Positions 1 to 64,000 of a DNA stretch of 64,000 bases are shown one piece after another (the first letter of the stretch is position 1; each line of letters starts with the position of its first letter). A program made the translations under genes and the position numbers. Source of the stretch: Clostridia bacterium (GTDB lineage: Bacteria; Bacillota; DTU025); assembly GCA_034926675.1 (NCBI GenBank), contig JAYFQW010000001.1, forward strand, positions 62,001-126,000, written 5' to 3'. The notes beneath the pieces are model-generated. The model was given only the letters and a program-made list of their open reading frames with translations. It was not told where the DNA came from and ran no database searches.

Positions 1-53
1 CGAATTCGATGCAACTTGATGGACAGCGTATTGCATGGAATAGGAGGATCAAC

Positions 54-2705
54 ATGGGAGAGTGCAAGAAGCCAAAGCATGTGTACTACTTCGGAGGCGG
101 CAAGGCTGAGGGAACAGGTGAGATGAAGAACCTCCTTGGGGGCAAAGGGGCTGGTCTGGCTGAGATGGTCAACCTTGGCATCCCGGTGCCGCCAGGGTTC
201 ACTATCACCACGGAGGTATGCACCGCTTATTACACGAACGACCGATCCTGGCCTGAGGGCCTCACGGAGCAGGTGGATGAGGACCTTTCCCGCCTTGAGA
301 AGGACATGGGGGCCAGGTTTGCAGACCTGGACAATCCGCTGCTCGTCTCGGTCAGGTCAGGCGCTCGCGTGTCGATGCCGGGGATGATGGACACCATCCT
401 CAACCTCGGGCTCAACGACTCGACTGTGCAGGGCCTGATCAAGAAGTCGGGAAACCCCAGGTTTGCCTATGACAGCTACCGCAGATTCATCCAGATGTAC
501 TCCGATGTGGTGCTCGGCGTGGAGCACGGCCTCTTCGAGCATGCTCTGACCGAGGCGAAGAAGGCGAGAGGCGCTAAACTCGACACTGAGCTCAACACGG
601 AAGACCTGGTTGGCCTGGTCGCGGAGTACAAGAAGATAGTCCGCGAGCACACGGGCGTGGACTTCCCGGATGACCCCAAGGAGCAGCTCCGCGGGGCGAT
701 CGACGCCGTATTCGGGTCGTGGAACAACCAGCGCGCCATTACATATCGGAAACTCAACAACATCGCAGGCGACTGGGGAACAGCCGTCAACGTTCAGGCG
801 ATGGTCTTCGGCAACATGGGAGAGACTTCAGGCACGGGAGTCGCATTCACTCGTGACCCAGCCACTGGCGAGGGCGTGTTCTACGGCGAGTATCTCATGA
901 ATGCACAGGGAGAGGACGTAGTGGCAGGCATCCGCACTCCCCAGCCCATAAGCACCCTCAAAGACAGGATGCCGGAGATCTATGCCGAGCTTGTAAAGAT
1001 CTACAAGGTTCTCGAGAATCATTACAAGGACATGCAGGACATCGAGTTCACCATACAGGAAGGCCGCTTGTTCATGCTCCAGACCCGGACCGGGAAGAGG
1101 ACAGGACCGGCCGCTGTTCGAATTGCCGTTGAACTGGTGAAGGAGGGGCTCATCGACGAGAAGACCGCGGTGCTCCGCGTTCCTCCCGCACATCTCGATC
1201 AGCTTCTGCACCCAATGATCGACCCCAAGGCCAAGGTGCAGGTCATTGGCAAAGGCCTTCCGGCATCGCCTGGCGCCGCAGTCGGTCGCATCGTGTTCAC
1301 TGCTGAGGCTGCCGAGGAGTGGGCATCCCGCGGCGAGAAGGTAATCCTGGTGAGGACTGAGACTTCTCCCGAGGACATAGGCGGAATGGACGCCGCAGTT
1401 GGCATCCTCACCGCCAGAGGCGGCATGACCTCTCACGCTGCAGTGGTTGCACGTGGAATGGGGACCTGCTGTGTAGCAGGGTGCGGAGCTCTGATGGTGA
1501 ATGAGAAGCAGAAGAAGCTCACGTGCGGTGCGATGGCCCTCGAGGAGGGGGATTGGATCACACTCAACGGTTCAACGGGAGAGGTAATACTGGGCAAGGC
1601 CCCCCTGGCTCAGCCGGCGCTCACAGGCAACTTTGGCAAGCTGATGGAGTGGGCCGACAAGTACCGCGCTCTCAAGATACGCACTAACGCCGACACCCCG
1701 AAGGACGCGAAGCAGGCGCGGGCGTTCGGCGCCGAGGGAATCGGCCTGACCCGCACAGAGCATATGTTCTTCGCCGAGGATAGGATTCGCGCTATGCGCG
1801 AGATGATCCTGTCAGATACTGAGGAGCAGAGGCGCACATCACTTGCCAAGCTGCTCCCATTCCAGAAAGGCGACTTCATAGGCATCTTCAGAGAGATGGC
1901 CGGGCTGCCGGTAACCATCAGGCTCCTGGACCCTCCTCTACATGAGTTCCTTCCTACCCACGATCAGAAGAAGCAGATCGAGGAGATCGCGGCTGAGATG
2001 GGGATCTCCGAGGACAAGGTGCTTGAGCGCATCGAATCCCTGCATGAGCTCAACCCGATGCTCGGCTTCCGTGGTTGCCGCCTCGGCGTGGTGTTCCCTG
2101 AGATCTTCGAGATGCAGGTGAGGGCGATTTTCGAAGCCGCCTGCGAGCTTACCCGGGAGGGAGTCGCTGTCCTTCCTGAGGTCATGATACCGCTGGTGGG
2201 AACCACCGGAGAGATGAAGATGATCAAGGAATACTCAGTCCGCGTAGCTGAGGAGACGATCAAGGAGTATGGAGTCGATCTCCACTACATGGTCGGAACG
2301 ATGATCGAAATCCCTCGCGCCACTGTGATCGCTGACAAGATCGCGGAGGATGCGGAGTTCTTCTCGTTTGGCACCAACGACCTCACCCAGATGACCTTCG
2401 GGTACAGCCGGGACGATGCCGGCAAGTTCCTCAAAGACTACACCGACAAGAACGTGCTGAAGAGCGATCCGTTCCAGTCCCTTGACCAGGAAGGCGTTGG
2501 TCAGCTTGTCAAGATGGGTGTTAAGCTTGGCCGCGCAACAAAGCCCGACCTCAAGATAGGCGTGTGCGGTGAGCATGGTGGAGACCCTGATTCGGTCGAC
2601 TTCTTCCACCGGGCGGGCCTGAACTACGTGAGCTGCTCGCCGTTCAGGGTGCCGATCGCGAGGCTCGCCGCGGCGCAGGCGCAGATCAAGAACCCCAGGA
2701 AGTAA
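54..2705 (+). CDS. ppdK: Pyruvate, phosphate dikinase
   Basis: This 883-aa protein interconverts pyruvate + ATP + Pi with phosphoenolpyruvate + AMP + PPi, in anaerobes often serving glycolysis or gluconeogenesis. The N-terminal nucleotide-binding domain opens with the [10 protein letters not shown] region. The swivelling phosphohistidine domain has [13 protein letters not shown], with the catalytic His near residue 461. The C-terminal PEP/pyruvate barrel ends with [10 protein letters not shown], its Cys near residue 838. Length matches the family (about 870-890 aa). The reading frame is open further upstream, but ATG 54 has AGGAGG at 42-47 and the usual N-terminus, so it is preferred. Nothing upstream of the gene is visible in the window. 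Confidence 0.97.
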
Positions 2706-2772
2706 CGGATGAGCGAGGCGGGCAAGAAGGATAAACCGCCCTCCGGATCAAATACCCCCGCATGGGGGATTC

Positions 2773-2810
2773 GCACGGCCCACGCGGAGTAAGCCCCGCG
2801 TGGGCCGTGC
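2773..2810 (+). other. Perfect 15-bp hairpin after ppdK
   Basis: The arms at 2773-2787 and 2796-2810 are exact inverted complements around an 8-nt loop. No run of T follows, so this is not a standard intrinsic terminator. It may stabilise the ppdK mRNA 3' end or attenuate read-through into dgt, whose ribosome binding site begins at 2831. Confidence 0.6.
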
Positions 2811-2843
2811 GCGGCCTCAGGTGAGCTATTGGAGGGATGCACG

Positions 2844-3866
2844 GTGAGTATCAGAGAGAGGATAGAGGCGGAGGAGGCCCAGCGGCTCTCCCCCTACGCC
2901 GCACTCGCCCGCGAATCCCGCGGACGCGATAGGTCCGAGGCGCCTGACGCATTCCGCACCTGCTATCAACGGGACAGGGACAGGATCATTCACTGCAAAG
3001 CCTTCAGGAGGCTCAAGCACAAGACCCAAGTGTTCTACTCGCCTGAAGGAGATCACTACCGTACCAGGCTCACACATACCCTCGAGGTATCGCAGATCGC
3101 CCGGACGGTCGCGCGAGCTCTGTCGCTGAACGAGGATCTCACAGAGGCCATATCCCTCGGTCATGACCTTGGGCATACTCCATTCGGCCACTCCGGGGAG
3201 GCGGCACTAAACGCGGTGCTCGAGGGAGGATTTCGCCATAATGAGCAGAGCCTGCGTGTGGTGGAGTTCATTGAGCGAAGGGAGAACCATGAAGAGCGAG
3301 GATTGAACCTCACCTGGGAGGTGCGGAATGGCATTGTGTGCCACTCCGCAGAATGGCCGGAGTACGCAGTGACCCTAGAGGGGCAGGTGGTGAGATACGC
3401 CGACAAGATTGCGTATGTGAACCATGATGTGGATGATGCTATAAGGGCAGGGATAATCACCGAGAGCGCGATTCCCGATGAGGCCAGGCGCACTCTGGGA
3501 ATGAGCAGGGCCGAGAGGCTTGATACGCTGGTAGGAGACTTGATCGAGAACAGCTCTGGCCAGCCCAACGTCGTGCTAAGCCCCGAGGTTGCAGAGGGTA
3601 TGGCGGTACTCCGTGAGTTCATGTTCGAACGGGTGTACACCGGCTCTGCGGCGAAAACAGAGGCGGAGAAGGCCAAGGCGCTTCTCATTCAGCTCTACTA
3701 CTACTACATTGACCATGTGAATGAGCTCACTTGCGATTCGGGTGAGCCATCCGCGCCTGGCGACCCTGTGCAGACAGCTGTGGATTACATCGCGGGCATG
3801 ACTGATCAGTATGCAATGAAGCAGTGGATGTCCAGGTTCGTCCCGGCGCCATGGGCAGTCTACTAG
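2844..3866 (+). CDS. dgt: dGTPase-like HD-domain triphosphohydrolase
   Basis: This 340-aa cytosolic protein belongs to the deoxyguanosine triphosphate triphosphohydrolase-like HD family, which cleaves dNTPs to deoxynucleoside and triphosphate. The metal-binding HD motif is visible as RLTHTLEV (His near 78) followed by GHDLGHTPFGH (His107-Asp108 and further His). An open TTG lies at 2829, but GTG 2844 sits 7 nt after GGAGGG (2831-2836) and gives the usual N-terminus, so it is chosen. A dgt-like gene directly before dnaG-rpoD is a common clostridial order. The true nucleotide preference cannot be read from sequence. Confidence 0.93.
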   Translation: MSIRERIEAEEAQRLSPYAALARESRGRDRSEAPDAFRTCYQRDRDRIIHCKAFRRLKHKTQVFYSPEGDHYRTRLTHTLEVSQIARTVARALSLNEDLTEAISLGHDLGHTPFGHSGEAALNAVLEGGFRHNEQSLRVVEFIERRENHEERGLNLTWEVRNGIVCHSAEWPEYAVTLEGQVVRYADKIAYVNHDVDDAIRAGIITESAIPDEARRTLGMSRAERLDTLVGDLIENSSGQPNVVLSPEVAEGMAVLREFMFERVYTGSAAKTEAEKAKALLIQLYYYYIDHVNELTCDSGEPSAPGDPVQTAVDYIAGMTDQYAMKQWMSRFVPAPWAVY

Positions 3867-4032
3867 TCTTGAGCCGAGCAGTCGCATAACACGGGCATCC
3901 TTCGAAAACATTAACCGTACTCTCACCGGAATGGCTTCGAAGCGGAAACATTGGGCATAGGAGAAGGGAAACGCAATCCTGGGTAGAATTATCGAGAAGC
4001 AATCAGGCGCTGTCAGCCGCGATCCGGACGTT

Positions 4033-4076
4033 CCTCGCTTCCGGGAGGTCGTGAATTCGGAAGCGGGGTTTTGTTT
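4033..4076 (+). terminator. Intrinsic terminator between dgt and dnaG
   Basis: An 11-bp stem (4033-4043 with 4058-4068, one G-T pair) and a 14-nt loop is followed by TTTTGTTT. It separates the ppdK-dgt transcript from dnaG-rpoD. The rest of the 285-nt gap shows no gene. A TTGACA at 4075-4080 has no well-spaced -10 box. Confidence 0.85.
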
Positions 4077-4151
4077 GACAGGACCAAATCGCGCCTTGCA
4101 GGATAACGACGACCGCCGGCGAACAATACCCCGGCAGGGGCTGGTCGATGA

Positions 4152-6038
4152 GTGATGACAGGTTCCAACTACCGGGATGAGTTGGTCGACAAAGTACGAG
4201 AATCCAACGACATAGTATCCGTGGTATCAGAGTATGTGAAGCTCAAGAAGATAGGGAACAGACACGTGGGGCTCTGTCCCTTTCACTCGGAGCGCACTCC
4301 GTCGTTCAGTGTATCCGCTGATAGGCAGCTTTTTTACTGTTTCGGTTGCCACATCGGTGGGAATGTGTTCACCTTCATCATGAAGATGGACGGGCTGACC
4401 TTCCAGGAGGCGGTGCGGCGCCTTGCAGAGCGGGCCGGATTGGACATATCGTCCAGGGAGGAAGCTCCACAGGAGCGGGCGGCCAGGGAGCGTCGAGAGC
4501 GTTCGTATGCTGTCAACGCATTGGCCATGGCATACTACAGGCAGGTGCTGATCCGCACGAAAGCCGCCCAGCAGGCTCGGGAGTATTTGGAGCGTCGAGG
4601 TGTTGGCCCGGAGGCGCAGGAGAGGTTTGCCATAGGTTATGCCCCTCAGACGTGGGATGCGCTCATAAGGGCGCTCGAAACCAAGGGCGTCACTGCGCAG
4701 GAGGTATGCGATGCAAGCCTCGGCGTGCCGAACTCGGATGAGCGCTCCCACGGGTCTCATGATCGGTTCCGGAACAGATTGATCTTTCCGATCGTTAATG
4801 TGTACGGTCGCGTGGTTGGGTTCGGCGGGCGCTCCCTAGGAGAGGATACTCCCAAATACCTGAACAGCCCGGAATCTGCCGTGTTCGCGAAGAGGGCCAA
4901 CTTGTACGGGATCAATATTGCGGCTGATTCCATCCGAACCGCGGGGGATGCAGTGGTCGTGGAAGGCTACATGGATGTGGTGGCAGCTCACCAGGCTGGC
5001 GAGGGCAATGTGGTGGCGAGCCTAGGCACTGCGCTCACTCCCGAACAGGTGAGGCTGATTTCGAGATACGCGAGCCGCATAGTGATATGCTACGATGCGG
5101 ATGCAGCCGGCGCCCAGGCGACTATGCGCGGTATCGGCACTGCGAGAGATGCTGGGCTTGAGGTGCGGGTGGCTTCTCTGCCAGATGGGCACGATCCGGA
5201 TTCACTGGTGAGGGCAAAGGGAGGAGATGCGCTCCGCACTGCGATCCAGAGCGCGGTCCCCTTCGCTCGGCACCAGGTGGAGCGGGCCATTGCTCAGGCT
5301 GACCCGAGCGATTTCGAGAGTCGAGTCAGGGCAGCTCGGGCTGCAATCGAGGTTATTGCCGGCGTCGATGACGAGGTAGAGCGGACAGAGTACATCCGGG
5401 AGCTGTCAGGCAGGTTGCAGGTGGATCCGTCTGCGTTCACAACTGAAGTGAGGAAACAGAGGGCTAGGCGTGCGGCGCAGCAGCGTGAGGCGCGGGCAGG
5501 CGCCCGGCGGCCTGCCGCAGGCGCTGCGTCGAGAACGGTTCAGCCAGCCGCCGCCGAGTCGGTCGGCACGCTAGGCGCCGACGACTCCGTTTCAGAGAGC
5601 AAGGCATATCTTGAGGTTGAAAGCGCCCTGATTAGGCTCGCGGCGTTGGGCGCCACTAACCGCGCCAGGGTGATCAAGGAAGTGGGGCAGGATGGGTTCA
5701 GGGTCGCCGCAAACCAAGAGCTCTTCCGGCTTCTGTGTGAGCAGGGCATGAATTCGGACTCCCTATCCGCAGCTGAGCTGATCGATATGGTTCCTGCCGA
5801 TCTGAAGAGCCACTCCGCAGCAGTCCTTTTCGGGGCGAAGCCCTGGGAGGGTGAGGCGAGTGCAGCGGAAAGAACCATTGCGGCATGGAGGCAGTTCACA
5901 ATGAAGCGCCGCCTTTCGGAACTCGACGTGGAGATACGCGAGGCGGATGCGTCTGGCGAGGACCAGCGAGTGAGCGCACTTCAGCAAGAACAGCAGAGGC
6001 TTCGCGGGGCCTTAGGTCCTGATGTGACCATATACTAG
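4152..6038 (+). CDS. dnaG: DNA primase
   Basis: DnaG synthesises RNA primers at the replication fork and partners with the replicative helicase. The CHC2 zinc finger is at residues 42-66 (Cys42, His45, Cys63, Cys66). The RNA polymerase core with TOPRIM domain shows VVEGYMDVVAAH near residue 270 and DADAAG near 315. The C-terminal helicase-binding region is less conserved and includes an Ala/Arg-rich linker around 430-470. At 628 aa the length is typical. The start is GTG 4152, 11 nt after GCAGGGG (4134-4140); ATG 4155 is an alternative. It is followed by rpoD, the classical macromolecular-synthesis pair. Confidence 0.96.
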   Translation: MMTGSNYRDELVDKVRESNDIVSVVSEYVKLKKIGNRHVGLCPFHSERTPSFSVSADRQLFYCFGCHIGGNVFTFIMKMDGLTFQEAVRRLAERAGLDISSREEAPQERAARERRERSYAVNALAMAYYRQVLIRTKAAQQAREYLERRGVGPEAQERFAIGYAPQTWDALIRALETKGVTAQEVCDASLGVPNSDERSHGSHDRFRNRLIFPIVNVYGRVVGFGGRSLGEDTPKYLNSPESAVFAKRANLYGINIAADSIRTAGDAVVVEGYMDVVAAHQAGEGNVVASLGTALTPEQVRLISRYASRIVICYDADAAGAQATMRGIGTARDAGLEVRVASLPDGHDPDSLVRAKGGDALRTAIQSAVPFARHQVERAIAQADPSDFESRVRAARAAIEVIAGVDDEVERTEYIRELSGRLQVDPSAFTTEVRKQRARRAAQQREARAGARRPAAGAASRTVQPAAAESVGTLGADDSVSESKAYLEVESALIRLAALGATNRARVIKEVGQDGFRVAANQELFRLLCEQGMNSDSLSAAELIDMVPADLKSHSAAVLFGAKPWEGEASAAERTIAAWRQFTMKRRLSELDVEIREADASGEDQRVSALQQEQQRLRGALGPDVTIY

Positions 6039-6101
6039 GCAATCCATACATCCGGAGATGCACGCAGCTGTTCGGAAGGGGATTCGGAAGGTGAGGAGAC
6101 T

Positions 6102-7208
<1,107 letters not shown>

Positions 7209-7232
7209 ACTGAAACCAATGGGCCTGACGCC

Positions 7233-7261
7233 TTGACCCAGGGTCGCCAGTACAGTATAAT
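7233..7261 (+). promoter_or_regulatory. Strong sigma-A promoter for the tRNA pair
   Basis: TTGACC at 7233-7238, a 17-nt spacer and a perfect TATAAT at 7256-7261 lie 15 nt upstream of the first tRNA. This gives the tRNAs their own transcription start separate from rpoD. Confidence 0.88.
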
Positions 7262-7276
7262 AATCAAAGTGATCAT

Positions 7277-7351
7277 TCCTCGATAGCTCAGCGGTAGAGC
7301 AACCGGCTGTTAACCGGTGGGTCGCAGGTTCGAATCCTGCTCGGGGAGCCA
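7277..7351 (+). tRNA. tRNA-Asn (GTT)
   Basis: The 75-nt cloverleaf has acceptor TCCTCGA pairing with TCGGGGA, a D arm with AGCTCAGCGGTAGAGC, anticodon loop CTGTTAA (anticodon GTT, asparagine), the T arm GGTTCGAATCC, and an encoded 3' CCA after discriminator G. Confidence 0.96.
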
Positions 7352-7353
7352 TC

Positions 7354-7428
<75 letters not shown>

Positions 7429-7442
7429 TAATTGTGAACGGG

Positions 7443-7470
7443 GCGGACAGATGTCCGCTTCTTTGTTTTT
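7443..7470 (+). terminator. Intrinsic terminator after the tRNA pair
   Basis: The hairpin GCGGAC-AGAT-GTCCGC (7443-7458) is followed by TTCTTTGTTTTT. It ends the two-tRNA transcript. Confidence 0.88.
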
Positions 7471-7577
7471 CCTGGCAACAAGTCACAGTTTCGAATGAAG
7501 GAACTTGGCAAGCTCTGTAGAAGTACAATGAACGAGGTGCCGGAACCTGATAGTCTGCATCGGAGGCGAATCGCGTC

Positions 7578-7760
7578 TTGAGGCGCAAATGCGAAATCTG
7601 CGGCAAGGTGATTCCCAAAGATAGAGTCGAAGCGCTGCCAGAAACCAGGCGGTGTATCGAATGCGCAAGGACTCGTGGAACAGATGTATCTGCGAGGCGC
7701 ATCGACGTTGGAATGGACCCGGATACCTATAAGGATCTTCTGGGAGCGGTCCGTAGTTGA
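7578..7760 (+). CDS. Mini DksA/TraR-type zinc-finger protein (60 aa)
   Basis: This small gene is supported by GGAGG at 7562-7566, spaced 11 nt from a TTG start. Residues 5-29 form a four-cysteine zinc finger, CEICG...RCIEC, with the spacing and flanking PKDRVEALPETR pattern of the DksA/TraR C4 finger. The long N-terminal coiled coil that DksA uses to reach the RNA polymerase secondary channel is absent, and the remaining 30 residues are mostly polar. It could be a truncated DksA-like regulator or a stand-alone nucleic-acid-binding finger; function is unknown. Its stop codon lies inside the -35 element of the RNase P RNA promoter. Confidence 0.72.
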   Translation: MRRKCEICGKVIPKDRVEALPETRRCIECARTRGTDVSARRIDVGMDPDTYKDLLGAVRS

Positions 7761-7786
7761 CCGCCGACATCCGGCTGTGCTACGAT
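7757..7786 (+). promoter_or_regulatory. Promoter of the RNase P RNA gene
   Basis: TTGACC at 7757-7762 and TACGAT at 7781-7786 are separated by 18 nt and would start transcription near 7793-7795, just before the P1 helix of rnpB. The -35 box overlaps the stop codon of the preceding zinc-finger gene. Confidence 0.75.
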
Positions 7787-7795
7787 AACGGTTGG

Positions 7796-8154
<359 letters not shown>

Positions 8155-8164
8155 GCCATCTGTG

Positions 8165-8199
8165 ACGCCCGAGGCCGGCGCTATGCGGCCTACGGGCGT
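8165..8199 (+). terminator. Hairpin after rnpB, possible terminator
   Basis: A strong GC stem with one bulged A (8165-8177 with 8186-8199) follows the RNase P RNA by 10 nt. The downstream sequence TGCCTCATTC is only weakly T-rich, so it may act as a terminator or as a processing boundary. Confidence 0.5.
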
Positions 8200-8277
8200 T
8201 GCCTCATTCATAGGGCGCTGAAAGGGAATACAGCGCAAACGTGGAAATCCACAGTGAATACCGCACCATACACTGAC

Positions 8278-8299
8278 GAGGTTATCAATTAGAAACCTC
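8278..8299 (+). promoter_or_regulatory. Palindrome upstream of the rubredoxin promoter, possible operator
   Basis: GAGGTT (8278-8283) and AACCTC (8294-8299) form a 6+10+6 inverted repeat ending 26 nt before the -35 box at 8326. It could be a repressor site or a small hairpin. It does not match the PerR or Fur consensus. Confidence 0.35.
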
Positions 8300-8325
8300 A
8301 TTGCGGTGATCCGCCTCGGTCATTG

Positions 8326-8355
8326 TTGACAGCCGATACGGTTCCATGGTATACG
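8326..8355 (+). promoter_or_regulatory. Promoter of the rubredoxin-rubrerythrin cluster
   Basis: A perfect TTGACA (8326-8331), an 18-nt spacer and TATACG (8350-8355) preceded by a TGG extended -10 element predict a start near 8362. This matters for gene calling, because the TTG codons at 8323 and 8326 lie in the -35 region and would not be transcribed. Confidence 0.75.
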
Positions 8356-8409
8356 GATGTACATGGGTCAGCTCAGGCTGAACCCTGTGAACCGAAAGGG
8401 GGCAGTGCC

Positions 8410-8568
8410 ACGAAAAAATGGGTTTGCACTGTGTGCGGTTACATCTACGATCCTGCAGAGGGAGATCCAGATGGCGGAGTAGCTCCAGGTACGCCTTTTG
8501 AGGAAATCTCGGACGATTGGGTCTGTCCCGAGTGTGGCGCTGGCAAAGACGCGTTCGAAGAGGCGTGA
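8410..8568 (+). CDS. Rubredoxin, apparent ACG start
   Basis: Rubredoxin is a small electron carrier with one iron bound by four cysteines, here the pairs CTVCG and CPECG. From ACG 8410 the product is 52 aa and starts (M)[14 protein letters not shown], the canonical rubredoxin N-terminus and length. AAAGGGGG at 8395-8402 leaves an ideal 7-nt spacer to ACG. No ATG, GTG or TTG is in frame between the predicted transcription start and the first CxxC. The upstream TTG codons (8323, 8326) fall in the promoter, and GTG 8405 is out of frame and only 2 nt from the ribosome binding site. It probably transfers electrons to the rubrerythrin downstream. Confidence 0.85.
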
Positions 8569-8607
8569 TCGACTGTACTGCAGAAACCATTCACAGATAG
8601 GAGGCTT

Positions 8608-9153
8608 ATGCCATTGGGAGCCAAGCTTGAGGGAACCAGAACATACACGAACATAATGGCCGCATTTGCTGGCGAGTCGCAGGCTAGGAATAAGTACAAC
8701 TACTTCGCCGATATCGCGCGCAAGGAAGGCCTTGAGGGCATTGCCGCGATCTTCGAGGAGACTGCGGATAACGAGAAGGCTCATGCGAGAAGGCTTGCGG
8801 GGTTCGTGGGCCTAGTTTCCATAACCGAGAAGAACCTAGTCCACGCAGCCGAGGGCGAGAACTACGAGTGGACTAGCATGTATCCAGAATTCCAGCGGAT
8901 CGCTCGAGAGGAAGGTTTTGACGACATCGCCGTAGTCTTCAAGGAGATCGGCGAGGTGGAGGAGGAGCACGAGAAGAGGTATAATGCACTCCTGTCCAAC
9001 CTTCAGAACTGTAGGGTCTTCAAGAAGGACGAACCCATAAGGTGGAAGTGCCGGAACTGCGGGTATGTCCACGAGGGACCAGAGGCTCCGAAGTCCTGCC
9101 CCGCCTGCGGTTATCCCCAGTCCTACTATGAGGCGGCCTGCCGGAACTACTAG
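8608..9153 (+). CDS. rbr: Rubrerythrin
   Basis: Rubrerythrin is an NAD(P)H-dependent (via rubredoxin) peroxidase that protects anaerobes against hydrogen peroxide. The 181-aa protein has an N-terminal ferritin-like four-helix diiron domain (ligand helices with AGESQARNKY, EETADNEKAH and EIGEVEEEHEKR). A C-terminal rubredoxin domain with CRNCG and CPACG follows. ATG 8608 is preceded by AGGAGG. It is immediately downstream of rubredoxin, its likely electron donor, and upstream of another rubredoxin-like protein, so the three genes look like one oxidative-stress operon. Confidence 0.95.
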   Translation: MPLGAKLEGTRTYTNIMAAFAGESQARNKYNYFADIARKEGLEGIAAIFEETADNEKAHARRLAGFVGLVSITEKNLVHAAEGENYEWTSMYPEFQRIAREEGFDDIAVVFKEIGEVEEEHEKRYNALLSNLQNCRVFKKDEPIRWKCRNCGYVHEGPEAPKSCPACGYPQSYYEAACRNY

Positions 9154-9195
9154 ATTCCATCCGTAACTAGCCGAGCCTGAGAGGAGGCGCTGAAG

Positions 9196-9531
9196 TTGAA
9201 GCTATGGAGATGCGGAGTGTGCGGCTATGTGCACGATGGCGACACTCCTCCGGAGAAGTGCCCCAAGTGCGGCGCACCCAGGGAGAAGTTCTCGGAGATA
9301 CCCCAGGCCGATGCAGACATGATCCGCAGATCGCGGTTCACGAATGACCTCCATTGCAAGCTGATAACGCTGATGGAAGAGGTTGGAAGGCTGGCGAATG
9401 CCGGCATCGAGGATAACCTGGACCCGCCATGCGTGGGAGTGTTCAAGCTCGCGAAGGAGCAGGCATGGATCATCGGGCAGGCGTCCAAGGCCGAGATCAG
9501 AGGCCACATAGGCAAGAGCAAATGGAGCTAG
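9196..9531 (+). CDS. Rubredoxin-like domain protein with C-terminal helical domain
   Basis: This 111-aa protein begins with a short rubredoxin-like knuckle pair, CGVCGYVHDG and CPKCGAPREKF (residues 6-30), as in rubrerythrin C-termini. An 80-residue helical segment without recognised catalytic residues follows (LHCKLITLMEEV, the EDNLDPPCVG segment, ending GHIGKSKW). I recall similar rubredoxin-like fusions in clostridia but know no assigned function. TTG 9196 lies after GAGGAGG (9181-9187). It is probably co-transcribed with rubredoxin and rubrerythrin and may be another redox partner. Confidence 0.82.
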   Translation: MKLWRCGVCGYVHDGDTPPEKCPKCGAPREKFSEIPQADADMIRRSRFTNDLHCKLITLMEEVGRLANAGIEDNLDPPCVGVFKLAKEQAWIIGQASKAEIRGHIGKSKWS

Positions 9532-9561
9532 GCTAGCGTACATAGGCAGATGCTTTCGGAT

Positions 9562-9608
9562 GCAAGGTGGTAGGGGCAGTGATCATCTCCTCTGCCACCT
9601 TGCCTTTT
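9562..9608 (+). terminator. Terminator of the rubrerythrin operon
   Basis: GCAAGGTGG (9562-9570) pairs exactly with CCACCTTGC (9595-9603), and CTTTTG follows. A competing inner pairing GGCAG/CTGCC is possible. It lies between the rubrerythrin operon and the convergent small membrane gene. Confidence 0.65.
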
Positions 9609-9620
9609 GCCTCCTGATCC

Positions 9621-9749
9621 TCACCTGGGCCAGTACAGTCTCCCGAGGTAGGCGACTCCGATGATGGCCGCGACGTGAAGGATCCACCAGCCCGCTCTGA
9701 GGAATTCCCAAACAGTGTTGTCAACGGGGTTCTTTACTGCACTGGTCAT
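9621..9749 (-). CDS. Small membrane protein (42 aa), unknown function
   Basis: On the minus strand, ATG at 9749 is preceded by GGAGGG with a 7-nt spacer (complement of 9757-9762). The product is 42 aa with a polar N-terminus (MTSAVKNPVDNT) and then one aromatic-rich hydrophobic segment, FLRAGWWILHVAAIIGVAYL, ending GRLYWPR. This predicts a single-span membrane protein. An in-frame ATG at 9803 would give 60 aa but has no comparable ribosome binding site. The gene converges on the rubrerythrin operon. No family is recognised. Confidence 0.62.
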   Translation of the reverse strand: MTSAVKNPVDNTVWEFLRAGWWILHVAAIIGVAYLGRLYWPR

Positions 9750-9879
9750 GTCATGTCCCTCCGACTTGTAAGCATCGTTTGACGACACATTCAGCTTTCC
9801 CATCTTCCCATGTAATATACGTCTTGGAACAATATTCCATAGATCTGGCCGAATATGTAGCGTGCTTCAGGTTATGATA

Positions 9880-10266
9880 CCTAACGAGGTTTGCGACGGT
9901 CGAGCTAAGACCTGCGACGGATCTGGCCATAGGAGTTGTCGGGTTCGTCGTGCGTCGAGCAAAGGTTGGTTGTGATCGTATGCACGATCACAGCCGGCCG
10001 GAGCGAAGATCGTTGTAGGTGGCCCAACTTATGGCGGCGGTTGATGAGATCGTCGCTGTAGGGAAATCCATCTGCAGCGGTTGAGCTAAGATCGGCGTAC
10101 GGGCGAAAGCGTGGTGCTGTAGTCGAGAGACTACAGTATGATGCCCAAGTCCGGACGTTGGTCGATCAAAGGTTGTTGTAGTCCGCGTAATGGCTGTTCG
10201 GCGCCGAGAGGTGTCGGATAGTCACGCAGCGGGGTGCAGCAGCCGGAGAGAAGATCGCCGCAGACC
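9880..10266. repeat. Field of degenerate ~40-nt repeats in non-coding DNA
   Basis: The 556-nt gap between the small membrane gene (or 9803) and spoVT holds no convincing ORF. A motif resembling GTCGAGC-AAGATCG-TTGTAGG recurs with its core near 9900, 9955, 10001, 10040, 10080, 10122, 10161, 10203 and 10245, mostly spaced 39-45 nt apart. Copies near 10040 and 10080 are the most alike. Two perfect hairpins are embedded: TGTGATCGT-ATGC-ACGATCACA (9971-9992) and CTGTAGTC-GAGA-GACTACAG (10117-10136, a GNRA-type loop). It may be a structured RNA, a protein-binding array or a decayed tandem repeat. Confidence 0.55.
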
Positions 10267-10391
10267 TCCTTTTATTTGCGTTCGAGGCCTAGTTGAGGCG
10301 GCTGCTGCCCACATTTGGCTCTAACCGGTGCGTTTCCCTGAGCATAAGCGCGCATGCTCGACGGTAAAATACTAGCAAGGGAGGGATGCGC

Positions 10392-10925
10392 GTGAAGGCG
10401 ACAGGGATAGTGCGAAGGATAGACGACCTTGGAAGAGTAGTCATTCCCAAAGAGATCCGAAGGACCCTCCGAATACGCGAAGGGGACCCGCTTGAGATAT
10501 TCACAGACCGCGAGGGCGAGGTCATCCTGAAGAAATACTCCCCAGTGGCTGATCTCGGGGAGTTTGCTCAGGAATACGCAGACTCACTTTGCGAGGGCGC
10601 CGGGCATATCGTGCTCATCGCAGATCAGGATGAGATAGTTGCCGTCGCTGGACTGCAGAAGAAGGGTTTCGTCGAGCGCAGGATCACAGAGCATGTGGAA
10701 GAGGTGATGCGCAACCGGAAGCCCGTACTTGCCAACACTCCGAACGAGAACCCTCCTGTGGAGGACATGGAATTCACAGCCCAGGTCATCGCACCGATAA
10801 TTGTTGAGGGTGACATTGCTGGTGCAGTCATCCTTGTATCGAAGGACGGGCGCAACATGGGCGATCTTGAACTGAAGATGGCGGAGACTGCAGCGGGATT
10901 CCTCGCAAAGCAACTCAGTCAGTAG
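10392..10925 (+). CDS. spoVT: Stage V sporulation protein T
   Basis: SpoVT is a forespore transcription regulator that modulates sigma-G-dependent genes. The 177-aa protein has an N-terminal AbrB-type swapped-hairpin DNA-binding domain (KATGIVRRIDDLGRVVIPKE, residues 2-21, then TLRIREGDPLEIF). A C-terminal GAF-like domain ending ETAAGFLAKQLSQ follows. GTG 10392 is chosen over ATG 10386 because it lies 7 nt after GGGAGGG and reproduces the conserved MKATG start. It is preceded by the repeat field and ends with a clear terminator, so it is monocistronic. Confidence 0.95.
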   Translation: MKATGIVRRIDDLGRVVIPKEIRRTLRIREGDPLEIFTDREGEVILKKYSPVADLGEFAQEYADSLCEGAGHIVLIADQDEIVAVAGLQKKGFVERRITEHVEEVMRNRKPVLANTPNENPPVEDMEFTAQVIAPIIVEGDIAGAVILVSKDGRNMGDLELKMAETAAGFLAKQLSQ

Positions 10926-10948
10926 GTCTTGCCAGGATCGATCCGCAG

Positions 10949-10981
10949 ACGGGATCCTTCTGAGATCCCGTTTTGTGTTTT
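10949..10981 (+). terminator. Intrinsic terminator of spoVT
   Basis: ACGGGATC (10949-10956) pairs with GATCCCGT (10964-10971) and is followed by TTTGTGTTTT. Confidence 0.9.
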
Positions 10982-11203
10982 CGTGGGGCGCGTTGGCCCA
11001 CACAGTAGTCGCGAATATGCGTGTTGCTCGATTACGATACCACTCGGTGTGCGTCTGGCTGCTTCGAAGTGGAGCGGTTCGAGGCGTGCACGGAAATCCC
11101 GGCGATATCCAGCCATCAGCGCATAGTGAGCCCGGGAGGGGTCCGAAGGACAGAAGGGCGCCGCGTCGAAACAGAGACGGTGACATGGGAGGGGGTTGCC
11201 CAG

Positions 11204-11407
11204 ATGCACGTTTCTGAGATACGAGGTGTCCTTGTCGCCGTGGTGGTAATGGATGATCGCGATGTGGGAGCGGTCGGCGGCATGGACGATTCCCAGATGG
11301 TTGCAGCAGCAAGGCGCGCGTTGGGAGAGGTTGTGCCTGAGAACCTCATCAGAGACATCCTGGTTGGCAGGGAAGGCTCTTCTCTTCATGTGGCCTTCAG
11401 CCTGTAG
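11204..11407 (+). CDS. Hypothetical protein, 67 aa
   Basis: ATG 11204 is preceded by a strong GGGAGGGGG (11187-11195). The product is 67 aa with a hydrophobic N-terminal strand (IRGVLVAVVVMDDRDVG), then a helical stretch MVAAARRALGEVVPENLIRD. No family is recognised, and there is no signal peptide or cysteine motif. The reading frame stays open upstream to about 11021 but without a good start. The 222 nt between the spoVT terminator and this gene contain only weak promoter-like sequence (TTGGCC-17-TATGCG beginning near 10993). Confidence 0.5.
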   Translation: MHVSEIRGVLVAVVVMDDRDVGAVGGMDDSQMVAAARRALGEVVPENLIRDILVGREGSSLHVAFSL

Positions 11408-11524
11408 ATGGTCAGCATGTTCCTCGTGCTCCTGCGGGTGGAAATGAATACATTTCTCTTCGGAGCTAGGAGGTTTTCCACTCTCGATGTATAACTAACT
11501 CAGACGTACAACATCATAGCCAAT

Positions 11525-11651
11525 CCGCTAGGGGAGCCGTATGGGCTGAGAGCGGGCGGCGGCGCGGTCGATCTGCGCTCCTCCGTCCGATACCCTTGAA
11601 CCTGAAGGCACAGGCGACTGTGCCGTGGGCAATGCCAGCGTAGGGAAGCGG
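11525..11651 (+). promoter_or_regulatory. TPP riboswitch
   Basis: This thiamine pyrophosphate riboswitch closes with P1 CCGCT/AGCGG (11525-11529 and 11647-11651). It contains the pyrimidine-sensor signature GGGCTGAGAG. The diphosphate-sensing half has ACCCTTGAACCTG, a P5 arm with GGCAC/GTGCC, and the conserved GCCAGCGTAGGGAAG. The P3 region carries a GC-rich insertion of about 40 nt, as in many high-GC genomes. It lies upstream of thiT and thiamine pyrophosphokinase. A possible -10 box, TATAAC, is at 11490-11495 but no good -35 was found. Confidence 0.95.
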
Positions 11652-11662
11652 TTAAGCCGTTG

Positions 11663-11701
11663 CAGGCTGCGGATTTGTCGTGTTCGCGGCCTGTTTTCTT
11701 T
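11663..11701 (+). terminator. Riboswitch-controlled intrinsic terminator
   Basis: CAGGCTGCG (11663-11671) pairs with CGCGGCCTG (11685-11693, one G-T pair) and is followed by TTTTCTTT. Its position just downstream of the TPP aptamer suggests TPP-induced premature termination before thiT. Confidence 0.85.
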
Positions 11702-11741
11702 ACTTCGGCTCAGCGGGATGGCCAAGTGGGAGGCGCATGTA

Positions 11742-12308
11742 ATGCCAAGCTCAAAGAGGCCGAGATCGAGCTCAGCCAGTATCATTGCCGAGGTCGGAGT
11801 CGCGGCGGCGCTATCTGTGGTTTTGGGCAAGATCGCGGTCTACCGTATGCCCCAGGGGGGGTCTGTTTCGCTGGAGATGGCGCCGATTCTCTTTCTTGCG
11901 TTCTACCGTGGAGTCCGTTCGGGGGTGTTGGCCGGGCTGGTCTCCGGTCTCGCCGAGCTGTTCATCGGCGCTACGATTGTCCATCCGGTCCAGGCTGCTC
12001 TCGATTACCCAGTGGCCTTTGCAGTCCTAGGGCTTGCCCCCTGGCTTTCACTTGGAAGCGGCGTGCTCCGCACTGTAACTGGGACAATCGCCGCAACTGC
12101 TCTTCGCTATCTTGCTCACGTGGTGTCTGGGGTGGTGTTCTTCGCACAGTACGCACCGGAGGGCACTCCAGTATGGCGGTATTCAGCCGTGTACAACGCG
12201 ACTTTCCTCGGGCCGAAACTGCTAGTATCCCTGGTCGTAGTCGTATACCTCATGCAGAGGGGAGCCTTCAGTGATGGAGCGCGCGCTTACAAGCGAAGAC
12301 GGCGCTAG
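11742..12308 (+). CDS. thiT: Thiamine transporter ThiT (ECF S component)
   Basis: This 188-aa integral membrane protein is the substrate-binding subunit of an energy-coupling factor transporter for thiamine, working with EcfA/EcfA'/EcfT encoded elsewhere. Several hydrophobic helices are visible. The family pattern GGSVSLEMAPILFLAFYRG lies near residues 38-56, and HPVQAALDYPVAFAVLGLAPW near 85-105. The start ATG 11742 lies 8 nt after GGGAGG (11728-11733). An upstream ATG at 11718 would be read before that site. Control by the TPP riboswitch supports the thiamine assignment. It overlaps the next gene by about 35 nt. Confidence 0.93.
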   Translation: MPSSKRPRSSSASIIAEVGVAAALSVVLGKIAVYRMPQGGSVSLEMAPILFLAFYRGVRSGVLAGLVSGLAELFIGATIVHPVQAALDYPVAFAVLGLAPWLSLGSGVLRTVTGTIAATALRYLAHVVSGVVFFAQYAPEGTPVWRYSAVYNATFLGPKLLVSLVVVVYLMQRGAFSDGARAYKRRRR

Positions 12309-12960
12309 GGGTGTGGATGCACTGGTATTCGCCGCAGGGGATTCTGCATGCCGCGATGCCAGGCGCTTTGGGGTTCGCGACCGAGTCACCGTGATATGTG
12401 CAGATGCGGGTGTCGAGCGATGCTGCGCGGCGGGTCTGGCGCCGGACATCGTTGTGGGCGATTTCGATTCCGTATGCCCTGCCATCCTCGAGAAGGCGCG
12501 CCTCGGAGGCGCTAGGATTGTGCAGCATCCGGTCTGCAAAGACGAAACTGACCTCGATCTGGCCTTGGCTATTGCCATCGAGGTCGGGGCGAGGTCAGTG
12601 ATCGTAAGCGGGGTCACTGGAGGCCGCATCGACCACACGCTGGCGAATCTCGAGGTATGCATGAGGTATGCCCGAGACGGCCTGCGGCTCTGCGTGGTGG
12701 AGGAGTGGGGTGAAGCCTACTTCGTGGCCGGGCGGTCACGAAGTGTTGACATATGCGGTCGGCCGGGCGAGATCGTTACAGTGATGGCCAGTGCACCAGA
12801 AGCTCTAGGGGTTCGTACTGCCGGCCTGCTCTACCCGCTTCGAGCGGAGACCCTACCATGGGGTGCGTCCCGCGGCGTGTCCAACCTCATGACGCATGTG
12901 CAGGCCACAGTCGAGGCGCGTGAGGGCAACCTCCTCGTCATTCACCTCCTGCATGGTTGA
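12274..12960 (+). CDS. thiN: Thiamine pyrophosphokinase
   Basis: This cytosolic enzyme converts thiamine and ATP to thiamine pyrophosphate and AMP, completing salvage of thiamine imported by ThiT. The 228-aa protein carries the family motifs CADAGVE, DIVVGDFDS, the DETDLDLAL block that binds substrate, and GGRIDHTLANL. The start is ATG 12274 (9 nt after GAGGGGAG at 12257-12264), or GTG 12271 immediately before it. The overlap with thiT indicates translational coupling, and both genes fall under the TPP riboswitch. Confidence 0.94.
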   Translation: MERALTSEDGARGVDALVFAAGDSACRDARRFGVRDRVTVICADAGVERCCAAGLAPDIVVGDFDSVCPAILEKARLGGARIVQHPVCKDETDLDLALAIAIEVGARSVIVSGVTGGRIDHTLANLEVCMRYARDGLRLCVVEEWGEAYFVAGRSRSVDICGRPGEIVTVMASAPEALGVRTAGLLYPLRAETLPWGASRGVSNLMTHVQATVEAREGNLLVIHLLHG

Positions 12961-12985
12961 CGCTCTCTGGTTCCATGTGTTAGAT
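12957..12985 (+). promoter_or_regulatory. Promoter for the ileS T-box leader
   Basis: TTGACG (12957-12962), a 17-nt spacer and TTAGAT (12980-12985) predict a start near 12992. The -35 box overlaps the stop codon of the thiamine pyrophosphokinase gene. Confidence 0.65.
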
Positions 12986-12991
12986 TTATGC

Positions 12992-13279
12992 TATCGAAAT
13001 ACTGCAAAGGCTGTGAAGGGGAAGAGTAGGGCCGGGGGCGGCTTTCAGAGAGCGGGGGATGGTGGGAACCCCGTGCAGGTCCGGCCAACAAAATCACCCC
13101 TGAGCCGCGCGCTGAAAGTGGGCGAGTAGGCGCAGCCGCGTTCCCCGCGTTACAGGGGATCACCGTTTGAGTGGGCCGGCGTCTGCAGGCGCCAACTGCA
13201 TACCCGCAGTTAGCTGGCCAAAAGGGTGGTACCACGAGCTTGCCCCTCGTCCCTTGTATGGACGAGGGCGTTTCTTTTT
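12992..13279 (+). promoter_or_regulatory. T-box leader for isoleucyl-tRNA synthetase
   Basis: This tRNA-sensing leader has the AGAGAG bulge in stem I, the universal T-box sequence AGGGTGGTACCACG (13223-13236), and a terminator at its end. The likely specifier codon is ATC at 13093-13095, directly 5' of ACCCCTGAGCC, the usual position, and it decodes isoleucine in agreement with the ileS gene downstream. Uncharged tRNA-Ile is expected to bind the specifier and T-box bulge and favour the antiterminator. Confidence 0.95.
13244..13279 (+). terminator. T-box-controlled terminator
   Basis: CCCTCGTCC (13244-13252) pairs with GGACGAGGG (13260-13268) and is followed by CGTTTCTTTTT. The 5' arm lies just after the T-box sequence, so the antiterminator and terminator are mutually exclusive in the usual way. 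Confidence 0.9.
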
Positions 13280-13335
13280 CGCGGTACGGCCCGAACGGGA
13301 CGTAGATGCAGGCGACAAGGAGGCAGCAGCCAGGC

Positions 13336-16300
13336 ATGTTCAGGAAGGTCGACGCATCAATGGATTTCCCCCGCATGGAGCAGGAAATCCTCAAGCGCTG
13401 GCGCGAGGAGCATGTGTTCGAGGAGAGTATGTCGAGGCGGGAAGGTTCCCCGAGGTTCGTGTTCTATGAAGGGCCTCCCACTGCGAATGGCATGCCGCAC
13501 CCGGGGCATGTGCTCACCAGGGCGATGAAGGACGTAGTCCTTCGCTACAAGACTATGCGCGGGTACCAGGTGAGGAGGAAGGCCGGCTGGGACACTCATG
13601 GCCTACCGGTCGAGCTTGAGGTTGAGAAACAGCTGGGCATAAGCGGCAAGCCCCAGATCGAGCAGTACGGCGTCGAGGAGTTCGTGCGCCGCTGCAAAGA
13701 GTCGGTCTTCAAGTACGAGCAGGAATGGCGCCGGATGACTGAGCGCTTGGGGTTCTGGGTGGACATGGACGATCCATATGTCACCTATCACGACTCCTAC
13801 ATTGAGTCGGTATGGTGGGCCATCAAGACCATCTGGGACAATGGATTGATGTACCGCGGTCACAAGGTGGTTCCCTACTGCCCTCGGTGCGGAACTGCAC
13901 TTTCCTCTCATGAGGTTGCGCAGGGCTACCGGGAAGTGACCGAGCCATCGATATTCGTCAGGTTCAGGGTGAGGGGGCAAGACCATGTCTCGTTCCTGGC
14001 CTGGACCACCACGCCGTGGACTCTTCCGTCCAACGTCGCACTGGCGGTCTCGCCCGATTTCGAGTATGCCTATGTCGAGGTCAACGGGGAGACCCTGATC
14101 TTGGCCCGGGAGCTGGCAGAGTCCAGGATTCACGGGGACTTCGTAATCTCCAAGGTGGTCCGCGGATCTGATCTGCTCGGGATGGAGTATGAACCCCTGT
14201 TCTCATTCGCTGAGCCAGATCGGCCTGGGTTCAGGGTGGTGGCCGGCGACTTCGTCACGCTCACTGAGGGCACTGGCATCGTGCACATCGCCCCTGCTTT
14301 CGGTGAGGACGACATGCGCGTTGGGCGTGAAAACGGCCTACCTGTGATACAGCTTGTCGACACTCAGGGCAGATTCGACGACCGAGTGACGCCATGGCGC
14401 GGGATATTCGTAAAAGAGGCAGATCCGCTCATCATAGATGATCTACGGGCACGAGGCCTTCTGTATGAGGCGATGGATTACACCCACACGTATCCGTTCT
14501 GCTGGCGATGCGACACTGCGCTCCTGTATTACGCCCGCAACTCCTGGTTCATTCGCATGTCGGAGGTACGTGACAGGCTCCTCGCCAACAACAAGCAAAT
14601 CAACTGGGTCCCAGAGCACATCCGAGACGGCAGGTTCGGCAATTTCCTCGAGAACGTGATCGATTGGGCGGTGAGCCGTGAACGGTACTGGGGCACACCT
14701 CTTCCCATATGGACCTGTGAGAGCTGTGGAAAGCAGCACGCGGTGGGAAGTGTGGCAGAGCTCAAGAGCATGGCGAAGGCACTGCCTGACCACCTCGAAC
14801 TGCACAGGCCCTACATCGATCAGGCCATCCTGTCCTGCCCGGATTGTGGAGGCGACATGCGCAGGGCGCCGGAGGTCCTCGATTGCTGGTTCGATTCGGG
14901 ATCGATGCCATTTGCGCAGTGGCACTATCCCTTCGAGAACCAGGATCTTTTCAGCCAGGCGTTCCCGGCGAGCTTTATCACAGAGGCGGTGGACCAGACC
15001 CGTGGGTGGTTCTACACTCTCCTTGCCATATCCACGCTGCTCTTCGACAAGCCGCCTTACGAGAACTGCGTAGTGCTTGGGCTGGTGCTCGACGAGAATG
15101 GTCAGAAGATGAGCAAGAGCAAGGGCAACGTAGTGGATGTGTGGAGGCTCTTCGACACTCAGGGAGCCGACGCGACGCGGTGGTACCTGTACACAGTGAA
15201 CGCTCCATGGAGTCCGACCCGCTTCTACGCAGAAGGCGTAACCGAAGCCATGCGCAAATTCCTGGGCACTCTCTGGAATGTGTACTCCTTCTATGTGCTC
15301 TACGCCAACATCGATTCGTTCAGCCCGCAGGAGCATACTGTGCCCCTCGCGGAGCGGCCGCTTATCGACCGGTGGCTGGTGTCTCGCATGAACGGTCTCG
15401 TCGGAGAGGTATCTCGTGCGATGGACGGGTATGATATCACTGCTGCGGCGCGCAGGATTGAACAGTTTGTCGGCGATCTCTCCAACTGGTATGTGAGGCG
15501 GTGCCGGCGCCGATACTGGGCCGGCGAGATGACTCGCGACAAGGAAGCAGCATATCTTACTCTCCACGAGGCGCTGGTCACCGTAGCGAAACTGGCGGCG
15601 CCGTTCACGCCGTTCGTGGCAGAGGAGATATTCACAAATCTCCAGCATGAGCAGGGCAGCGTCCATCTGCAGGACTACCCCGTCGTATGTGCGGGGGCTT
15701 GCGATCCCAGCCTGGAGCGTAGGATGGACCTTGCGCGGCAGGTGGTGTACCTTGGCCGTGCCGCCCGCAACGAGGTGAACATCAAGAACAGGCAACCGCT
15801 GACTCGGATTGTGGTCTCTGCCACCCCTGACGAGCAGGAAGATATCTTGGCCCTGTCGGATCTCATCGGCGATGAGCTCAACATTCGGGCCATCGATTTC
15901 GCGGCCGACATGTCTGAGTTCGTGTCCCATAAGGTGAAGCCCAGGTTCGATCTGCTCGGGCCGAAACACGGCAAGCTCATGAGGGCGATAGCCGCGGCAG
16001 TCGCGGAGTCGGATCCGGAGTATCTGGCGGCGGAGGCAGCGGCCGGACGCGAAGTCGCGCTCACCCTCGGCGATGATCAGAGCGTGTCTCTACTTCCCGA
16101 GGAGATCAGTGTCGAGACTACTGCTGCCGAGGGCTACCACGTGGAATCGGACGGCGGTCGATCAATCGCTCTGGCCACCGAGATCACCGAAAGCCTCAAG
16201 ATGGAAGGATTCGCAAGAGAGCTTGTAAACAAGATACAGGCGTCACGCAAGGAGGCCGGGTTCGACATATCCGACAGGATCGTGACCTACCTCGCCGGTG

Positions 16301-16458
16301 GAGACGACTCAATGCGCGCCGCTGACATTCACAGGGACTACCTCATGGCAGAGACTCTCTCTCTCGACCTTCTGAAGGGAGAGATCGAGGCCGAGTTCGT
16401 GCGCGAGTGGGACGTAAATGGCGAGAAGGTGACTATAGGTGTCAGAAGGGTCCGCTGA
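13336..16458 (+). CDS. ileS: Isoleucyl-tRNA synthetase, eukaryotic-like (IleRS2) type
   Basis: IleRS charges tRNA-Ile and edits valine. The 1040-aa class I enzyme has a HIGH-type motif HPGH (near residue 55), a CP1 editing domain with TTTPWTLPSN, and KMSKSKGN near residue 593. The C-terminal anticodon-binding and tail domains contain SDRIVTYLAGGD. The catalytic block reads GWDTHGLPVELEVEKQLG, which I associate with the eukaryotic-like IleRS2 clade rather than GWDCHGLP of the usual bacterial IleRS1. ATG 13336 is 12 nt after AAGGAGG (13317-13323); ATG 13306 is an alternative. The gene is regulated by a T-box leader and overlaps the following PHP gene. Confidence 0.96.
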   Translation: MFRKVDASMDFPRMEQEILKRWREEHVFEESMSRREGSPRFVFYEGPPTANGMPHPGHVLTRAMKDVVLRYKTMRGYQVRRKAGWDTHGLPVELEVEKQLGISGKPQIEQYGVEEFVRRCKESVFKYEQEWRRMTERLGFWVDMDDPYVTYHDSYIESVWWAIKTIWDNGLMYRGHKVVPYCPRCGTALSSHEVAQGYREVTEPSIFVRFRVRGQDHVSFLAWTTTPWTLPSNVALAVSPDFEYAYVEVNGETLILARELAESRIHGDFVISKVVRGSDLLGMEYEPLFSFAEPDRPGFRVVAGDFVTLTEGTGIVHIAPAFGEDDMRVGRENGLPVIQLVDTQGRFDDRVTPWRGIFVKEADPLIIDDLRARGLLYEAMDYTHTYPFCWRCDTALLYYARNSWFIRMSEVRDRLLANNKQINWVPEHIRDGRFGNFLENVIDWAVSRERYWGTPLPIWTCESCGKQHAVGSVAELKSMAKALPDHLELHRPYIDQAILSCPDCGGDMRRAPEVLDCWFDSGSMPFAQWHYPFENQDLFSQAFPASFITEAVDQTRGWFYTLLAISTLLFDKPPYENCVVLGLVLDENGQKMSKSKGNVVDVWRLFDTQGADATRWYLYTVNAPWSPTRFYAEGVTEAMRKFLGTLWNVYSFYVLYANIDSFSPQEHTVPLAERPLIDRWLVSRMNGLVGEVSRAMDGYDITAAARRIEQFVGDLSNWYVRRCRRRYWAGEMTRDKEAAYLTLHEALVTVAKLAAPFTPFVAEEIFTNLQHEQGSVHLQDYPVVCAGACDPSLERRMDLARQVVYLGRAARNEVNIKNRQPLTRIVVSATPDEQEDILALSDLIGDELNIRAIDFAADMSEFVSHKVKPRFDLLGPKHGKLMRAIAAAVAESDPEYLAAEAAAGREVALTLGDDQSVSLLPEEISVETTAAEGYHVESDGGRSIALATEITESLKMEGFARELVNKIQASRKEAGFDISDRIVTYLAGGDDSMRAADIHRDYLMAETLSLDLLKGEIEAEFVREWDVNGEKVTIGVRRVR

Positions 16459-17275
16459 TCTTCACTGCCACACAACTGCATCAGATGGCACATTCACGCC
16501 GGGCGAACTCGTGCAGGAGGCCGCCCGGCGCGGTCTGACGGCAATAGCCGTCACCGACCACGATTCTGTGGACGGTGTCGCGGAAGCATCGGCCATGGGT
16601 GCGGAGGTTGGCGTATGGGTGGTGCCGGGCGTGGAGATAAGCACAGATCTGGACAATGGAGAGATCCATGTGCTCGGGTACTTCATCAACACGCGGGATG
16701 GGCGTCTCTCGGATCTGCTGAGTTCGCAGAGGGAAAGCAGGCATGCCCGGGTGGTGCAGATGATAGGCAAACTCGCTGACCTTGGGGTGCACATTTCGCT
16801 CGAGGATGTGATGGCTTGCGCAGGCGACGGCGCACTCGGCAGGCCCCATGTCGCGGCAGCGCTCATCCGAGCAGGATACGTCACATCCTGGGATGACGCC
16901 TTCGCTCGCTACATAGGAAGGCATGCCTCGGCATATGTGCGTCGCTCCAAGCTTACGCCTACTGACGCAGTCACCGAGATCTCGGCCGCGGGAGGGGTTT
17001 CGGTGCTGGCTCACCCCGGCCTTTCGAACAGGGATGACATGATTCCCCAGCTGGTGCGTGCGGGTCTCGCTGGCATCGAGGCGATCTATCCAGACCACTC
17101 CCGCGAGCAGCGTTTGCACTACGAGAGAGTGGCGGCTCAGTATGGGCTGATTGTGACCGGCGGGTCCGATTGCCACGGCCCCCGCTCGAAATCCGGGGTG
17201 GTTTTGGGAAAAGCCACTGTGGATCAGTCGGTGGTCGCCTCATTGGCGGCCCGTTCCCGCGCTGTCCTGCAGTGA
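16439..17275 (+). CDS. PHP-domain metal-dependent phosphoesterase (TrpH/RNase AM-like)
   Basis: This 278-aa protein belongs to the PHP superfamily. Metal-ligand motifs are visible: DLHCHTTASDGTFTP near the start, TDHDSVDG near 40, GVEIS near 65, LAHPGL near 190, and TGGSDCHG near 240. Relatives such as E. coli YciV/TrpH hydrolyse 3',5'-nucleoside bisphosphates or trim RNA 5' ends. Which activity applies is inferred only at family level. The GTG start at 16439 lies inside the end of ileS (20-nt overlap), so it is probably translationally coupled to it. Confidence 0.9.
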   Translation: MSEGSADLHCHTTASDGTFTPGELVQEAARRGLTAIAVTDHDSVDGVAEASAMGAEVGVWVVPGVEISTDLDNGEIHVLGYFINTRDGRLSDLLSSQRESRHARVVQMIGKLADLGVHISLEDVMACAGDGALGRPHVAAALIRAGYVTSWDDAFARYIGRHASAYVRRSKLTPTDAVTEISAAGGVSVLAHPGLSNRDDMIPQLVRAGLAGIEAIYPDHSREQRLHYERVAAQYGLIVTGGSDCHGPRSKSGVVLGKATVDQSVVASLAARSRAVLQ

Positions 17276-17308
17276 GTGCTATTGGCTGGCATCAATCAAA
17301 CAGATGGT

Positions 17309-17338
17309 GAACAAGAAGCGCCCCCTTGCAGGGGGCGC
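17309..17338 (-). terminator. Terminator for rpmB
   Basis: GCGCCCCC (17318-17325) and GGGGGCGC (17331-17338) form a strong stem with a 5-nt loop. Read on the minus strand it is followed by TTCTTGTT, so it terminates rpmB. On the + strand it lies 43 nt after the PHP gene but lacks a T tract there. Confidence 0.75.
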
Positions 17339-17398
17339 CGCGTCTGGACAGAGGAGATCGAAAGAACGATGAACTGGTGGCGAGATCAAGCTAGGGGC

Positions 17399-17590
17399 TC
17401 AGACCGCCCGTGTCACTTTTCCAGAGCGAAGGCACCTTGTGCACACCGTGATGCGCATGGACGTGCCGCTAACAATGGCCCTGACCTTGTGAAGGTTAGG
17501 ATACCACCGACGCCTGGTCTTGATCTCAGAGTGGCTAACACTGTTTCCCGATGTCGGCGCCTTGCCGCATATTGCACACATCTTCGACAT
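17399..17590 (-). CDS. rpmB: 50S ribosomal protein L28
   Basis: L28 is a small large-subunit ribosomal protein. The 63-aa product starts MSKMCAICGK on the minus strand at ATG 17590, preceded by GAGGAGG. It is the zinc-binding form, with the cysteine pairs CAICG and CTRC, plus the basic stretch KTRRRWYPNLHKVR. Divergent transcription from the asp23-fakA operon is the standard Bacillota arrangement. It has its own promoter (17630-17658) and terminator. Confidence 0.96.
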   Translation of the reverse strand: MSKMCAICGKAPTSGNSVSHSEIKTRRRWYPNLHKVRAIVSGTSMRITVCTRCLRSGKVTRAV

Positions 17591-17629
17591 GATAATTCCT
17601 CCTCGTAAGGCCTGAAACACACGATGTAA

Positions 17630-17658
17630 ATGGTATCACAGGCTGGCGCAGTACGCAA
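17630..17658 (-). promoter_or_regulatory. Promoter of rpmB
   Basis: Read on the minus strand, TTGCGT (17658-17653), a 17-nt spacer and TACCAT (17635-17630), preceded by a TGA extended -10, point toward rpmB. The boxes are imperfect but the spacing is ideal. Confidence 0.55.
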
Positions 17659-17761
17659 GTGACGCCGAAGAAGGAATACCCAAGAGACGCGCAGAATAAA
17701 TGAGAGATGTTTGAGCCGAAAAACATGGGTTGTCTTCGAGGTTGGCATTGGAGGTTGCACG

Positions 17762-18139
17762 ATGGGCAAAGAGTTGAGCACCGGGCTGGGTCAGATCACC
17801 ATGTCTGACGATGCGATCGCCGCCTTGGCCGGCATGGCTGCAACAGAGTGTTACGGCCTTGTCGGCATGGCGTCGCGCACCTTCACAGACGGCATAGCGG
17901 AGCTCTTGGGAAGAGAGAACATATCCCGCGGAGTCGAGGTCCACGTGGAGGGCGACGACGTGTGGGTGCATCTTTATATCATTGTTGAGTATGGCACCCG
18001 CATCACCGTGGTGGCGGGAAACGTGATGGACAAAGTCAAATACGTGCTTGAAACCAGCACAGGGTTGCATGTGGCAGGGGTCAACATCACGGTCCAGGGC
18101 GTTCGAGTGGGTGCGGACGGAAAGGAACGACGCAAGTAA
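17762..18139 (+). CDS. Asp23/Gls24 family protein (YloU)
   Basis: This 125-aa protein belongs to the Asp23/DUF322 family of small envelope-stress proteins. It shows the pattern GQITMSDDAIAALAGMAATE near residues 10-30, a central VHVEGDDVWVHLYIIVEYG strand pair, and NITVQGVR near the end. The start ATG 17762 lies after GGAGG (17751-17755). An open frame reaching further upstream lacks a ribosome binding site. The stop codon overlaps the next start (TAATG), so it is coupled to fakA, as in the yloU-yloV pair of Bacillus. Its exact function is not established. Confidence 0.92.
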   Translation: MGKELSTGLGQITMSDDAIAALAGMAATECYGLVGMASRTFTDGIAELLGRENISRGVEVHVEGDDVWVHLYIIVEYGTRITVVAGNVMDKVKYVLETSTGLHVAGVNITVQGVRVGADGKERRK

Positions 18140-19857
18140 TGGCTGGAGCGATGCACAGTCATGGCCCTCAAGTGATGACCCTGGATGGGCAGACCCTTCT
18201 TCAGGCATTCGCGGCTGGGGCGGCATGGCTTGGTGAAAATAAGAGTATAATCGACTCACTGAATGTTTTCCCTGTTCCCGACGGAGATACCGGAACGAAC
18301 ATGTACCTCACGGTATCATCTGCGCTGAAAGAGGCGCAGAAAGTGAAGGCCGGCTCCGTCGGATCTGTCGCCGATGCGATAGCGATGGGTTCGCTCATGG
18401 GAGCGAGGGGCAACTCAGGCGTCATATTCTCGCAGCTCATGAGGGGATTCTCGAAGAAGCTCCACGGGCTTGCCACGGTCGGTCCCCACGATTTCGCTGC
18501 TGCGCTCACCGAGGCATCTTCAGTTGCTTACAAGGCGGTCATGAAGCCAGTTGAGGGCACTATACTTACGGTGGCAAGAATGGGCGCCCGGGCAGGAGTC
18601 CAGGCCGCCAGGGACGGAAATGACATTAATGCAGTCCTCGCTGCCGCTCTTCGGCAGGGGGAAGCCACCCTCGAGAAGACTCCAGAGATGCTTCCTACCC
18701 TGAAGGAAGCCGGCGTGGTCGATGCGGGTGGAAAGGGGCTCATCATCTTTCTGGAGGGATTCGCCCGTGGGCTTCGCGGCGAATCCGCCGAGGCCATCCT
18801 AACAGCAGAAACACGTCCCGGAGCGCAGGTCGCGCCGGAGGTTCCAGCCAAGGCGCATGCAGCAGTAGCGCACGCGCCGAAGCAGAAGATCGAGTTCACA
18901 TACTGTACCGAGCTGATTGTGCGCGGCACAGAGCTGGACACGGAGGCTATCAAACGGTCTCTGGCTGCTGCGGTGAAGGGTGATTCCACCCTGGTGGTCG
19001 GCGGTCCGGATACTGTGAAGGTGCACATGCACACGAATTTCCCAGGCAAGATCCTTGAGGCGTGCGTTGCGCACGGCTCGCTCCATGAGATCCACATCAA
19101 CAACATGGAGGACCAGAACGAGGAGTTCGCCGCAGTGGGAGGCGCGCAGCCTGAGGGGGCGCCCCTTGCCGCGCCGGTCAAACGTCCGTCTAGGGATATG
19201 GGGATTGTGGCCGTAGCATCGGGAGACGGGATCGAGATGATCCTCAAAAGCCTCGGTGTTGACGTGGTCGTAACCGGCGGCCAAACAATGAACCCGAGCA
19301 TCCAGGATATCGCCGCCGCGGTGCGAACAGCGGGCGCCCGCGAGGTCGTGGTGCTTCCGAACAACGGGAACGTTGTGCTCACCGCCAGGCAGGCCTCTGA
19401 AGTCCCAGACATCAGCGATGTTGCTGTGCACGTGGTGCCCACCAAGACCGTGCCTCAAGGGCTAGCTGCGCTTCTCGCAATGTCGCCGTCTGCGCCTACA
19501 TCTGAGAACGTGGCGAGGATGGTGGATGCCATTGCGAAGGTGAGGAGCGGAGAGATCACCTACGCTGTGCGGGATTCGAAGGCTAACGGGTTCACCATTC
19601 ATGAGAATGATGTAATAGGCCTGGCGGATGGGACCATCAAGGCAGTTGGACAGGATCTCGGCGAGGTCTTCCGGGAGCTTTTCGGAGCGATGCACTCAAG
19701 CGAGGACGAGATCGTCACCGTACTATATGGGGCGGGAGTCACTGAAGCGGAAGCGGAGGCGCTTGTTGAGGCCATGCGGGAGCAGTACTCCGATATCGAA
19801 TTCGAGCTTCAATACGGTGGGCAGCCACTGTATTTTTACCTCGTGTCGGTTGAGTGA
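18139..19857 (+). CDS. fakA: Fatty acid kinase catalytic subunit FakA (YloV, DAK2 domain)
   Basis: FakA phosphorylates fatty acids bound to FakB, giving acyl-phosphate for phospholipid synthesis. The 572-aa protein has an N-terminal DhaL-type ATP-binding domain (NVFPVPDGDTGTNM with metal-binding aspartates near residue 50, GSLMGARGNSGVIFSQ near 95). A middle domain (TYCTELIVRG, VHMHTNFPG) and a C-terminal DegV-like portion follow. It sits directly before a degV/fakB gene, so both parts of the kinase are adjacent here. The pairing with plsX at 26.7 kb, which uses acyl-phosphate chemistry, is consistent. Confidence 0.93.
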   Translation: MAGAMHSHGPQVMTLDGQTLLQAFAAGAAWLGENKSIIDSLNVFPVPDGDTGTNMYLTVSSALKEAQKVKAGSVGSVADAIAMGSLMGARGNSGVIFSQLMRGFSKKLHGLATVGPHDFAAALTEASSVAYKAVMKPVEGTILTVARMGARAGVQAARDGNDINAVLAAALRQGEATLEKTPEMLPTLKEAGVVDAGGKGLIIFLEGFARGLRGESAEAILTAETRPGAQVAPEVPAKAHAAVAHAPKQKIEFTYCTELIVRGTELDTEAIKRSLAAAVKGDSTLVVGGPDTVKVHMHTNFPGKILEACVAHGSLHEIHINNMEDQNEEFAAVGGAQPEGAPLAAPVKRPSRDMGIVAVASGDGIEMILKSLGVDVVVTGGQTMNPSIQDIAAAVRTAGAREVVVLPNNGNVVLTARQASEVPDISDVAVHVVPTKTVPQGLAALLAMSPSAPTSENVARMVDAIAKVRSGEITYAVRDSKANGFTIHENDVIGLADGTIKAVGQDLGEVFRELFGAMHSSEDEIVTVLYGAGVTEAEAEALVEAMREQYSDIEFELQYGGQPLYFYLVSVE

Positions 19858-19874
19858 GGAGGTAAACAGTCGTT

Positions 19875-20729
19875 ATGACAAGAATCGCTATTGTCACTGA
19901 CAGCAGCTCCGATCTTACGCTCGACATCTGCAAAGAGAACAACATAGCCATGGTTCCACTCACTGTGCACTTCGGATCGGAGAGCTACATCGACAGGGTG
20001 GAGATCACAAGCGCTCAGTTCTTCGAGAAGCTTGTGGCGAGCTCAGTGATGCCCAAGACCAGTCAGCCATCGCCTGCGGATTTCGAGAAGGTCTACAGAC
20101 AGATCCTAGAGGACCACGACTACGTATTCTCTGTGCACATCTCATCCAGTATGAGCGGAACCTGCCAGAGTGCAATGATAGCAGCTGAGGCCGTCAATCC
20201 CGGGTCCATCGAAGTGATCGATGGGCGTGCAGTCTCCCTTGTGACCGGCCTGATGGTTCTGAGCGCCGCTGAGGGCGTTCGGGCTGGGGAAAGCGTGGAG
20301 GAGATTCGCAACCGCATTCACTTCGTGATGGACAACTTCGGACTGTACTGGACCCTCGATACTCTTGAATACCTGCGAAAAAATGGGCGCATCGGCCGCG
20401 CCACTGCGTTCATCGGAGGCTTGCTATCAATCAAGCCGATCATGTCGATCACCGATGGAGAGATATCCGGAGTGGAGAGAGTTCGCGGCGTCAGCAGGGT
20501 GTTTCCACGCATCATCGAGCTGATGGAGGCCGACATCGCACCGGGATCGCCCATCGATGTGGTGGTTCTTCACGCCGCAGACGAGGTTCAGGGCTGCCAG
20601 TGGATGAACGAGGTCAAGTCGAGGTTCAACTGTCGACGGCTGTGGCTCACTGAGTGCGGTCCCATCGTTGGTACGCACGCAGGCCCTGGCACCATGGCTG
20701 TGGCCTGGCGCCCCAGCATTATTAAGTAG
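19875..20729 (+). CDS. fakB: DegV family fatty acid-binding protein (FakB)
   Basis: DegV/FakB proteins hold a fatty acid while FakA phosphorylates it. The 284-aa protein starts TRIAIVTDSSSDLTLD, with the TSQPSPADFEKVY motif near residue 60, SSSMSGTCQSA near 90, LRKNGRIGRATAFIGGLLSIKP in the middle, and GPIVGTHAGPGTMAVAW at the C-terminus. These are hallmark lipid-binding positions. GAGGAGG lies just before ATG 19875, only 17 nt after fakA. Fatty acid specificity cannot be inferred. Confidence 0.92.
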   Translation: MTRIAIVTDSSSDLTLDICKENNIAMVPLTVHFGSESYIDRVEITSAQFFEKLVASSVMPKTSQPSPADFEKVYRQILEDHDYVFSVHISSSMSGTCQSAMIAAEAVNPGSIEVIDGRAVSLVTGLMVLSAAEGVRAGESVEEIRNRIHFVMDNFGLYWTLDTLEYLRKNGRIGRATAFIGGLLSIKPIMSITDGEISGVERVRGVSRVFPRIIELMEADIAPGSPIDVVVLHAADEVQGCQWMNEVKSRFNCRRLWLTECGPIVGTHAGPGTMAVAWRPSIIK

Positions 20730-20730
20730 C

Positions 20731-21288
20731 ATGAGGGTCATAGCTGGCGCAGCGAAAGGCCGACGACTGGCATCTCCATCTGGCAGGTCCACCAGACCCA
20801 CATCAGACAGAGTGAAGGAATCGGTCTTTGGAATCCTCGGCGATCTCGTTGAGGGTTCGTGTGTGCTTGACTTATACGCAGGCGCGGGTTCACTTGGAAT
20901 CGAGGCGCTTTCGAGGGGCGCATCGAACTGCGTATTCGTGGATCACGACAGGACAGCGTGCGACGCCATAAGGCGCAACCTCGATGTGCTGGGTATGCTC
21001 TCTAGGGGCACGATCGTTCGCGATGATGTGGAACGCTTCATCAGGCGCGGAGCTCTTGGGAGAATGTATGGCATTGTGTTTGCTGATCCACCATATGAAA
21101 TGGACAGCCTTTCGGAGCTCCTGAACCTGATGAATGGCACGGGGATTCTTTCCGAGCGGGCAGTGATCGTGCTCGAATACTCATCTCGGGCGGGGGCCAT
21201 CCGCAGTGACGGCCCTCTCGAGTGCGTGAGACAGGAATCCTACGGAGATACACGAGTCTCTTTTCATAGGCTGTCGTCGGAGGGATGA
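20731..21288 (+). CDS. rsmD: 16S rRNA (guanine966-N2)-methyltransferase RsmD
   Basis: RsmD methylates G966 of 16S rRNA. The 185-aa protein starts MRVIAGAAKGRRLASP, has the SAM-binding motif VLDLYAGAGSLGIEALSRGA near residue 45, and the catalytic FADPPYEM near 115. ATG 20731 follows the fakB stop by one base; an open frame upstream lies inside fakB and is ignored. The rsmD-coaD order is widely conserved and is kept here. Confidence 0.95.
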   Translation: MRVIAGAAKGRRLASPSGRSTRPTSDRVKESVFGILGDLVEGSCVLDLYAGAGSLGIEALSRGASNCVFVDHDRTACDAIRRNLDVLGMLSRGTIVRDDVERFIRRGALGRMYGIVFADPPYEMDSLSELLNLMNGTGILSERAVIVLEYSSRAGAIRSDGPLECVRQESYGDTRVSFHRLSSEG

Positions 21289-21291
21289 TAG

Positions 21292-21780
21292 TTGACCGTA
21301 GCGATATGCCCAGGCAGCTTCGATCCGATCACCATGGGCCACATCGACATTATCAAGCGAGCCGCAGCCATATACGACAGGGTGATCGTCGCGATACTTG
21401 AGAACTCGGGCAAGGCCCACCTTTTCTCCATTGAGGAACGGCTCGAGATGCTCCGAACAGCCTGCGCTCATATTCCCAACGTTGAGGTGGATCATTTCGA
21501 AGGTCTTCTCGTCGACTATGCGAGGTCGAGAGGATCTCGCCTGGTTGTGAAAGGCCTTCGCGCAGTATCCGACTTCGAACTGGAGTTTACAATGGCCCTC
21601 ATGAACAGAAGACTCGACCCATCGCTGGAGACTGTCTTTGTTGCGACATCGTCAGAGTATTCTTTCCTGAGTTCCAGCATGGTGAAGGAAGTCGCCCGAC
21701 TCGGAGGGGACGTCCGCGGGCTGGTGCCTGACTCGCTGTTGGCGCGCGTGCAGGCGCGTTGCATGGAAAAGGGCAGGTGA
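21292..21780 (+). CDS. coaD: Phosphopantetheine adenylyltransferase
   Basis: CoaD transfers AMP to 4'-phosphopantetheine, the penultimate step of coenzyme A synthesis. The 162-aa protein has the nucleotidyltransferase signature PGSFDPITMGHIDI (residues 6-19), the KGLRAVSDFE block near 87, and SSEYSFLSSSMVKEVA near 122. The TTG start at 21292 is preceded by GGAGGGATGATAG, 3 nt after rsmD. Confidence 0.96.
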   Translation: MTVAICPGSFDPITMGHIDIIKRAAAIYDRVIVAILENSGKAHLFSIEERLEMLRTACAHIPNVEVDHFEGLLVDYARSRGSRLVVKGLRAVSDFELEFTMALMNRRLDPSLETVFVATSSEYSFLSSSMVKEVARLGGDVRGLVPDSLLARVQARCMEKGR

Positions 21781-21784
21781 TATC

Positions 21785-22246
21785 GTGGTCAAGCAGTCGG
21801 TGGTAGAGTGCCTCGACAAGATGGAGAGCATCATCGAGTCTGCAAGCAAGGTTCCCCTATCAAGCAAGCGCGTCGTGGACGGAGTCGAACTCCTAGAGCT
21901 TATCGACAAGGTCAGAATCGCTCTCCCTGAGGAGATACGACAGGCGGAGACGCTCATAGCAGAACGGAACAGGATAGCATATGAGACGCCATATCCTGAG
22001 TCCGCAGCCCCACGCCAGGCGTCTGCCTTCAGCGAGGCCTTGGCCGATGCCAGAGAAGAGGCCGGCCGGATCGTCGAGGAGGCGAGGAGAGAGGCTGCGG
22101 AAGTGCGCTCCGGCGCGGATGAGTATGCGGAGTCCACACTGTCTTCTCTCGAGGATACTCTGGAGAAGACGGCCGCGGTGGTGCGCAAGGGAATCGAGGA
22201 ACTGGGACGACGAAACCAAGGGCCGGTCCAGGGGCGTCCCAGCTAG
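21785..22246 (+). CDS. Coiled-coil protein of unknown function
   Basis: The 153-aa product starts at GTG 21785, 4 nt after coaD. Its middle and C-terminus form a charged Ala/Glu/Arg-rich heptad-like helix (EALADAREEAGRIVEEARRE), resembling ATP synthase b-type or DivIVA-type coiled coils. The first 70 residues contain a conserved-looking block DGVELLELIDKVRIALPEEI. It has no signal peptide or membrane segment. A gene of this kind between coaD and ylbJ is, as I recall, common in clostridia, but I cannot name a function. Confidence 0.75.
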   Translation: MVKQSVVECLDKMESIIESASKVPLSSKRVVDGVELLELIDKVRIALPEEIRQAETLIAERNRIAYETPYPESAAPRQASAFSEALADAREEAGRIVEEARREAAEVRSGADEYAESTLSSLEDTLEKTAAVVRKGIEELGRRNQGPVQGRPS

Positions 22247-22268
22247 ACTCGCCCTGCCAAGAACGGGG

Positions 22269-23501
22269 TCAGCGGCGGACCCGGAAGGCAGTGTATCGAG
22301 GCTTCGCGAGAGCCGCGAGCACAACTGTTGCTGCTGCGCCGAACCCCATGAGCTTTCCGAGGCTTGCGCATGAGTTCAGGAGCGTTGACACGAAACCCGG
22401 ATACGTGTATGCTGCCCCGACCGCGAGTACGGTATTGTCGGCGAGAGGCCAGATTCGCATGAGCACAATTGCTGCCGCCCCGGCGAGGGCGGCGTGCACA
22501 GTTCGGGCCGCTAGGTAGGGAGTCAGCCGGACATCAGTGCCGAACACCATGCTGGCGACCTGCGCGAACACTGAGAGGCCGCTCCATGCGATTATGGCGC
22601 TGGTTGCTACAACTCTCTGGGCGATGGGGGCGGCTGCGCGGCTCGCGAGTTCGGAGCCTATTGTGATCTCGAAGAAGCCGCTTACGAGCGGGGAGATGAT
22701 CTTGTTCGACACTCCGAGCGGCGACAGGATCGCCGCTATGGGCGCTGATATCAGCTCGGTTCCGTGGAACACTGCGAGAACACGGACGATGACGGAGAAG
22801 ACCATGATGCATCCTCCCACGAGGAGGAGGGTGTTCACTGATTCCCTGATGGAATCCCCGAATATCTGCCCAAAGGAACGGCTATCCTGTTTTCGTGCTG
22901 TGTACAGCTCATGGGCAGCCCTTGACAGCAGGGACTCGCCGCGGCGATAGAGTTCGGTGGGCCTTTCGTCTTCAGCCCTGCCGTAGAACTTGAGCAGGAA
23001 CCCCAGGAGTATCGCCGATATGTAGTGAGACGCGGCCAAGAGCGGACCGAGACGTGGTGCGTGGAACATCCCAACGGCCACGGCGCCTGCCATGAACAGA
23101 GGGTCCGCGGTGTTTGTGAAAGAGACTAGCCTCTCTGCTTCCACGCGGGAGCAGAGGCCCTCGCGGCGGAGCCTTGCAGTTATCCGTGCTCCCATTGGGT
23201 ATCCTGAGGCTAGCCCCATGGCCAGGGCGAAGGCGCCTACCCCTGGAGAGCCGAAGAGGGGCCGCATGAGCGGTTCGAGGAGTGCGCCTATGAAATGGAC
23301 GACTCCGAGGCCCATCAGGACCTCAGATGCTACGAAGAACGGCAGTAGCGCGGGAAACACGATTTCCCACCACACGCGTAGGCCATCGAGGGATGCTCGG
23401 AAGGACACCTCTGGAAGTGCGATTATGGCGATGGTGATCAGCGCGGCGAATGAAGCTGCTGCGTACACGCTTCTTCGCCTTGGTTCGAGGCGCGTTCTCA
23501 T
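22269..23501 (-). CDS. ylbJ: Sporulation integral membrane protein YlbJ
   Basis: YlbJ is a polytopic mother-cell membrane protein needed for normal spore cortex and outer layers. The 410-aa product has multiple hydrophobic helices and Gate-domain repeats of the nucleoside-recognition type (VWWEIVFPALLPFFVASEVL near residue 45 and a second GFFEITIGSELASR near 265). The ATG at 23501 (minus strand) lies after GGGAGTG. It converges on the coaD-distal coiled-coil gene with a 22-nt gap and diverges from the LysM protein gene. In Bacillus the gene is sigma-E dependent; no clear sigma-E promoter could be assigned here. Confidence 0.88.
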   Translation of the reverse strand: MRTRLEPRRRSVYAAASFAALITIAIIALPEVSFRASLDGLRVWWEIVFPALLPFFVASEVLMGLGVVHFIGALLEPLMRPLFGSPGVGAFALAMGLASGYPMGARITARLRREGLCSRVEAERLVSFTNTADPLFMAGAVAVGMFHAPRLGPLLAASHYISAILLGFLLKFYGRAEDERPTELYRRGESLLSRAAHELYTARKQDSRSFGQIFGDSIRESVNTLLLVGGCIMVFSVIVRVLAVFHGTELISAPIAAILSPLGVSNKIISPLVSGFFEITIGSELASRAAAPIAQRVVATSAIIAWSGLSVFAQVASMVFGTDVRLTPYLAARTVHAALAGAAAIVLMRIWPLADNTVLAVGAAYTYPGFVSTLLNSCASLGKLMGFGAAATVVLAALAKPRYTAFRVRR

Positions 23502-23636
23502 GTGAATTCCACTCCCTTCGGCGCGACGGGTCGTCCTCGTATCTATATTTGCAGCCCGGTGTGCGTATGCTGAAGGAGTTTCGTGAGAGCGGTAGAATAG
23601 AAATCGATATGGTTCCGACGGGGGGCTGGATCGTCG

Positions 23637-24566
23637 ATGATAGGATCACCCGCGTCTACGAGGATACATCTGGGTCGAACAGTGCTGCTGGCGTTGCTGG
23701 CGGCATCCTGTGTCAGCGGGGCGGTGATCGCTCTCGTGCCGGGGCGCGTGTGCGCCGCAGAGAACAAGGCGCCAGCGCAGACTTTGCGAAAGGGCGACCG
23801 AGGAGAGTATGTGTGCGAGTTGCAGGAGTACCTCAGCCTTGCCGGGTGTCTTAAAGGCGTATCAGATGGGGTGTTTGGCCCTGCTACCCACAGCGCGGTC
23901 GTGAAGTTCCAGTCGGACCATGGTATACTGGCAGATGGAATCGTGGGCCCCATGACGTGGGCTGCCCTGGCTAAGGGGACCGGGCCGAAGGAGTCTCGCT
24001 CCTACGTGGTGGCGCAGGGCGACACCATGTACGGTATCGCCAAAAAGTTCGGAGTGAGTGTTGAGGCGATAGCTTCTGCGTCCGGGGTTGCCAAGCCGGA
24101 GATGATTCGTCCTGGCCAGAAGCTAGTCATACCGGTGTCATCGTCCGCCTCATCTAGGGCTCAGTCAGGCCGTGGGAATGTGGAGTTGCTTGCGTGGGCT
24201 GATGCTGCCAAAGTCTTTGTGAGCAGGGCCACGATTACTGACGTAGCCAGCGGGCTTTCCTTCAATGTGCAGAGGCGCGGTGGGCACAACCATGCCGACG
24301 CGGAGCCTCTCACGGCGGCGGATACTGAAGTCTTCCGGAGAATCGTGGGCGGCGCCTGGTCGTGGGAGCGGAGGGCCGTGATTGTAACCGTCGGCGTTCG
24401 CAGGATCGCTGCTTCGATCAACTGCTGTCCCCATGGTGGGCAGGCGATCCGGGGCAACGGCTTCGATGGGCACTTCTGCGTGCATTTCCTGGGGTCGCGC
24501 ACTCATGCCAGTGACTTGGTGGATCCGGATCATCAGCGTATGGTCCGTGTGGCCGCGGGCAGGTAG
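23637..24566 (+). CDS. Secreted peptidoglycan-binding/LysM protein with His/Cys-rich C-terminal domain
   Basis: The 309-aa protein has an N-terminal hydrophobic signal (about residues 12-40, ending VCAAEN). A peptidoglycan-binding_1 domain follows (RKGDRGEYVCELQEYL to GPMTWAALAKG), then a LysM repeat (SYVVAQGDTMYGIAKKFGVS...IRPGQKLVIP, about 121-167). The last 130 residues form a domain with many His/Cys: NHADAEPLTAADT, CCPHGG, HFCVHFLGSRTH. I have a recollection of this module in clostridial wall proteins, but its activity is unknown. The start is ATG 23637 with GGGGGG about 11 nt upstream. It may be a cortex- or cell-wall-associated protein, given its divergence from ylbJ. A terminator follows. 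Confidence 0.85.
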   Translation: MIGSPASTRIHLGRTVLLALLAASCVSGAVIALVPGRVCAAENKAPAQTLRKGDRGEYVCELQEYLSLAGCLKGVSDGVFGPATHSAVVKFQSDHGILADGIVGPMTWAALAKGTGPKESRSYVVAQGDTMYGIAKKFGVSVEAIASASGVAKPEMIRPGQKLVIPVSSSASSRAQSGRGNVELLAWADAAKVFVSRATITDVASGLSFNVQRRGGHNHADAEPLTAADTEVFRRIVGGAWSWERRAVIVTVGVRRIAASINCCPHGGQAIRGNGFDGHFCVHFLGSRTHASDLVDPDHQRMVRVAAGR

Positions 24567-24603
24567 AGATGCCGTTCGCACCTGACGTTGGTTCGCGTTT
24601 CGC

Positions 24604-24631
24604 AACATGGCGCAGGCCATGTTTTCTTTTT
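24604..24631 (+). terminator. Intrinsic terminator before ackA
   Basis: AACATGGC-GCAG-GCCATGTT (24604-24623) is followed by TTCTTTTT. It isolates the wall-protein gene from ackA. Confidence 0.92.
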
Positions 24632-24655
24632 GAACGCTGAGGAGGTCTATGTTCG

Positions 24656-25873
24656 ATGAAGATTCTGGTCGTCAATTGCGGCAGTTCGTCGGTGAAGTAT
24701 CAGCTTTTCGACATGTCGGATGAGTCGTGCCTCGCCCGCGGAGGAGTGGAGAGAGTCGGGACGCCAGAGGCTTTCCTGGTCCATCGGCCGAACGGAAAAG
24801 GAAAGACTCAACTCAAGGTGGACGCGCCCGATCACGAGCGTGCCCTAGACGCTGTCTTCCGGGCTTTGGTCGATCCAGCGATAGGTGTGATCGGCGATCT
24901 CTCGGAGATATCCTCCATAGGCCACAGGGTTGTTCACGGAGGAGAGAGATTTGCCGGATCGGTGCTGATCGATTCCGAAGTGATGCAGGCCTTGATCGAC
25001 TGCCAGGATCTGGCGCCGCTTCACAACCCCCCGAACATCATGGGCATCGAGGCGTGCAGGCGGCTCATGCCAAGTCTTCCCATGGTGGGAGTGTTCGACA
25101 CGGCGTTCCATCAGACCATGCCAAAAGAGGCTTTCATGTACGCGCTTCCGTACGAGATGTACAGAAAGTACGGTGTGAGGCGCTACGGATTCCATGGCAC
25201 GTCCCATAGGTACGTGGCCGGGCGGGCCGCTGGCCTCCTTGGGCGACCAATTGAGGAGATTAGCATCGCAACTTGCCATCTTGGCAACGGCTCGAGCGTC
25301 GCTGCTGTCAAAGGCGGCAAGTCGATCGATACGAGCATGGGTTTCACACCCCTAGAAGGGCTCGTCATGGGAACGCGGTCAGGCGACATCGATCCTGCGA
25401 TCGTGTCCTTCCTCTGCGAGAAACTCGGCAAGAGCGCAAGTGAAGTGGTCCTTGGCTACCTGAACAAGAAGTCCGGGGTGTTGGGGCTTTCTGGTGGACT
25501 GTCCAATGATTTTCGCGATCTCGAGGAGGCCGCTTCGAAAGGCCACGAGCTTGCTCAGCTTGCGCTGGATGTGTTCGCCTACAGGGTGGCGAAGTACATT
25601 GGGGCGTATGCTGTTGCCATGGGCGCTCTGGATGGCATCGTCTTTACGGCCGGAGTCGGCCAGAACTCCGGGGATATGCGAAGGCGCATATGCGACAGGC
25701 TTGGATTCTTTGGGGTCCGGCTCGACGTGGAGAAGAATACATCGAGAAGTGTTGAGCAGATAATATCCCTGCCCGGATCGGGTGTTGCTGTCATGGTGAT
25801 CCCGACCGATGAGGAGATAACTATAGCTCGGGATACCGCGGAGCTTGTCGGCAAGCTGCGGTCTGGGTCCTGA
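24656..25873 (+). CDS. ackA: Acetate kinase
   Basis: AckA converts acetyl phosphate and ADP to acetate and ATP, a main energy-yielding step in fermenters. The 405-aa protein starts MKILVVNCGSSSVKYQLFD and carries GHRVVHGGERF near residue 85, the FDTAFHQTMP block near 145, RRYGFHGTSHRYV near 173, and LGNGSSVAAVKGGKS and DTSMGFTPLEGLVMGTRSGD near 205-240. GAGGAGG lies 10 nt upstream of the ATG. No phosphotransacetylase gene is adjacent in this window. Confidence 0.97.
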   Translation: MKILVVNCGSSSVKYQLFDMSDESCLARGGVERVGTPEAFLVHRPNGKGKTQLKVDAPDHERALDAVFRALVDPAIGVIGDLSEISSIGHRVVHGGERFAGSVLIDSEVMQALIDCQDLAPLHNPPNIMGIEACRRLMPSLPMVGVFDTAFHQTMPKEAFMYALPYEMYRKYGVRRYGFHGTSHRYVAGRAAGLLGRPIEEISIATCHLGNGSSVAAVKGGKSIDTSMGFTPLEGLVMGTRSGDIDPAIVSFLCEKLGKSASEVVLGYLNKKSGVLGLSGGLSNDFRDLEEAASKGHELAQLALDVFAYRVAKYIGAYAVAMGALDGIVFTAGVGQNSGDMRRRICDRLGFFGVRLDVEKNTSRSVEQIISLPGSGVAVMVIPTDEEITIARDTAELVGKLRSGS

Positions 25874-25887
25874 CAGAGGTGGATCTG

Positions 25888-26358
25888 ATGCGCATTGACG
25901 TGGAGTCACTTCGAGGGGAGAAAGGCGCCTCTGTGTCCCTCGACCTCGTGGAGGAGTTCCTTCCCCTCGATCTTCAGCGTTCGGAGATTAGATTCATGGA
26001 GCCTTTGCGCTTCGTTGGGCAGGCGACTAATACAGGTCAGAGGATCGTGATCACGGGCTACGCGACCGGGCGTGGAACGGCCACTTGCGACAGGTGCCTG
26101 GGAGAGTTCACAATGGATTTCCATGTCCCTTTCGCTGAGTCGTACTACAGGCGAGATGAAGCCCCATCTGCCGTGGACGAAGATGAGGGAGTCTACGATG
26201 GCGAAGTGATTGACATTGGGCCGGAGGTTGAGAAGGCCATCCTGCTTTCGCTGCCGTTCAGGATAGTCTGCAAGGAGGAGTGCCGTGGGCTGTGTCCCAC
26301 GTGTGGAAAGGACCTTAACCTTGGCGAATGTGGGTGCGCCGGCAATGATCGCGTTTGA
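25888..26358 (+). CDS. yceD: YceD/DUF177 family protein
   Basis: This 156-aa protein belongs to the DUF177 family linked to 23S rRNA accumulation or large-subunit assembly. The central CDRCLGEF and C-terminal C-rich block (CKEECRGLCPTCGKDLN...CGC) are the family's characteristic zinc-like knuckles. ATG 25888 is chosen because GAGGTGG precedes it; GTG 25879 is the far alternative. It is followed by rpmF, the usual yceD-rpmF-plsX order. Confidence 0.92.
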   Translation: MRIDVESLRGEKGASVSLDLVEEFLPLDLQRSEIRFMEPLRFVGQATNTGQRIVITGYATGRGTATCDRCLGEFTMDFHVPFAESYYRRDEAPSAVDEDEGVYDGEVIDIGPEVEKAILLSLPFRIVCKEECRGLCPTCGKDLNLGECGCAGNDRV

Positions 26359-26372
26359 GGATCGGCGGGGTC

Positions 26373-26401
26373 TTGCCTCGCTGAGCGAAGAATAGTACAA
26401 T
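26373..26401 (+). promoter_or_regulatory. Promoter upstream of rpmF
   Basis: TTGCCT (26373-26378), a 17-nt spacer and TACAAT (26396-26401) would start transcription near 26408, inside the 129-nt gap before rpmF. Confidence 0.6.
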
Positions 26402-26487
26402 AGGAAAGCTTGACGTTTTCCATTAGACTAGGGGGTGGGGAGGTTTTTCGGGGCATCTGCCAAGCGAGCCTCGAATAAACCGGAATC

Positions 26488-26667
26488 ATGGCTAATCCAA
26501 AGCAGCGATTCGGAAAGTCGCGCACTCGCAAGCGCAGAGCTAACTGGAAGGCCGAAGCCCCTTCTCTCTCCGTGTGTCCGCAGTGCAAGAAACCAAAACT
26601 CCCTCACACTGTGTGTGCGGAGTGCGGATACTACAATGGCCGAGAAGTCATCGTAGTGGCAGAGTAG
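26488..26667 (+). CDS. rpmF: 50S ribosomal protein L32
   Basis: The 59-aa L32 starts MANPKQRFGKSRTRKRRANW and carries the zinc-binding form with two cysteine pairs, CPQCKKPKLPHTVCAECG, followed by YYNGREVI. The ATG has only a weak upstream GGAA. It lies between yceD and plsX as in most Bacillota. Confidence 0.96.
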   Translation: MANPKQRFGKSRTRKRRANWKAEAPSLSVCPQCKKPKLPHTVCAECGYYNGREVIVVAE

Positions 26668-26710
26668 CGAGGGCAAAAGCAGGTTGAGCGGATTCACTCG
26701 GACTGCCACA

Positions 26711-26724
26711 GGTTCGGGCGAACC
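26711..26724 (+). promoter_or_regulatory. Perfect palindrome upstream of plsX
   Basis: GGTTCG-GG-CGAACC is a 6+2+6 inverted repeat 31 nt before the plsX start. It does not match the FapR box. It could be an operator or, as RNA, a small hairpin near the ribosome binding site GGGGGAG. Confidence 0.35.
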
Positions 26725-26754
26725 CGCTCTAAGCTTTTTATGGGGGAGTGTTCA

Positions 26755-27768
26755 ATGCGCATAGCCGTTGATGTCATGGGCGGCGATCTGGGGCCGCGCG
26801 GGATGGTGGCAGGCGCTGCAAGGGCATTCGAAGAGTATGGTTCCGACATGATACTCGTAGGCGATGAGCGCATCATCCGCAGCGAGCTTCGCGAGCTGGG
26901 AAAGAGTGAATCACCCCTCGAGATCATGCATGCGCCGGAATCCATTTCCATGGATGAGGATCCGCTCTCAGCCGTGAGGCACAAGCGCGATTCCTCACTG
27001 GTAGTTGGGGCCAGGTTGGTGAGAGATGGGTCAGCCGGGGCCCTGGTGTCGGCTGGGAGCACAGGCGCATTGGTCGCCGCGGGTCCGCTTGTTGTGGGGC
27101 GGATTCCCGGCGTCGCCAGGCCTGCTTTGGCTACGCCCATTCCAACCACGGGAAACCCCTGCGTCATGCTTGACGTGGGAGCAAACCCGGAGTGTAGGCC
27201 AGAGCACCTGCTTCAGTTCGCCGTCTTGGGGGCGGCCTACGCAGCATCGGTTTTTCACATCGAGAGGCCCAGGGTTGGCCTCCTCTCCAACGGCGCCGAG
27301 GCTTCGAAGGGAAACGCAGTGACCGTGGCAGCCCACAAGATGCTTGAGGACCAGTCCAGGCTGGAGTTTGTGGGCAACGTGGAGAGCCGTCTCTTGCTGC
27401 AGGGTGTGGCAGATGTGATCGTGACGGATGGATTCACCGGGAACATAGCCTTGAAGCTCATGGAAGGGGTCGGGCTCACCATATTCGAAATGGTGCGCGA
27501 GGCTGCGGCTTCGAGCATGCGCGCCAAAGTCGGCGGGCTGCTCATGAAACCCGCACTTCGGAGTGTAAAGGCCCGGATGGACTACTCGGAGTATGGAGGG
27601 GCGCCTCTTCTCGGCCTCTCTGGATTGCTGGTCAAGGCGCACGGCAGTTCTAACGCGAAGGCTTTTGCGAACGCGATACGCGTTGCGGGCGAGGCAATGG
27701 ATTCAGGGCTCACGCTCCGCATGCGCGAGGGAATCGGGAACCTCGGAGCCATTCCCGAGGCCGAGTAG
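26755..27768 (+). CDS. plsX: Phosphate acyltransferase PlsX
   Basis: PlsX makes acyl-phosphate from acyl-ACP, feeding PlsY in phospholipid synthesis and linking to FakAB. The 337-aa protein starts MRIAVDVMGGDLGPRGMVAGA, with SAGSTGALVAAGP near 100, PALATPIPT near 123, MLDVGAN near 140 and GFTGNIALKLMEG near 228. ATG 26755 lies 6 nt after GGGGGAG; ATG 26740 is read before that site. A palindrome at 26711-26724 precedes it. Confidence 0.96.
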   Translation: MRIAVDVMGGDLGPRGMVAGAARAFEEYGSDMILVGDERIIRSELRELGKSESPLEIMHAPESISMDEDPLSAVRHKRDSSLVVGARLVRDGSAGALVSAGSTGALVAAGPLVVGRIPGVARPALATPIPTTGNPCVMLDVGANPECRPEHLLQFAVLGAAYAASVFHIERPRVGLLSNGAEASKGNAVTVAAHKMLEDQSRLEFVGNVESRLLLQGVADVIVTDGFTGNIALKLMEGVGLTIFEMVREAAASSMRAKVGGLLMKPALRSVKARMDYSEYGGAPLLGLSGLLVKAHGSSNAKAFANAIRVAGEAMDSGLTLRMREGIGNLGAIPEAE

Positions 27769-27802
27769 GCGGTTTTCTCGGAAGATGTGCATCAGCGCTG
27801 AC

Positions 27803-27831
27803 TTGAACAAGATTCGGTTACCCGATAATAT
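27803..27831 (+). promoter_or_regulatory. Promoter for acpP-rnc
   Basis: TTGAAC (27803-27808), a 17-nt spacer and TAATAT (27826-27831) lie just upstream of the acyl carrier protein gene and predict a start near 27838. Confidence 0.75.
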
Positions 27832-27861
27832 GAGTACAAACGCGCGCACGCGGAGGTGTTG

Positions 27862-28113
27862 ATGATGACGGAGTCTGAGGTCATGGCAAAGGTGCGTGAG
27901 ATCGTCGCCGACAAGCTCGGCATCCCTGAGGAGGAGATCCTTCCGGAGTCGAGCTTCATCGAGGATCTTGGCGCTGATTCGCTTTACCTGAACGAGATCG
28001 TGTACGATCTTGAGGAGGAGTTCTCCATTAGGGTTCCAGATGCGGACTTCGATTCCCTCAGAACAGTGGGTCAGGCTGTTGCCTACATACTGGAACGTGT
28101 CTCAAACAGGTGA
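27862..28113 (+). CDS. acpP: Acyl carrier protein
   Basis: ACP carries growing acyl chains on a phosphopantetheine arm. The 83-aa protein has the GADSL motif whose serine is modified, in the context FIEDLGADSLYLNEIVYDLE. The residues after DSL (YLNEI) differ from the usual DxVE(L/I), although the following EEEFSIRVPDAD is typical. The start is ATG 27862 or 27865, both within range of GGAGG (27852-27856). The gene overlaps rnc by about 17 nt and has its own promoter. Confidence 0.9.
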   Translation: MMTESEVMAKVREIVADKLGIPEEEILPESSFIEDLGADSLYLNEIVYDLEEEFSIRVPDADFDSLRTVGQAVAYILERVSNR

Positions 28114-28816
28114 TGACCGTGGCCTGGTAGAGGCCACTATAGGCTGCCATTTCGGCGATTCCGGACTCCTGGTCCGCGCCCTTACTCACACTTCCTACGC
28201 CTCTGAGCACGGGCTGGAGCGCTCTGAATCTAACGAACGCCTTGAGTATCTGGGTGATGCTATCCTCAAGGCAGTAGTTGCAGGGGAACTGGTTCGGGTT
28301 ATGGGAGATGCTGATGAGGGCAAGCTCTCGAAAGTATCCGCTCAGGTCGTGAGTGGGCTCTCGCTTGCACGCGTGGCGAGAGAGATGGGGCTCGACGCCC
28401 ACGTGAGGCTTGGCCACGGCGAGGAGAGCACCGGCGGCCGAACGCGGACTCGGAACTTGGCTGGGGTGATGGAAGCCGTGATAGGGGCTCTCTACCTCGA
28501 CTCTGGATTCGAGCACGCCAGGGCCTTCATCGTCAGAGCCATGTCGCCTACCATTGAGGCGGTCATGTTGGGGCCAGCTAGCGACTATAAGACTGCTCTT
28601 CAGGAAGAGGTGCAGGGCGGTCCCTTGGGTGCGATATCATATCGAATCGTAAGAGCCGAGGGCCCACCTCACAGGCCATGTTTCACGGCAGAGGCGCTCA
28701 TCGGAGAGGCGATAGCCGGCTCTGGGGAGGGGTCTAGCAAGCGCCAGGCGGAGCAGGAGGCCGCAAGATCCGCTCTGGCCTCACTGCTCGATGCGTCGTC
28801 ACATCGGGATTCGTAA
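28097..28816 (+). CDS. rnc: Ribonuclease III
   Basis: RNase III cleaves double-stranded RNA, including rRNA precursors. The 239-aa protein has the catalytic motif NERLEYLGDAIL near residue 47, a second acidic site in EAVIGALYLDSG near 125, and a C-terminal dsRNA-binding domain (YKTALQEEVQG to SKRQAEQEAARSAL). GTG 28097, inside the acpP 3' end, gives a family-like N-terminus. Further open sequence upstream is in the acpP reading region and is ignored. No strong ribosome binding site is visible, suggesting coupling to acpP translation. Confidence 0.93.
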   Translation: MSQTGDDRGLVEATIGCHFGDSGLLVRALTHTSYASEHGLERSESNERLEYLGDAILKAVVAGELVRVMGDADEGKLSKVSAQVVSGLSLARVAREMGLDAHVRLGHGEESTGGRTRTRNLAGVMEAVIGALYLDSGFEHARAFIVRAMSPTIEAVMLGPASDYKTALQEEVQGGPLGAISYRIVRAEGPPHRPCFTAEALIGEAIAGSGEGSSKRQAEQEAARSALASLLDASSHRDS

Positions 28817-28909
28817 CGCGAGCCATCCGCGAATACCTGCAGGGACGTCCAAATATGATTCAGATAGGATGCACGATGCAATCTGGATCGGCGATTTGGA
28901 GGTCTGGCC

Positions 28910-29647
28910 ATGGTGGAGCGGGAAGACGACATATCTCTCGTCGCAAGATCGAAGCGGGGTGAACAGGGCGCTTGGATAGAGCTGGTGAAGAGGTATACTC
29001 CCATGGCGCGCTCCCTGGCCCGAGCTTCCTGGCGTCCGACTCATGACTACGACGATGCATTGCAGGAGGGCATGATCGGGCTCATCCGTGCTGTCATGCA
29101 GTTTGATCCGACCTGTGCTGGCATCAGGTTCAGTTCGTTCGCGTACCTCTGCATATACAGGCAGATCGCGAACTGGGCGGCTCGCGCATGGAAGATGCCT
29201 ACCTACGCCCTTCGGTCCGTGGCGCCCAACAGGGCGGAAGCCAGCACGGAACTGGGACTGCTCCCGCCTGACGTGAAGTCGTCGCGCCCCCTGAGCCCTG
29301 AGGATGCGGCGGTTGAGGGCGAATCCGCGGCACGGGTGGCTGAGGTTCTTCGTGGGCACCTGTCCACCTTGGAGCTATCGGTAATCCTGATGGTCCTCGC
29401 AGGCTACTCGGCGGGGGAGATGCCCGGTCGTCTTGGGGTTACATACAAAAGCGTGGACAACGCTCGTTCGAGAGCTCTGCGCAAGCTCGGGCGCCTGGTC
29501 AGAAGATATGGCTCACTGGGCAACCCGGATCTGCCGTTGTACGGCAGGCGGCGGGAGGATCTGTGCTTGAGCCTCAGGTCATATAGGCGGGCGCCAGAGG
29601 GCGTGCCGAAAGACGTGCCGGAGCATGCACGCGCAGATGGCGAGTAG
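28910..29647 (+). CDS. SigH-like sigma-70 family factor
   Basis: This 245-aa sigma factor resembles the sporulation/transition-state sigma SigH. Region 2 contains YDDALQEGMIGLIRAVMQFD and RFSSFAYLCIYRQI. Region 4 has LSTLELSVILMVLAGYSAGE followed by GVTYKSVDNARSRALRKLGR, close to the SigH KSIDNALQR motif. A basic tail of about 45 residues follows. ATG 28910 is 9 nt after GGAGG (28896-28900). The usual sigH locus is near rlmB and secE, so a copy between rnc and smc is unusual and may be an additional paralogue. Confidence 0.82.
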   Translation: MVEREDDISLVARSKRGEQGAWIELVKRYTPMARSLARASWRPTHDYDDALQEGMIGLIRAVMQFDPTCAGIRFSSFAYLCIYRQIANWAARAWKMPTYALRSVAPNRAEASTELGLLPPDVKSSRPLSPEDAAVEGESAARVAEVLRGHLSTLELSVILMVLAGYSAGEMPGRLGVTYKSVDNARSRALRKLGRLVRRYGSLGNPDLPLYGRRREDLCLSLRSYRRAPEGVPKDVPEHARADGE

Positions 29648-29723
29648 GCGGCGGAGTTGGCATCTATGGTAGAAATGCGGGCCGGCTCATACCGGCCCAT
29701 TGCTATGGGAGGGCCATTCATCT

Positions 29724-32700
29724 TTGTACTTAAAGAAGCTCTCTCTCTTCGGGTTCAAGTCATTCGCAGGCCGAGTTGAACTCGACTTGACCCGTGGCAT
29801 TGTCGGGATCGTCGGGCCCAACGGTGTTGGCAAGAGCAACATATCCGACGCCCTCAGGTGGGCACTGGGCGAACAGAGTGCGCGGTTGCTCAGAGGCTCG
29901 AAAATGCAGGACGTGATCTTCGCCGGCAGCGAAAGCCGGCGCGGGCTGGGTTACGCTGAGGTGACCCTTGTATTCGACAACTCCGATCAGTTCTTCGATA
30001 TGGATTTCGACGAGGTTACGGTGACGAGGAAACTATACCGTTCAGGTGAGGGCGAGTACTCCCTGAACGGGGTGGCTTGCAGGCTTCGGGACATTAGCGA
30101 TCTCTTCTCTGGGACAGGCCTGGGCCGAGAGGCCTATTCCGTGGTGGAGCAGGGCAAGATCGATTCGATACTGTCTGCGCGTCCCGAGGACAGGCGCGCG
30201 GTGTTCGATGAGGCTTCTGGCACAGCCAAGTATAGGGTCCGGAAACGGGAGGCAGAGCGGAAACTCGCTGAGGTTCACGCAGACCAGCTTAGGGTTGGCG
30301 ACCTCGCTGCGGAACTCGCAAGGCAGCTGCCGCTGCTCGAGGCCCAGGCGGAACAGGCACGACTGTGGCAAGACCTTACTGATCGGGCTTCCCGAATGGA
30401 GCTAGATATCCTCTCTGCTGACATTCTACAGCTTGCCAGCCGTCGGGCGGAGCTTGCCGCTCGGCTCGAAAGCCTTATCGAGGAAGAGAGAGCCGACGCT
30501 GTCGCGGTCGCAGAGTGCGAAGCAGCTCTGGAAGACGCAAGAATGAGCGTGGCGCAGGCAGAGTCGGCGGTGGACGCCATGCATTCAGCTGCCTCCGAGG
30601 CTGCCGCAACGGCAGAAAGGGAGAGCGGGCGCGTCCAGGTTTGCGAAGAGAGACGGGCCGCTCTAGAGGCCCAGTCTGCTCAGATTGAGGCAATGCTTTC
30701 TGCTGAATCGGATCGGCTCACAGTCCGACGTTCTGAGTTCGCGGATGTATCGGCGCGGGCAGCAGAGGCGAGGTGCAGCCTCGAGCAGTGCGTGCACGAG
30801 GCGAAGCAGCTAGAGGCGCGAGCTGCGGAACTTGCGGCACAGGTTGCAGCGGCCGAGTCGGCGGCGGAAGGGAGCAGAGCGAGCCTCTTCGGTGCGCTTG
30901 CGCGCGGGGCGGAGCTTCGTTCGAGGTCCGCAGCGAACGAGGCGTCGAGGCGATCAGGGCAGGCGCGGGTGGAGAGAATCCGCGCACAAATCGCTTCCCG
31001 CAGCAAGGAGCAGGAGCGTGCCGAGGAGGCTTCTGAGCAGGCAGCTATCGAGGCTGTTTCGCTGGAGCGGGCCTGGGCGGAGGCGGGCAATGGCCTTGAC
31101 CTTGCGAAGGCGGATCTGGCAACCTCCAGGCTTCGCCTTGAACAGAGTGCTGGTCGATTCGGTGCAGCCAGTTCCGTGGAATCTGAGATCCGTGCGACCC
31201 ACACAAGCCTCGAAGCCATTCAGCGTCAATACGAAGGATACGGACGCGCTGTGAGGACCCTTCTTTCGAAAGACGGCGGGAAGCGGCTCGGGCTTCTCGG
31301 AGTTGTCGCTGACCTCATCAGGGTCCCAAGAGAGTATGAGACGGCCGTGGAGGCCGCTTTGGGAGCGGCTGTCCAGAACATCGTAGCGAGTTCCTCCGAC
31401 GCCGCCGAGCGTGCGGTGGGGATTCTCAAGTCTGGAAAATCCGGACGCGCTACGTTCCTTCCCCTCGATATCCTGCGGCCGTCGCCGTTGCCTCGCTCTG
31501 AGGTTCCGCATGGCCCTGGCATAGTGGGCCTTGCATCGGAGCTGGTTGAGTGTGCCCCTGAGCACCGAAAGGCAGTCGACTATCTCCTCGGGAGAGTCGT
31601 GGTCGTGGCTGAACTCGCACGTGGAGTGGCCCTGGCCAAAACCGGGCTCAGGTGCAGGATAGTGACACTGGATGGGGATGCCATTTCCTCAGGAGGAGCG
31701 ATCACCGGAGGAGAGATCCCCGATAGGCAAGCTGGACTGCTTGCCCGTTCACGGAGGCTCGAGGAGATTCAGGCTGATCTGGCCCGTGCGGAGGCTGAAC
31801 GCAGCAGGCTCGGGCAGGACCGGGAGTCTGCGGCATCAGCGGTCGAGGCTTCCGAGGAGGCACTCGGGGCAGCTCAGCGCAGGAGGGCAGAGTGCGAACT
31901 TGCGCTGAGGACTCTCACTGAGAGGGCGCGAAACCAATCATCTGCGCACGTGCGCTCGTCGGAAGAGCTGGAGGCGCTCAGGCTTGAGTTGGAATCTGTT
32001 CTGGCTGAGAACGAGTCGCTAGAGGCAGATGCAGTGCGGATCAGTGATGAGGCGGTCGAGGCGGAGCTTGCGCGCGCTGAGATCGGACAAGCGCAGGCTG
32101 CTGCTGCTGAGAACCTCGCTTCGCTTCGGGCCGACGCGGCCGCGGCTTCGAGATGCTGCACCGAAGCGGCATCTGCACTGGCCGCTTCACGGGAGAGGAC
32201 GAAGGCGCTCGACGCCGCCCTGGAAAGAGCCAAAGCGGATTGCGCTGCATCCGCGGCAGAACTGGCGCGACTTGGGCAGGACACCGAACGGGTCGTTGCA
32301 GAGTCTGCATCGAACATGCGCGAGATCGAAGCCGCGCGGGAGGCTGCAGCCGTGTGTGCGCAGTCCCACAGAAGGATGCAGGAGGATCTGGATTCGGCGC
32401 GTGAGGCCAAGGCGTCTCGTGCTGAGGCGGCCAATGCGGCCGAGAGAAACGCCAGAGCGGCGAGGAGGGCCCACGGGGCAGTCTCGGACCTTCTCGCGCA
32501 GGTGCGGGTGGAGGACGCGCGGGTGGAGGCTGAGTATGAATCCGCAGTGGGCAAACTGGCCGCATCATACTGCATGAGCCCTGAGGAGGCGCTCCGCCGC
32601 GACGTTGTGCTGGAGTCCAGGGAGAGCGTGCTCTCGGAAATAGCTGTGGTTCGTGCGAAGATATCAGAGATGGGGCCGGTGAATCACGCCGCAGTTGAGG

Positions 32701-33266
32701 AGCACTCCGGCCTCGCCCAGAGATGCGCATTCCTCCAGGGCCAGCTAGCGGATCTTGATGAGGCGCAGGAGTCGCTTGCCAGGGTTGCCGGCGAAAGCGA
32801 ACGGGTGTGCAAAAAGCAATTCATGGAGACCTTCGAGGCGATCAGGATAGAGTTCAACGACATCTTCGACGACATATTCGGGGGCGGAACTGCGGATCTG
32901 ATTCTCGATGACACGGATAATCCACTCGAATGCGGGATCGATGTGGCCTGTCAGCCGCCTGGCAAGAAGCTCACGAACCTGTCCCTACTCTCAGGGGGAG
33001 AGAGGGCTCTCGTGGCGATTGCGCTCTTGTTTGCGATCATGAGAGTCAAGCCAAGCCCAGTTTGCGTCCTTGATGAGATAGACTCCGCACTTGATGAGGC
33101 GAACGTTGCCAGGTTCGTAGATCTACTGGGTCCGTTCTCACGGCAGGTTCAGATTCTCCTGGTCACTCACAGGAAGCGCACTATGGAGTGTGCAGACACG
33201 CTCTTCGGAGTGACAATGGAGGAGTCCGGCGTATCGAAGGTGTTCTCAATCAGAGCAGCACAATAA
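29724..33266 (+). CDS. smc: Chromosome segregation protein SMC
   Basis: SMC forms a ring-shaped ATPase with ScpA/ScpB that condenses and segregates chromosomes. The 1180-aa protein has Walker A GPNGVGKSN near residue 32, long coiled coils (about 165-490 and 660-1010, very Ala/Glu/Arg-rich), a hinge near 500-660, the ABC signature LLSGGERALVAIALLFA near 1090, and Walker B VCVLDEIDSALDEAN near 1115. The TTG 29724 start gives the canonical (M)YLKKLSLFGFKSFAG and follows GGGAGGG with a 10-nt spacer. It is followed by ftsY as in Bacillus. Confidence 0.96.
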   Translation: MYLKKLSLFGFKSFAGRVELDLTRGIVGIVGPNGVGKSNISDALRWALGEQSARLLRGSKMQDVIFAGSESRRGLGYAEVTLVFDNSDQFFDMDFDEVTVTRKLYRSGEGEYSLNGVACRLRDISDLFSGTGLGREAYSVVEQGKIDSILSARPEDRRAVFDEASGTAKYRVRKREAERKLAEVHADQLRVGDLAAELARQLPLLEAQAEQARLWQDLTDRASRMELDILSADILQLASRRAELAARLESLIEEERADAVAVAECEAALEDARMSVAQAESAVDAMHSAASEAAATAERESGRVQVCEERRAALEAQSAQIEAMLSAESDRLTVRRSEFADVSARAAEARCSLEQCVHEAKQLEARAAELAAQVAAAESAAEGSRASLFGALARGAELRSRSAANEASRRSGQARVERIRAQIASRSKEQERAEEASEQAAIEAVSLERAWAEAGNGLDLAKADLATSRLRLEQSAGRFGAASSVESEIRATHTSLEAIQRQYEGYGRAVRTLLSKDGGKRLGLLGVVADLIRVPREYETAVEAALGAAVQNIVASSSDAAERAVGILKSGKSGRATFLPLDILRPSPLPRSEVPHGPGIVGLASELVECAPEHRKAVDYLLGRVVVVAELARGVALAKTGLRCRIVTLDGDAISSGGAITGGEIPDRQAGLLARSRRLEEIQADLARAEAERSRLGQDRESAASAVEASEEALGAAQRRRAECELALRTLTERARNQSSAHVRSSEELEALRLELESVLAENESLEADAVRISDEAVEAELARAEIGQAQAAAAENLASLRADAAAASRCCTEAASALAASRERTKALDAALERAKADCAASAAELARLGQDTERVVAESASNMREIEAAREAAAVCAQSHRRMQEDLDSAREAKASRAEAANAAERNARAARRAHGAVSDLLAQVRVEDARVEAEYESAVGKLAASYCMSPEEALRRDVVLESRESVLSEIAVVRAKISEMGPVNHAAVEEHSGLAQRCAFLQGQLADLDEAQESLARVAGESERVCKKQFMETFEAIRIEFNDIFDDIFGGGTADLILDDTDNPLECGIDVACQPPGKKLTNLSLLSGGERALVAIALLFAIMRVKPSPVCVLDEIDSALDEANVARFVDLLGPFSRQVQILLVTHRKRTMECADTLFGVTMEESGVSKVFSIRAAQ

Positions 33267-33313
33267 TGATGAGTCCCGCAGCATAAGCATCGCGGATTCA
33301 CGGAGGTAGGTCC

Positions 33314-34258
33314 ATGTCGCCATCGGTTTTCTCCGCTATTCGTAACGGGCTTGCGAAGACGAGAGACGCGCTCATGGGTAAGATCGAGGCTGTGTTCTCT
33401 GGCAAGTCGGCACTTGATGAGGATTCCCTTGAGGAGTTGGAGGCAGTCCTGATCCAGGCGGATCTGGGTGTATCGGCGGCGCGTTCGGTCATTGACTCGC
33501 TGCGCGCTCGCAGATTGCGCGGGGAGAAGCTCGACGCGGATGGTGTGAGATCGCTGCTTGGAGATGAGCTCATGTCCATCCTTGGAACTGAGCCGTCTCC
33601 ACTCGTGCGTGCAGCAACATCCCCGACAGTCATCATGGTGGTTGGCGTAAATGGCACGGGGAAGACCACGTCAGTCGGGAAAATCGCGGCGAGCCTCTCG
33701 AACGCCGGAAACCGGGTGATGCTGGGGGCTGCCGACACTTTCCGTGCCGCCGCCATCGAACAGCTGGAGGTATGGGGCGGAAGAAGTGGATCTACCGTCA
33801 TCAGGCACCAAGAAGGATCGGACCCTGCTGCAGTGGCGTACGACGCATTGCAGGCCGCAAGATCTCGCGGCGCCGACTATCTGCTGGTGGACACGGCGGG
33901 CAGGCTGCATACAAAGAGCAACCTCATGGAGGAACTAAAGAAGGTCAGGAGAGTCATCTCCCGAGAGTGCCCAGATGCTCCCCACGAGGTGCTGCTGGTA
34001 ATCGACGCCGCCACGGGCCAGAATGCGATTGCGCAGGCGAGAGTGTTCAACGAGGCAGTGGGGGTCACAGGAATCGTCCTAACCAAGCTTGACGGGACGG
34101 CGCGTGGCGGAATAGTCGTGGCAGTAAGCCAGGAGTTGGGGATCCCGGTCAAGTTCGTTGGAGTGGGCGAAGCAGTCGATGACCTCCGTCCATTTGACCC
34201 GCGTGAGTTCATTCAGGGCTTGCTCCGACCGGAGGGCGTCAGCACGGCAGCGGAATAG
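33314..34258 (+). CDS. ftsY: Signal recognition particle receptor FtsY
   Basis: FtsY docks ribosome-nascent chain-SRP complexes at the membrane. The 314-aa NG-domain protein has the GTPase motifs GVNGTGKTTSVGKIA (about 113), the DTFRAAAIEQLE block, DTAGRLHTKSNLMEEL (about 192) and TKLDGTARGG (about 257), ending with FDPREFIQGLL. The N-terminal acidic A domain of E. coli FtsY is absent, as in many Bacillota. GGAGGTAG precedes ATG 33314. Confidence 0.96.
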   Translation: MSPSVFSAIRNGLAKTRDALMGKIEAVFSGKSALDEDSLEELEAVLIQADLGVSAARSVIDSLRARRLRGEKLDADGVRSLLGDELMSILGTEPSPLVRAATSPTVIMVVGVNGTGKTTSVGKIAASLSNAGNRVMLGAADTFRAAAIEQLEVWGGRSGSTVIRHQEGSDPAAVAYDALQAARSRGADYLLVDTAGRLHTKSNLMEELKKVRRVISRECPDAPHEVLLVIDAATGQNAIAQARVFNEAVGVTGIVLTKLDGTARGGIVVAVSQELGIPVKFVGVGEAVDDLRPFDPREFIQGLLRPEGVSTAAE

Positions 34259-34281
34259 CGGACCGATGAGGCAAGGATGAG

Positions 34282-34310
34282 TTGACACAGTTCGCCCGAG
34301 GCCATATACT
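34282..34310 (+). promoter_or_regulatory. Strong promoter for ylxM-ffh
   Basis: A perfect TTGACA (34282-34287), a 17-nt spacer and TATACT (34305-34310) predict a start near 34317. A small inverted repeat AAGGT-TTGC-ACCTT follows in the initial transcribed region before ylxM. Confidence 0.85.
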
Positions 34311-34360
34311 TGCTGGTGTAAAGGTTTGCACCTTAACACTTGGATGGATGGTCGATGTAG

Positions 34361-34780
34361 ATGCTCGGCAAGATGATTCGCATGGGCGAACTGCTTGACA
34401 GATACGGACTTCTTCTCACCGAGCGCCAGCGTGAGATGTGCGACCTCCACTACCTTCAGGACTTCTCCCTTGCTGAAATCGCCGAGCTTCATGGGGTGTC
34501 GCGCCAGGCGGTCCACGATACGCTGGCGCGAGCGGAGCGGTCGATGGAAGGATACGAGCAGGTCTTCGCGTTGGTAGCCGAGGGCGAGTCGAGGGAGAGA
34601 CGGCTCGCACAGCTGGATGAGTCGGTGTCCGCCGCGATTTCGGCGGTGCTGGCTGTCGCTGATCATACAGGCCCTGGCGCTGCAGAGCTGTTAGAGGCGG
34701 CCTTGGCTGAGCTTACTCGCGCAAAGGAGTGCATCGCTTCACTGTCGAGCGAAAACTGCTGCAGGGAAGGTGACGTCTGA
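34361..34780 (+). CDS. ylxM: YlxM family DNA/RNA-binding protein, SRP-associated
   Basis: YlxM is a small helix-turn-helix protein encoded with ffh and implicated in SRP function. The 139-aa product carries LTERQREMCDLHYLQDFSLAEIAE and the recognition helix GVSRQAVHDTLARAERSMEGYE (about residues 48-69), resembling sigma region 4. A less conserved C-terminal extension of about 60 residues follows. ATG 34361 is assumed, with ATG 34373 as alternative; no strong ribosome binding site is present. Its stop overlaps the ffh start by one base (TGATG). Confidence 0.92.
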   Translation: MLGKMIRMGELLDRYGLLLTERQREMCDLHYLQDFSLAEIAELHGVSRQAVHDTLARAERSMEGYEQVFALVAEGESRERRLAQLDESVSAAISAVLAVADHTGPGAAELLEAALAELTRAKECIASLSSENCCREGDV

Positions 34781-36117
34781 TGTTTGAGGGGCTCTCGGCG
34801 CGGCTTCAGAGCGTTTTCAAGAACCTGAAGAACAGAGGCAAGCTCACGGAGAAGGACGTGGACGCCGCATTGCGCGAGGTGCGAATGGCGCTTTTGGAGG
34901 CCGACGTCAACTTCAAGGTTGCCAAGGACTTCATTGGGCAGGTGCGAAGCCGCGCTGTGGGCGAGGACGTGTTGTCGAGCCTGACCCCCGCCCAGCAGGT
35001 GATAAAGGTAGTCCACTCCCAGCTCACCGAGCTTATGGGTGGGCAGGCCTCAAAGATAGCGTTTGCTCCCAAGCCTCCTACAGTGATCATGCTCGTGGGG
35101 CTGCAGGGCTCTGGCAAGACCACAAGCTGCGCGAAGCTGGCGAACACCCTTCGTCGACAGGGCCGCAAGCCGCTGCTCGCCGCCGCGGACGTGTATCGCC
35201 CTGCCGCCATTAAGCAGCTCGAGGTGCTCGGAGAGCAACTCCACGTGGAGGTCTTCACCCTTGGAGAGCGGGCTGATCCGGTGGATATCGCTGCAGGCGC
35301 AGTCGAGCGTGCGAAGTCGTTCGGCTACGACACGGTGATTCTCGATACAGCCGGAAGGCTCCACATAGATGACCTTCTGATGCAAGAGCTTTCCCGGATC
35401 AAGGAACGGATCCATCCGGACGAGACTCTTCTCGTGGTGGATGCCATGACCGGACAGGATGCCGTGAACGTGGCCACATCCTTCAACCAGCGGCTCGTGA
35501 TCGACGGGGTGATCCTCACCAAACTCGATGGAGATGCACGGGGAGGCGCCGCGCTTTCGGTTCGGGCGGTCACTGGCAAGCCCATCAAGTTCGTCGCCGC
35601 CGGAGAGAAGCTGGATGCCCTTGAGCAGTTCCATCCGGATCGGATGTCGTCGAGGATCCTTGGCATGGGCGATATGCTCACTATGATCGAGAAGGCGCAG
35701 GAGATCTTCGATGTTGAGCAGGCAAAGAAGGCCGAAGAGAAACTCCGCAAGCAGGAGTACACCCTCGACGACTTCCTGAAGCAACTTCAGGACATGCGCA
35801 AAATGGGTCCCCTCGATCAGTTGCTGGGCATGATCCCGGGATTCTCCAAGGCAAAGGCCTTCAAGGATGTCAAGGTGGATGAGAAGGAACTCGGACACGT
35901 TGAGGCGATAATCCGCTCAATGACCCCAGCGGAACGGAGGAACCCCGCGATAGTCGACGGGTCGCGGAAACGGAGGATCGCCGCTGGAAGCGGAATGAAG
36001 GTACAGGACGTGAACGGGCTTCTCAAGCAGTTCGGGGAGGCTCGTAAGCTGTTGAAGCAGCTTGGAGACGCGGGACGCCGGGGCGGCCCAGTGGGCAAGC
36101 TCCCGTTCATTCCATAA
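34780..36117 (+). CDS. ffh: Signal recognition particle protein Ffh
   Basis: Ffh binds 4.5S/6S RNA and signal sequences on nascent membrane proteins. The 445-aa protein has an N domain, a GTPase domain with [15 protein letters not shown] (about 106), [16 protein letters not shown] (about 188) and [13 protein letters not shown] (about 246), and a C-terminal methionine-rich M domain (about 300-440: [33 protein letters not shown]). The start overlaps the ylxM stop. It is followed by rpsP, the usual order. Confidence 0.97.
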
Positions 36118-36169
36118 ACGCAGGATAACCAGGCTCAAGTGGACCAGGCATTCGGAGGTGTTTTACAGA

Positions 36170-36472
36170 ATGGCTCTTCGTATCAGGCTGACCAGAACAG
36201 GAGCGATCAAGCAACCCCATTATCGGCTCGTCGTGGCTGACTCACGCTCGCCTCGCGATGGCAGGTTTGTGGAGATCATAGGCCACTACAATCCTCGAAC
36301 CCAACCAGTTGAACTAGTAGTCGACGCCGAGCGCGCGGCCGAGTGGCTTGGGCGCGGGGCGCGTCCGTCAGACACTGTGCGTGCGCTTCTCGTGAAAGCC
36401 GGCGTGGAGGCCGCTAAGAACGGGACACGGCTGGCCAGTGCTGCTGAGCCTGCTGAGGGTTCCGAGAAGTAG
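36170..36472 (+). CDS. rpsP: 30S ribosomal protein S16
   Basis: The 100-aa S16 starts [20 protein letters not shown] and contains [21 protein letters not shown], both family hallmarks. The tail after residue 80 is Ala/Glu-rich. ATG 36170 follows CGGAGGTG; the open frame upstream is not used. It heads the rpsP-khpA-rimM-trmD-rplS order common to Bacillota. Confidence 0.97.
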
Positions 36473-36484
36473 TCGGTGAGATTG

Positions 36485-36745
36485 ATGACTGCAGCTAACA
36501 GGGAAGAAGGACGACTTCGAGATCTGGTGGTCTTTCTCGCAGCAAACATTGTGGACGAACCGGAACAGGTGCAGGTGAGGGAGATTGACAACAACGATTC
36601 CGTGATCTTCGAAGTGTCGGTCGCCCCCGATGATATGGGCAAGATCATCGGGAAGCATGGCCGCATCGCCAGGGCGATACGCACCGTGACCAAGGCGATG
36701 GCTGCACGCGAGGGAAAGCGCGCCATGGTCGAGATCGTGGGATGA
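36485..36745 (+). CDS. khpA: KH-domain RNA-binding protein KhpA (YlqC)
   Basis: This 86-aa KH protein binds RNA broadly and partners with KhpB. The KH loop is visible as DDMGKIIGKHGRIARAIRTV near residues 49-68. ATG 36485 is chosen; GTG 36476 in the same frame is the alternative. Its last codons overlap the rimM start (ATGA). Confidence 0.93.
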   Translation: MTAANREEGRLRDLVVFLAANIVDEPEQVQVREIDNNDSVIFEVSVAPDDMGKIIGKHGRIARAIRTVTKAMAAREGKRAMVEIVG

Positions 36746-37260
36746 CTAGCGACCCGTTGATCCTGGTGGGAGAGGTAATCGGCGCCCACGGGCTTCGGGG
36801 CGAGGTCAAGGTCGCAACGTGCAACGGCTCACCTAGGAGGTTCCAGGGCGTACAGAGGGTATACCTGGAGCGCAACCCAGGGGATGAGCCCGTGCCGGCG
36901 CTGGTGGACTCCGAGCGCGCCCACGGCCGGTTCGCTCTCGTGAGATTGTTGGGAATGCGCGACCTGGATCAGGCCCGCACGCTTGTGGGGGCGAGCATGT
37001 ACCTTCCTGCTTCGGAGATCCCGCCTGCGCCGGAAGGCGAGTTCTATGAGCACCAGCTTGTTGGGCTCATGTGTGTTTCATCTGCCGGAGAACGGCTCGG
37101 GGTGGTCGCTGATGTGCTGGACATGCCAGCCAACCATGTGATTGTAGTCAGGCAGGATTCGGGCGCGGAGTTCCTAGTTCCGGTCGTCCACGACATTCTA
37201 CTGCAGGTGGACGTGATTGAAGGCCGCATAGTCGTGGATGATAGGCCTGGCCTGCGTTGA
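36742..37260 (+). CDS. rimM: Ribosome maturation factor RimM
   Basis: RimM assists 30S head assembly around S19. The 172-aa protein starts with the conserved VGEVIGAHGLRGEVKVA, has the PRC-barrel half with EFYEHQLVGLMCVSSAGERLGVV, and ends EFLVPVVHDILLQVDVIEGRIVV. The start overlaps khpA by 4 nt and precedes trmD. Confidence 0.95.
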   Translation: MTSDPLILVGEVIGAHGLRGEVKVATCNGSPRRFQGVQRVYLERNPGDEPVPALVDSERAHGRFALVRLLGMRDLDQARTLVGASMYLPASEIPPAPEGEFYEHQLVGLMCVSSAGERLGVVADVLDMPANHVIVVRQDSGAEFLVPVVHDILLQVDVIEGRIVVDDRPGLR

Positions 37261-37293
37261 TGCAGGCGGTCGAGGGGCATGGTGAGGCAGCGC

Positions 37294-38049
37294 ATGGAAG
37301 TGGATATCCTAACGATCTTCCCGGGAATGTTCTACGGGGCGATGTCAGAGAGCATTCTCGGGCGGGCTCAGGAACGCGGGATTCTCACCATCCGGATCCA
37401 CGATATCCGCGATTTCGCCACGAGCAAGCACAAGGTGGTCGACGACTATCCGTTCGGCGGCGGTCCTGGCATGGTGATGAAACCGGAGCCTATAGCGGCG
37501 GCGGTGGAGCATGCTCTCGCAGCGAGGGAGCTTTTGGGCGGAGGGGAGTCCAGGGTTATCCTCACCACACCGGCGGGGCGGAGATTCACGCAGGACGCTG
37601 CGCGGGAGTATGCGGCCTGTCCGCATCTGGTGGTGATATGCGGTCACTACGAGGGCATCGACGAGCGCGTGGCGGAGCTGGCAACCGATGAGGTCTCGAT
37701 TGGCGACTACGTACTCACTGGAGGGGAGCTTCCCGCGATGGTCATGGTGGACGCCGTGGCGCGCCTGCTCCCGGGCGCCCTTGGGGATTCGGAGAGCGCG
37801 GCGGAGGATTCCTTCTGGCACAGTGTTCTAGACTATCCACATTACACGCGCCCAAGGGAGTGGCGCGGGCAGGGAGTTCCTGCTGTGCTCCTCTCTGGGG
37901 ATCACGAGCGGATCCGGGTCTGGAGGCGCACTCAGGCCCTTGCGCGGACCATGGCAAGGCGGCCGGACGTTCTTGCGGAGGCGAATCTCTCTGAAGAGGA
38001 TATCGAGATCATCGAGATGCTCAAGAAGGACTCCATGCTCAACGAGTGA
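37294..38049 (+). CDS. trmD: tRNA (guanine37-N1)-methyltransferase TrmD
   Basis: TrmD makes m1G37 to prevent frameshifting. The 251-aa SPOUT enzyme shows [31 protein letters not shown], the knot region [13 protein letters not shown] and [14 protein letters not shown], and [17 protein letters not shown] 37294 follows GTGAGG by 6 nt and gives the canonical start; ATG 37279 is less well placed. Confidence 0.96.
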
Positions 38050-38074
38050 CGCGTTGATCCGGTTATGCTATACT
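38046..38074 (+). promoter_or_regulatory. Extended -10 promoter for rplS
   Basis: GTGACG (38046-38051) and TATACT (38069-38074) are spaced 17 nt, with a TGC extended -10 element. The -35 box begins within the final codons of trmD. Confidence 0.65.
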
Positions 38075-38105
38075 GTCGTCTGTCGAAAACGGGTTGAGGA
38101 GTGAA

Positions 38106-38465
38106 ATGCAATTGAATATCATCGATACAATCGAGCGCGAGCAGATGAAGCAGAATCTGCCCGACTTTGCACCAGGAGATACGGTTCGCGTTCACGTTCG
38201 GGTGGTTGAAGGCGCCCGCGAAAGGATTCAGGTCTTTGAGGGCACCGTCATTGCAAGGAGCGGCGGTGGAGCCTGTGAGACATTCACCGTGCGGAAGATG
38301 TCATCAGGAATCGGTGTGGAGCGCATATTCCCTGTCCATTCTCCCAAGGTCGACAAGATCGAGGTATCCAGGCGCGGTTCTGTCCGCAGGGCGAAGCTGT
38401 ACTACCTGAGGAACCGGGTTGGGAAGACTGCCAGGATCAAGGAGCAGAAGCGTCAGCAGGCGTAG
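38106..38465 (+). CDS. rplS: 50S ribosomal protein L19
   Basis: The 119-aa L19 contains [54 protein letters not shown] and [20 protein letters not shown] 38106 follows GAGGAG closely; an upstream TTG is not needed. It follows trmD as expected and precedes signal peptidase. Confidence 0.96.
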
Positions 38466-38540
38466 GGCTGTCGTCCACCGGGATCAGCGCGTGCATTCGC
38501 CGCTTAACGACGGGTTTCGGCGTGTACGGGAGGTACTGGA

Positions 38541-39266
38541 ATGCATCTGCTGCCTGAAGATGGCGCGCAGTCTACCGACGAGCGTGCACCCAGCGAGAAC
38601 AATGGGGAATCCCCGTCAGGCTCGTCGCCGAATGGGCGTGAGCCCAGGTTTGTGGCGAGAAGGCTCGCAGCAGATGTAGCCAACTACGTGAACACATTCA
38701 TCGTTGCCCTGGTCCTGGCTGCGTTCATGACGACCTTCGTCGCCAGATCCTTCGTTGTACGGGGCAAGTCCATGGAGCCGACACTGCACGACGGAGAACG
38801 TCTGCTTGTGGATGAGCTGGGATACAGGTCTCGCGCGCCTGCCAGAGGCCAAGTCATCGTGTTCAGATACCCTGCGAATCCGCAGGAGAGATACATCAAG
38901 CGAGTGATTGGGCTTCCAGGGGAGCGGGTGGCAATCCTCTCCGGCCTGGTGTTTGTGGACGGAGAGGCCCTTGATGAGCATTACACCTCCGAGCCCGCCA
39001 AGTCGGATTACGGGCCCCGGAGGGTGCCAGAGGGCGCCCTGTTTGTGCTGGGAGACAACAGAAACGCGAGCCAGGATAGCCGGGATGAGTCAGTCGGAAT
39101 GGTCCCGGTCTCGAGTATTGAGGGGAGAGCGTTCTTCGTTTTCTGGCCGCCTTCTCGCGCAAGGGAGTTCCGGGCGCCGGTGTATCGAAGAGCGCCTGGT
39201 TCTGCCTATCTGCCAGGCAGGTGGGCGTTTGTCAACGGAGCAGAGAGTGGTTTGACGCCGGACTGA
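38541..39266 (+). CDS. lepB: Signal peptidase I
   Basis: LepB removes signal peptides from secreted proteins at the outer face of the membrane. The 241-aa protein has a polar N-terminus of about 50 residues (Ser/Glu-rich) and one transmembrane helix (FIVALVLAAFMTTFVARSFV). The catalytic serine lies in RGKSMEPTL (Ser76) and the general-base lysine in RYIKRVIGLPGE (Lys121), with GDNRNASQDSR near 172. GGGAGG precedes ATG 38541. Its stop codon lies within the stem of the following terminator. Confidence 0.95.
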   Translation: MHLLPEDGAQSTDERAPSENNGESPSGSSPNGREPRFVARRLAADVANYVNTFIVALVLAAFMTTFVARSFVVRGKSMEPTLHDGERLLVDELGYRSRAPARGQVIVFRYPANPQERYIKRVIGLPGERVAILSGLVFVDGEALDEHYTSEPAKSDYGPRRVPEGALFVLGDNRNASQDSRDESVGMVPVSSIEGRAFFVFWPPSRAREFRAPVYRRAPGSAYLPGRWAFVNGAESGLTPD

Positions 39267-39283
39267 CTGGGTCCGGCTTTTCT
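39257..39283 (+). terminator. Intrinsic terminator overlapping the lepB stop
   Basis: GCCGGAC (39257-39263) pairs with GTCCGGC (39271-39277), followed by TTTTCT. The stop codon (39264-39266) is the start of the loop. Confidence 0.82.
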
Positions 39284-39306
39284 CTCACGGGGGGGAGTCA
39301 ACGCTA

Positions 39307-40164
39307 ATGGGGCAGAGCTGGTACCCAGGCCATATGGCGAAAGCCCTTACGGGTCTGCGCCAGAGCATGAGATTGGTAGACGTGATGATTGAGATCCTAG
39401 ACGCAAGGGCCCCAAGATGCACGGCGAACCCACAGTTTGCGCTGGCGGCTGGGAACAAGCCCAGGCTGATTGTTCTCACCAAGGCCGATCTGGCCGACCC
39501 TGCGGCCACGAAGGCATGGATGGGCCGTTTCAAGCAGGAGGGGGTCCGTGCGGTGCTGGCAAACTGCCAGAATGGCAGCGGGGTTTCTGCGGCCATTGCA
39601 GCCGCGGAGTCTGTTGCAGCTGACGCCCATGGAACAGGTGATCACTCCGAGGTCGCTCTAGAGCGGAGGATTCACAGGAGGTTCAGGTCCGTGGTTGTTG
39701 GCATTCCAAACGTGGGGAAGTCCTCATTCATCAACCAGGCAGCCGGCAGAGCCGGAGCGAAAACAGGCGACCGACCTGGGGTGACGCGAGGGCCGCAATG
39801 GATAGTGGTTGGGCGCGATCTTGAACTGCTCGACACTCCGGGCATCATGCCCCCAAGGGTTGACGATCCTTCAACATGGTTTGTGCTTGGGTGCATAGCC
39901 TGCATCTCCGACACTCAGTATGATGTGGAAGAAGTGGCTGCATCACTTGCCGGGCGTCTGGTTGAGTCAGGCCCTGTGCAGTGGCGTGAGAGATACGGGA
40001 TGCCTCCGGAGCTCACTGACCCCGGGCTGATCCTGCAGCACGTCGCCAGGGTGCGCAAATGCGTTCTGCCCGGCGGGGGGGAAGACACCGCGCGCGCGGC
40101 CGACCTTTTCATCAGGGACTTCCGATCTGGTCGTCTCGGCCGGATAACGCTGGATCTGCCATGA
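39307..40164 (+). CDS. rbgA: Ribosome biogenesis GTPase RbgA (YlqF)
   Basis: RbgA promotes late 50S assembly. The 285-aa protein shows circularly permuted GTPase motifs: G4 (VLTKADLAD, about 57-65) comes before G1 (GIPNVGKSSFINQAAG, about 132), then DRPGVTRGPQWI and LLDTPGIMPP. GGGGGGAG precedes the ATG. It overlaps rnhB by 4 nt. Confidence 0.95.
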   Translation: MGQSWYPGHMAKALTGLRQSMRLVDVMIEILDARAPRCTANPQFALAAGNKPRLIVLTKADLADPAATKAWMGRFKQEGVRAVLANCQNGSGVSAAIAAAESVAADAHGTGDHSEVALERRIHRRFRSVVVGIPNVGKSSFINQAAGRAGAKTGDRPGVTRGPQWIVVGRDLELLDTPGIMPPRVDDPSTWFVLGCIACISDTQYDVEEVAASLAGRLVESGPVQWRERYGMPPELTDPGLILQHVARVRKCVLPGGGEDTARAADLFIRDFRSGRLGRITLDLP

Positions 40165-40763
40165 GCGCGCTCGCAGATTTCGATGATTGCCTGAGGAGTG
40201 CTGGATTCCCAGTGATTGCAGGCGTCGATGAGGCGGGGCGTGGTCCACTCGCTGGGCCGGTCATTGCCGCGGTCGTTGTGATGCGAGCCTCATCACATGT
40301 TGACGGGGTGAGGGATTCCAAGAAACTCACGGCTACCGTCCGCGAGCATCTTCTATTCGAAATCATCAGGCGCAGCGCCGAAGTGAGCATCGGCCTCGCC
40401 TGGCAGGATGAGATAGATGCTGCTAACATAAGGGTAGCGTCACTTGCGGCCATGTCCCGCGCAGTGGGAGGCCTTACGACGAAACCCAGCGCCATATTGG
40501 TCGACGGGCGTGATCTCCCTGCAATGCCGTTCCCAGGAATTGCACTCGTGAAAGGCGATGGCCGAAGCGAGTGCGTGGCGGCGGCTTCTATTGTAGCTAA
40601 GGTCGTGAGAGATGCGCTTATGTGTGAGTATCATGTTCTGTACCCTCAGTACGGCTTCAACCGACACAAGGGCTATCCCACTGTCGAGCACCTGAGGCGG
40701 CTGGCGGAATGGGGTCCATGCGCCATTCACAGGCGCACATTCCACGGAGTGGGATGGGGCTAA
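40161..40763 (+). CDS. rnhB: Ribonuclease HII
   Basis: RNase HII cuts RNA in RNA-DNA hybrids and single ribonucleotides. The 200-aa protein has the catalytic IAGVDEAGRGPLAGPV (near residue 20), VRDSKKLT, the DG motif near 115 and YPQYGFNRHKGYPTVEH. The start is ATG 40161, overlapping the rbgA stop; more upstream frame is ignored. Confidence 0.95.
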   Translation: MSALADFDDCLRSAGFPVIAGVDEAGRGPLAGPVIAAVVVMRASSHVDGVRDSKKLTATVREHLLFEIIRRSAEVSIGLAWQDEIDAANIRVASLAAMSRAVGGLTTKPSAILVDGRDLPAMPFPGIALVKGDGRSECVAAASIVAKVVRDALMCEYHVLYPQYGFNRHKGYPTVEHLRRLAEWGPCAIHRRTFHGVGWG

Positions 40764-40782
40764 TGCCAATGAGATTAGTCGA

Positions 40783-40808
40783 CGCCCGAAAGGGCGATTT
40801 TTCATTTT
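40783..40808 (+). terminator. Intrinsic terminator after rnhB
   Basis: CGCCC-GAAA-GGGCG (40783-40796, GNRA loop) is followed by ATTTTTCATTTT. Confidence 0.9.
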
Positions 40809-40863
40809 ATGGTAGGAGTTAGGCTCCTCGATGGCGAATCCAGTTCCCAGAGGAGTGCTGCAA

Positions 40864-41232
40864 ATGAACCTGCATGAAATTGGCATGGCAGGCGAGGATC
40901 TGGCAGCGGAGTATCTCATCGCCAAGGGCTACAGGATACTGGAGCGCAACATGCGCATCGGGCATTTGGAGATCGATATCCTTGCCTGCGATCGCGATAC
41001 TCTCGCAGTTGTGGAGGTCAAGACCCGCCTCTCCAGCCTGTTCGGAAGAGCAGAGGAGCAGATCTCAAAGAGGAAGCGACAGGCCCTAATCCGATGCGCC
41101 CAGTCCATTTGGGCATCGTGTCCCGGTTGGAATGTGCGAGTGGATGTTGTGGCCATTGCAGGTCGTATGACTGATGAGCCTTCGCTCGACGCAGTTCAAA
41201 TCGAGCACTTCATCGGGGTTGAGCTGGCGTAG
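40864..41232 (+). CDS. yraN: UPF0102 family nuclease-like protein YraN
   Basis: This 122-aa protein has the restriction-endonuclease-like fold signature of UPF0102: GMAGEDLAAEYLIAKGYRIL, then NMRIGHLEIDIL with the acidic core, and VVEVKTR. Function is not firmly known, although the family is linked to Holliday junction or DNA metabolism. ATG 40864 lies 8 nt after AGAGGAG; ATG 40831 is the alternative. It precedes yifB and dprA as in many bacteria. Confidence 0.92.
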   Translation: MNLHEIGMAGEDLAAEYLIAKGYRILERNMRIGHLEIDILACDRDTLAVVEVKTRLSSLFGRAEEQISKRKRQALIRCAQSIWASCPGWNVRVDVVAIAGRMTDEPSLDAVQIEHFIGVELA

Positions 41233-41250
41233 CAGACTGGGGGTAGGAGC

Positions 41251-42798
41251 GTGTTTGCTCGTGCGCATGGATGTGCAGTGCGCGGCATCACCGGGCTCAT
41301 GGTGGAGGTGGAGGTCGACGTCGCCCGCGGACTGCCATCCTTCGAAATCGTGGGGCTTCCTGACCCTTCAGTCAGGGAGTCGCGCGAGCGGGTGAGGGCG
41401 GCCATACGCAACTCCGGTTTCGAGTTTCCCATGGGCAGGATAACAGTCAACCTTGCGCCAGCCGACGTGAGAAAGGTCGGAGTGGGCCTGGATCTGCCCA
41501 TAGCAGTGTCCATCCTAGCAGCCGTAGGGGCTGTCCCCGAAAGTCGCCTGGAGCGGGCGACGCTCATCGGAGAGCTCGCGCTCGACGGGTCCGTCCGTCC
41601 TGTGCGCGGAGTGCTTCCTGCCGCTGCCGCTGCCTGGCAGTGCGGGCTTGGCGCCGCCCTGGTGCCGCCTGATAACGCGCAGGAGGCGAAGTGTATCGGC
41701 AACCTGGACGTGCTGGCGCCGGGAACCCTTTGCGAGGCGGTTCGTTATCTGAATACGGGAGCGCGCCCAGCCCTTCCTCAAAGGCGTGGGCACGATAAGG
41801 AATCTTTTGGGGCAGGGCCGGATTTCTCGTGTGTGATCGGACAGCGTTCCGCGGCAAGAGCGTTGGAAGTCGCGGTGGCCGGCGGACACAATCTGATCAT
41901 GGTGGGATCTCCAGGTGGCGGCAAGACTCTCTTGGCATCCTGCGTTCCATCGATTCTGCCCGAAATGAGCATGCGCGAGGCGATCGAGGTATCCTGCGTC
42001 AAGAGCGTGTCTGGATCTGACATGGCTGCCGGAATTGCCACCGTGCGTCCATTCAGGCAGCCCCACCCGTCAGTTACCCTGGTTGGGATGTTGGGCGGCG
42101 GCAGCCCTCCAATGCCGGGCGAGGTCACACTTGCCCACGCAGGCGTGCTGTATCTCGATGAGTTCTGCGAATTCCCGAGGCCGGTCCTAGAAAGCCTACG
42201 TAGTCCGATGGAGGCTGGGGTCATCACCGTGTCAAGGGCACGTGCTGCTGTCACGTTTCCCTCCAGTTTCATGTTGATCGCATCGGCAAATCCATGCGCG
42301 TGCGGAAACCACGGGGACAGTGAGCGCCGTTGCGTATGCACTGGCGTACAACTGGCGAGGCATAGGAGGCGACTGTGCGGCCCCTTGGTGGATCGAATCG
42401 ACATACAGGTCGAGGTTCCCAGGGTGAACTGGGATAATCTGCGCATGTGCGACGACCGGAGGTCATCATCGGAGATACGCGAGGCTGTGGGCAATGCCCG
42501 AAGGTTACAGGAGGCGCGGTACGGACGTGAGGGTGAGACGAACTCCAGGCTGGGCGCGAACGAGATAGAGAGGAAGGCGCACCTTCGCGCTGAGGCCCAC
42601 GCGACTCTGGTCGAGGCTGTTCGAACCATGCGCCTCTCAGTGAGAACCTACCACAGGCTCATCAAGGTTGCTAGGACAATAGCCGACCTGGATGGATCCG
42701 AATCAATAGCAGAGGAGCATGCCCTGGAGGCGCTTCAGTATCGGATGCTCGAGCCTGCGATCGGCTGCGCAGGTGCTGAGGTGGATCCAGATGACTGA
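41251..42798 (+). CDS. yifB: YifB/ComM family AAA+ ATPase (Mg-chelatase-like)
   Basis: ComM-type ATPases act as branch-migration helicases in transformation and recombination. The 515-aa protein has an N-terminal Lon-protease-like domain (HGCAVRGITGLMVEVEVDVA), the Walker A GSPGGGKTLLASC near residue 217, Walker B LYLDEFCEF near 302, the NPCACG...RRCVCTG cysteine block near 350, and a C-terminal HTH-like HLRAEAHATLVEAVR. GTG 41251 follows a GGAG. It overlaps dprA and works in the same pathway. Confidence 0.94.
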   Translation: MFARAHGCAVRGITGLMVEVEVDVARGLPSFEIVGLPDPSVRESRERVRAAIRNSGFEFPMGRITVNLAPADVRKVGVGLDLPIAVSILAAVGAVPESRLERATLIGELALDGSVRPVRGVLPAAAAAWQCGLGAALVPPDNAQEAKCIGNLDVLAPGTLCEAVRYLNTGARPALPQRRGHDKESFGAGPDFSCVIGQRSAARALEVAVAGGHNLIMVGSPGGGKTLLASCVPSILPEMSMREAIEVSCVKSVSGSDMAAGIATVRPFRQPHPSVTLVGMLGGGSPPMPGEVTLAHAGVLYLDEFCEFPRPVLESLRSPMEAGVITVSRARAAVTFPSSFMLIASANPCACGNHGDSERRCVCTGVQLARHRRRLCGPLVDRIDIQVEVPRVNWDNLRMCDDRRSSSEIREAVGNARRLQEARYGREGETNSRLGANEIERKAHLRAEAHATLVEAVRTMRLSVRTYHRLIKVARTIADLDGSESIAEEHALEALQYRMLEPAIGCAGAEVDPDD

Positions 42799-43978
42799 TG
42801 ATGGCGCCTGCTACATCCATCCAGGGAGATTCATGAGCGCATTCGATGCTCCGGATGGGCCGGAGCTTGCGGCATGGATCTTTTGGAACATGGCGCCCGG
42901 GGTGGGACCTGCCACATTCTGCAGGCTGCTGCAGGATTACGGAACAGCCCAGATGGCAGCACGGGCGGCAGCGGGCGGAGGAGTGAAGCCCTCATATGTC
43001 AGTGCCGATGGTTGGAGATGGGCCTCTTCATTTCGGGATCCCATCGGGCAGGGGATGAAGGAGGCGGATACTGCGGCAAGCGCTGGAGCATCAATAGTAG
43101 CTGTTCCCGCGGCAGGCTATCCCCCCTTGTTGCGTGAGATATTCGACCCGCCCATTCTCCTCTACGTCCTCGGGTCTGTGGGGCTTGCTGGTAATCCGTG
43201 GGTTACAGTAGTGGGATCAAGGGACGCCACCGGGTACGGCGTGAACATGGCAGGATCATTCGCGGGCGCCCTCGTTAGAGTGGGCATTGGGGTTGCTAGT
43301 GGGCTTGCCCGAGGGATCGACGCTGCTGCTCACCGCGGAGCGACGTCCCATGGAGGCCCTACAATGGGGCTTCTGGGAGCGGGAATCGGGTACAACATGA
43401 CATCGAGATTGCGCAGGCTTGTCTCCGAGGTGACGGAGAACGGATGCATTGCATCGCCCTTCCCGTGGGCATGCCCCGCCTCGAGGCTTACGTTTCGCTC
43501 AAGGAACCGGATCATGAGCGGAGTATCAAGGGCATGCATAGTGGTGGAAGGGACCTTGGCAAGCGGAGCTCTTGTAACGGGACGGCTCGCAGCCGAGCAG
43601 AACAGGAGTGTATACGCGGTTCCCGGCGACATTAACAAACCGACTTCGCAGGCGCCTTTCTCACTGATGGCGGAGGGAGCTACGATGTTGCTGAGCATAT
43701 GGGATGTCCTTCGGGAATTCGGCTTGCACCCTCCGTCTGAGGGCGGGAGGAGCAATGGCGGTGGCCATGGAATGCCGACCCCAAGGCAGCCCGCGCCGAC
43801 TCATCGGCTGGACCCTGTGGAATCCGAAGTGTACGATGTGATTGGATCTGGGACCGAGTTCGACGCGGTGCAATCATCGGTGGGCATGCCCACGAGCGAC
43901 CTTCTGGCATGCCTCTCCCGGCTTGAGTTGTTCGGCCTGATCAGAAGGGAAGCCGGAATGAGGTTCAGCAGGCGCTGA
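42791..43978 (+). CDS. dprA: DNA processing protein DprA
   Basis: DprA loads RecA onto incoming single-stranded DNA. The 395-aa protein has an N-terminal helical SAM-like part, the Rossmann-like core with TVVGSRDATGYG near 140, SGLARGIDAAAH near 175, and the C-terminal winged-helix segment (about 330-395). ATG 42791 overlaps the yifB stop and follows GAGGTGG. ATG 42833, after AGGGAG, would be 14 residues shorter and is nearly as plausible. Confidence 0.94.
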   Translation: MTDDGACYIHPGRFMSAFDAPDGPELAAWIFWNMAPGVGPATFCRLLQDYGTAQMAARAAAGGGVKPSYVSADGWRWASSFRDPIGQGMKEADTAASAGASIVAVPAAGYPPLLREIFDPPILLYVLGSVGLAGNPWVTVVGSRDATGYGVNMAGSFAGALVRVGIGVASGLARGIDAAAHRGATSHGGPTMGLLGAGIGYNMTSRLRRLVSEVTENGCIASPFPWACPASRLTFRSRNRIMSGVSRACIVVEGTLASGALVTGRLAAEQNRSVYAVPGDINKPTSQAPFSLMAEGATMLLSIWDVLREFGLHPPSEGGRSNGGGHGMPTPRQPAPTHRLDPVESEVYDVIGSGTEFDAVQSSVGMPTSDLLACLSRLELFGLIRREAGMRFSRR

Positions 43979-44039
43979 CCGACGAGATGCGAGCTTAGGG
44001 CAGTGCTCTTATGCAGCGGGCGAGAACCGCGCATGCGTG

Positions 44040-44068
44040 TTGACCTCGGGTAGTCGCTGAGTTAAACT
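44040..44068 (+). promoter_or_regulatory. Promoter for topA-trmFO
   Basis: TTGACC (44040-44045), a 17-nt spacer and TAAACT (44063-44068) lie 32 nt before topA. Confidence 0.78.
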
Positions 44069-44100
44069 GTTCCTGACATTCTGCCCCTGGAGGTGCCTGT

Positions 44101-46227
44101 ATGGCCAAGACCCTCGTGATTGTAGAGTCGCCGGCGAAGGTGAAGACCCTATCCAAGTTCCTAGGCCGCCAGTACACTGTTAGAGCATCGGTTGGCCACG
44201 TGAGGGACTTGCCCAAGAGCCAACTAGGCGTTGACGTTGATAACGGCTACGCCCCGAAATACATAACCATACGCGGCAAGGGCGATGTCATCCGCGAACT
44301 CAGGGAATCGGCCAGGAAATCGGATCGGATCCTCCTTGCAACAGACCCAGACCGGGAGGGCGAGGCCATATCCTGGCATCTCGCACAGATCCTGAATGTA
44401 GATCCGGAGTCGAACTGCAGGATAGAGTTCAACGAGATAACTGAGAACGCAGTGAAGAGCGCCATCAAGGGCCCAAGGCGCATCCACTCAGGACGTGTGA
44501 ACGCGCAACAGGCCAGGCGCATTCTGGATCGGCTGGTGGGCTACAACCTCAGCCCATTCCTGTGGCGCAAGATCCGCCGCGGCCTTTCTGCAGGACGCGT
44601 GCAATCATCTGCCCTGAAGCTCATATGCGACAGGGAACGGGAGATCGCGAAATTCGTTTCAGAGGAGTACTGGACGATTACTGCTGTGCTCTCTCCGGAT
44701 GCACGAGGCCAGAGGTTTCAGGCACGGCTGATAGCGGGCGACGATGGTCGGATCGCCAAGGCAGAGGCCGACAAGGTCGCAAGTGAACTCGATGGGGTCG
44801 ACTACAAGGTGAAGTCCATATCAGTCAAGGAGCAGGCGAAGAGGCCTGCGCCTCCATTCACTACAAGTACGCTTCAACAAGAGGCATGGAGGAAACTGGG
44901 TTTCTCCGCCAAGCGGACGATGGGAATAGCCCAGCAGCTCTATGAAGGGGTAGAGGTGGCAGGTGAGGGACACGTCGCACTGATCACGTACATGCGAACT
45001 GACTCCACGCGTATCGCAGCTGAGGCCCAGGCGGCCGCCGGGGAGTACGTGAAAGGACGATACGGCGCAGAGTATGTGCCGAACAGCCCCAGGGAGTACA
45101 AGGCCAAGAGCGGCGCACAGGACGCGCACGAGGCCGTGCGCCCAACCATGGTATGGCGCGATCCCAACGGCCTCTCAGGCGCTCTCGGCCGCGACCAGGT
45201 CAGGCTCTACAGGCTGATCTGGGAGAGATTCACGGCAAGCCAGATGTCAGATGCCCTTTATGAGGCCAAAACGGTTGACATTGCAGCAGGCGAACGGCTA
45301 TTCCGCGCCACCGGGCAGACCGTGAAGTTTCCCGGGTTCACTGCACTTTACACTGAGGGCAGAGATGACGAAAAAAGCGAACGCCCTGAAGAGCAGGCGC
45401 TTCCGGAGCTTTCCGAAGGGCAGCGGCTCACCCTGGTTGAGCTCAAGCCCGAGCAGCATTTCACTCAGCCTCCGCCTAGGTACACGGAGGCGACTCTGGT
45501 GAGGACTCTGGAGAAGAACGGGGTGGGCCGTCCCTCCACATACGCCCCGATCATCGAGACCCTCAGGAAGCGGGAATACGCCACGACGGAGAAGAAGCAC
45601 TTTAAACCCACTGAGATTGGGCTTGCAGTGTGCGACTTGCTTACGTCGAACTTCCCGAGCATTGTGGATCTGAAGTTCACTGCGAGGATGGAGGAGGAGC
45701 TCGACCAGATCGAAGAGGGGAACGCGGAATGGGTCGCGACGATAGAGGCCTTCTACAGGCCCTTCCATGAAAGCCTCGAGAAGGCGGACGCACTTGTGGA
45801 GAGGGTGAAGGTTGAGGACGAGCTAACCGATGAGCCATGCCCGTTGTGCGGATCGATGTTGGTGATCAAGACTGGCCGGTATGGGAAGTTCATCGCATGC
45901 CCAGCATATCCGGAATGCACATACCGGCGCAGCATGGCTCGGAAACTCGATGCGAAGTGCCCGAAGTGTGGAGGCGACATGTTCGAGAGGCGGTCGAAGA
46001 AGGGCAGGGTCTTCTACGGTTGCGCGAACTACCCGAACTGCGACTTCACATCCTGGATGCCCCCCTCAGGCGTTGACTGCCCGAAGTGCGGCGCCTTCGC
46101 CACGGTGCGCCAGGGGAAAACCGGCGACAGCTACTCGTGCGCGAATCCATCCTGCGCTCACAAGTGGCGTGTGGGGAAGGGCAGCCCGGATAGCGCTCAT
46201 TCGGAGGCGAACATAGTTGCGGAGTGA
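44101..46227 (+). CDS. topA: DNA topoisomerase I
   Basis: TopA relaxes negative supercoils. The 708-aa protein begins with the TOPRIM domain ([20 protein letters not shown] and [12 protein letters not shown]). The active tyrosine is in [12 protein letters not shown], Tyr297. Three C-terminal cysteine zinc ribbons start near residues 578, 620 and 660 ([25 protein letters not shown]). GGAGGTG precedes ATG 44101. It overlaps trmFO by 11 nt. Confidence 0.97.
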
Positions 46228-47590
46228 TATCACCGTAATCGGCGCCGGCCTTGCAGGAAGCGAGGCCGCCTGGCAGGCGGCCTCGATGGGCTGTTCGGTG
46301 ACGCTATTCGAGATGCGCCCAGTCGTAACCACCCCAGCCCACTCCAGTCCGCACTTTGCAGAACTCGTGTGCAGCAACTCGCTTGGCGCCGACCGGGATG
46401 GCGCGGCTCCAGGTCTTCTCAAAGAGGAGCTTAGGGCACTAGGTTCCTTGATTCTGGAATGCGCCGATTCGACTCGTGTCCCTGCAGGTCAGGCTCTGGC
46501 CGTGGATAGAGAGCTATTTGGAAAGGCGGTCACGGCGCGGCTTGAGGCGTGCCCTAACGTTCGGATAGTGCGGGGCGAAGTGACTGAAATACCGAACGAA
46601 GGCATCACAGTGATAGCGACCGGCCCACTTACGTCACCTGCTCTCTTAAGCTGCATCGCCCGGATTCTCGGCGAGGAGCAGCTGTTTTTCTTCGATGCCG
46701 CAGCCCCGATAGTTGATGGTGGGTCCATCGATTGGTCGCGGGTATTCTGGGCGTCCCGATACGGCAAGGGCGAGGCCGACTACGTGAACTGCCCCATGAG
46801 CGAAGAGGAGTACGATGCGTTCTGGAATGCGCTTACACGTGCTGAAGTCGCTCAGATGCACGGATTTGAATCCCTTCGGCTGTTTGAGGGATGCATGCCA
46901 GTGGAGGAGATCGCCAGGCGCGGACGGGACACCCTATCCTACGGCCCCATGAAACCCGTTGGGCTAGCCGATCCACGCTCAGGGGTCCGCCCTTTCGCAG
47001 TTGTGCAGCTGCGCAAGGAGAATTCTCCGGGATCCCTTTTCAACCTTGTGGGGTTCCAGACGAGGCTTGCAAGGCCCGAACAGCGCAAGGTGTTCAGAAT
47101 GATACCTGGATTGGAGCACGCTGAATTCGTGAGGTACGGGATGATGCACAGGAACACGTACATCAATTCACCTGCTCATCTCCTGCCCACACTGCAACTG
47201 AAGGCTGTTTCCGGTGAGGATGCCGCAGAAGGCGGGCCACACGTCCGTCAGGTGCTCATGGCCGGGCAGATCACTGGTGTTGAAGGCTACATTGAGTCGG
47301 CGTCCATGGGGCTCGTGGCGGGGTTGAATTCTGCAAGGCTAGCTCGGGGGCTTGAGCCATTGATCTTCCCGCGCGCGACCGCCATCGGCGCCCTGTGCAG
47401 TTACATATGCACTCATCCAAGAGGCGAATTCCAGCCCATGAACGTAAACTTCGGCCTACTTCCGGCGCCCCCGAGCGGAACCAAGAAGCAGGACCGACGG
47501 CAGGGTCAAATCGAGGCTGCAAGATCAGCAATGCATGAAGTGGTCGAAGCCGTACGCGAAATGCGCTCTGCCGGGTTTTCGGCTGTCTGA
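46217..47590 (+). CDS. trmFO: tRNA (uracil54-C5)-methyltransferase TrmFO, folate-dependent
   Basis: TrmFO makes ribothymidine-54 using methylenetetrahydrofolate and FAD. The 457-aa protein has the FAD motif [17 protein letters not shown] (about 6-22), [23 protein letters not shown], and a GTR-like C-terminal region [21 protein letters not shown] (about 353-373). TTG 46217 lies 9 nt after CGGAGG in the last codons of topA. The topA-trmFO-xerC order is typical of Bacillota. Confidence 0.95.
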
Positions 47591-47622
47591 CGGTGGATCC
47601 GGACAGAGCACTGGCAGCAACG

Positions 47623-47651
47623 GTTGATCGTCTGGACCACGTGCGGTAGAA
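47623..47651 (+). promoter_or_regulatory. Promoter for xerC-hslVU
   Basis: TTGATC (47623-47628), a 17-nt spacer and TAGAAT (47646-47651) lie 31 nt before xerC. Confidence 0.72.
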
Positions 47652-47682
47652 TTCGATTGTCAGTCGGGATGAGGTGACCCTG

Positions 47683-48573
47683 ATGCCGTATCTCGAGCAG
47701 TTCGTAGAGCATCTTGCCATGGAGCGTGGCTTGTCCCCGCGAACGGTGGACGCGTACTCCAGGGATATCTCGCAGTTCATCGATTTCTGTGAGTCAGCAG
47801 GTGTGCAGGAGTCGGATCCTGGGTCGATAACCCAGGGAACTCTCCGCAGGTATCTGGCGGCGAGTCAGTTGCGAGGCATGAGCCCCGCTACTGTGAGCCG
47901 GCGGCTCAGCTCGATCCGGTCCTACTTGAGGTTCCTCGCGAGGGAAGGCGTGATCGATGTGAGCCCTGCTCTGTCCATGGCCCAGATGAAGCGACCGAGG
48001 AGGCTCCCGAGGTCGCTTCCGGTGGGCGACGTGGTCAGGCTCATCGAGGCCGCTCGGGGCAACTCCCCTGCCGAACTCCGGGACCGCGCCATTATCGAGT
48101 TGCTTTACTCGTCTGGTATCCGGCTTTCTGAGCTGTGCGGTCTTGACCTTGCGGACTACTCCGCTGAAGCCCGTACAGTCCGGGTGTTGGGCAAGGGGGC
48201 AAAGGAGCGGATTGCGCCTGTTGGATCGAGTGCCGTCGCTGCTCTAGATGACTATCTGACAGGGGCGCGCCGACATATGGCTCGTTCCTCGGATTGCACG
48301 GCGATCTTCCTCAACAGGAGCGGCGGAAGGATCTCAGGGAGATCAGTTCAGCGAATCATGAAGAAATACTTGCTGAAGGCCGGTCTTCCGATGTCTGCAA
48401 CGCCCCACTCGATGAGGCATTCATTTGCGACCCATCTGACGGACTCGGGAGCGGATCTTAGGGTGGTGCAGGAGCTTCTCGGACATGCGGATATCTCAAC
48501 GACTCAGATATACACCAGCGTTTCAAGGGAACGGCTGTACAGGGTGTACCGGAAGGCCCATCCACGGGCATAG
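47683..48573 (+). CDS. xerC: Tyrosine recombinase XerC (CodV)
   Basis: XerC resolves chromosome dimers at dif. The 296-aa protein has an N-terminal SAM-like core-binding domain ([13 protein letters not shown]) and a catalytic domain with [13 protein letters not shown] (catalytic Arg), [11 protein letters not shown] (His-x-x-Arg), [12 protein letters not shown] (final His and nucleophile Tyr). ATG 47683 follows GAGGTG. The xerC-hslVU-codY order identifies it as a chromosomal Xer, not a phage integrase. Confidence 0.95.
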
Positions 48574-48620
48574 CCAAGCCCCGGAGTATCGCTGATTATG
48601 ATGGAGGAGTGGATCAGCTC

Positions 48621-49169
48621 ATGGATGGGCCTGAGGAGCGCCGTTTCTGTGGCACTACCGTGATCGGAGTACTGCGCGATGGCAAGTGCGCCATAGGCTC
48701 TGATGGGCAGGTTACCCTGGGCAACACCGTTGTCAAACACAAGGCGCGCAAGATTAGGGTGATCGGTGAAGGCACAGTCCTAGCAGGGTTTGCAGGTTCG
48801 GTTTCGGACTCGCTTGCCCTTCTTGAGCGCTTCGAGAAGAAACTCTCAGAGTACAAGGGCAATCTCACACGCGCCGCTGCGGAACTGGGGAGAGAGTGGC
48901 GCACGGACCGAGTCCTGCAGAAACTCGAGGCCATGCTGATCGTGGCCAACGGTGAGAGAATGCTGCTGCTCTCTGGGGGCGGAGAGGTTCTGGAGCCTGA
49001 CGACGGCATAGCGGCGGTTGGGTCTGGCGGCGCGTACGCTCTTGCTGCTGCGAGAGCTCTCGCAGCTAACACATCTCTCGGCGCGTCTGAGATAGTCAGA
49101 AAGTCCCTTGAGATTGCCTCCGAGATCTGCATATACACAAATGGCCACATCACAGTCGAAGAACTGTAG
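48621..49169 (+). CDS. hslV: ATP-dependent protease subunit HslV (ClpQ)
   Basis: HslV is the proteasome-like peptidase of the HslVU complex. The 182-aa product carries [22 protein letters not shown]; the N-terminal nucleophile threonine (Thr12 or 13 from ATG 48621) would be exposed by removing a short propeptide. [10 protein letters not shown]-type residues appear as [15 protein letters not shown], with [14 protein letters not shown] near 135. GGAGG at 48603-48607 is far from ATG 48621 (13 nt) and too close to GTG 48609, so the exact start is uncertain. Confidence 0.92.
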
Positions 49170-49184
49170 GCAGGAGGCGCCGCA

Positions 49185-50582
49185 ATGGTGGATCTTACTC
49201 CGCTTGCGATCGTTCGTGAACTCGATAAGTACATCGTGGGGCAGGCCGCCGCCAAGAAAGCCGTCGCCATTGCGCTGCGTAACCGCGAGAGGCGGCTTCG
49301 GCTGAGCGGAGAGCTCAGGGAGGATATTATTCCCAAGAACATCCTCATGATAGGGCCTACTGGTGTGGGCAAGACGGAGATCGCCCGGAGGCTTGCACGC
49401 CTAACCAACGCCCCTTTCGTGAAGGTGGAGGCCACCAAATTCACTGAGGTGGGCTATGTTGGCCGCGATGTCGACAGCATCATCCGCGACCTTGTTGAGA
49501 CGTCAATACGAATGGTGAAAGCCGAGAAGGCGGAGATGGTCAAGGAGCGGGCCGCTGCCATGGCCGAGGAGAGACTGCTCGAACTGCTCGTTCCCATGCC
49601 GGCAAGGCAACGGCAGGTTCAGAATCCGTTCGCCGCCCTTTTCGGGCCCGGCGCTGCGCAGGACTCAGGAGACGATCAGGCGTACGAAGCCAGAACCGCC
49701 GACGTGATGGCTAGACGGGCGGAGATGGCAGCCAAGCTTTCCAGGGGAGAGCTTGAAGATCAGATGATCGAGGTCGAGGTTGATGATCAATCACCAGGGA
49801 TGATTGAGGTGTTCTCGGGCTCCGGTGTGGAGGAAATGGGGGTGAACCTGCAGGACATCCTGGGCGGGATGCTTCCAGCAAAGAGGAGGCGCCGGAAGGC
49901 GCCTGTACGCGAAGCGCGCAGAATCCTTGTCTCTGAAGAGGCTGCGAAGCTGATTGACATGGATGAGGTAACTTCTGAGGCGATCTCCAGGGCGGAGCAG
50001 TCCGGGATTGTCTTCATCGACGAGATCGACAAGATCGCGTCGAAGGGGCAGGGGGCTGGCCCTGATGTATCACGAGAGGGGGTTCAGCGCGATATACTTC
50101 CCATCGTAGAGGGCTCGACCGTGCAAACCAAGCACGGTCCGGTGAGGACAGCTCACATGCTGTTCCTGGCGGCTGGTGCGTTTCACATCTCGAAACCGTC
50201 GGACCTTATCCCCGAACTTCAGGGAAGGTTCCCTATCAGGGTGGAGCTCGGAAGCCTCACCCAGGCCGATTTCGTGAGGATACTCACCGAGCCAAGGAAC
50301 GCTCTAACGAAGCAGTATTCGGCTCTTCTGTCTACGGAAGGCGTCGAACTCTCATTCACGAAAGACGGCATAGAGGAGATAGCTAGAACTGCAGATGGAG
50401 TCAACTCCACGTCCGAGAATATCGGGGCAAGAAGGCTCCACACCATTCTGGAGAAGGTGTTGGAGGATGTGTCATTCAATGCTCCAGAAGAAGCGGGCGC
50501 AGTAGTGGTGGACGCGGCCTACGTGAGTGCCAAACTCGCGCAGGTGAAAGCCAGCCCGGACCTTTCTGCATACATTCTGTAG
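49185..50582 (+). CDS. hslU: ATP-dependent protease ATPase HslU (ClpY)
   Basis: HslU unfolds substrates and feeds them to HslV. The 465-aa AAA+ protein has [15 protein letters not shown], Walker [15 protein letters not shown] near residue 57, the I-domain (about 110-240), Walker [14 protein letters not shown], and [17 protein letters not shown] plus [20 protein letters not shown] precedes ATG 49185. It is 15 nt after hslV. Confidence 0.97.
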
Positions 50583-50603
50583 TGTATCGCTCGTGCCCCC
50601 GCG

Positions 50604-50632
50604 TTAGGACGTGAATCGTTGGACAATATAAA
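50604..50632 (+). promoter_or_regulatory. Possible promoter for codY
   Basis: TATAAA (50627-50632) is well formed, but the -35 candidate TTAGGA (50604-50609, 17-nt spacer) is poor. codY may simply be read from xerC. Confidence 0.35.
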
Positions 50633-50703
50633 ACAGCAGCACCGTTTGATCAATTTGAAGCACACGGCACGTCGTCTGTTGCCCGTGAAAAGGGGGTTCC
50701 AAG

Positions 50704-51471
50704 GTGAGTTCGCTATTAGATCGTACACGCAGGCTGAACAGGCTAATACAGAATACAGCATCGTATTCGGTGGACTTTGGAGAGCTATCGCAGGCGCTGG
50801 CGGAGGCAGTCTCATCGCAGGTGTTCATCATCGCCAAGAATGGCAGAATCCTTGGCCAGTCCATGGCACTAGCTCCCGAAGAAGGGGCGGAGACCGGCGC
50901 ATTGCCAAGGGAGGCAGGCGATGAGCTGCTGAGATTCTTTGAGACTACCGCGAATATCGCGCCGAAGGGCGTCCTAGCGAGAGCGGCAGCTGAGGAACTT
51001 GGAGCTGTCGGGGAAGTGTGGCTCACGTTGTCGCCGGTGTACGCCGGAGGCGAGCGCATCGCCACTCTAGTTCTCACCCGGCCCAACGATGGCCTCGTCG
51101 ATGATGACATAATCATCATCGAATACGCTGGAACGGTGGTTGGGATCGAGCTGCTAAGATCCAGGAGCGAGCAACTCGAAGAGGAAGCGAGAAAGCGTTC
51201 CGCAGTTCAGATGGCCCTCAATACACTGTCCTTCTCGGAGCAGGAGGCAGTCGAGCACATATTCGATGAACTTGCCGGAGATGAGGGACTGCTTGTGGCG
51301 TCGAAGATCGCCGACCGCGTCGGGATCACCAGGTCAGTGATAGTGAATGCGCTTCGGAAATTCGAGAGTGCAGGTGTGATCGAGTCGAGATCCCTTGGGA
51401 TGAAGGGCACGTACATAAGGGTTCTTAACGATAAGCTGTTCGAGGAGCTTGACAAGCTCCGAGCACGCTAA
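50704..51471 (+). CDS. codY: Global nutrient-responsive regulator CodY
   Basis: CodY represses stationary-phase genes when branched-chain amino acids and GTP are plentiful. The 255-aa protein has an N-terminal GAF domain (LLDRTRRLNRLIQNTAS, YSVDFGELSQALAEAV) and a C-terminal winged helix with LLVASKIADRVGITRSVIVN and FESAGVIESRSLGMKGTYIR. The GTG start follows AAAGGGGG with a good spacer. It closes the xerC-hslV-hslU-codY operon. Confidence 0.96.
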   Translation: MSSLLDRTRRLNRLIQNTASYSVDFGELSQALAEAVSSQVFIIAKNGRILGQSMALAPEEGAETGALPREAGDELLRFFETTANIAPKGVLARAAAEELGAVGEVWLTLSPVYAGGERIATLVLTRPNDGLVDDDIIIIEYAGTVVGIELLRSRSEQLEEEARKRSAVQMALNTLSFSEQEAVEHIFDELAGDEGLLVASKIADRVGITRSVIVNALRKFESAGVIESRSLGMKGTYIRVLNDKLFEELDKLRAR

Positions 51472-51499
51472 CAGGTCATGATGCGCACGGCGGTAGCGA

Positions 51500-51528
51500 T
51501 TGCAGAGCCTTCGCACCTGTGATATACT
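51500..51528 (+). promoter_or_regulatory. Promoter for rpsB-tsf
   Basis: TTGCAG (51500-51505), a 17-nt spacer and TATACT (51523-51528) with a TGA extended -10 predict a start near 51535 and a leader of about 110 nt. Confidence 0.8.
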
Positions 51529-51558
51529 GCTCGTTGTGCGATTACACACGACCTTGAA

Positions 51559-51599
51559 CCTGAGCGGCGGTGCCAGCCCATTGTGCTGGTGAGCTCGGG
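51559..51599 (+). promoter_or_regulatory. Two-tier hairpin in the rpsB leader
   Basis: CCTGAGC (51559-51565) pairs with GCTCGGG (51593-51599, one G-T pair). An inner stem CCAGC (51573-51577) pairs with GCTGG (51585-51589). The internal loop between them is asymmetric (7 and 3 nt). It resembles an autogenous ribosomal-protein leader, but the family is not recognised. Confidence 0.45.
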
Positions 51600-51646
51600 G
51601 ATGAAGGGGTCGGAGGGAAAACCGCTGCCGGAGGGAGGTGATACCC

Positions 51647-52522
51647 ATGGCAGTAATAACGATGAAGCAGTTGCTCGAGGCGGGCGTGCACTTCGGTCAC
51701 CAGACGAGGCGCTGGAACCCTAAGATGGCTAAGTACATCTTCACCTCAAGGAACGGCATATACATCATCGACCTCCAGAAAACAGTCAGGAAGGTAGAGG
51801 AAGCGTATCAGTTCGTCCGATCTACTTCCGTGGACGGAGGAACCATCCTCTTCGTGGGCACTAAGAAGCAGGCTCACGACACAGTCACCGAGGAGGCCCA
51901 GCGCTGTGGCATGTTCTGGGTGAACGAGCGTTGGCTCGGCGGCATGCTCACGAACTTCGCCACCATCCGCAAGCGGGTGGAGCGGATGAAGACCCTCGAG
52001 CGTATGGAGGAGGACGGATCGTTCGATGTGCTTCCAAAGAAGGAAGTCCTGAATCTCGTGGCCGAGAGGGAGAAACTCCAGAAGAACCTGAACGGCATAC
52101 GCGATATGAAGAGCACTCCTGATGCGGTGTTCATCATCGACCCGCGCAAGGAGAGGATCGCAGTCGCCGAGGCGCGCAGGCTTGGTATACCGATCGTAGC
52201 TATTGTCGACACCAACTGCGATCCGGATGAGATCGACTACGTGATTCCCGGGAACGACGATGCGATCCGCGCAGTCAAGCTTCTCACATCGAGAATGGCC
52301 GACGCCGTGATCGAGGGACGTGAAGGGCTCGACCAGGCGCCTGTGGCCAGCGCCGACGCAAGAACGGTGGAGATACCGGACAGCCGCCCGATCAAGGCCT
52401 TCGATACGCCTGTGGCAAGCGCCGACGCAAGAACGGTGGAGGAGTCTGGCAACGCCGATGCAGCTGATGAAGCACCGGCGATAGTCGGAGCATGTGAAGA
52501 CGCCTCCGCGACCGGCGTCTGA
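51647..52522 (+). CDS. rpsB: 30S ribosomal protein S2
   Basis: S2 joins the 30S body late in assembly. The 291-aa protein starts [27 protein letters not shown] and has the standard blocks [25 protein letters not shown] and [11 protein letters not shown]. The last 60 residues are an acidic, Ala-rich tail in which [11 protein letters not shown] occurs twice, produced by a tandem duplication in the DNA. ATG 51647 is preceded by GGAGGGAGGTG. It is followed by tsf. Confidence 0.97.
52338..52441 (+). repeat. Direct repeat inside the rpsB tail
   Basis: A 35-nt segment at 52338-52372 recurs at 52407-52441 with a single difference, an offset of 69 nt (23 codons, in frame). It encodes the repeated [11 protein letters not shown] in the S2 C-terminal extension. 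Confidence 0.9.
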
Positions 52523-52545
52523 TGAATGTGGAGGGACCCCATCGA

Positions 52546-53145
52546 ATGGAAATCACCGCATCCATGGTAAAGGAGCTTCGCGAGCGAACGGGCGCCGGGA
52601 TGATGGACTGCAAGAAGGCGCTTTCCGACGCAGAGTGCGATCTGGAGCGCGCGGTCACCATTCTCCGTGAGCGCGGGCTTGCTGCGGCTGCGAAGCGTTC
52701 CGGCAGGGAGACTAGCGAAGGCGTTGTCGATTCCTACATCCATATGGGAGGAAGAATCGGCGTGCTTGTCGAAGTCAACTGCGAGACCGACTTCGTGGCG
52801 AAGAACGAGAAGTTCAGGTCCTTGGTGAAGGACATCGCGATGCAGATTGCAGCCTCCCGGCCGCTGTACGTCTCTCGAGACCAGGTTCCGGCTGATGTGG
52901 TCGAGCGGGAGCGCAGCATATACCGCAGTCAGGCCATAAACGAGGGCAAGCCCGAGAAGTTCGCCGAGAAGATCGTCGAGGGTCGGCTTGAGAAGTTCTA
53001 CCAGGAATCATGCCTGCTCGACCAGGCGTTCATACGCGATCCCGAGCGGACAGTGGGCGACTTGGTCCGAGAGGCCATAGGCGCCATTGGGGAAAACATC
53101 ACCGTTCGGAGGTTCGCCAGGTTTGAGCGTGGAGAGGCTCTATAG
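52546..53145 (+). CDS. tsf: Elongation factor Ts
   Basis: EF-Ts exchanges GDP for GTP on EF-Tu. The 199-aa protein starts MEITASMVKELRERTGAGMMDCKKAL (UBA-like domain) and has the TDFVAKN motif near residue 83. It is the short form lacking most of the second core domain. ATG 52546 follows GGAGGG; ATG 52522 is the alternative. A terminator follows. Confidence 0.96.
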   Translation: MEITASMVKELRERTGAGMMDCKKALSDAECDLERAVTILRERGLAAAAKRSGRETSEGVVDSYIHMGGRIGVLVEVNCETDFVAKNEKFRSLVKDIAMQIAASRPLYVSRDQVPADVVERERSIYRSQAINEGKPEKFAEKIVEGRLEKFYQESCLLDQAFIRDPERTVGDLVREAIGAIGENITVRRFARFERGEAL

Positions 53146-53159
53146 TATGTGCAGCAAAG

Positions 53160-53195
53160 GGAGAGAACACGTTCGTGTTCTCTCCTTTCTGTGTT
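53160..53195 (+). terminator. Intrinsic terminator after tsf
   Basis: An 11-bp stem GGAGAGAACAC / GTGTTCTCTCC (53160-53170, 53175-53185) with loop GTTC is followed by TTTCTGTGTT. Confidence 0.9.
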
Positions 53196-53202
53196 CGATT
53201 GA

Positions 53203-54045
<843 letters not shown>

Positions 54046-54047
54046 GC

Positions 54048-54605
54048 GTGAACCAGGCCGTTCTGGAGAGAGCCGATGAGAGAATGAAGGGCGTGATCGA
54101 GGCCACTCGCCGTGATTTCGCGGGAGTGCGAACCGGGCGCGCGAACCCGGCGCTCCTCGATAGAGTGGTGGTTGATTACTACGACACACCAACCCCCCTA
54201 ACGCAGCTGGCCAACATATCCGCACCTGAGCCTCGCTTGCTTGTGGTGACTCCGTGGGACAAGTCAGTACTGGGCAAGGTCGAAAAGGCAATACAGAAAT
54301 CGGATATCGGATTGGTCCCTACGAATGACGGAAACGTGATCCGGATGGCGGTTCCCCACCTAACAGAGGAGCGCAGGCGGGACCTTGTGAAGCTCGTCAG
54401 GAAGATCGCTGAAGAGATGCGCGTAGCCGTAAGGAGCATCCGTCGCGAGGCTGTGGAAGAGGCACGCGCGATGGAAAAAGGCGGCGACATTACTGAGGAT
54501 GATCTCAAGCGTGCTCTGGACGATATTCAGAAGTTGACTGACAAGTTCATCGCGGAGGTCGACAAGCTCCTAGCTGAGAAGGAAGTCGAGATCCTCCAGG
54601 TGTAG
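54048..54605 (+). CDS. frr: Ribosome recycling factor
   Basis: RRF splits post-termination ribosomes with EF-G. The 185-aa protein has FAGVRTGRANPALLD, YYDTPTPLTQLANISAPEPR and the IRREAVEEARAME block. GTG 54048, 2 nt after pyrH, follows AAGGAGG. Confidence 0.97.
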   Translation: MNQAVLERADERMKGVIEATRRDFAGVRTGRANPALLDRVVVDYYDTPTPLTQLANISAPEPRLLVVTPWDKSVLGKVEKAIQKSDIGLVPTNDGNVIRMAVPHLTEERRRDLVKLVRKIAEEMRVAVRSIRREAVEEARAMEKGGDITEDDLKRALDDIQKLTDKFIAEVDKLLAEKEVEILQV

Positions 54606-54629
54606 GATGGGCTCATTCATCTTTCTTGC

Positions 54630-54654
54630 ACCCCCTCGCGTCGAGGGGGTTTGT
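54630..54654 (+). terminator. Hairpin between frr and uppS
   Basis: ACCCCCTC (54630-54637) pairs with GAGGGGGT (54643-54650), followed by TTGT. The T tract is short, so termination may be partial. It lies across the only upstream TTG frame of uppS. Confidence 0.6.
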
Positions 54655-54685
54655 CACATACGGCCCCTCGCGAAAGGAGGAAACC

Positions 54686-55405
54686 CTGCTGCTGCCTTCG
54701 CATATAGCGATCATAATGGATGGAAACGGCAGGTGGGCGCGGGAGAGAGGCAAACCTCGACTTAGCGGTCACCGAGCGGGAGCTGAGGTTGCCAAGAGGA
54801 TCTCCATCGCAGCTCGCGACATGGGCATAGCCTACCTTACCCTCTACGCCTTTTCCACCGAGAACTGGAAGCGTCCCCCGGCGGAAGTTCAGGGCATCTT
54901 TCGGATCCTGGAGGACTACTTGCATCGTGAAATGGAGGCTCTGGCAGGCTACGGTATTCGAATGCGCTGCATCGGAGATCGGGCCGCTCTGCCCGCATCG
55001 TTGGTCAGGGTAGTCGATGAATCGGAACATCTCACGTTCTCGGGCCCCAGGCTTACGGTGAACCTCGCACTGAATTACGGTGGGAGATGGGACATTGTCC
55101 AGGCAGCGCGATCCATTGCCACGGACGCCGCAGAGGGGCGGCTTGCGCCTTCGGATGTTGATGAGGATCTGATCGCAGCAAGGCTTTCCACAGCGGGGCA
55201 GCCGGACCCGGACCTGCTCATACGAACGGGCGGGGAGAATCGAATCAGCAACTTCCTCCTGTGGCAGCTTGCCTACTCAGAGGTGTATGTGACGCCGACA
55301 CTCTGGCCTGACTTCACCCCGAACGACCTCAGTTCGGCAGTGAGGGCCTATGAGGCAAGAGATAGGCGCTATGGCGGACTGAATGGCCAGGGAGGGTTGC
55401 CGTGA
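54686..55405 (+). CDS. uppS: Isoprenyl (undecaprenyl) diphosphate synthase, apparent CTG start
   Basis: UppS condenses isopentenyl units to the lipid carrier for cell-wall synthesis. From CTG 54686 the 239-aa protein reads (M)LLPSHIAIIMDGNGRWA, then RGKPRLSGHRAGAE, YAFSTENWKRP, LNYGGRWDIV, and PDLLIRTGGENRISNFLLWQ. AAAGGAGG at 54673-54680 is 5 nt from CTG 54686 and 8 nt from CTG 54689. No ATG, GTG or TTG is in frame downstream of it before the catalytic MDGNG. The only alternative is TTG 54626, which has no ribosome binding site and lies at the 5' edge of the hairpin. It leads a long lipid and isoprenoid operon. Confidence 0.9.
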   Translation: MLLPSHIAIIMDGNGRWARERGKPRLSGHRAGAEVAKRISIAARDMGIAYLTLYAFSTENWKRPPAEVQGIFRILEDYLHREMEALAGYGIRMRCIGDRAALPASLVRVVDESEHLTFSGPRLTVNLALNYGGRWDIVQAARSIATDAAEGRLAPSDVDEDLIAARLSTAGQPDPDLLIRTGGENRISNFLLWQLAYSEVYVTPTLWPDFTPNDLSSAVRAYEARDRRYGGLNGQGGLP

Positions 55406-56232
55406 TGAGAGCAAGGGTCATAGTGGGCTTGATTGGCGCTCCCATAGGCCTGGCGCTGGTATGGCTGGGAGGCGTTCCCCTGGCGGCAACACTGCTCTTC
55501 ATCTCTCTCGCCGGAGCGCTGGAATACGCGGCGCTCACCCGAAGGAAGGCCTGGGCGCCGAGCCTTCCAGTCCTGCTAGGTGGAACAGCGCTCTTTGTTG
55601 TGGACGCGTTCGCGACGCGCGGAAGTCTGTCGGAGGTGGTGCTCGGAGCGGTTCTGCTGGGCTCTCTTCTCGCTCAGGTTATGCGGGGCAGCCCTGCGAA
55701 CGCCGTGGCCGGCCCGTCTCTTGAGCTGTTCGGAGCCGTTTACTGCGGCTGGACGGCGAGCCGGTTCTACTTGATCCGGGCGTCGCTGGGCGATGCAGGC
55801 AGAGGCCTTGCGATTCTCACCATCGCCCTGGTATGGCTGAACGACATGGGCGCCTACTTCACAGGTCTTCTATTCGGCAGGAGAAAACTCGCTCCGACTC
55901 TTTCGCCGAGGAAAACCATAGAGGGATCCCTCGGGGGTTTCGTATGGGCTGTGGCCGGGTCCATTGTGTATAAGTGGATAGGCGGCTCAACAGGGATATG
56001 GACCACACTGAGCTGGCCACAGACAATCGCTATAGGGTTGATCGTCGCCGCATGCGGGCAGATAGGGGATCTGGCGGAATCGGCCATGAAGCGGGATGCC
56101 GGGGTCAAGGACGCAGGGCGGTTGCTCCCAGGCCACGGCGGGGCGCTCGATAGGTTCGATTCATTCTTCTTCGTCATGCCGGCTGTGTATTACTGGTTCA
56201 TCTGGGCGTTTCACGGCTTCCGCTTGATGTGA
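55405..56232 (+). CDS. cdsA: Phosphatidate cytidylyltransferase
   Basis: CdsA makes CDP-diacylglycerol, the precursor of anionic phospholipids. The 275-aa integral membrane protein has about eight hydrophobic segments and the C-terminal signature KRDAGVKDAGRLLPGHGG followed by LDRFDS. GTG 55402 and ATG 55405 are both near GGGAGGG; ATG is preferred, overlapping the uppS stop by one base. Confidence 0.94.
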   Translation: MRARVIVGLIGAPIGLALVWLGGVPLAATLLFISLAGALEYAALTRRKAWAPSLPVLLGGTALFVVDAFATRGSLSEVVLGAVLLGSLLAQVMRGSPANAVAGPSLELFGAVYCGWTASRFYLIRASLGDAGRGLAILTIALVWLNDMGAYFTGLLFGRRKLAPTLSPRKTIEGSLGGFVWAVAGSIVYKWIGGSTGIWTTLSWPQTIAIGLIVAACGQIGDLAESAMKRDAGVKDAGRLLPGHGGALDRFDSFFFVMPAVYYWFIWAFHGFRLM

Positions 56233-56250
56233 CGGCAGGAGGTGGGCTCG

Positions 56251-57294
56251 GTGGGGAGCTACGGTAGAGCAGCCGCGGCTGTTGTACTGCTGATCGTGAT
56301 CACCTATGCAGCAATACGGTTCATGCTGCCTCTGTTCACCCCTTTTGTTATCGCTGTGTTCATGGCGGCCCTTATCGATCCAGGCGTGACGTTTCTTCAG
56401 CGAAAGCTGAGGCTGCCTCGGGGTGTTGCTGCTATTCTGGTGCTGGCAGTCATGGGAATCTCATTGGGCCTGCTTCTCTGGATCGGAATTGTGGAGATCG
56501 GAGCGGAACTTGAGCAGTTGTCGCAGAACGACGGCGCGCTCAGCGCCGCGTTCTCCAAGGGCATCGATCAGCTGATGGCTGCGATCACCCGCATTTTCGA
56601 GCAGCTGCCCGCCCCTGTGGCTGACGCGATACGGGCAAACCAGGGGAGAGTGGTGGCCCTGGCAGAATCGGCGGTAGTGTGGCTCACGGGAGTCGCGCGC
56701 GGGCTTCCCCAATTCACCATTGTGCTCCTGATAAGCACCATATCCACATTCTTCATTGCGCGCGACAGCGCCATTCTCTCGGAGACGGTCACCAATGCCC
56801 TCCCCAAGCCCTGGCGCAAGCAGTTCCGTAGGATCAGGAGCGAACTGGTGGCTGGCTTTACCGGTTACATGAGGGGCAGATTCGTGCTCATCGCCATTAC
56901 AATGATTCTCACACTCTTCGGCCTGTCGGCAATGGGTGTGAGCTACTCGTGGCTCCTGGCTTTGACCTGCGGGGTTCTCGATATCATCCCATTGATTGGC
57001 CCATCGGTCCTGTTCTTGCCATGGGCTTTCTACCATGCGATAATAGGGAACATCGGATACGCGATAGGGCTCGTTGCCGTTCTATTTGTAACGTCAGCTA
57101 TACGTCAGGTGGCCGAGGCGCGGGTTATGGGCAGCAGCTTGGATCTGCACCCACTGGCGGCTTTGATCTCAGTTTACGTCGGGGTCCGTCTGTTTGGCGT
57201 AACAGGGCTCATCGCCGGGCCCATCGCTGTCGTATTCGTGAAGGCAGTGTACAGGTTTGTGATCCGCCCGATGTTGCCGGCTGAGGAGGAGTAG
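56251..57294 (+). CDS. AI-2E family membrane permease, YtvI-like
   Basis: This 347-aa protein has the two-block hydrophobic pattern of the AI-2E/UPF0118 family: N-terminal helices (AAAVVLLIVITYAAIRFMLP, VFMAALIDPGVTFL), an amphipathic central region, and C-terminal helices with DIIPLIGPSVLFLPWA near 245 and FGVTGLIAGPIAVVF. The sporulation protein YtvI belongs here and has this size, but a housekeeping transporter is equally possible. GTG 56251 lies 10 nt after GGAGG; GTG 56242 is too close. It is inserted between cdsA and dxr. Confidence 0.82.
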   Translation: MGSYGRAAAAVVLLIVITYAAIRFMLPLFTPFVIAVFMAALIDPGVTFLQRKLRLPRGVAAILVLAVMGISLGLLLWIGIVEIGAELEQLSQNDGALSAAFSKGIDQLMAAITRIFEQLPAPVADAIRANQGRVVALAESAVVWLTGVARGLPQFTIVLLISTISTFFIARDSAILSETVTNALPKPWRKQFRRIRSELVAGFTGYMRGRFVLIAITMILTLFGLSAMGVSYSWLLALTCGVLDIIPLIGPSVLFLPWAFYHAIIGNIGYAIGLVAVLFVTSAIRQVAEARVMGSSLDLHPLAALISVYVGVRLFGVTGLIAGPIAVVFVKAVYRFVIRPMLPAEEE

Positions 57295-57301
57295 TCGGAA
57301 G

Positions 57302-58447
57302 TTGACTCGTCTTTGCATTCTTGGCTCCACTGGTTCTGTTGGCGCACAGGCTCTGGAGGTCGCCCGGTCTCTCGGGCTCGAAATCGTTGGGCTCTCAGCC
57401 TGGTCCAGTGTTGATCTCCTGGTAGAGCAGGCACGGGAGTTCTCACCGAGGGCAGTGGCTGTTGGCGATTCCCGCTGCGCGGAGAGGGCGCGGGCTGCAC
57501 TATCGACTCTGTCGCCCTCCCCTGAGCTTCTGATTGGTCGGGACGGCATCGCCGAGCTCGCGGCCTACGCAGAGCAGGACCTGGTGCTGAATGCCATAGT
57601 CGGATTCGAAGGCGTGTATCCCACCCTTGCAGCCTGTGCTGCAGGCCACGATGTGGCTCTTGCCAACAAGGAGACGCTTGTGGCCGCGGGGCAATTGGTG
57701 ATGAAGGCTGCTCAGGACGCAGGGTGCACTATCCGCCCTGTGGACTCTGAGCATTCAGCGATCTGGCAGTGTCTTTCGGGGCAGGACAGGTCTGCTGTGT
57801 CGCGCATTATACTGACAGCGTCGGGAGGCCCATTCCGTGATAGGACCGATCTTTCGGAGGTCACCCGAGCTGAGGCGGTGTCTCACCCGAACTGGGCCAT
57901 GGGACCCAAGATCTCTGTGGACTCAGCCACGATGATGAACAAGGCGCTTGAGGTGATCGAGGCTCACTGGCTGTTCGGAGTGGATCCTGATCGCATCGAT
58001 GTGTTGATCCATCGAGAGAGCGTGGTGCACTCCATGGTTGAGTTCATCGATGGTTCCACCATCGCGCAGCTAGGGGCGGCAGACATGCGTGTTCCCATCC
58101 AGTTCGCGATCACGTACCCGAAGAGGCGACGAGGCCTTTCCCGGGGCTTGGATCTCGCCTCCATGGGAACGCTCAGCTTCGCCCACCCGGATCTGAACCG
58201 ATTCCCTGCTGCAGGCCTAGGACATGCGGCTCTCTTGCGCGGCGGATCTTGTCCGGCTGTCATGTCGGCTGCAAATGAAGAAGCGGTGCGCCTGTTCCTG
58301 GCTGGGAGAATCCGCTTCACCGAGATCACTCCGGCGGTCATCGCGGCCATGAACGCCTTCGATGACACAGGATTCGATTCCATCGACGCTATTGCGCGCG
58401 CAGATGCATGGGCGCGCGACTACGTGAGAGGGCGGTGCAGGCTGTAG
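57302..58447 (+). CDS. dxr: 1-deoxy-D-xylulose 5-phosphate reductoisomerase
   Basis: Dxr makes methylerythritol phosphate, the committed step of the MEP isoprenoid pathway. The 381-aa protein has the NADPH motif LGSTGSVGAQALEVARS, the substrate block VDSEHSAIWQCL near 145, LTASGGPFRDR near 167, NWAMGPKISVDSATMMNKALE, and GAADMRVPIQFAITYP. TTG 57302 follows GAGGAGG in the preceding stop region. It overlaps rseP by about 13 nt. Confidence 0.96.
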   Translation: MTRLCILGSTGSVGAQALEVARSLGLEIVGLSAWSSVDLLVEQAREFSPRAVAVGDSRCAERARAALSTLSPSPELLIGRDGIAELAAYAEQDLVLNAIVGFEGVYPTLAACAAGHDVALANKETLVAAGQLVMKAAQDAGCTIRPVDSEHSAIWQCLSGQDRSAVSRIILTASGGPFRDRTDLSEVTRAEAVSHPNWAMGPKISVDSATMMNKALEVIEAHWLFGVDPDRIDVLIHRESVVHSMVEFIDGSTIAQLGAADMRVPIQFAITYPKRRRGLSRGLDLASMGTLSFAHPDLNRFPAAGLGHAALLRGGSCPAVMSAANEEAVRLFLAGRIRFTEITPAVIAAMNAFDDTGFDSIDAIARADAWARDYVRGRCRL

Positions 58448-59487
58448 TGTATGCTCTCGCATTCATGGTCGTGATCGGCCTGGTTGTTTTCGTGCATGAA
58501 CTCGGCCATTTCCTGGCAGCCCGGGCCTCGGGAGTGCGCGTGTACGAGTTCGCCCTGGGCTTTGGGCCCCGCATCCTGTCGAAACGAGTCGGCGAGACGC
58601 TGTACGCGGTGCGTGCTCTTCCCCTCGGTGGAATGTGCCGGTTTGCTGGAATGGACGACACCGACATGCCTGGGGAGAAGTCGGATGACGACGACCCGAG
58701 GAGCTTCGTGAACAGGCCGTTCATCCAGAGGATATTCATTGTGATCGCCGGTCCTCTCATGAACTTCCTGCTTGCGGTGGTTGTGTTCAGTGCGCTGTTC
58801 GGCGTCTATGGGGTGCCTACTGCAACGGTGGCGGAGGTGCTCCAGGGGACGCCTGCATCGGAGGCAGGTTTCGCGCCGAACGATACAATACTGGCGGTCG
58901 ATGGCGCGCCTGTGGCAAGCGTCGCTGGATTCGTGAACACGGTCGCGGCGAACTGGAACAGGAGCCTGACCGTAGATGTTAGGCGGGACGGAGAACGCAT
59001 GTCCCTTCAAGTAGTCCCGGCGTACGATCCTGAGGTGAAGGTCGGCCGAATCGGTGTGAAACTAAGTGAGGTTCCGGTTCGCACAGGACCGGCGGGGTCG
59101 GTATCCGGTGCACTAAGGTACACCTGGGGCATAGTGAACACATCAGTCGTCTCCATGAAAGCGATGATCTCTGGCAGAGCAAAGCCAGATGTATCAGGGC
59201 CGATAGGAATCGCAACCATGTCGGCGCAGGCCGCGAGGGCAGGGTTCTCGAGTCTGATGATGCTGGTGGCTCTGATATCGACTAGCCTTGGGCTTCTGAA
59301 CCTCATGCCAGTTCCCATCCTCGATGGCGGGTGGGTGGTGTTGCTTGCCATCGAGCAGCTCCGCGGGCGGCCTTTGTCTGAAGGGGTTGAGGGCGGCCTC
59401 AAACTCGCAGGGCTGGTTCTGCTCTTTGCGCTGATGGTCTACGCAACGGTGGGCGACATCTCCCGCCTTGTGGGTTCGCATTTCTAG
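58435..59487 (+). CDS. rseP: Site-2 intramembrane protease RseP/YluC
   Basis: This zinc metalloprotease cleaves membrane-bound regulators such as anti-sigma factors. The 350-aa protein has the HELGH active site in the first helix (about residues 22-26), a PDZ domain (about 120-195, with VDGAPVASVAGF), and the second motif LNLMPVPILDGG near 290. The GTG 58435 start, inside the dxr end, gives the standard first helix. ATG 58408 would add nine residues within dxr. Confidence 0.95.
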   Translation: MQAVVYALAFMVVIGLVVFVHELGHFLAARASGVRVYEFALGFGPRILSKRVGETLYAVRALPLGGMCRFAGMDDTDMPGEKSDDDDPRSFVNRPFIQRIFIVIAGPLMNFLLAVVVFSALFGVYGVPTATVAEVLQGTPASEAGFAPNDTILAVDGAPVASVAGFVNTVAANWNRSLTVDVRRDGERMSLQVVPAYDPEVKVGRIGVKLSEVPVRTGPAGSVSGALRYTWGIVNTSVVSMKAMISGRAKPDVSGPIGIATMSAQAARAGFSSLMMLVALISTSLGLLNLMPVPILDGGWVVLLAIEQLRGRPLSEGVEGGLKLAGLVLLFALMVYATVGDISRLVGSHF

Positions 59488-59505
59488 GGAAGGGGATCAG
59501 TCGGA

Positions 59506-60591
59506 TTGGCCGAAATACGCGACCTAACCAGGCGAGTGTACGTGGGTAGTGTTCCAGTCGGCGGCGGCGCCGAGGTATCGGTTCAGTCGATGACCAAAAC
59601 CGATACTCGTGATTCTGAGGCCACTCTGGAACAGATACGTGCCCTTGCGAGGGCCGGATGCGAGATCGTGCGTGTCGCAGTTCCTGATGAAGAGGCGGCT
59701 TCCGTGCTCCCAAGGATCTGCGCTGGATCGAGCATTCCGGTGGTGGCGGACATCCACTTCAACTACAAGCTGGCGCTTCTCGCAATCGAGGCTGGAGTGG
59801 CGAAACTCCGCATCAACCCGGGCAACATCGGCGGACCAGCTCACGTTAGGGAGGTAGCCGCTTGTGCGGAAGCTCATGGAGTGCCGATCCGCATCGGGGT
59901 GAATGCAGGGTCTCTGGAACGTGACCTTCTGGAGAAGCACGGTAGAGGCCCTGAGGCCATGGTGGAGAGCGCTATGCGCCACGTTGCGATGCTCGAACGA
60001 GTGGGCTTCCAGTCGATAGTCATATCACTGAAAGCCTCCGATGTTAGGCGAACTGTGGAAGCCTATCGGCTGATTGCTTCCAGGGCGCCATATCCTCTTC
60101 ACGTGGGCGTGACGGAAGCTGGTCCGCCGCCCGGGGGCCTCGTTAAGTCGGCAACGGGAATTGGGATCATCCTTGCGGCTGGGATCGGTGATACCATAAG
60201 AGTGAGCCTCACCGGCGATCCTCTCGCAGAGGTGACAGCGGGCAAGCAGATTCTGGAGTCGCTCGAGCTTCGATCGTACGGTCCCATCATCGTCTCATGC
60301 CCCACCTGCGGAAGATGCAGGAGCGACGTCATCGGGATTGCGCGGGAGATAGCCGAGGCTGTTTCCGATATCAAATGGCCGCTGACCATTGCGGTGATGG
60401 GGTGTGAGGTCAACGGGCCAGGCGAGGCTTCCGATGCAGACCTCGGCGTTGCCTGTGGAAATGGGGTCGGACTCCTGTTCGCCGGAGGCCGGCCGGTGCG
60501 TAAGGTGCCTGAAAGCCAGATCATCGCCGCGATCACCGAGGCCGCGAGGGAGGCGGCGCGGGGGGCCGCTCGCGAGAGGGCGCAGGAGTAG
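59506..60591 (+). CDS. ispG: 4-hydroxy-3-methylbut-2-enyl diphosphate synthase
   Basis: IspG is the iron-sulfur enzyme of the MEP pathway that makes HMBPP. The 361-aa protein has VQSMTKTDTRDSEAT near 27, ADIHFNYKLAL near 85, KLRINPGNIGG near 104, and the cluster cysteines in CPTCGRC and GCEVNGPGE. The TTG start follows AGGGGAT. With dxr upstream, two MEP steps are encoded together around rseP. Confidence 0.96.
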   Translation: MAEIRDLTRRVYVGSVPVGGGAEVSVQSMTKTDTRDSEATLEQIRALARAGCEIVRVAVPDEEAASVLPRICAGSSIPVVADIHFNYKLALLAIEAGVAKLRINPGNIGGPAHVREVAACAEAHGVPIRIGVNAGSLERDLLEKHGRGPEAMVESAMRHVAMLERVGFQSIVISLKASDVRRTVEAYRLIASRAPYPLHVGVTEAGPPPGGLVKSATGIGIILAAGIGDTIRVSLTGDPLAEVTAGKQILESLELRSYGPIIVSCPTCGRCRSDVIGIAREIAEAVSDIKWPLTIAVMGCEVNGPGEASDADLGVACGNGVGLLFAGGRPVRKVPESQIIAAITEAAREAARGAARERAQE

Positions 60592-60636
60592 GCGCATCCT
60601 TGGCGTTGAGCCAGAGGATAGAGGAGTTGATGCCGG

Positions 60637-62451
60637 ATGAGAATGACACAGCTATTCGCACCCACACTGCGCGAAGTGCCATCTGAGGCGGAGATACCAA
60701 GCCATCAGCTCATGCTGAGAGCTGGTCTTATGAGGAAGACGCTTTCGGGTGTGTACTCTTATCTCAACCTGGGATGGAGAGTAGTGTTCAAGGTTGAGAA
60801 CATCGTAAGGCAGGAGATGGACCGTCAGGGAGCGCAGGAGGTTCTGATGCCCGCGGTTCAGGCTGCTGATCTCTGGAGGGAGACTGGCCGTTGGGACGAC
60901 TATGGCCCAGAGATGTTCCGCCTCCGAGACAGGGGCGGGCGGGAGATCTGCCTAGGCCCCACCCACGAGGAGATCACCACAGTCACAGTCCGGGACGAGA
61001 TTCGTTCATACCGGCAGCTTCCCAAGCTTCTCTACCAGATACAGACGAAGTTCCGGGATGAGATACGTCCCCGATACGGGGTCATGCGTGCACGTGAGTT
61101 CATCATGAAGGACTGCTACAGCTTCGATAGAGACGAGGCCGGGCTGGATGTCAGCTACCGGAAGATGTACGAGGCCTACTGCCGGGCTTTCGATAGATGC
61201 GGCCTGCACTACAAGGTGGTCGAGGCGGATTCGGGAGCGATCGGCGGCAGCCAGAACCATGAGTTCATGGTGGTGTCGGAGGTAGGCGAGGCGGACCTGG
61301 TGTTCTGCAACTCCTGCGGCTATGCTGCCAACACGGAGAGGGCGGAGAGCGTTCCTGCGGACAAGGCGAGGCGGGTCGCGGAAGCGGCAGAGGCCGGGCG
61401 TGGCGCCTCAGGTTGCCAGGGCTCTCATGCCAGGGTGGTTTCCACCCCCGGGGTGCACACTGTCGATGAACTCTCCTCATTCCTAGGAGTTAAGCCTTCA
61501 GGGATTCTCAAGAGCCTGGTATATACGGCAGATGGAGAGCCTTTCATTGCTGTTGTTCGGGGAGATCGAGACGCGAATGAGGCGAAACTCAAGCGCGCGG
61601 TGGGAGCGCATGAGCTGGAGTTGGCTGGTTCTGAGCTTATCCAGGGGATCACCGGCGCACCAGTTGGTTTCGCAGGACCTGTGGGGCTTGCGAAGAAGGT
61701 GCGGATAGTGGCGGACTGGGAGGCCATAGCCGTGGCCAGCGGTGTGGCTGGAGCCAATGCCGCAGATGCACACATGACCGGAGTGGAGTATGGGGTAGAC
61801 TACGTTGCCGATGTCATCTCCGACATTCGCGTGGTATCCCGCGGCGACGCCTGCCCTAGGTGCGGGAACGCGCTCGACGGCGCCCGTGGCGTTGAAGTCG
61901 GTCACGTGTTCAAGCTGGGCGCCAAGTACAGCGAAGTCCTTGGCGCCAGGTATCTGAACGAGTTTGGGGATGAACGCACGATGCTCATGGGATGCTACGG
62001 CATAGGGGTCACTAGGACCGTGGCCGCTGTGATCGAGGAGCACCATGATGAGCGCGGGATCATCTGGCCAATGTCTGTTGCCCCCTACCAGGCAATCGTG
62101 TTGCCCGTCAACAGCTCAGAACCTGCTCAGGCCCAGGCGGCAGAGGCAGTGTACGCCGAACTGCTCGAGTGCGGAGTCGAGGCCGTGCTAGATGATAGGG
62201 ATGAGCGTCCCGGTGTGAAGTTCAAGGATGCTGACCTCATCGGCTTTCCAGTCAAGGTTACTGTGGGACAGAAGCGCCTAGCCAACGGCAATGTGGAGAT
62301 CTCAATGCGGCGCGGCGGCGACATTGAACTCGTGGAGCTGACTCGAGCAGCTGCACGCATTAAGGAGATCGTCGATTGCGAACTCGCGGCATACACGCCG
62401 CGCAAGGGGGTCGGCCTCGGTGCACGTGACAGCGATAGTCCCTGCGTATAA
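60637..62451 (+). CDS. proS: Prolyl-tRNA synthetase
   Basis: ProS charges tRNA-Pro. The 604-aa class II enzyme is the bacterial form with an insertion editing domain. Motif 1 surrounds MRKTLSGVYSYLNLGWRV, motif 2 has RDEIRPRYGVMRAREFIMKD, the INS domain spans about 230-400, motif 3 includes GCYGIGVTRTVAAVIEEHHD near 450, and an anticodon domain ends the protein. GAGGAG is 10 nt before ATG 60637. It overlaps the glycosyltransferase gene by 32 nt. Confidence 0.97.
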   Translation: MRMTQLFAPTLREVPSEAEIPSHQLMLRAGLMRKTLSGVYSYLNLGWRVVFKVENIVRQEMDRQGAQEVLMPAVQAADLWRETGRWDDYGPEMFRLRDRGGREICLGPTHEEITTVTVRDEIRSYRQLPKLLYQIQTKFRDEIRPRYGVMRAREFIMKDCYSFDRDEAGLDVSYRKMYEAYCRAFDRCGLHYKVVEADSGAIGGSQNHEFMVVSEVGEADLVFCNSCGYAANTERAESVPADKARRVAEAAEAGRGASGCQGSHARVVSTPGVHTVDELSSFLGVKPSGILKSLVYTADGEPFIAVVRGDRDANEAKLKRAVGAHELELAGSELIQGITGAPVGFAGPVGLAKKVRIVADWEAIAVASGVAGANAADAHMTGVEYGVDYVADVISDIRVVSRGDACPRCGNALDGARGVEVGHVFKLGAKYSEVLGARYLNEFGDERTMLMGCYGIGVTRTVAAVIEEHHDERGIIWPMSVAPYQAIVLPVNSSEPAQAQAAEAVYAELLECGVEAVLDDRDERPGVKFKDADLIGFPVKVTVGQKRLANGNVEISMRRGGDIELVELTRAAARIKEIVDCELAAYTPRKGVGLGARDSDSPCV

Positions 62452-63049
62452 CGAGGGTCCCCGTATCGGGGCGGTTCTCGCCGTGTTGAACACGTGCGAC
62501 ATGATCGACGAGGTGGTTGTGGTGGATGACGGCTCCACCGACGAGACCTTCGATGTGGCCTCGGCCCACGGGGCGCACGTGATCAAGCTCCCCATCAACA
62601 CCGGAAAAGGGGGCGCCGTGGCGAAGGGACTCGATGAATCCCCCAGTGATGTCGTCCTTTTCCTCGACGCGGATCTGGTGGGCCTCTCAACCGACCATGT
62701 GCGGCGTCTTCTCACGCCGGTCATGAATGGAGACGCCGACATGACAATCGGCATCTTCGAGGAAGGGCGCGCGGCGACTGATCTGGCACAGGCCATCACG
62801 CCTTGGCTTTCTGGGCAGCGTGCGTTGAAGAGGAGCATCCTCGACGGAATGCACCTGGAGATCTCCAGATACGGACTCGAGGCCGTGCTCACCAGGCATG
62901 CCAAGGAGAGAAACCTGAATGTGGTGGAGGTGAAGCTTCCGAGGCTCACCCATGTGACCAAGGAGGAGAAGATCGGCCCAGTAAAAGGCGCAGCCATGAG
63001 GATGCGAATGTACTGGGATGTCGTGAGGTCGCTCGTCCATAAAGAGTGA
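62420..63049 (+). CDS. Family 2 glycosyltransferase
   Basis: This 209-aa GT-A-fold protein has the nucleotide-sugar motifs VTAIVPAYNEGPRIG, VVDDGSTDETF near 36, the NTGKGGAVAKGL block near 60, and LFLDADLVG near 83. It resembles small dolichol-phosphate-mannose synthase-like or glucosyl-3-phosphoglycerate-synthase-like enzymes, but the substrate cannot be inferred. GTG 62420 lies inside the proS 3' end. Its insertion between proS and polC departs from the usual direct adjacency. Confidence 0.85.
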   Translation: MHVTAIVPAYNEGPRIGAVLAVLNTCDMIDEVVVVDDGSTDETFDVASAHGAHVIKLPINTGKGGAVAKGLDESPSDVVLFLDADLVGLSTDHVRRLLTPVMNGDADMTIGIFEEGRAATDLAQAITPWLSGQRALKRSILDGMHLEISRYGLEAVLTRHAKERNLNVVEVKLPRLTHVTKEEKIGPVKGAAMRMRMYWDVVRSLVHKE

Positions 63050-63077
63050 GAGCTGCAGTACGCTTGGAGGGTCGCTG

Positions 63078-64000
63078 TTGTCGACTGTATTTGTGATCAT
63101 CCCATCGGATGATCGGGCACACCTTCAGTACGTGTTCGAGTGCGCCGGCATGAAAATGCCGGCTGCTATTTCGCATGCTTGCAGAATTGCGCAAATTGAG
63201 GCTAACCTGGACTCCGGAGAGTGGAGGGTTCGGATCGAGGGGAAGACGCCGGATGATGCGCACTGCAGTGACCTGGCGCGCGCCGCACTCCGCAGGGTCC
63301 TAGGAGACGTTGGAGAGATCACCGTTGATTTCTGCGGAACGCACCAGGCCTGTTTGGAGTCGGACGCCGTTTCGTCCGAATGGATCGAGGAACACTGGCG
63401 CGACGTGGTTGACAAGGTGTGCGCCGGCGCTCCCTACCTAGGCGCGTGGCTTGCTGAGGCCAGATGCGTGCAGGATGAGGGGGAGCTTGCAGTTGAGGTC
63501 CCAGGCGAGGTGCAGGCGGCCAAGCTCACGGAGAAGGGCTGTTCCCACATGATCGCAGCCGCGATTGCGGAACTCTCAGGGGCAAGGCCCGAGGTGCGTA
63601 TAGTTGTGGGCGACTTCACGGCAACAGACCAGGGCGATGATGAGGAATCGCCAGATGCCTGGGTTGAGCTCGCAAGCCCGCCTCCCCCGGGCGACAGTGA
63701 ACAACGCCCAGCGGGAGACTGGGCGGAGTCGAAACCGCGTACGACTCCGACGCGGACAGAAACTGAGCCCAAGCGCCGCGGAAGGCGGCGTCCGGTAGTC
63801 ACGGCTGAGGGCGCGATTCGGGGACGGCTCATCGCCGAGGCCCCCCAATCAATCGCCGAGATTGCACAGGGGCAGAAGAAAGCCGTGGTCGCGGGCGAGC
63901 TGTTCGACGTGGATGAAAGGCAGACAAAGAGCGGGCTGTATGTGATCTCGTTTTGCATCACTGACCTGACCGACTCAATCACCTGCAAGTTCTTCCGAGA
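63078..64000 (+). CDS. polC: DNA polymerase III PolC, N-terminal part (runs off the window)
   Basis: PolC is the Gram-positive replicative polymerase with an internal proofreading exonuclease. The first 307 codons are present and the frame is open at the window end. The N-terminal region (about 1-190) matches PolC N-terminal domain organisation. A proline- and charge-rich linker (about 195-240, EPKRRGRRRP) follows, then the OB-fold segment AVVAGELFDVDERQTKSGLY...DLTDSITCKFF. The TTG 63078 start follows GGAGG (63066-63070) with a 7-nt spacer. Position after proS is typical. Confidence 0.9.
   Translation, partial: MSTVFVIIPSDDRAHLQYVFECAGMKMPAAISHACRIAQIEANLDSGEWRVRIEGKTPDDAHCSDLARAALRRVLGDVGEITVDFCGTHQACLESDAVSSEWIEEHWRDVVDKVCAGAPYLGAWLAEARCVQDEGELAVEVPGEVQAAKLTEKGCSHMIAAAIAELSGARPEVRIVVGDFTATDQGDDEESPDAWVELASPPPPGDSEQRPAGDWAESKPRTTPTRTETEPKRRGRRRPVVTAEGAIRGRLIAEAPQSIAEIAQGQKKAVVAGELFDVDERQTKSGLYVISFCITDLTDSITCKFFR

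Follow-up and report, generated by a model that had tools for sequence, protein, structure and literature searches.

What occupies the interval between spoVT (PF15714/PF04014) and the small open reading frame on its other side in the 64,000-nucleotide stretch of clostridial DNA analysed here (hereafter, the window)? A preliminary description, made from the sequence alone, had noted nine copies of a degenerate motif in this interval, recurring about every 40 nt, and had offered three explanations: a repeated structured RNA, an array of protein-binding sites close to a sporulation regulator and a decayed minisatellite. We find that positions 9886-10268 of the plus strand correspond to an independent structured RNA of about 383 nt, large and intricately folded, a result that rests on its fold, its relatives and full-length alignments and that strongly supports the first of these explanations. 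The small open reading frame, of 60 aa (9621-9803, minus strand), encodes a product that is hydrophobic towards its C terminus and matches no Pfam family; the frame lies just upstream of the RNA promoter on the opposite strand.

The plus strand of positions 9850-10390 folds at -270 kcal/mol, compared with -201 +/- 7 kcal/mol for shuffled sequences (z = -9.9; 0/100 shuffles), whereas the fold of the complementary strand is unremarkable (z = -1.4). The two strands differ because the fold contains many G-U pairs, and the plus-strand RNA, not the DNA, is therefore the folded form. Across the window RNA and its relatives, folding energies are about -240 to -270 kcal/mol.

The RNA consists of a long closing stem, P1, and a junction bearing five long hairpins, A to E, followed by a U-tract. 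The 5' strand of P1 (9886-9901) pairs with its 3' strand (10253-10268), and the U-rich tract directly 3' of P1 (10269-10277) is the probable end of transcription. Hairpin A (9909-9956) has a variable tip and is shorter in the relative L081, while hairpin B (9964-9999) is a helix of about 16 bp supported by both fold and alignment, as is the 3' strand of P1. Hairpins C (10008-10082), D (10090-10163) and E (10171-10244) are each built from two segments of about 15-16 bp with a conserved internal loop between them. In hairpin C, the loop CCAACUU/GGGAAA separates module C1 (10008-10022/10068-10082) from C2 (10028-10042/10048-10062); hairpin D, with modules D1 and D2, ends in the highly conserved tip GUCGAGAGAC, which carries a GAGA tetraloop; and hairpin E, with modules E1 and E2, likewise has a GNRA tip. 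Adjacent helices are separated by linkers of the type GAGCNAA, six homologous copies in all, including the GAGCUAA that joins P1 to hairpin A (9902-9908). Most nucleotides lie in helices with compensated pairs; those left unpaired belong to short linkers and loops, of which many show conservation between families. Among unpaired positions, conservation is highest in the linkers and internal loops, and the tips of A and B differ freely in both sequence and length. In the distant relatives L077, L080 and L047, the internal loop of hairpin D carries an extra insert of up to about 80 nt; these are the largest inserts of any arm, and the window's own clade has none.

This architecture accounts for the motif copies noted in the preliminary description. 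All nine cores are present at the places given there: those at 9899, 9954, ~10000, 10080, 10161 and 10245 are linkers joining helices (for example, GUCGAGCNAAGAUC), and the tips of hairpins C, D and E, with the GAGA loop among them, supply those at ~10041, 10122 and ~10203. Nine equivalent helix modules underlie the nine "repeats", of which six are their junction linkers and three their terminal loops. Both of the perfect hairpins that had been pointed out, one at 9968-9995 and the other the GAGA hairpin, were recovered as well. The reported region is real and its ends needed adjusting, as the promoter (9851-9879), the RNA (9886-10268) and the U-tract (to 10277) together make it slightly longer. 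The proposed 40-nt periodicity is only faintly visible in the plain sequence: measured against dinucleotide shuffles, z is 2.6 at lag 39 and 2.8 at lag 40, where the best of 110 lags reaches 2.6 by chance, and the lag of 21 reaches z = 4.1. Tandem Repeats Finder reported nothing over the RNA region, and a repeat search of the region returned two-copy families only. As these autocorrelation and tandem-repeat tests are weak or negative, they neither prove nor refute the repeat; we judge the element to be real on account of its fold and the comparative data, not of periodicity in the plain sequence.

Two full-length alignments, one of 14 near and one of 18 distant sequences, from each of which a consensus structure was derived separately, arrived independently at the same structure. 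Paired cells make up 95.3% of the near and 97.9% of the distant alignment, and pairs changed on both sides number 84/140 and 102/152, respectively. These counts were reached in 0/500 shuffles, and slid controls gave at most 25 (near) and 45 (distant) such pairs. Within P1, 12 of the 17 pairs are compensated in both alignments; in the covariance models, compensated changes affect 36 of 61 pairs in R1 (hairpins C and D) and 28 of 36 in R2 (hairpin E). Some linkers also pair across a hairpin, as at columns 7/92 of alignment A4, occupied by G-C (17), U-A (11) or C-G (2). Arm lengths are nearly rigid: hairpin E is most often exactly 74 nt long in folded relatives from many families, and 28/31 E-arm sequences align without an internal indel. 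The fold is kept by compensatory change in many families, and this change shows the conserved feature to be the structure rather than a coding sequence. Consistent with the preliminary description, which had seen no convincing open reading frame, stops interrupt the frames over the RNA on both strands. Compensatory change together with invariant G-U pairs, on one strand only, means that selection acts on the RNA.

Upstream of P1, the window contains a forespore-type promoter on the plus strand (9851-9879), in which a -35 element, GAATA (9851-9855), a 14-nt spacer and the -10 element GGTTATGATA (9870-9879) end 6 nt before P1. We searched upstream of P1 at 48 unique loci with a sigma-F-like (GNATR-N13..18-GGNNANNNTR) and a sigma-G-like (GNATR-N13..19-CANNNTA) pattern and found sites in 19 and 17 of them, respectively, compared with shuffle means of 0.2 and 0.6 and maxima of 2 and 4. 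Either or both are present at 27/48 loci, leaving 21 without a forespore site by these strict consensus patterns, and a sigma-A-type pattern shows no clear excess at the same 48 loci (2 versus a shuffle mean of 0.75). Every promoter match stops 2-11 nt short of P1, and the start of the RNA is therefore likely to be fixed at P1. As a positive control, spore-protein (SASP) genes of relatives display the same layout (GNATR-N14-GG...TA, N17 spacing), for example GTATA-N14-GGTCACACTA, and the SASP gene in the window's own genome reads GCATG-N14-GGCCAAACTA. At SpoIIR genes in relatives, the sigma-F pattern found no match. In C. difficile, the sigma-F and sigma-G consensuses resemble each other (PMC3789822; PMC7438776), and in sigma-F sites a conserved G precedes the -10 (PMC3789822). 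Since the consensuses are alike and the SpoIIR genes lack a sigma-F match, we do not choose between the two factors. The presence of forespore sigma sites beside the 5' end strongly suggests that the RNA would be transcribed in the forespore. At the opposite end, a U-tract follows P1 at 34/49 loci, compared with 8% at random positions in the same loci.

No gene is conserved beside the RNA across families, which argues for a stand-alone gene and not a leader. In the window and its close relatives, spoVT lies downstream of the RNA; in L008 and L023, spoVAE-spoVAD is convergent to it (L008 1-1299); and in L025 and L027, the RNA is 3' of sigK (TIGR02846; L025 546-1268). Some copies thus adjoin sporulation genes, but most do not. 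With neighbours that vary between families, the suggested protein-binding array near a sporulation regulator does not hold as a DNA array linked to spoVT, although it may survive in spirit, given nine equivalent modules and a forespore-type promoter. These same two features make it likely that the link to sporulation runs through transcription and not through spoVT. Phage and plasmid collections yielded no match to the RNA, and a single pattern match on a viral contig (L086) failed the covariance model and was discarded.

Elsewhere in the window, the product of a gene at 9196-9531 (plus strand) is 111 aa long and combines a rubredoxin-like domain (PF21349) with a C-terminal part without assignment. 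The gene lies directly 3' of rubrerythrin (8608-9153), and related proteins adjoin the RNA in L048, L078 and L070. Rfam also identifies ordinary RNAs on the plus strand: a T-box leader (13004-13257) upstream of an isoleucyl-tRNA-synthetase-like gene, a class A RNase P RNA (7798-8156) and two tRNA genes (7277-7425).

The RNA is widespread in the phylum, and nearly all genomes that carry it have sporulation genes. When 60 relatives were searched at the DNA level, matches of 71-84% identity appeared in 10 other genomes, one of which has two copies. Among 399 sampled genomes of the phylum, R1 matches 114, and nearly all of its weaker matches show the same architecture when folded; R2 matches 171, or about two-fifths. 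A pattern scan of named genomes returned 40 loci, 34 of which R1 confirms (E < 1e-5, most far lower), in taxa including Thermoanaerobacterium saccharolyticum, Sporomusa malonica, Desulfotruncus arcticus, Pelotomaculum, Desulfallas and many uncultured Clostridia. Most genomes carry one or two copies; the Clostridia assembly SKW257 has at least five (L047, L058, L076, L077 and L079), two of them on one contig. SpoIVA is found in 336/399 genomes and in 166 of the 171 R2-positive ones (odds ratio 11, one-sided p = 5e-11, a value that ignores shared ancestry), and four of the five R2-positive genomes without it are no more than 90% complete. Within the window's own order, one family (f3) has no match to SpoIVA, SASP or SpoIIR and is also without the RNA. 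As about half of the SpoIVA-positive genomes (168/336) have no match to either model, the RNA is not a universal part of spores, and its distribution reflects frequent loss, a later origin or divergence beyond the reach of the models.

The helices P1, A, B, C1, C2, D1, D2, E1 and E2 form nine equivalent modules of about 16 bp, and a common register of wobble pairs runs through them. Base pairs were numbered outwards from the junction or, for D2 and E2, from the internal loop. In the 18 distant sequences, the six junction-proximal modules (P1, A, B, C1, D1 and E1) have mostly wobbles at bp 3 and bp 12, and four of the six also at bp 14, with the orientations U-G, G-U and U-G at 3, 12 and 14. 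In D2 and E2, wobbles occupy positions 3, 5 and 14 in reversed orientation, with C2 shifted one pair earlier; the D2/E2 pattern is the same module turned round. The 14 near sequences display the pattern as well, less completely. Two positions common to all six arms never arose in 200,000 random placements, which used the positions with at least 50% wobble in the distant-sequence count. Being 11 bp apart, about one turn of an A-form helix, bp 3 and bp 14 lie on the same side. The persistence of these wobbles beside freely varying pairs suggests that they are under selection in their own right, and the modules could be read as nine equivalent recognition or packing sites, a reading from which the scaffold hypothesis set out below derives. 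The shared register could also stem in part from a common origin, if the arms arose by duplication of a single unit.

No family in Rfam 15 matches the window RNA, and none matches 16 homologous loci at the gathering threshold or 5 more at E <= 0.1; permissive thresholds returned chance matches only, half of them to microRNA models. A search of the main texts of available papers found no description of the RNA, and only unrelated work under the acronym GEBRO. Like OLE, GOLLD and ROOL, the RNA is large, multi-helical and covarying, has no established biochemical role and is a candidate for higher-order assembly. It differs from them in its nine near-equivalent modules, its forespore-type promoter and its lack of an Rfam match. 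GOLLD and ROOL often reside on phages or mobile elements, whereas the window RNA has no phage or plasmid match and no confirmed match on a viral contig. The raiA motif RNA (ModT) is likewise a conserved structured RNA of Bacillota, and the window RNA has no Rfam match to it; a six-arm junction of repeated modules is not known from raiA. Closest in promoter type are the forespore sRNAs Bvs196 and CsfG, which are independent, structured sigma-F/G transcripts. Bvs196 of Bacillus is 294 nt long, is driven by sigma-F/G, alters spore resistance and has been reported across Bacillus, with a consensus structure predicted at -82 kcal/mol (PMC9147052); the window RNA is set apart from it by folding energy (about -240 to -270 kcal/mol) and the lack of an Rfam match, not by alignment. 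Comparative intergenic scans have yielded other large structured RNA candidates, such as the Soda Lake RNA (smtA motif) and the sig70 motif (PMC11109978; PMC6429828). The former is confined to Thioalkalivibrio (PMC11109978), and the consensus of the latter (PMC6429828), given only in a supplement, lay outside our comparison, so that it may be identical to the window RNA. With that reservation, the RNA family and its modular architecture are apparently new; a large bacterial RNA whose role is not known is a familiar kind of finding.

What might such an RNA do? On balance, we lean slightly towards a trans-acting forespore RNA that serves as a multivalent scaffold. The element would be the gene of an independent, large structured RNA acting in trans, which RNA polymerase with sigma-F and/or sigma-G very probably transcribes in the forespore from P1 to the U-tract that follows it. 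In the least certain step, the finished RNA would form a rigid multivalent scaffold in which each module presents the same recognition face, with wobbles at bp 3 and 14 and an inverted wobble at bp 12. These faces may bind repeated copies of one forespore protein, giving an RNA-protein particle that would form late in sporulation and might be enclosed in the spore. The modules might instead act without protein: their equal length and the GNRA tips would allow RNA copies to assemble within the forespore as dimers, cages or lattices, in the manner of GOLLD, ROOL and OLE. Large natural RNAs can form multimers (PMC12286853), and near-fixed arm lengths, the GNRA tips of D and E, the conserved internal loops and wobbles about one turn apart, which suit helix packing, all favour such an assembly; the tips of A and B, however, are free in length and sequence, and raiA, also large, is a monomer, and we consider RNA-only assembly rather unlikely, if worth taking seriously.

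We give little credence to a regulatory sRNA that pairs with mRNAs through its loops or linkers in the manner of Bvs196 or CsfG. Forespore sRNAs with such a promoter do exist, Bvs196 being an example (PMC9147052), but the unpaired parts here are short and conserved, unlike accessible, variable antisense seeds, and most nucleotides are tied up in compensated helices. A putative ribozyme or ligand-binding RNA, whose active site would be made up of the linkers together with the internal loops in C, D and E, would explain why these rank highest in conservation among unpaired positions; yet a linker that recurs six times almost unchanged looks more like a structural element used repeatedly than part of a single active site, and this reading is comparably doubtful. 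Far less probable still are three further readings of the locus: that it controls spoVT in cis as a leader or attenuator, that it is a minisatellite in decay, or that the DNA itself forms a structured element. The RNA does precede spoVT in the window and in its close relatives, but other families have quite different neighbours there and the U-tract follows P1. Protein-coding and minisatellite DNA were rejected as candidates, the frames containing stops and the repeat showing structural covariation. The 102 compensated pairs and near-invariant arm lengths across many families refute the minisatellite, and compensatory change with one-strand invariant G-U pairs, which points to selection on RNA, speaks against a DNA element.

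Few known cells are as tough as endospores, whose protein components have been catalogued in detail; we know of no established large structural RNA of the forespore. An RNA of about 400 nt whose geometry is nearly invariant over very large evolutionary distances would be a new component of the spore, and the RNA described here may be such a missing part. Because the covariance models work well (171/399 genomes), it is ready for annotation pipelines at once. The scaffold hypothesis raises the question of what binds a module with wobbles at 3, 12 and 14, nine times over. Tentatively, and with somewhat less than even confidence, we propose a class of forespore RNAs, present in hundreds or more of spore-forming species, that would build a structural particle of the spore from nine repeated dsRNA modules carrying a wobble-pair code, either through one protein bound many times or through RNA-RNA packing. 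If this is true, modular, origami-like natural RNAs exist outside phages.

Follow-up and report, generated by a model that had tools for sequence, protein, structure and literature searches.

sigX, a SigH-related sigma factor gene upstream of smc, as a candidate for a further mother-cell sigma factor in spore-forming Bacillota

The 245-residue protein encoded between rnc and smc in a 64,000-nucleotide stretch of a Clostridia bacterium genome (the window) belongs to a separate family of SigH-related sigma factors, labelled sigX in this report. The explanation that fits the data best, and which we consider probable as a whole, is that the sigX family has been passed on vertically among the spore-formers of the phylum and functions as a mother-cell sporulation sigma factor under the control of sigma-E and SpoIIID, beside sigma-K and not instead of it. 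The family itself, its synteny, its co-occurrence with other genes and the promoter-like motifs with their statistics are read directly from the genome sequences; the case is strong where the family is concerned but weak for the copy in the window. No description of the family was found in the openly licensed literature, which is weak evidence of absence because the search covered openly licensed papers only.

Results and Discussion

The gene and its protein

The features of the locus, all on the forward strand, are as follows.

28010..28816 (+), rnc (RNase III), the upstream neighbour (ORF list; start codon uncertain)
28817..28909 (+), gap between rnc and sigX, without spoVS; no sigma-E-type promoter of significance, the highest score being 2.8 at 28831
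28898..28902 (+), ribosome-binding site GGAGG (sequence)
28910..29647 (+), sigX, SigH-related sigma-70 factor of 245 aa (ORF calls, NCBIfam, Pfam, family profile search, tree)
28982..29194 (+), sigma region 2, residues 25-95 (Pfam PF04542, family alignment, SigH comparison)
29357..29488 (+), sigma region 4, recognition-helix stretch KSVDNARSRALRKL (PF08281 sub-threshold, 60-row alignment, AlphaFold helices 130-200)
29507..29563 (+), C-terminal motif, residues 200-218 (YGSLGNPDLPLYGRRREDL), which SigH is without (60-row alignment; mostly gaps in 17 SigH)
29564..29644 (+), window-specific end of the tail, residues 219-245, unconserved in the alignment of orthologs and of low confidence in the AlphaFold model
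29700..33266 (+), smc, the downstream neighbour (ORF list)

The open reading frame begins with ATG, 3' of the GGAGG, and ends 52 bp before smc. Pfam Sigma70_r2 (PF04542) matches the protein with 42.3 bits (gathering cut-off 24), and region 2 retains D49, Q52, E53, G54 and L58 together with F74, S75, F77, A78, Y79, C81 and R84. Region 4 (PF08281) scores 19.5 bits, below the cut-off of 25.7, but is recognisable, and it was aligned with region 4 of SigH. The protein can be assigned to the sigma-70 family, for which binding of core polymerase and initiation are predicted. The top NCBIfam models are those of SigH (PRK08295, 74.9 bits versus a cut-off of 208; TIGR02859, 71.7 versus 294.8), with scores of roughly one quarter to one third of the curated cut-offs. 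Among solved structures, the closest relative in sequence is the sigma-H chain 3mzy. The AlphaFold model (pTM 0.46) has two confident domains whose mutual arrangement is uncertain; Foldseek ranks 9a4r_A (titled RPSH-RPOB) first, and the fold search returned general sigma matches only, from which no function could be derived.

The preliminary description of this stretch, which placed a sigma factor with regions 2 and 4 between rnc and smc, is borne out. The 45-residue basic tail that it mentioned exists but is not basic overall, because eight R/K are balanced by eight D/E over residues 200-245 (manual count). From the alignment and the model, the tail divides into a conserved motif, which takes up some 19 residues at its start, and a window-specific end; the block 201-210 has a mean pLDDT of 93, while the rest of the tail is uncertain.

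SigX as a separate family

A family profile was built from 11 proteins (that of the window and ten further orthologs) and run on 398 genomes of the phylum, which are mostly incomplete and, where related, not independent; start codons were picked by rule. It matched 60 of the 398 genomes, once each, with scores from 233.8 bits (a fragment at a contig edge) upwards; the next-best match in the whole set, at 160.2 bits, was at the level of ordinary SigH. The carriers span at least 23 families. In the class of G311, the genome of which is one very GC-rich contig, 61 of 72 genomes carry sigX, a set that overlaps the 398. PF04542 is found in 59 of the 60 members at E ≤ 0.01.

In a tree of 61 proteins, including 32 SigX chosen out of the 60 and 17 SigH, SigX forms one clade (94/90) beside the SigH clade (99/99) and apart from the group-2/3 and ECF factors. 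The ECF factors of the window genome form a clade of their own (100/100) without the window protein, which instead pairs on a long branch with the SigX of G008, a genome of the same order (100/97). Residues F74, S75, F77-Y79, C81, R84, K180, D183, N184, A185, R188 and K192 are invariant in all 60 aligned rows, as are G201, R213, R215 and D217 in the C-terminal motif, where S202, L203 and L218 are nearly so; the motif follows the pattern YGSLxxPxxPxxxRxRxDL, also present in the window protein. Distances between SigX proteins track those between the FtsY proteins (r = 0.83, 0 of 2000 permutations, 51 loci), as vertical descent predicts.

Conservation of the locus

Regions of up to 12.7 kb around all 60 sigX genes were compared. 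The smc gene lies downstream in 56 loci, at 41-639 bp in 55 and at 4193 bp in one, where a recombinase-like gene is inserted. No smc was found in L073, L094 or L129, each with at least 5.9 kb of 3' sequence, and in L107 the contig ends 169 bp past sigX. Upstream, rnc is present in 52 loci; in six of the eight loci without it the contig reaches no more than 1.2 kb upstream, and L074 and L094 gave no rnc match in 6 kb of sequence. The upstream neighbour of sigX is spoVS in 41 of the 60 loci and in 14 of the 23 families (PF04232, 5.6e-39, with a typed blend of translations as the query). By this synteny the location between rnc and smc is ancestral for the family.

The window copy is not flanked by spoVS, and the profile search found sigX in none of the seven other genomes of the window's family. 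The stretch before smc could be read in six of the seven and has the order rnc-smc in four and rnc-spoVS-smc in two (G002 and G006); in G008 the order is rnc-spoVS-sigX-smc. The simplest history starts from rnc-spoVS-sigX-smc as the ancestral order, followed by loss of sigX in the relatives and of spoVS beside the window copy.

A sigma-E-type promoter upstream of sigX

Most sigX upstream regions share the motif [GT][CA]ATATT, followed after about 14 nt by CATATAnAT. The sigma-E consensus KMATATT/CATACAMT served as seed and for scanning; among the 59 upstream regions scored (L129, with no upstream sequence, was excluded) it matched at 11 or more of 15 positions in 49 (9.8 expected) and at 12 or more in 25 (1.4-1.6 expected). 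To avoid circularity, a matrix was trained on spoIVA upstream regions only (29 genomes, 24 in the final matrix), seeded with this consensus. A score of at least 10 was obtained for 53 of the 59 sigX upstream regions (4.1% of shuffles), and for 19 of 23 when the first-listed member of each family was taken. The control genes, for which the start of the BLAST match was taken as the gene start, reached this score in 1/56 cases for smc, 0/53 for ftsY, 0/51 for rnc and 5/41 for spoVS (shuffles 8.3%). SpoIIID-like boxes lie in or near the sigma-E-type promoter; of the SpoIIID forms RRACARNY and GACAA[GC], the second occurs within 100 nt in 29/59 sigX upstream regions (1.9 expected) and at background level at the other four genes. 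The promoter and boxes together are the reason for placing sigX in the mother cell. A promoter match is not expression, and the regulation of sigX is putative.

Several observations weigh against the mother-cell reading. The sigX upstream regions of the window (2.8) and of G311 (-6.5) score poorly, as do those of G008 (6.8), G023 (7.0), G064 (4.7) and, just below 10, G352 (9.6). The second sigma-E control, spoIIIAA, is weak, with the consensus at 11 or more of 15 in 8/30 upstream regions versus 16/29 for spoIVA, although the spoIIIAA starts are poorly placed. The spoIVA matrix was itself seeded with a sigma-E consensus. One carrier without a Spo0A match and five without a SpoIIID match count on the same side.

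The copy in the window is the weakest case, being fast-evolving, without spoVS or a recognisable sigma-E promoter, and with relatives that lost the gene. It has lost the clear signs of sigma-E control, and there is a considerable chance, though somewhat short of even, that this copy alone is a decaying or rewired relic of the family. Besides the missing neighbour and promoter and the absence of sigX from its family, it has the longest end branch of any SigX in the tree (1.26); against decay, it has an open frame, a good ribosome-binding site and all 22 residues invariant in the 60-row alignment. The spoIVA site of the same genome scores 24.9, so the organism has kept the promoter type and lost only its trace at sigX. 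Within the window, the spoIVA-trained matrix has a single site scoring 12 or more, at 51735 (+), with 15.6.

Relationship of SigX to sigma-H promoters

The spoVS gene of B. subtilis is under sigma-H control. The sigma-H consensus used for scanning matches one given in PMC8510167. In the spoVS upstream regions of the sigX loci, sigma-H-type sites matching at 11 or more of 12 positions occur in 22/41 (1.7 expected from shuffles) and full matches in 8/41 (0.1 expected), while such sites are near expectation upstream of smc, ftsY and rnc. This agrees with PMC8510167, in which the two B. thuringiensis spoVS genes depend on sigma-H, with promoters of the form RNAGGAWWW / RNNGAATWW.

With such sites next to sigX, and with K..DNA..R common to the -35 helices of SigX and SigH, SigX might be a back-up for SigH in the transition phase, reading sigma-H promoters such as the one of spoVS next to it. 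We regard this as unlikely, since canonical sigH is retained in the same genome, the promoter type of sigX itself points to later expression, and regions 2.3 and 2.4 carry near-fixed differences (S75 versus R, Y79 versus E and N88 versus T in SigH). The shared helix suggests that SigX prefers a -35 close to that read by SigH, and the differences in region 2.3/2.4 suggest another -10; both preferences are predictions only.

It is common for an alternative sigma factor to direct transcription of its own gene, and the strong motif directly upstream of sigX could likewise be recognised by SigX itself, or by sigma-K, and not by sigma-E. This we judge less likely still. The matrix was learnt from spoIVA, a gene reported to be sigma-E-dependent in C. 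difficile (PMC3789822). G094 gave no match to sigX, and yet its spoIVA fits the matrix just as well, at 28.1; the motif is therefore independent of sigX. The -35 half of the motif is, in addition, of the ATA type.

The position of smc downstream in nearly all loci would also be expected if SigX served smc and chromosome segregation from a common operon. This reading is improbable and not favoured, as sigX has a putative promoter of its own and no smc was found in three loci with at least 5.9 kb of downstream sequence. Sigma-A-like -10 boxes are, furthermore, visible in several sigX-smc gaps from several families (by eye, in 27 chosen loci), although a strict sigma-A consensus scan upstream of smc gave no enrichment.

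Sigma factors of the carriers

The window genome has 13 region-2 sigma genes, named by sequence as SigA, SigF, SigE, SigG, SigK (also over the cut-off of TIGR02846), SigH, a FliA/WhiG type, four ECF factors, sigX and a third SigH-like protein. Canonical sigH is on contig 26 directly after rlmB, in the order cysS, mini-RNase III gene, rlmB, sigH (neighbours named from translations by the analyst), so that the place beside rlmB is held by another gene (L002/L145) and not by sigX. The preliminary description had left a choice between a second SigH-type factor and the only sigH in a rearranged place, and had proposed a search for another sigH at rlmB. The search finds that gene, and SigX is a second SigH-type factor, distinct from sigH. 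The other option, to which the best NCBIfam matches being SigH models would have lent support, is refuted by this gene and by the ancestral nature of the rnc-smc place. Of the two findings that the preliminary description named as refuting it, a position outside the SigH clade applies in part, as the protein falls in the sister clade; a standard location in relatives with no other sigH does not apply, since the location is standard among the orthologs but another sigH exists.

The third SigH-like protein (G000:C14:17109-17588; L003, L142) has a relative in G007 (L037), with which it groups at 100/99 outside both the SigH and sigX clades.

SigK is over the cut-off in 57 of the 60 carriers, with no match near the cut-off in G038 and G135 and a score 2 bits below it in G164; replacement of sigma-K by SigX was rejected on this count. 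Spo0A is found in 59 carriers (no match at 1e-30 in G050) and SpoIIID in 55, the other five giving no match; the high co-occurrence of the three with sigX speaks for the sporulation reading. Two or more Spo0A-type matches occur in 51/60 carriers versus 30/338 other genomes, possibly a clade effect.

A possible third mother-cell sigma factor

SigX resembles SigH/Spo0H (TIGR02859) in its two-domain layout and in the K..DNA..R helix of region 4. It differs in forming a separate clade, in scoring far below every SigH cut-off, in region 2.3/2.4, in the additional conserved C-terminal motif, in not lying beside rlmB and in having a sigma-E-type promoter in most carriers. SigK falls in a different clade and is present together with SigX in the 57 carriers; the control proposed for sigX is like that of C. 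difficile sigK, where a SpoIIID box accompanies a sigma-E-type P1 (PMC5025042). The spoVS genes of B. thuringiensis share the sigma-H promoters of spoVS at the sigX loci; the available part of PMC8510167 describes no adjoining sigma gene.

In most carriers sigX would thus form a transcription unit of its own between spoVS and smc. An early sigma-H promoter would drive spoVS, a sigma-E promoter with SpoIIID-like boxes would drive sigX, and sigma-A-like boxes, recognised by eye only, might drive smc. Read from a sigma-E-type promoter, SigX would be made in the mother cell once asymmetric division has taken place. It would then turn RNA polymerase towards an additional group of late mother-cell genes, alongside sigma-K. 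The assignment of the motif to sigma-E, the binding of SpoIIID, the timing and the activity of SigX as a sigma factor are all interpretations of sequence.

Textbook endospore formation has one pair of sigma factors per compartment (F/G and E/K). It is an even question whether there is a large set of spore-formers with three mother-cell sigma factors, in which sigma-E leads both to sigma-K and to a SigH-derived SigX with its own late regulon, an ancient arm that is missing in the well-studied Bacillus and Clostridium models. If sigX, which occurs in 23 or more families, is under sigma-E/SpoIIID-type control, the ancestral sporulation program would have to be reconstructed differently, and sigX would be a defined gene to examine in non-model spore-formers.

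Other genes near sigX

In 13 of the 60 loci (L071, L072, L088, L105 and nine others), spoVS-sigX is preceded by 'X', a conserved protein some 220 residues long; against Pfam, one copy gave no match and another sub-threshold matches only. A divergently oriented protein, helix-turn-helix-like at its start and LexA/S24-like at its end (the analyst's reading; no Pfam match), flanks sigX in 16 of the 60 loci (L088-L091, L093, L094, L096, L100, L101, L105, L107, L114, L115, L120, L122 and L124), even in L094, where smc is not a neighbour. In G023 (L073), sigX is relocated and is followed by a PsbP-like protein and then, as the second gene, by Spo0A (TIGR02875, 224.2 versus 200 bits).
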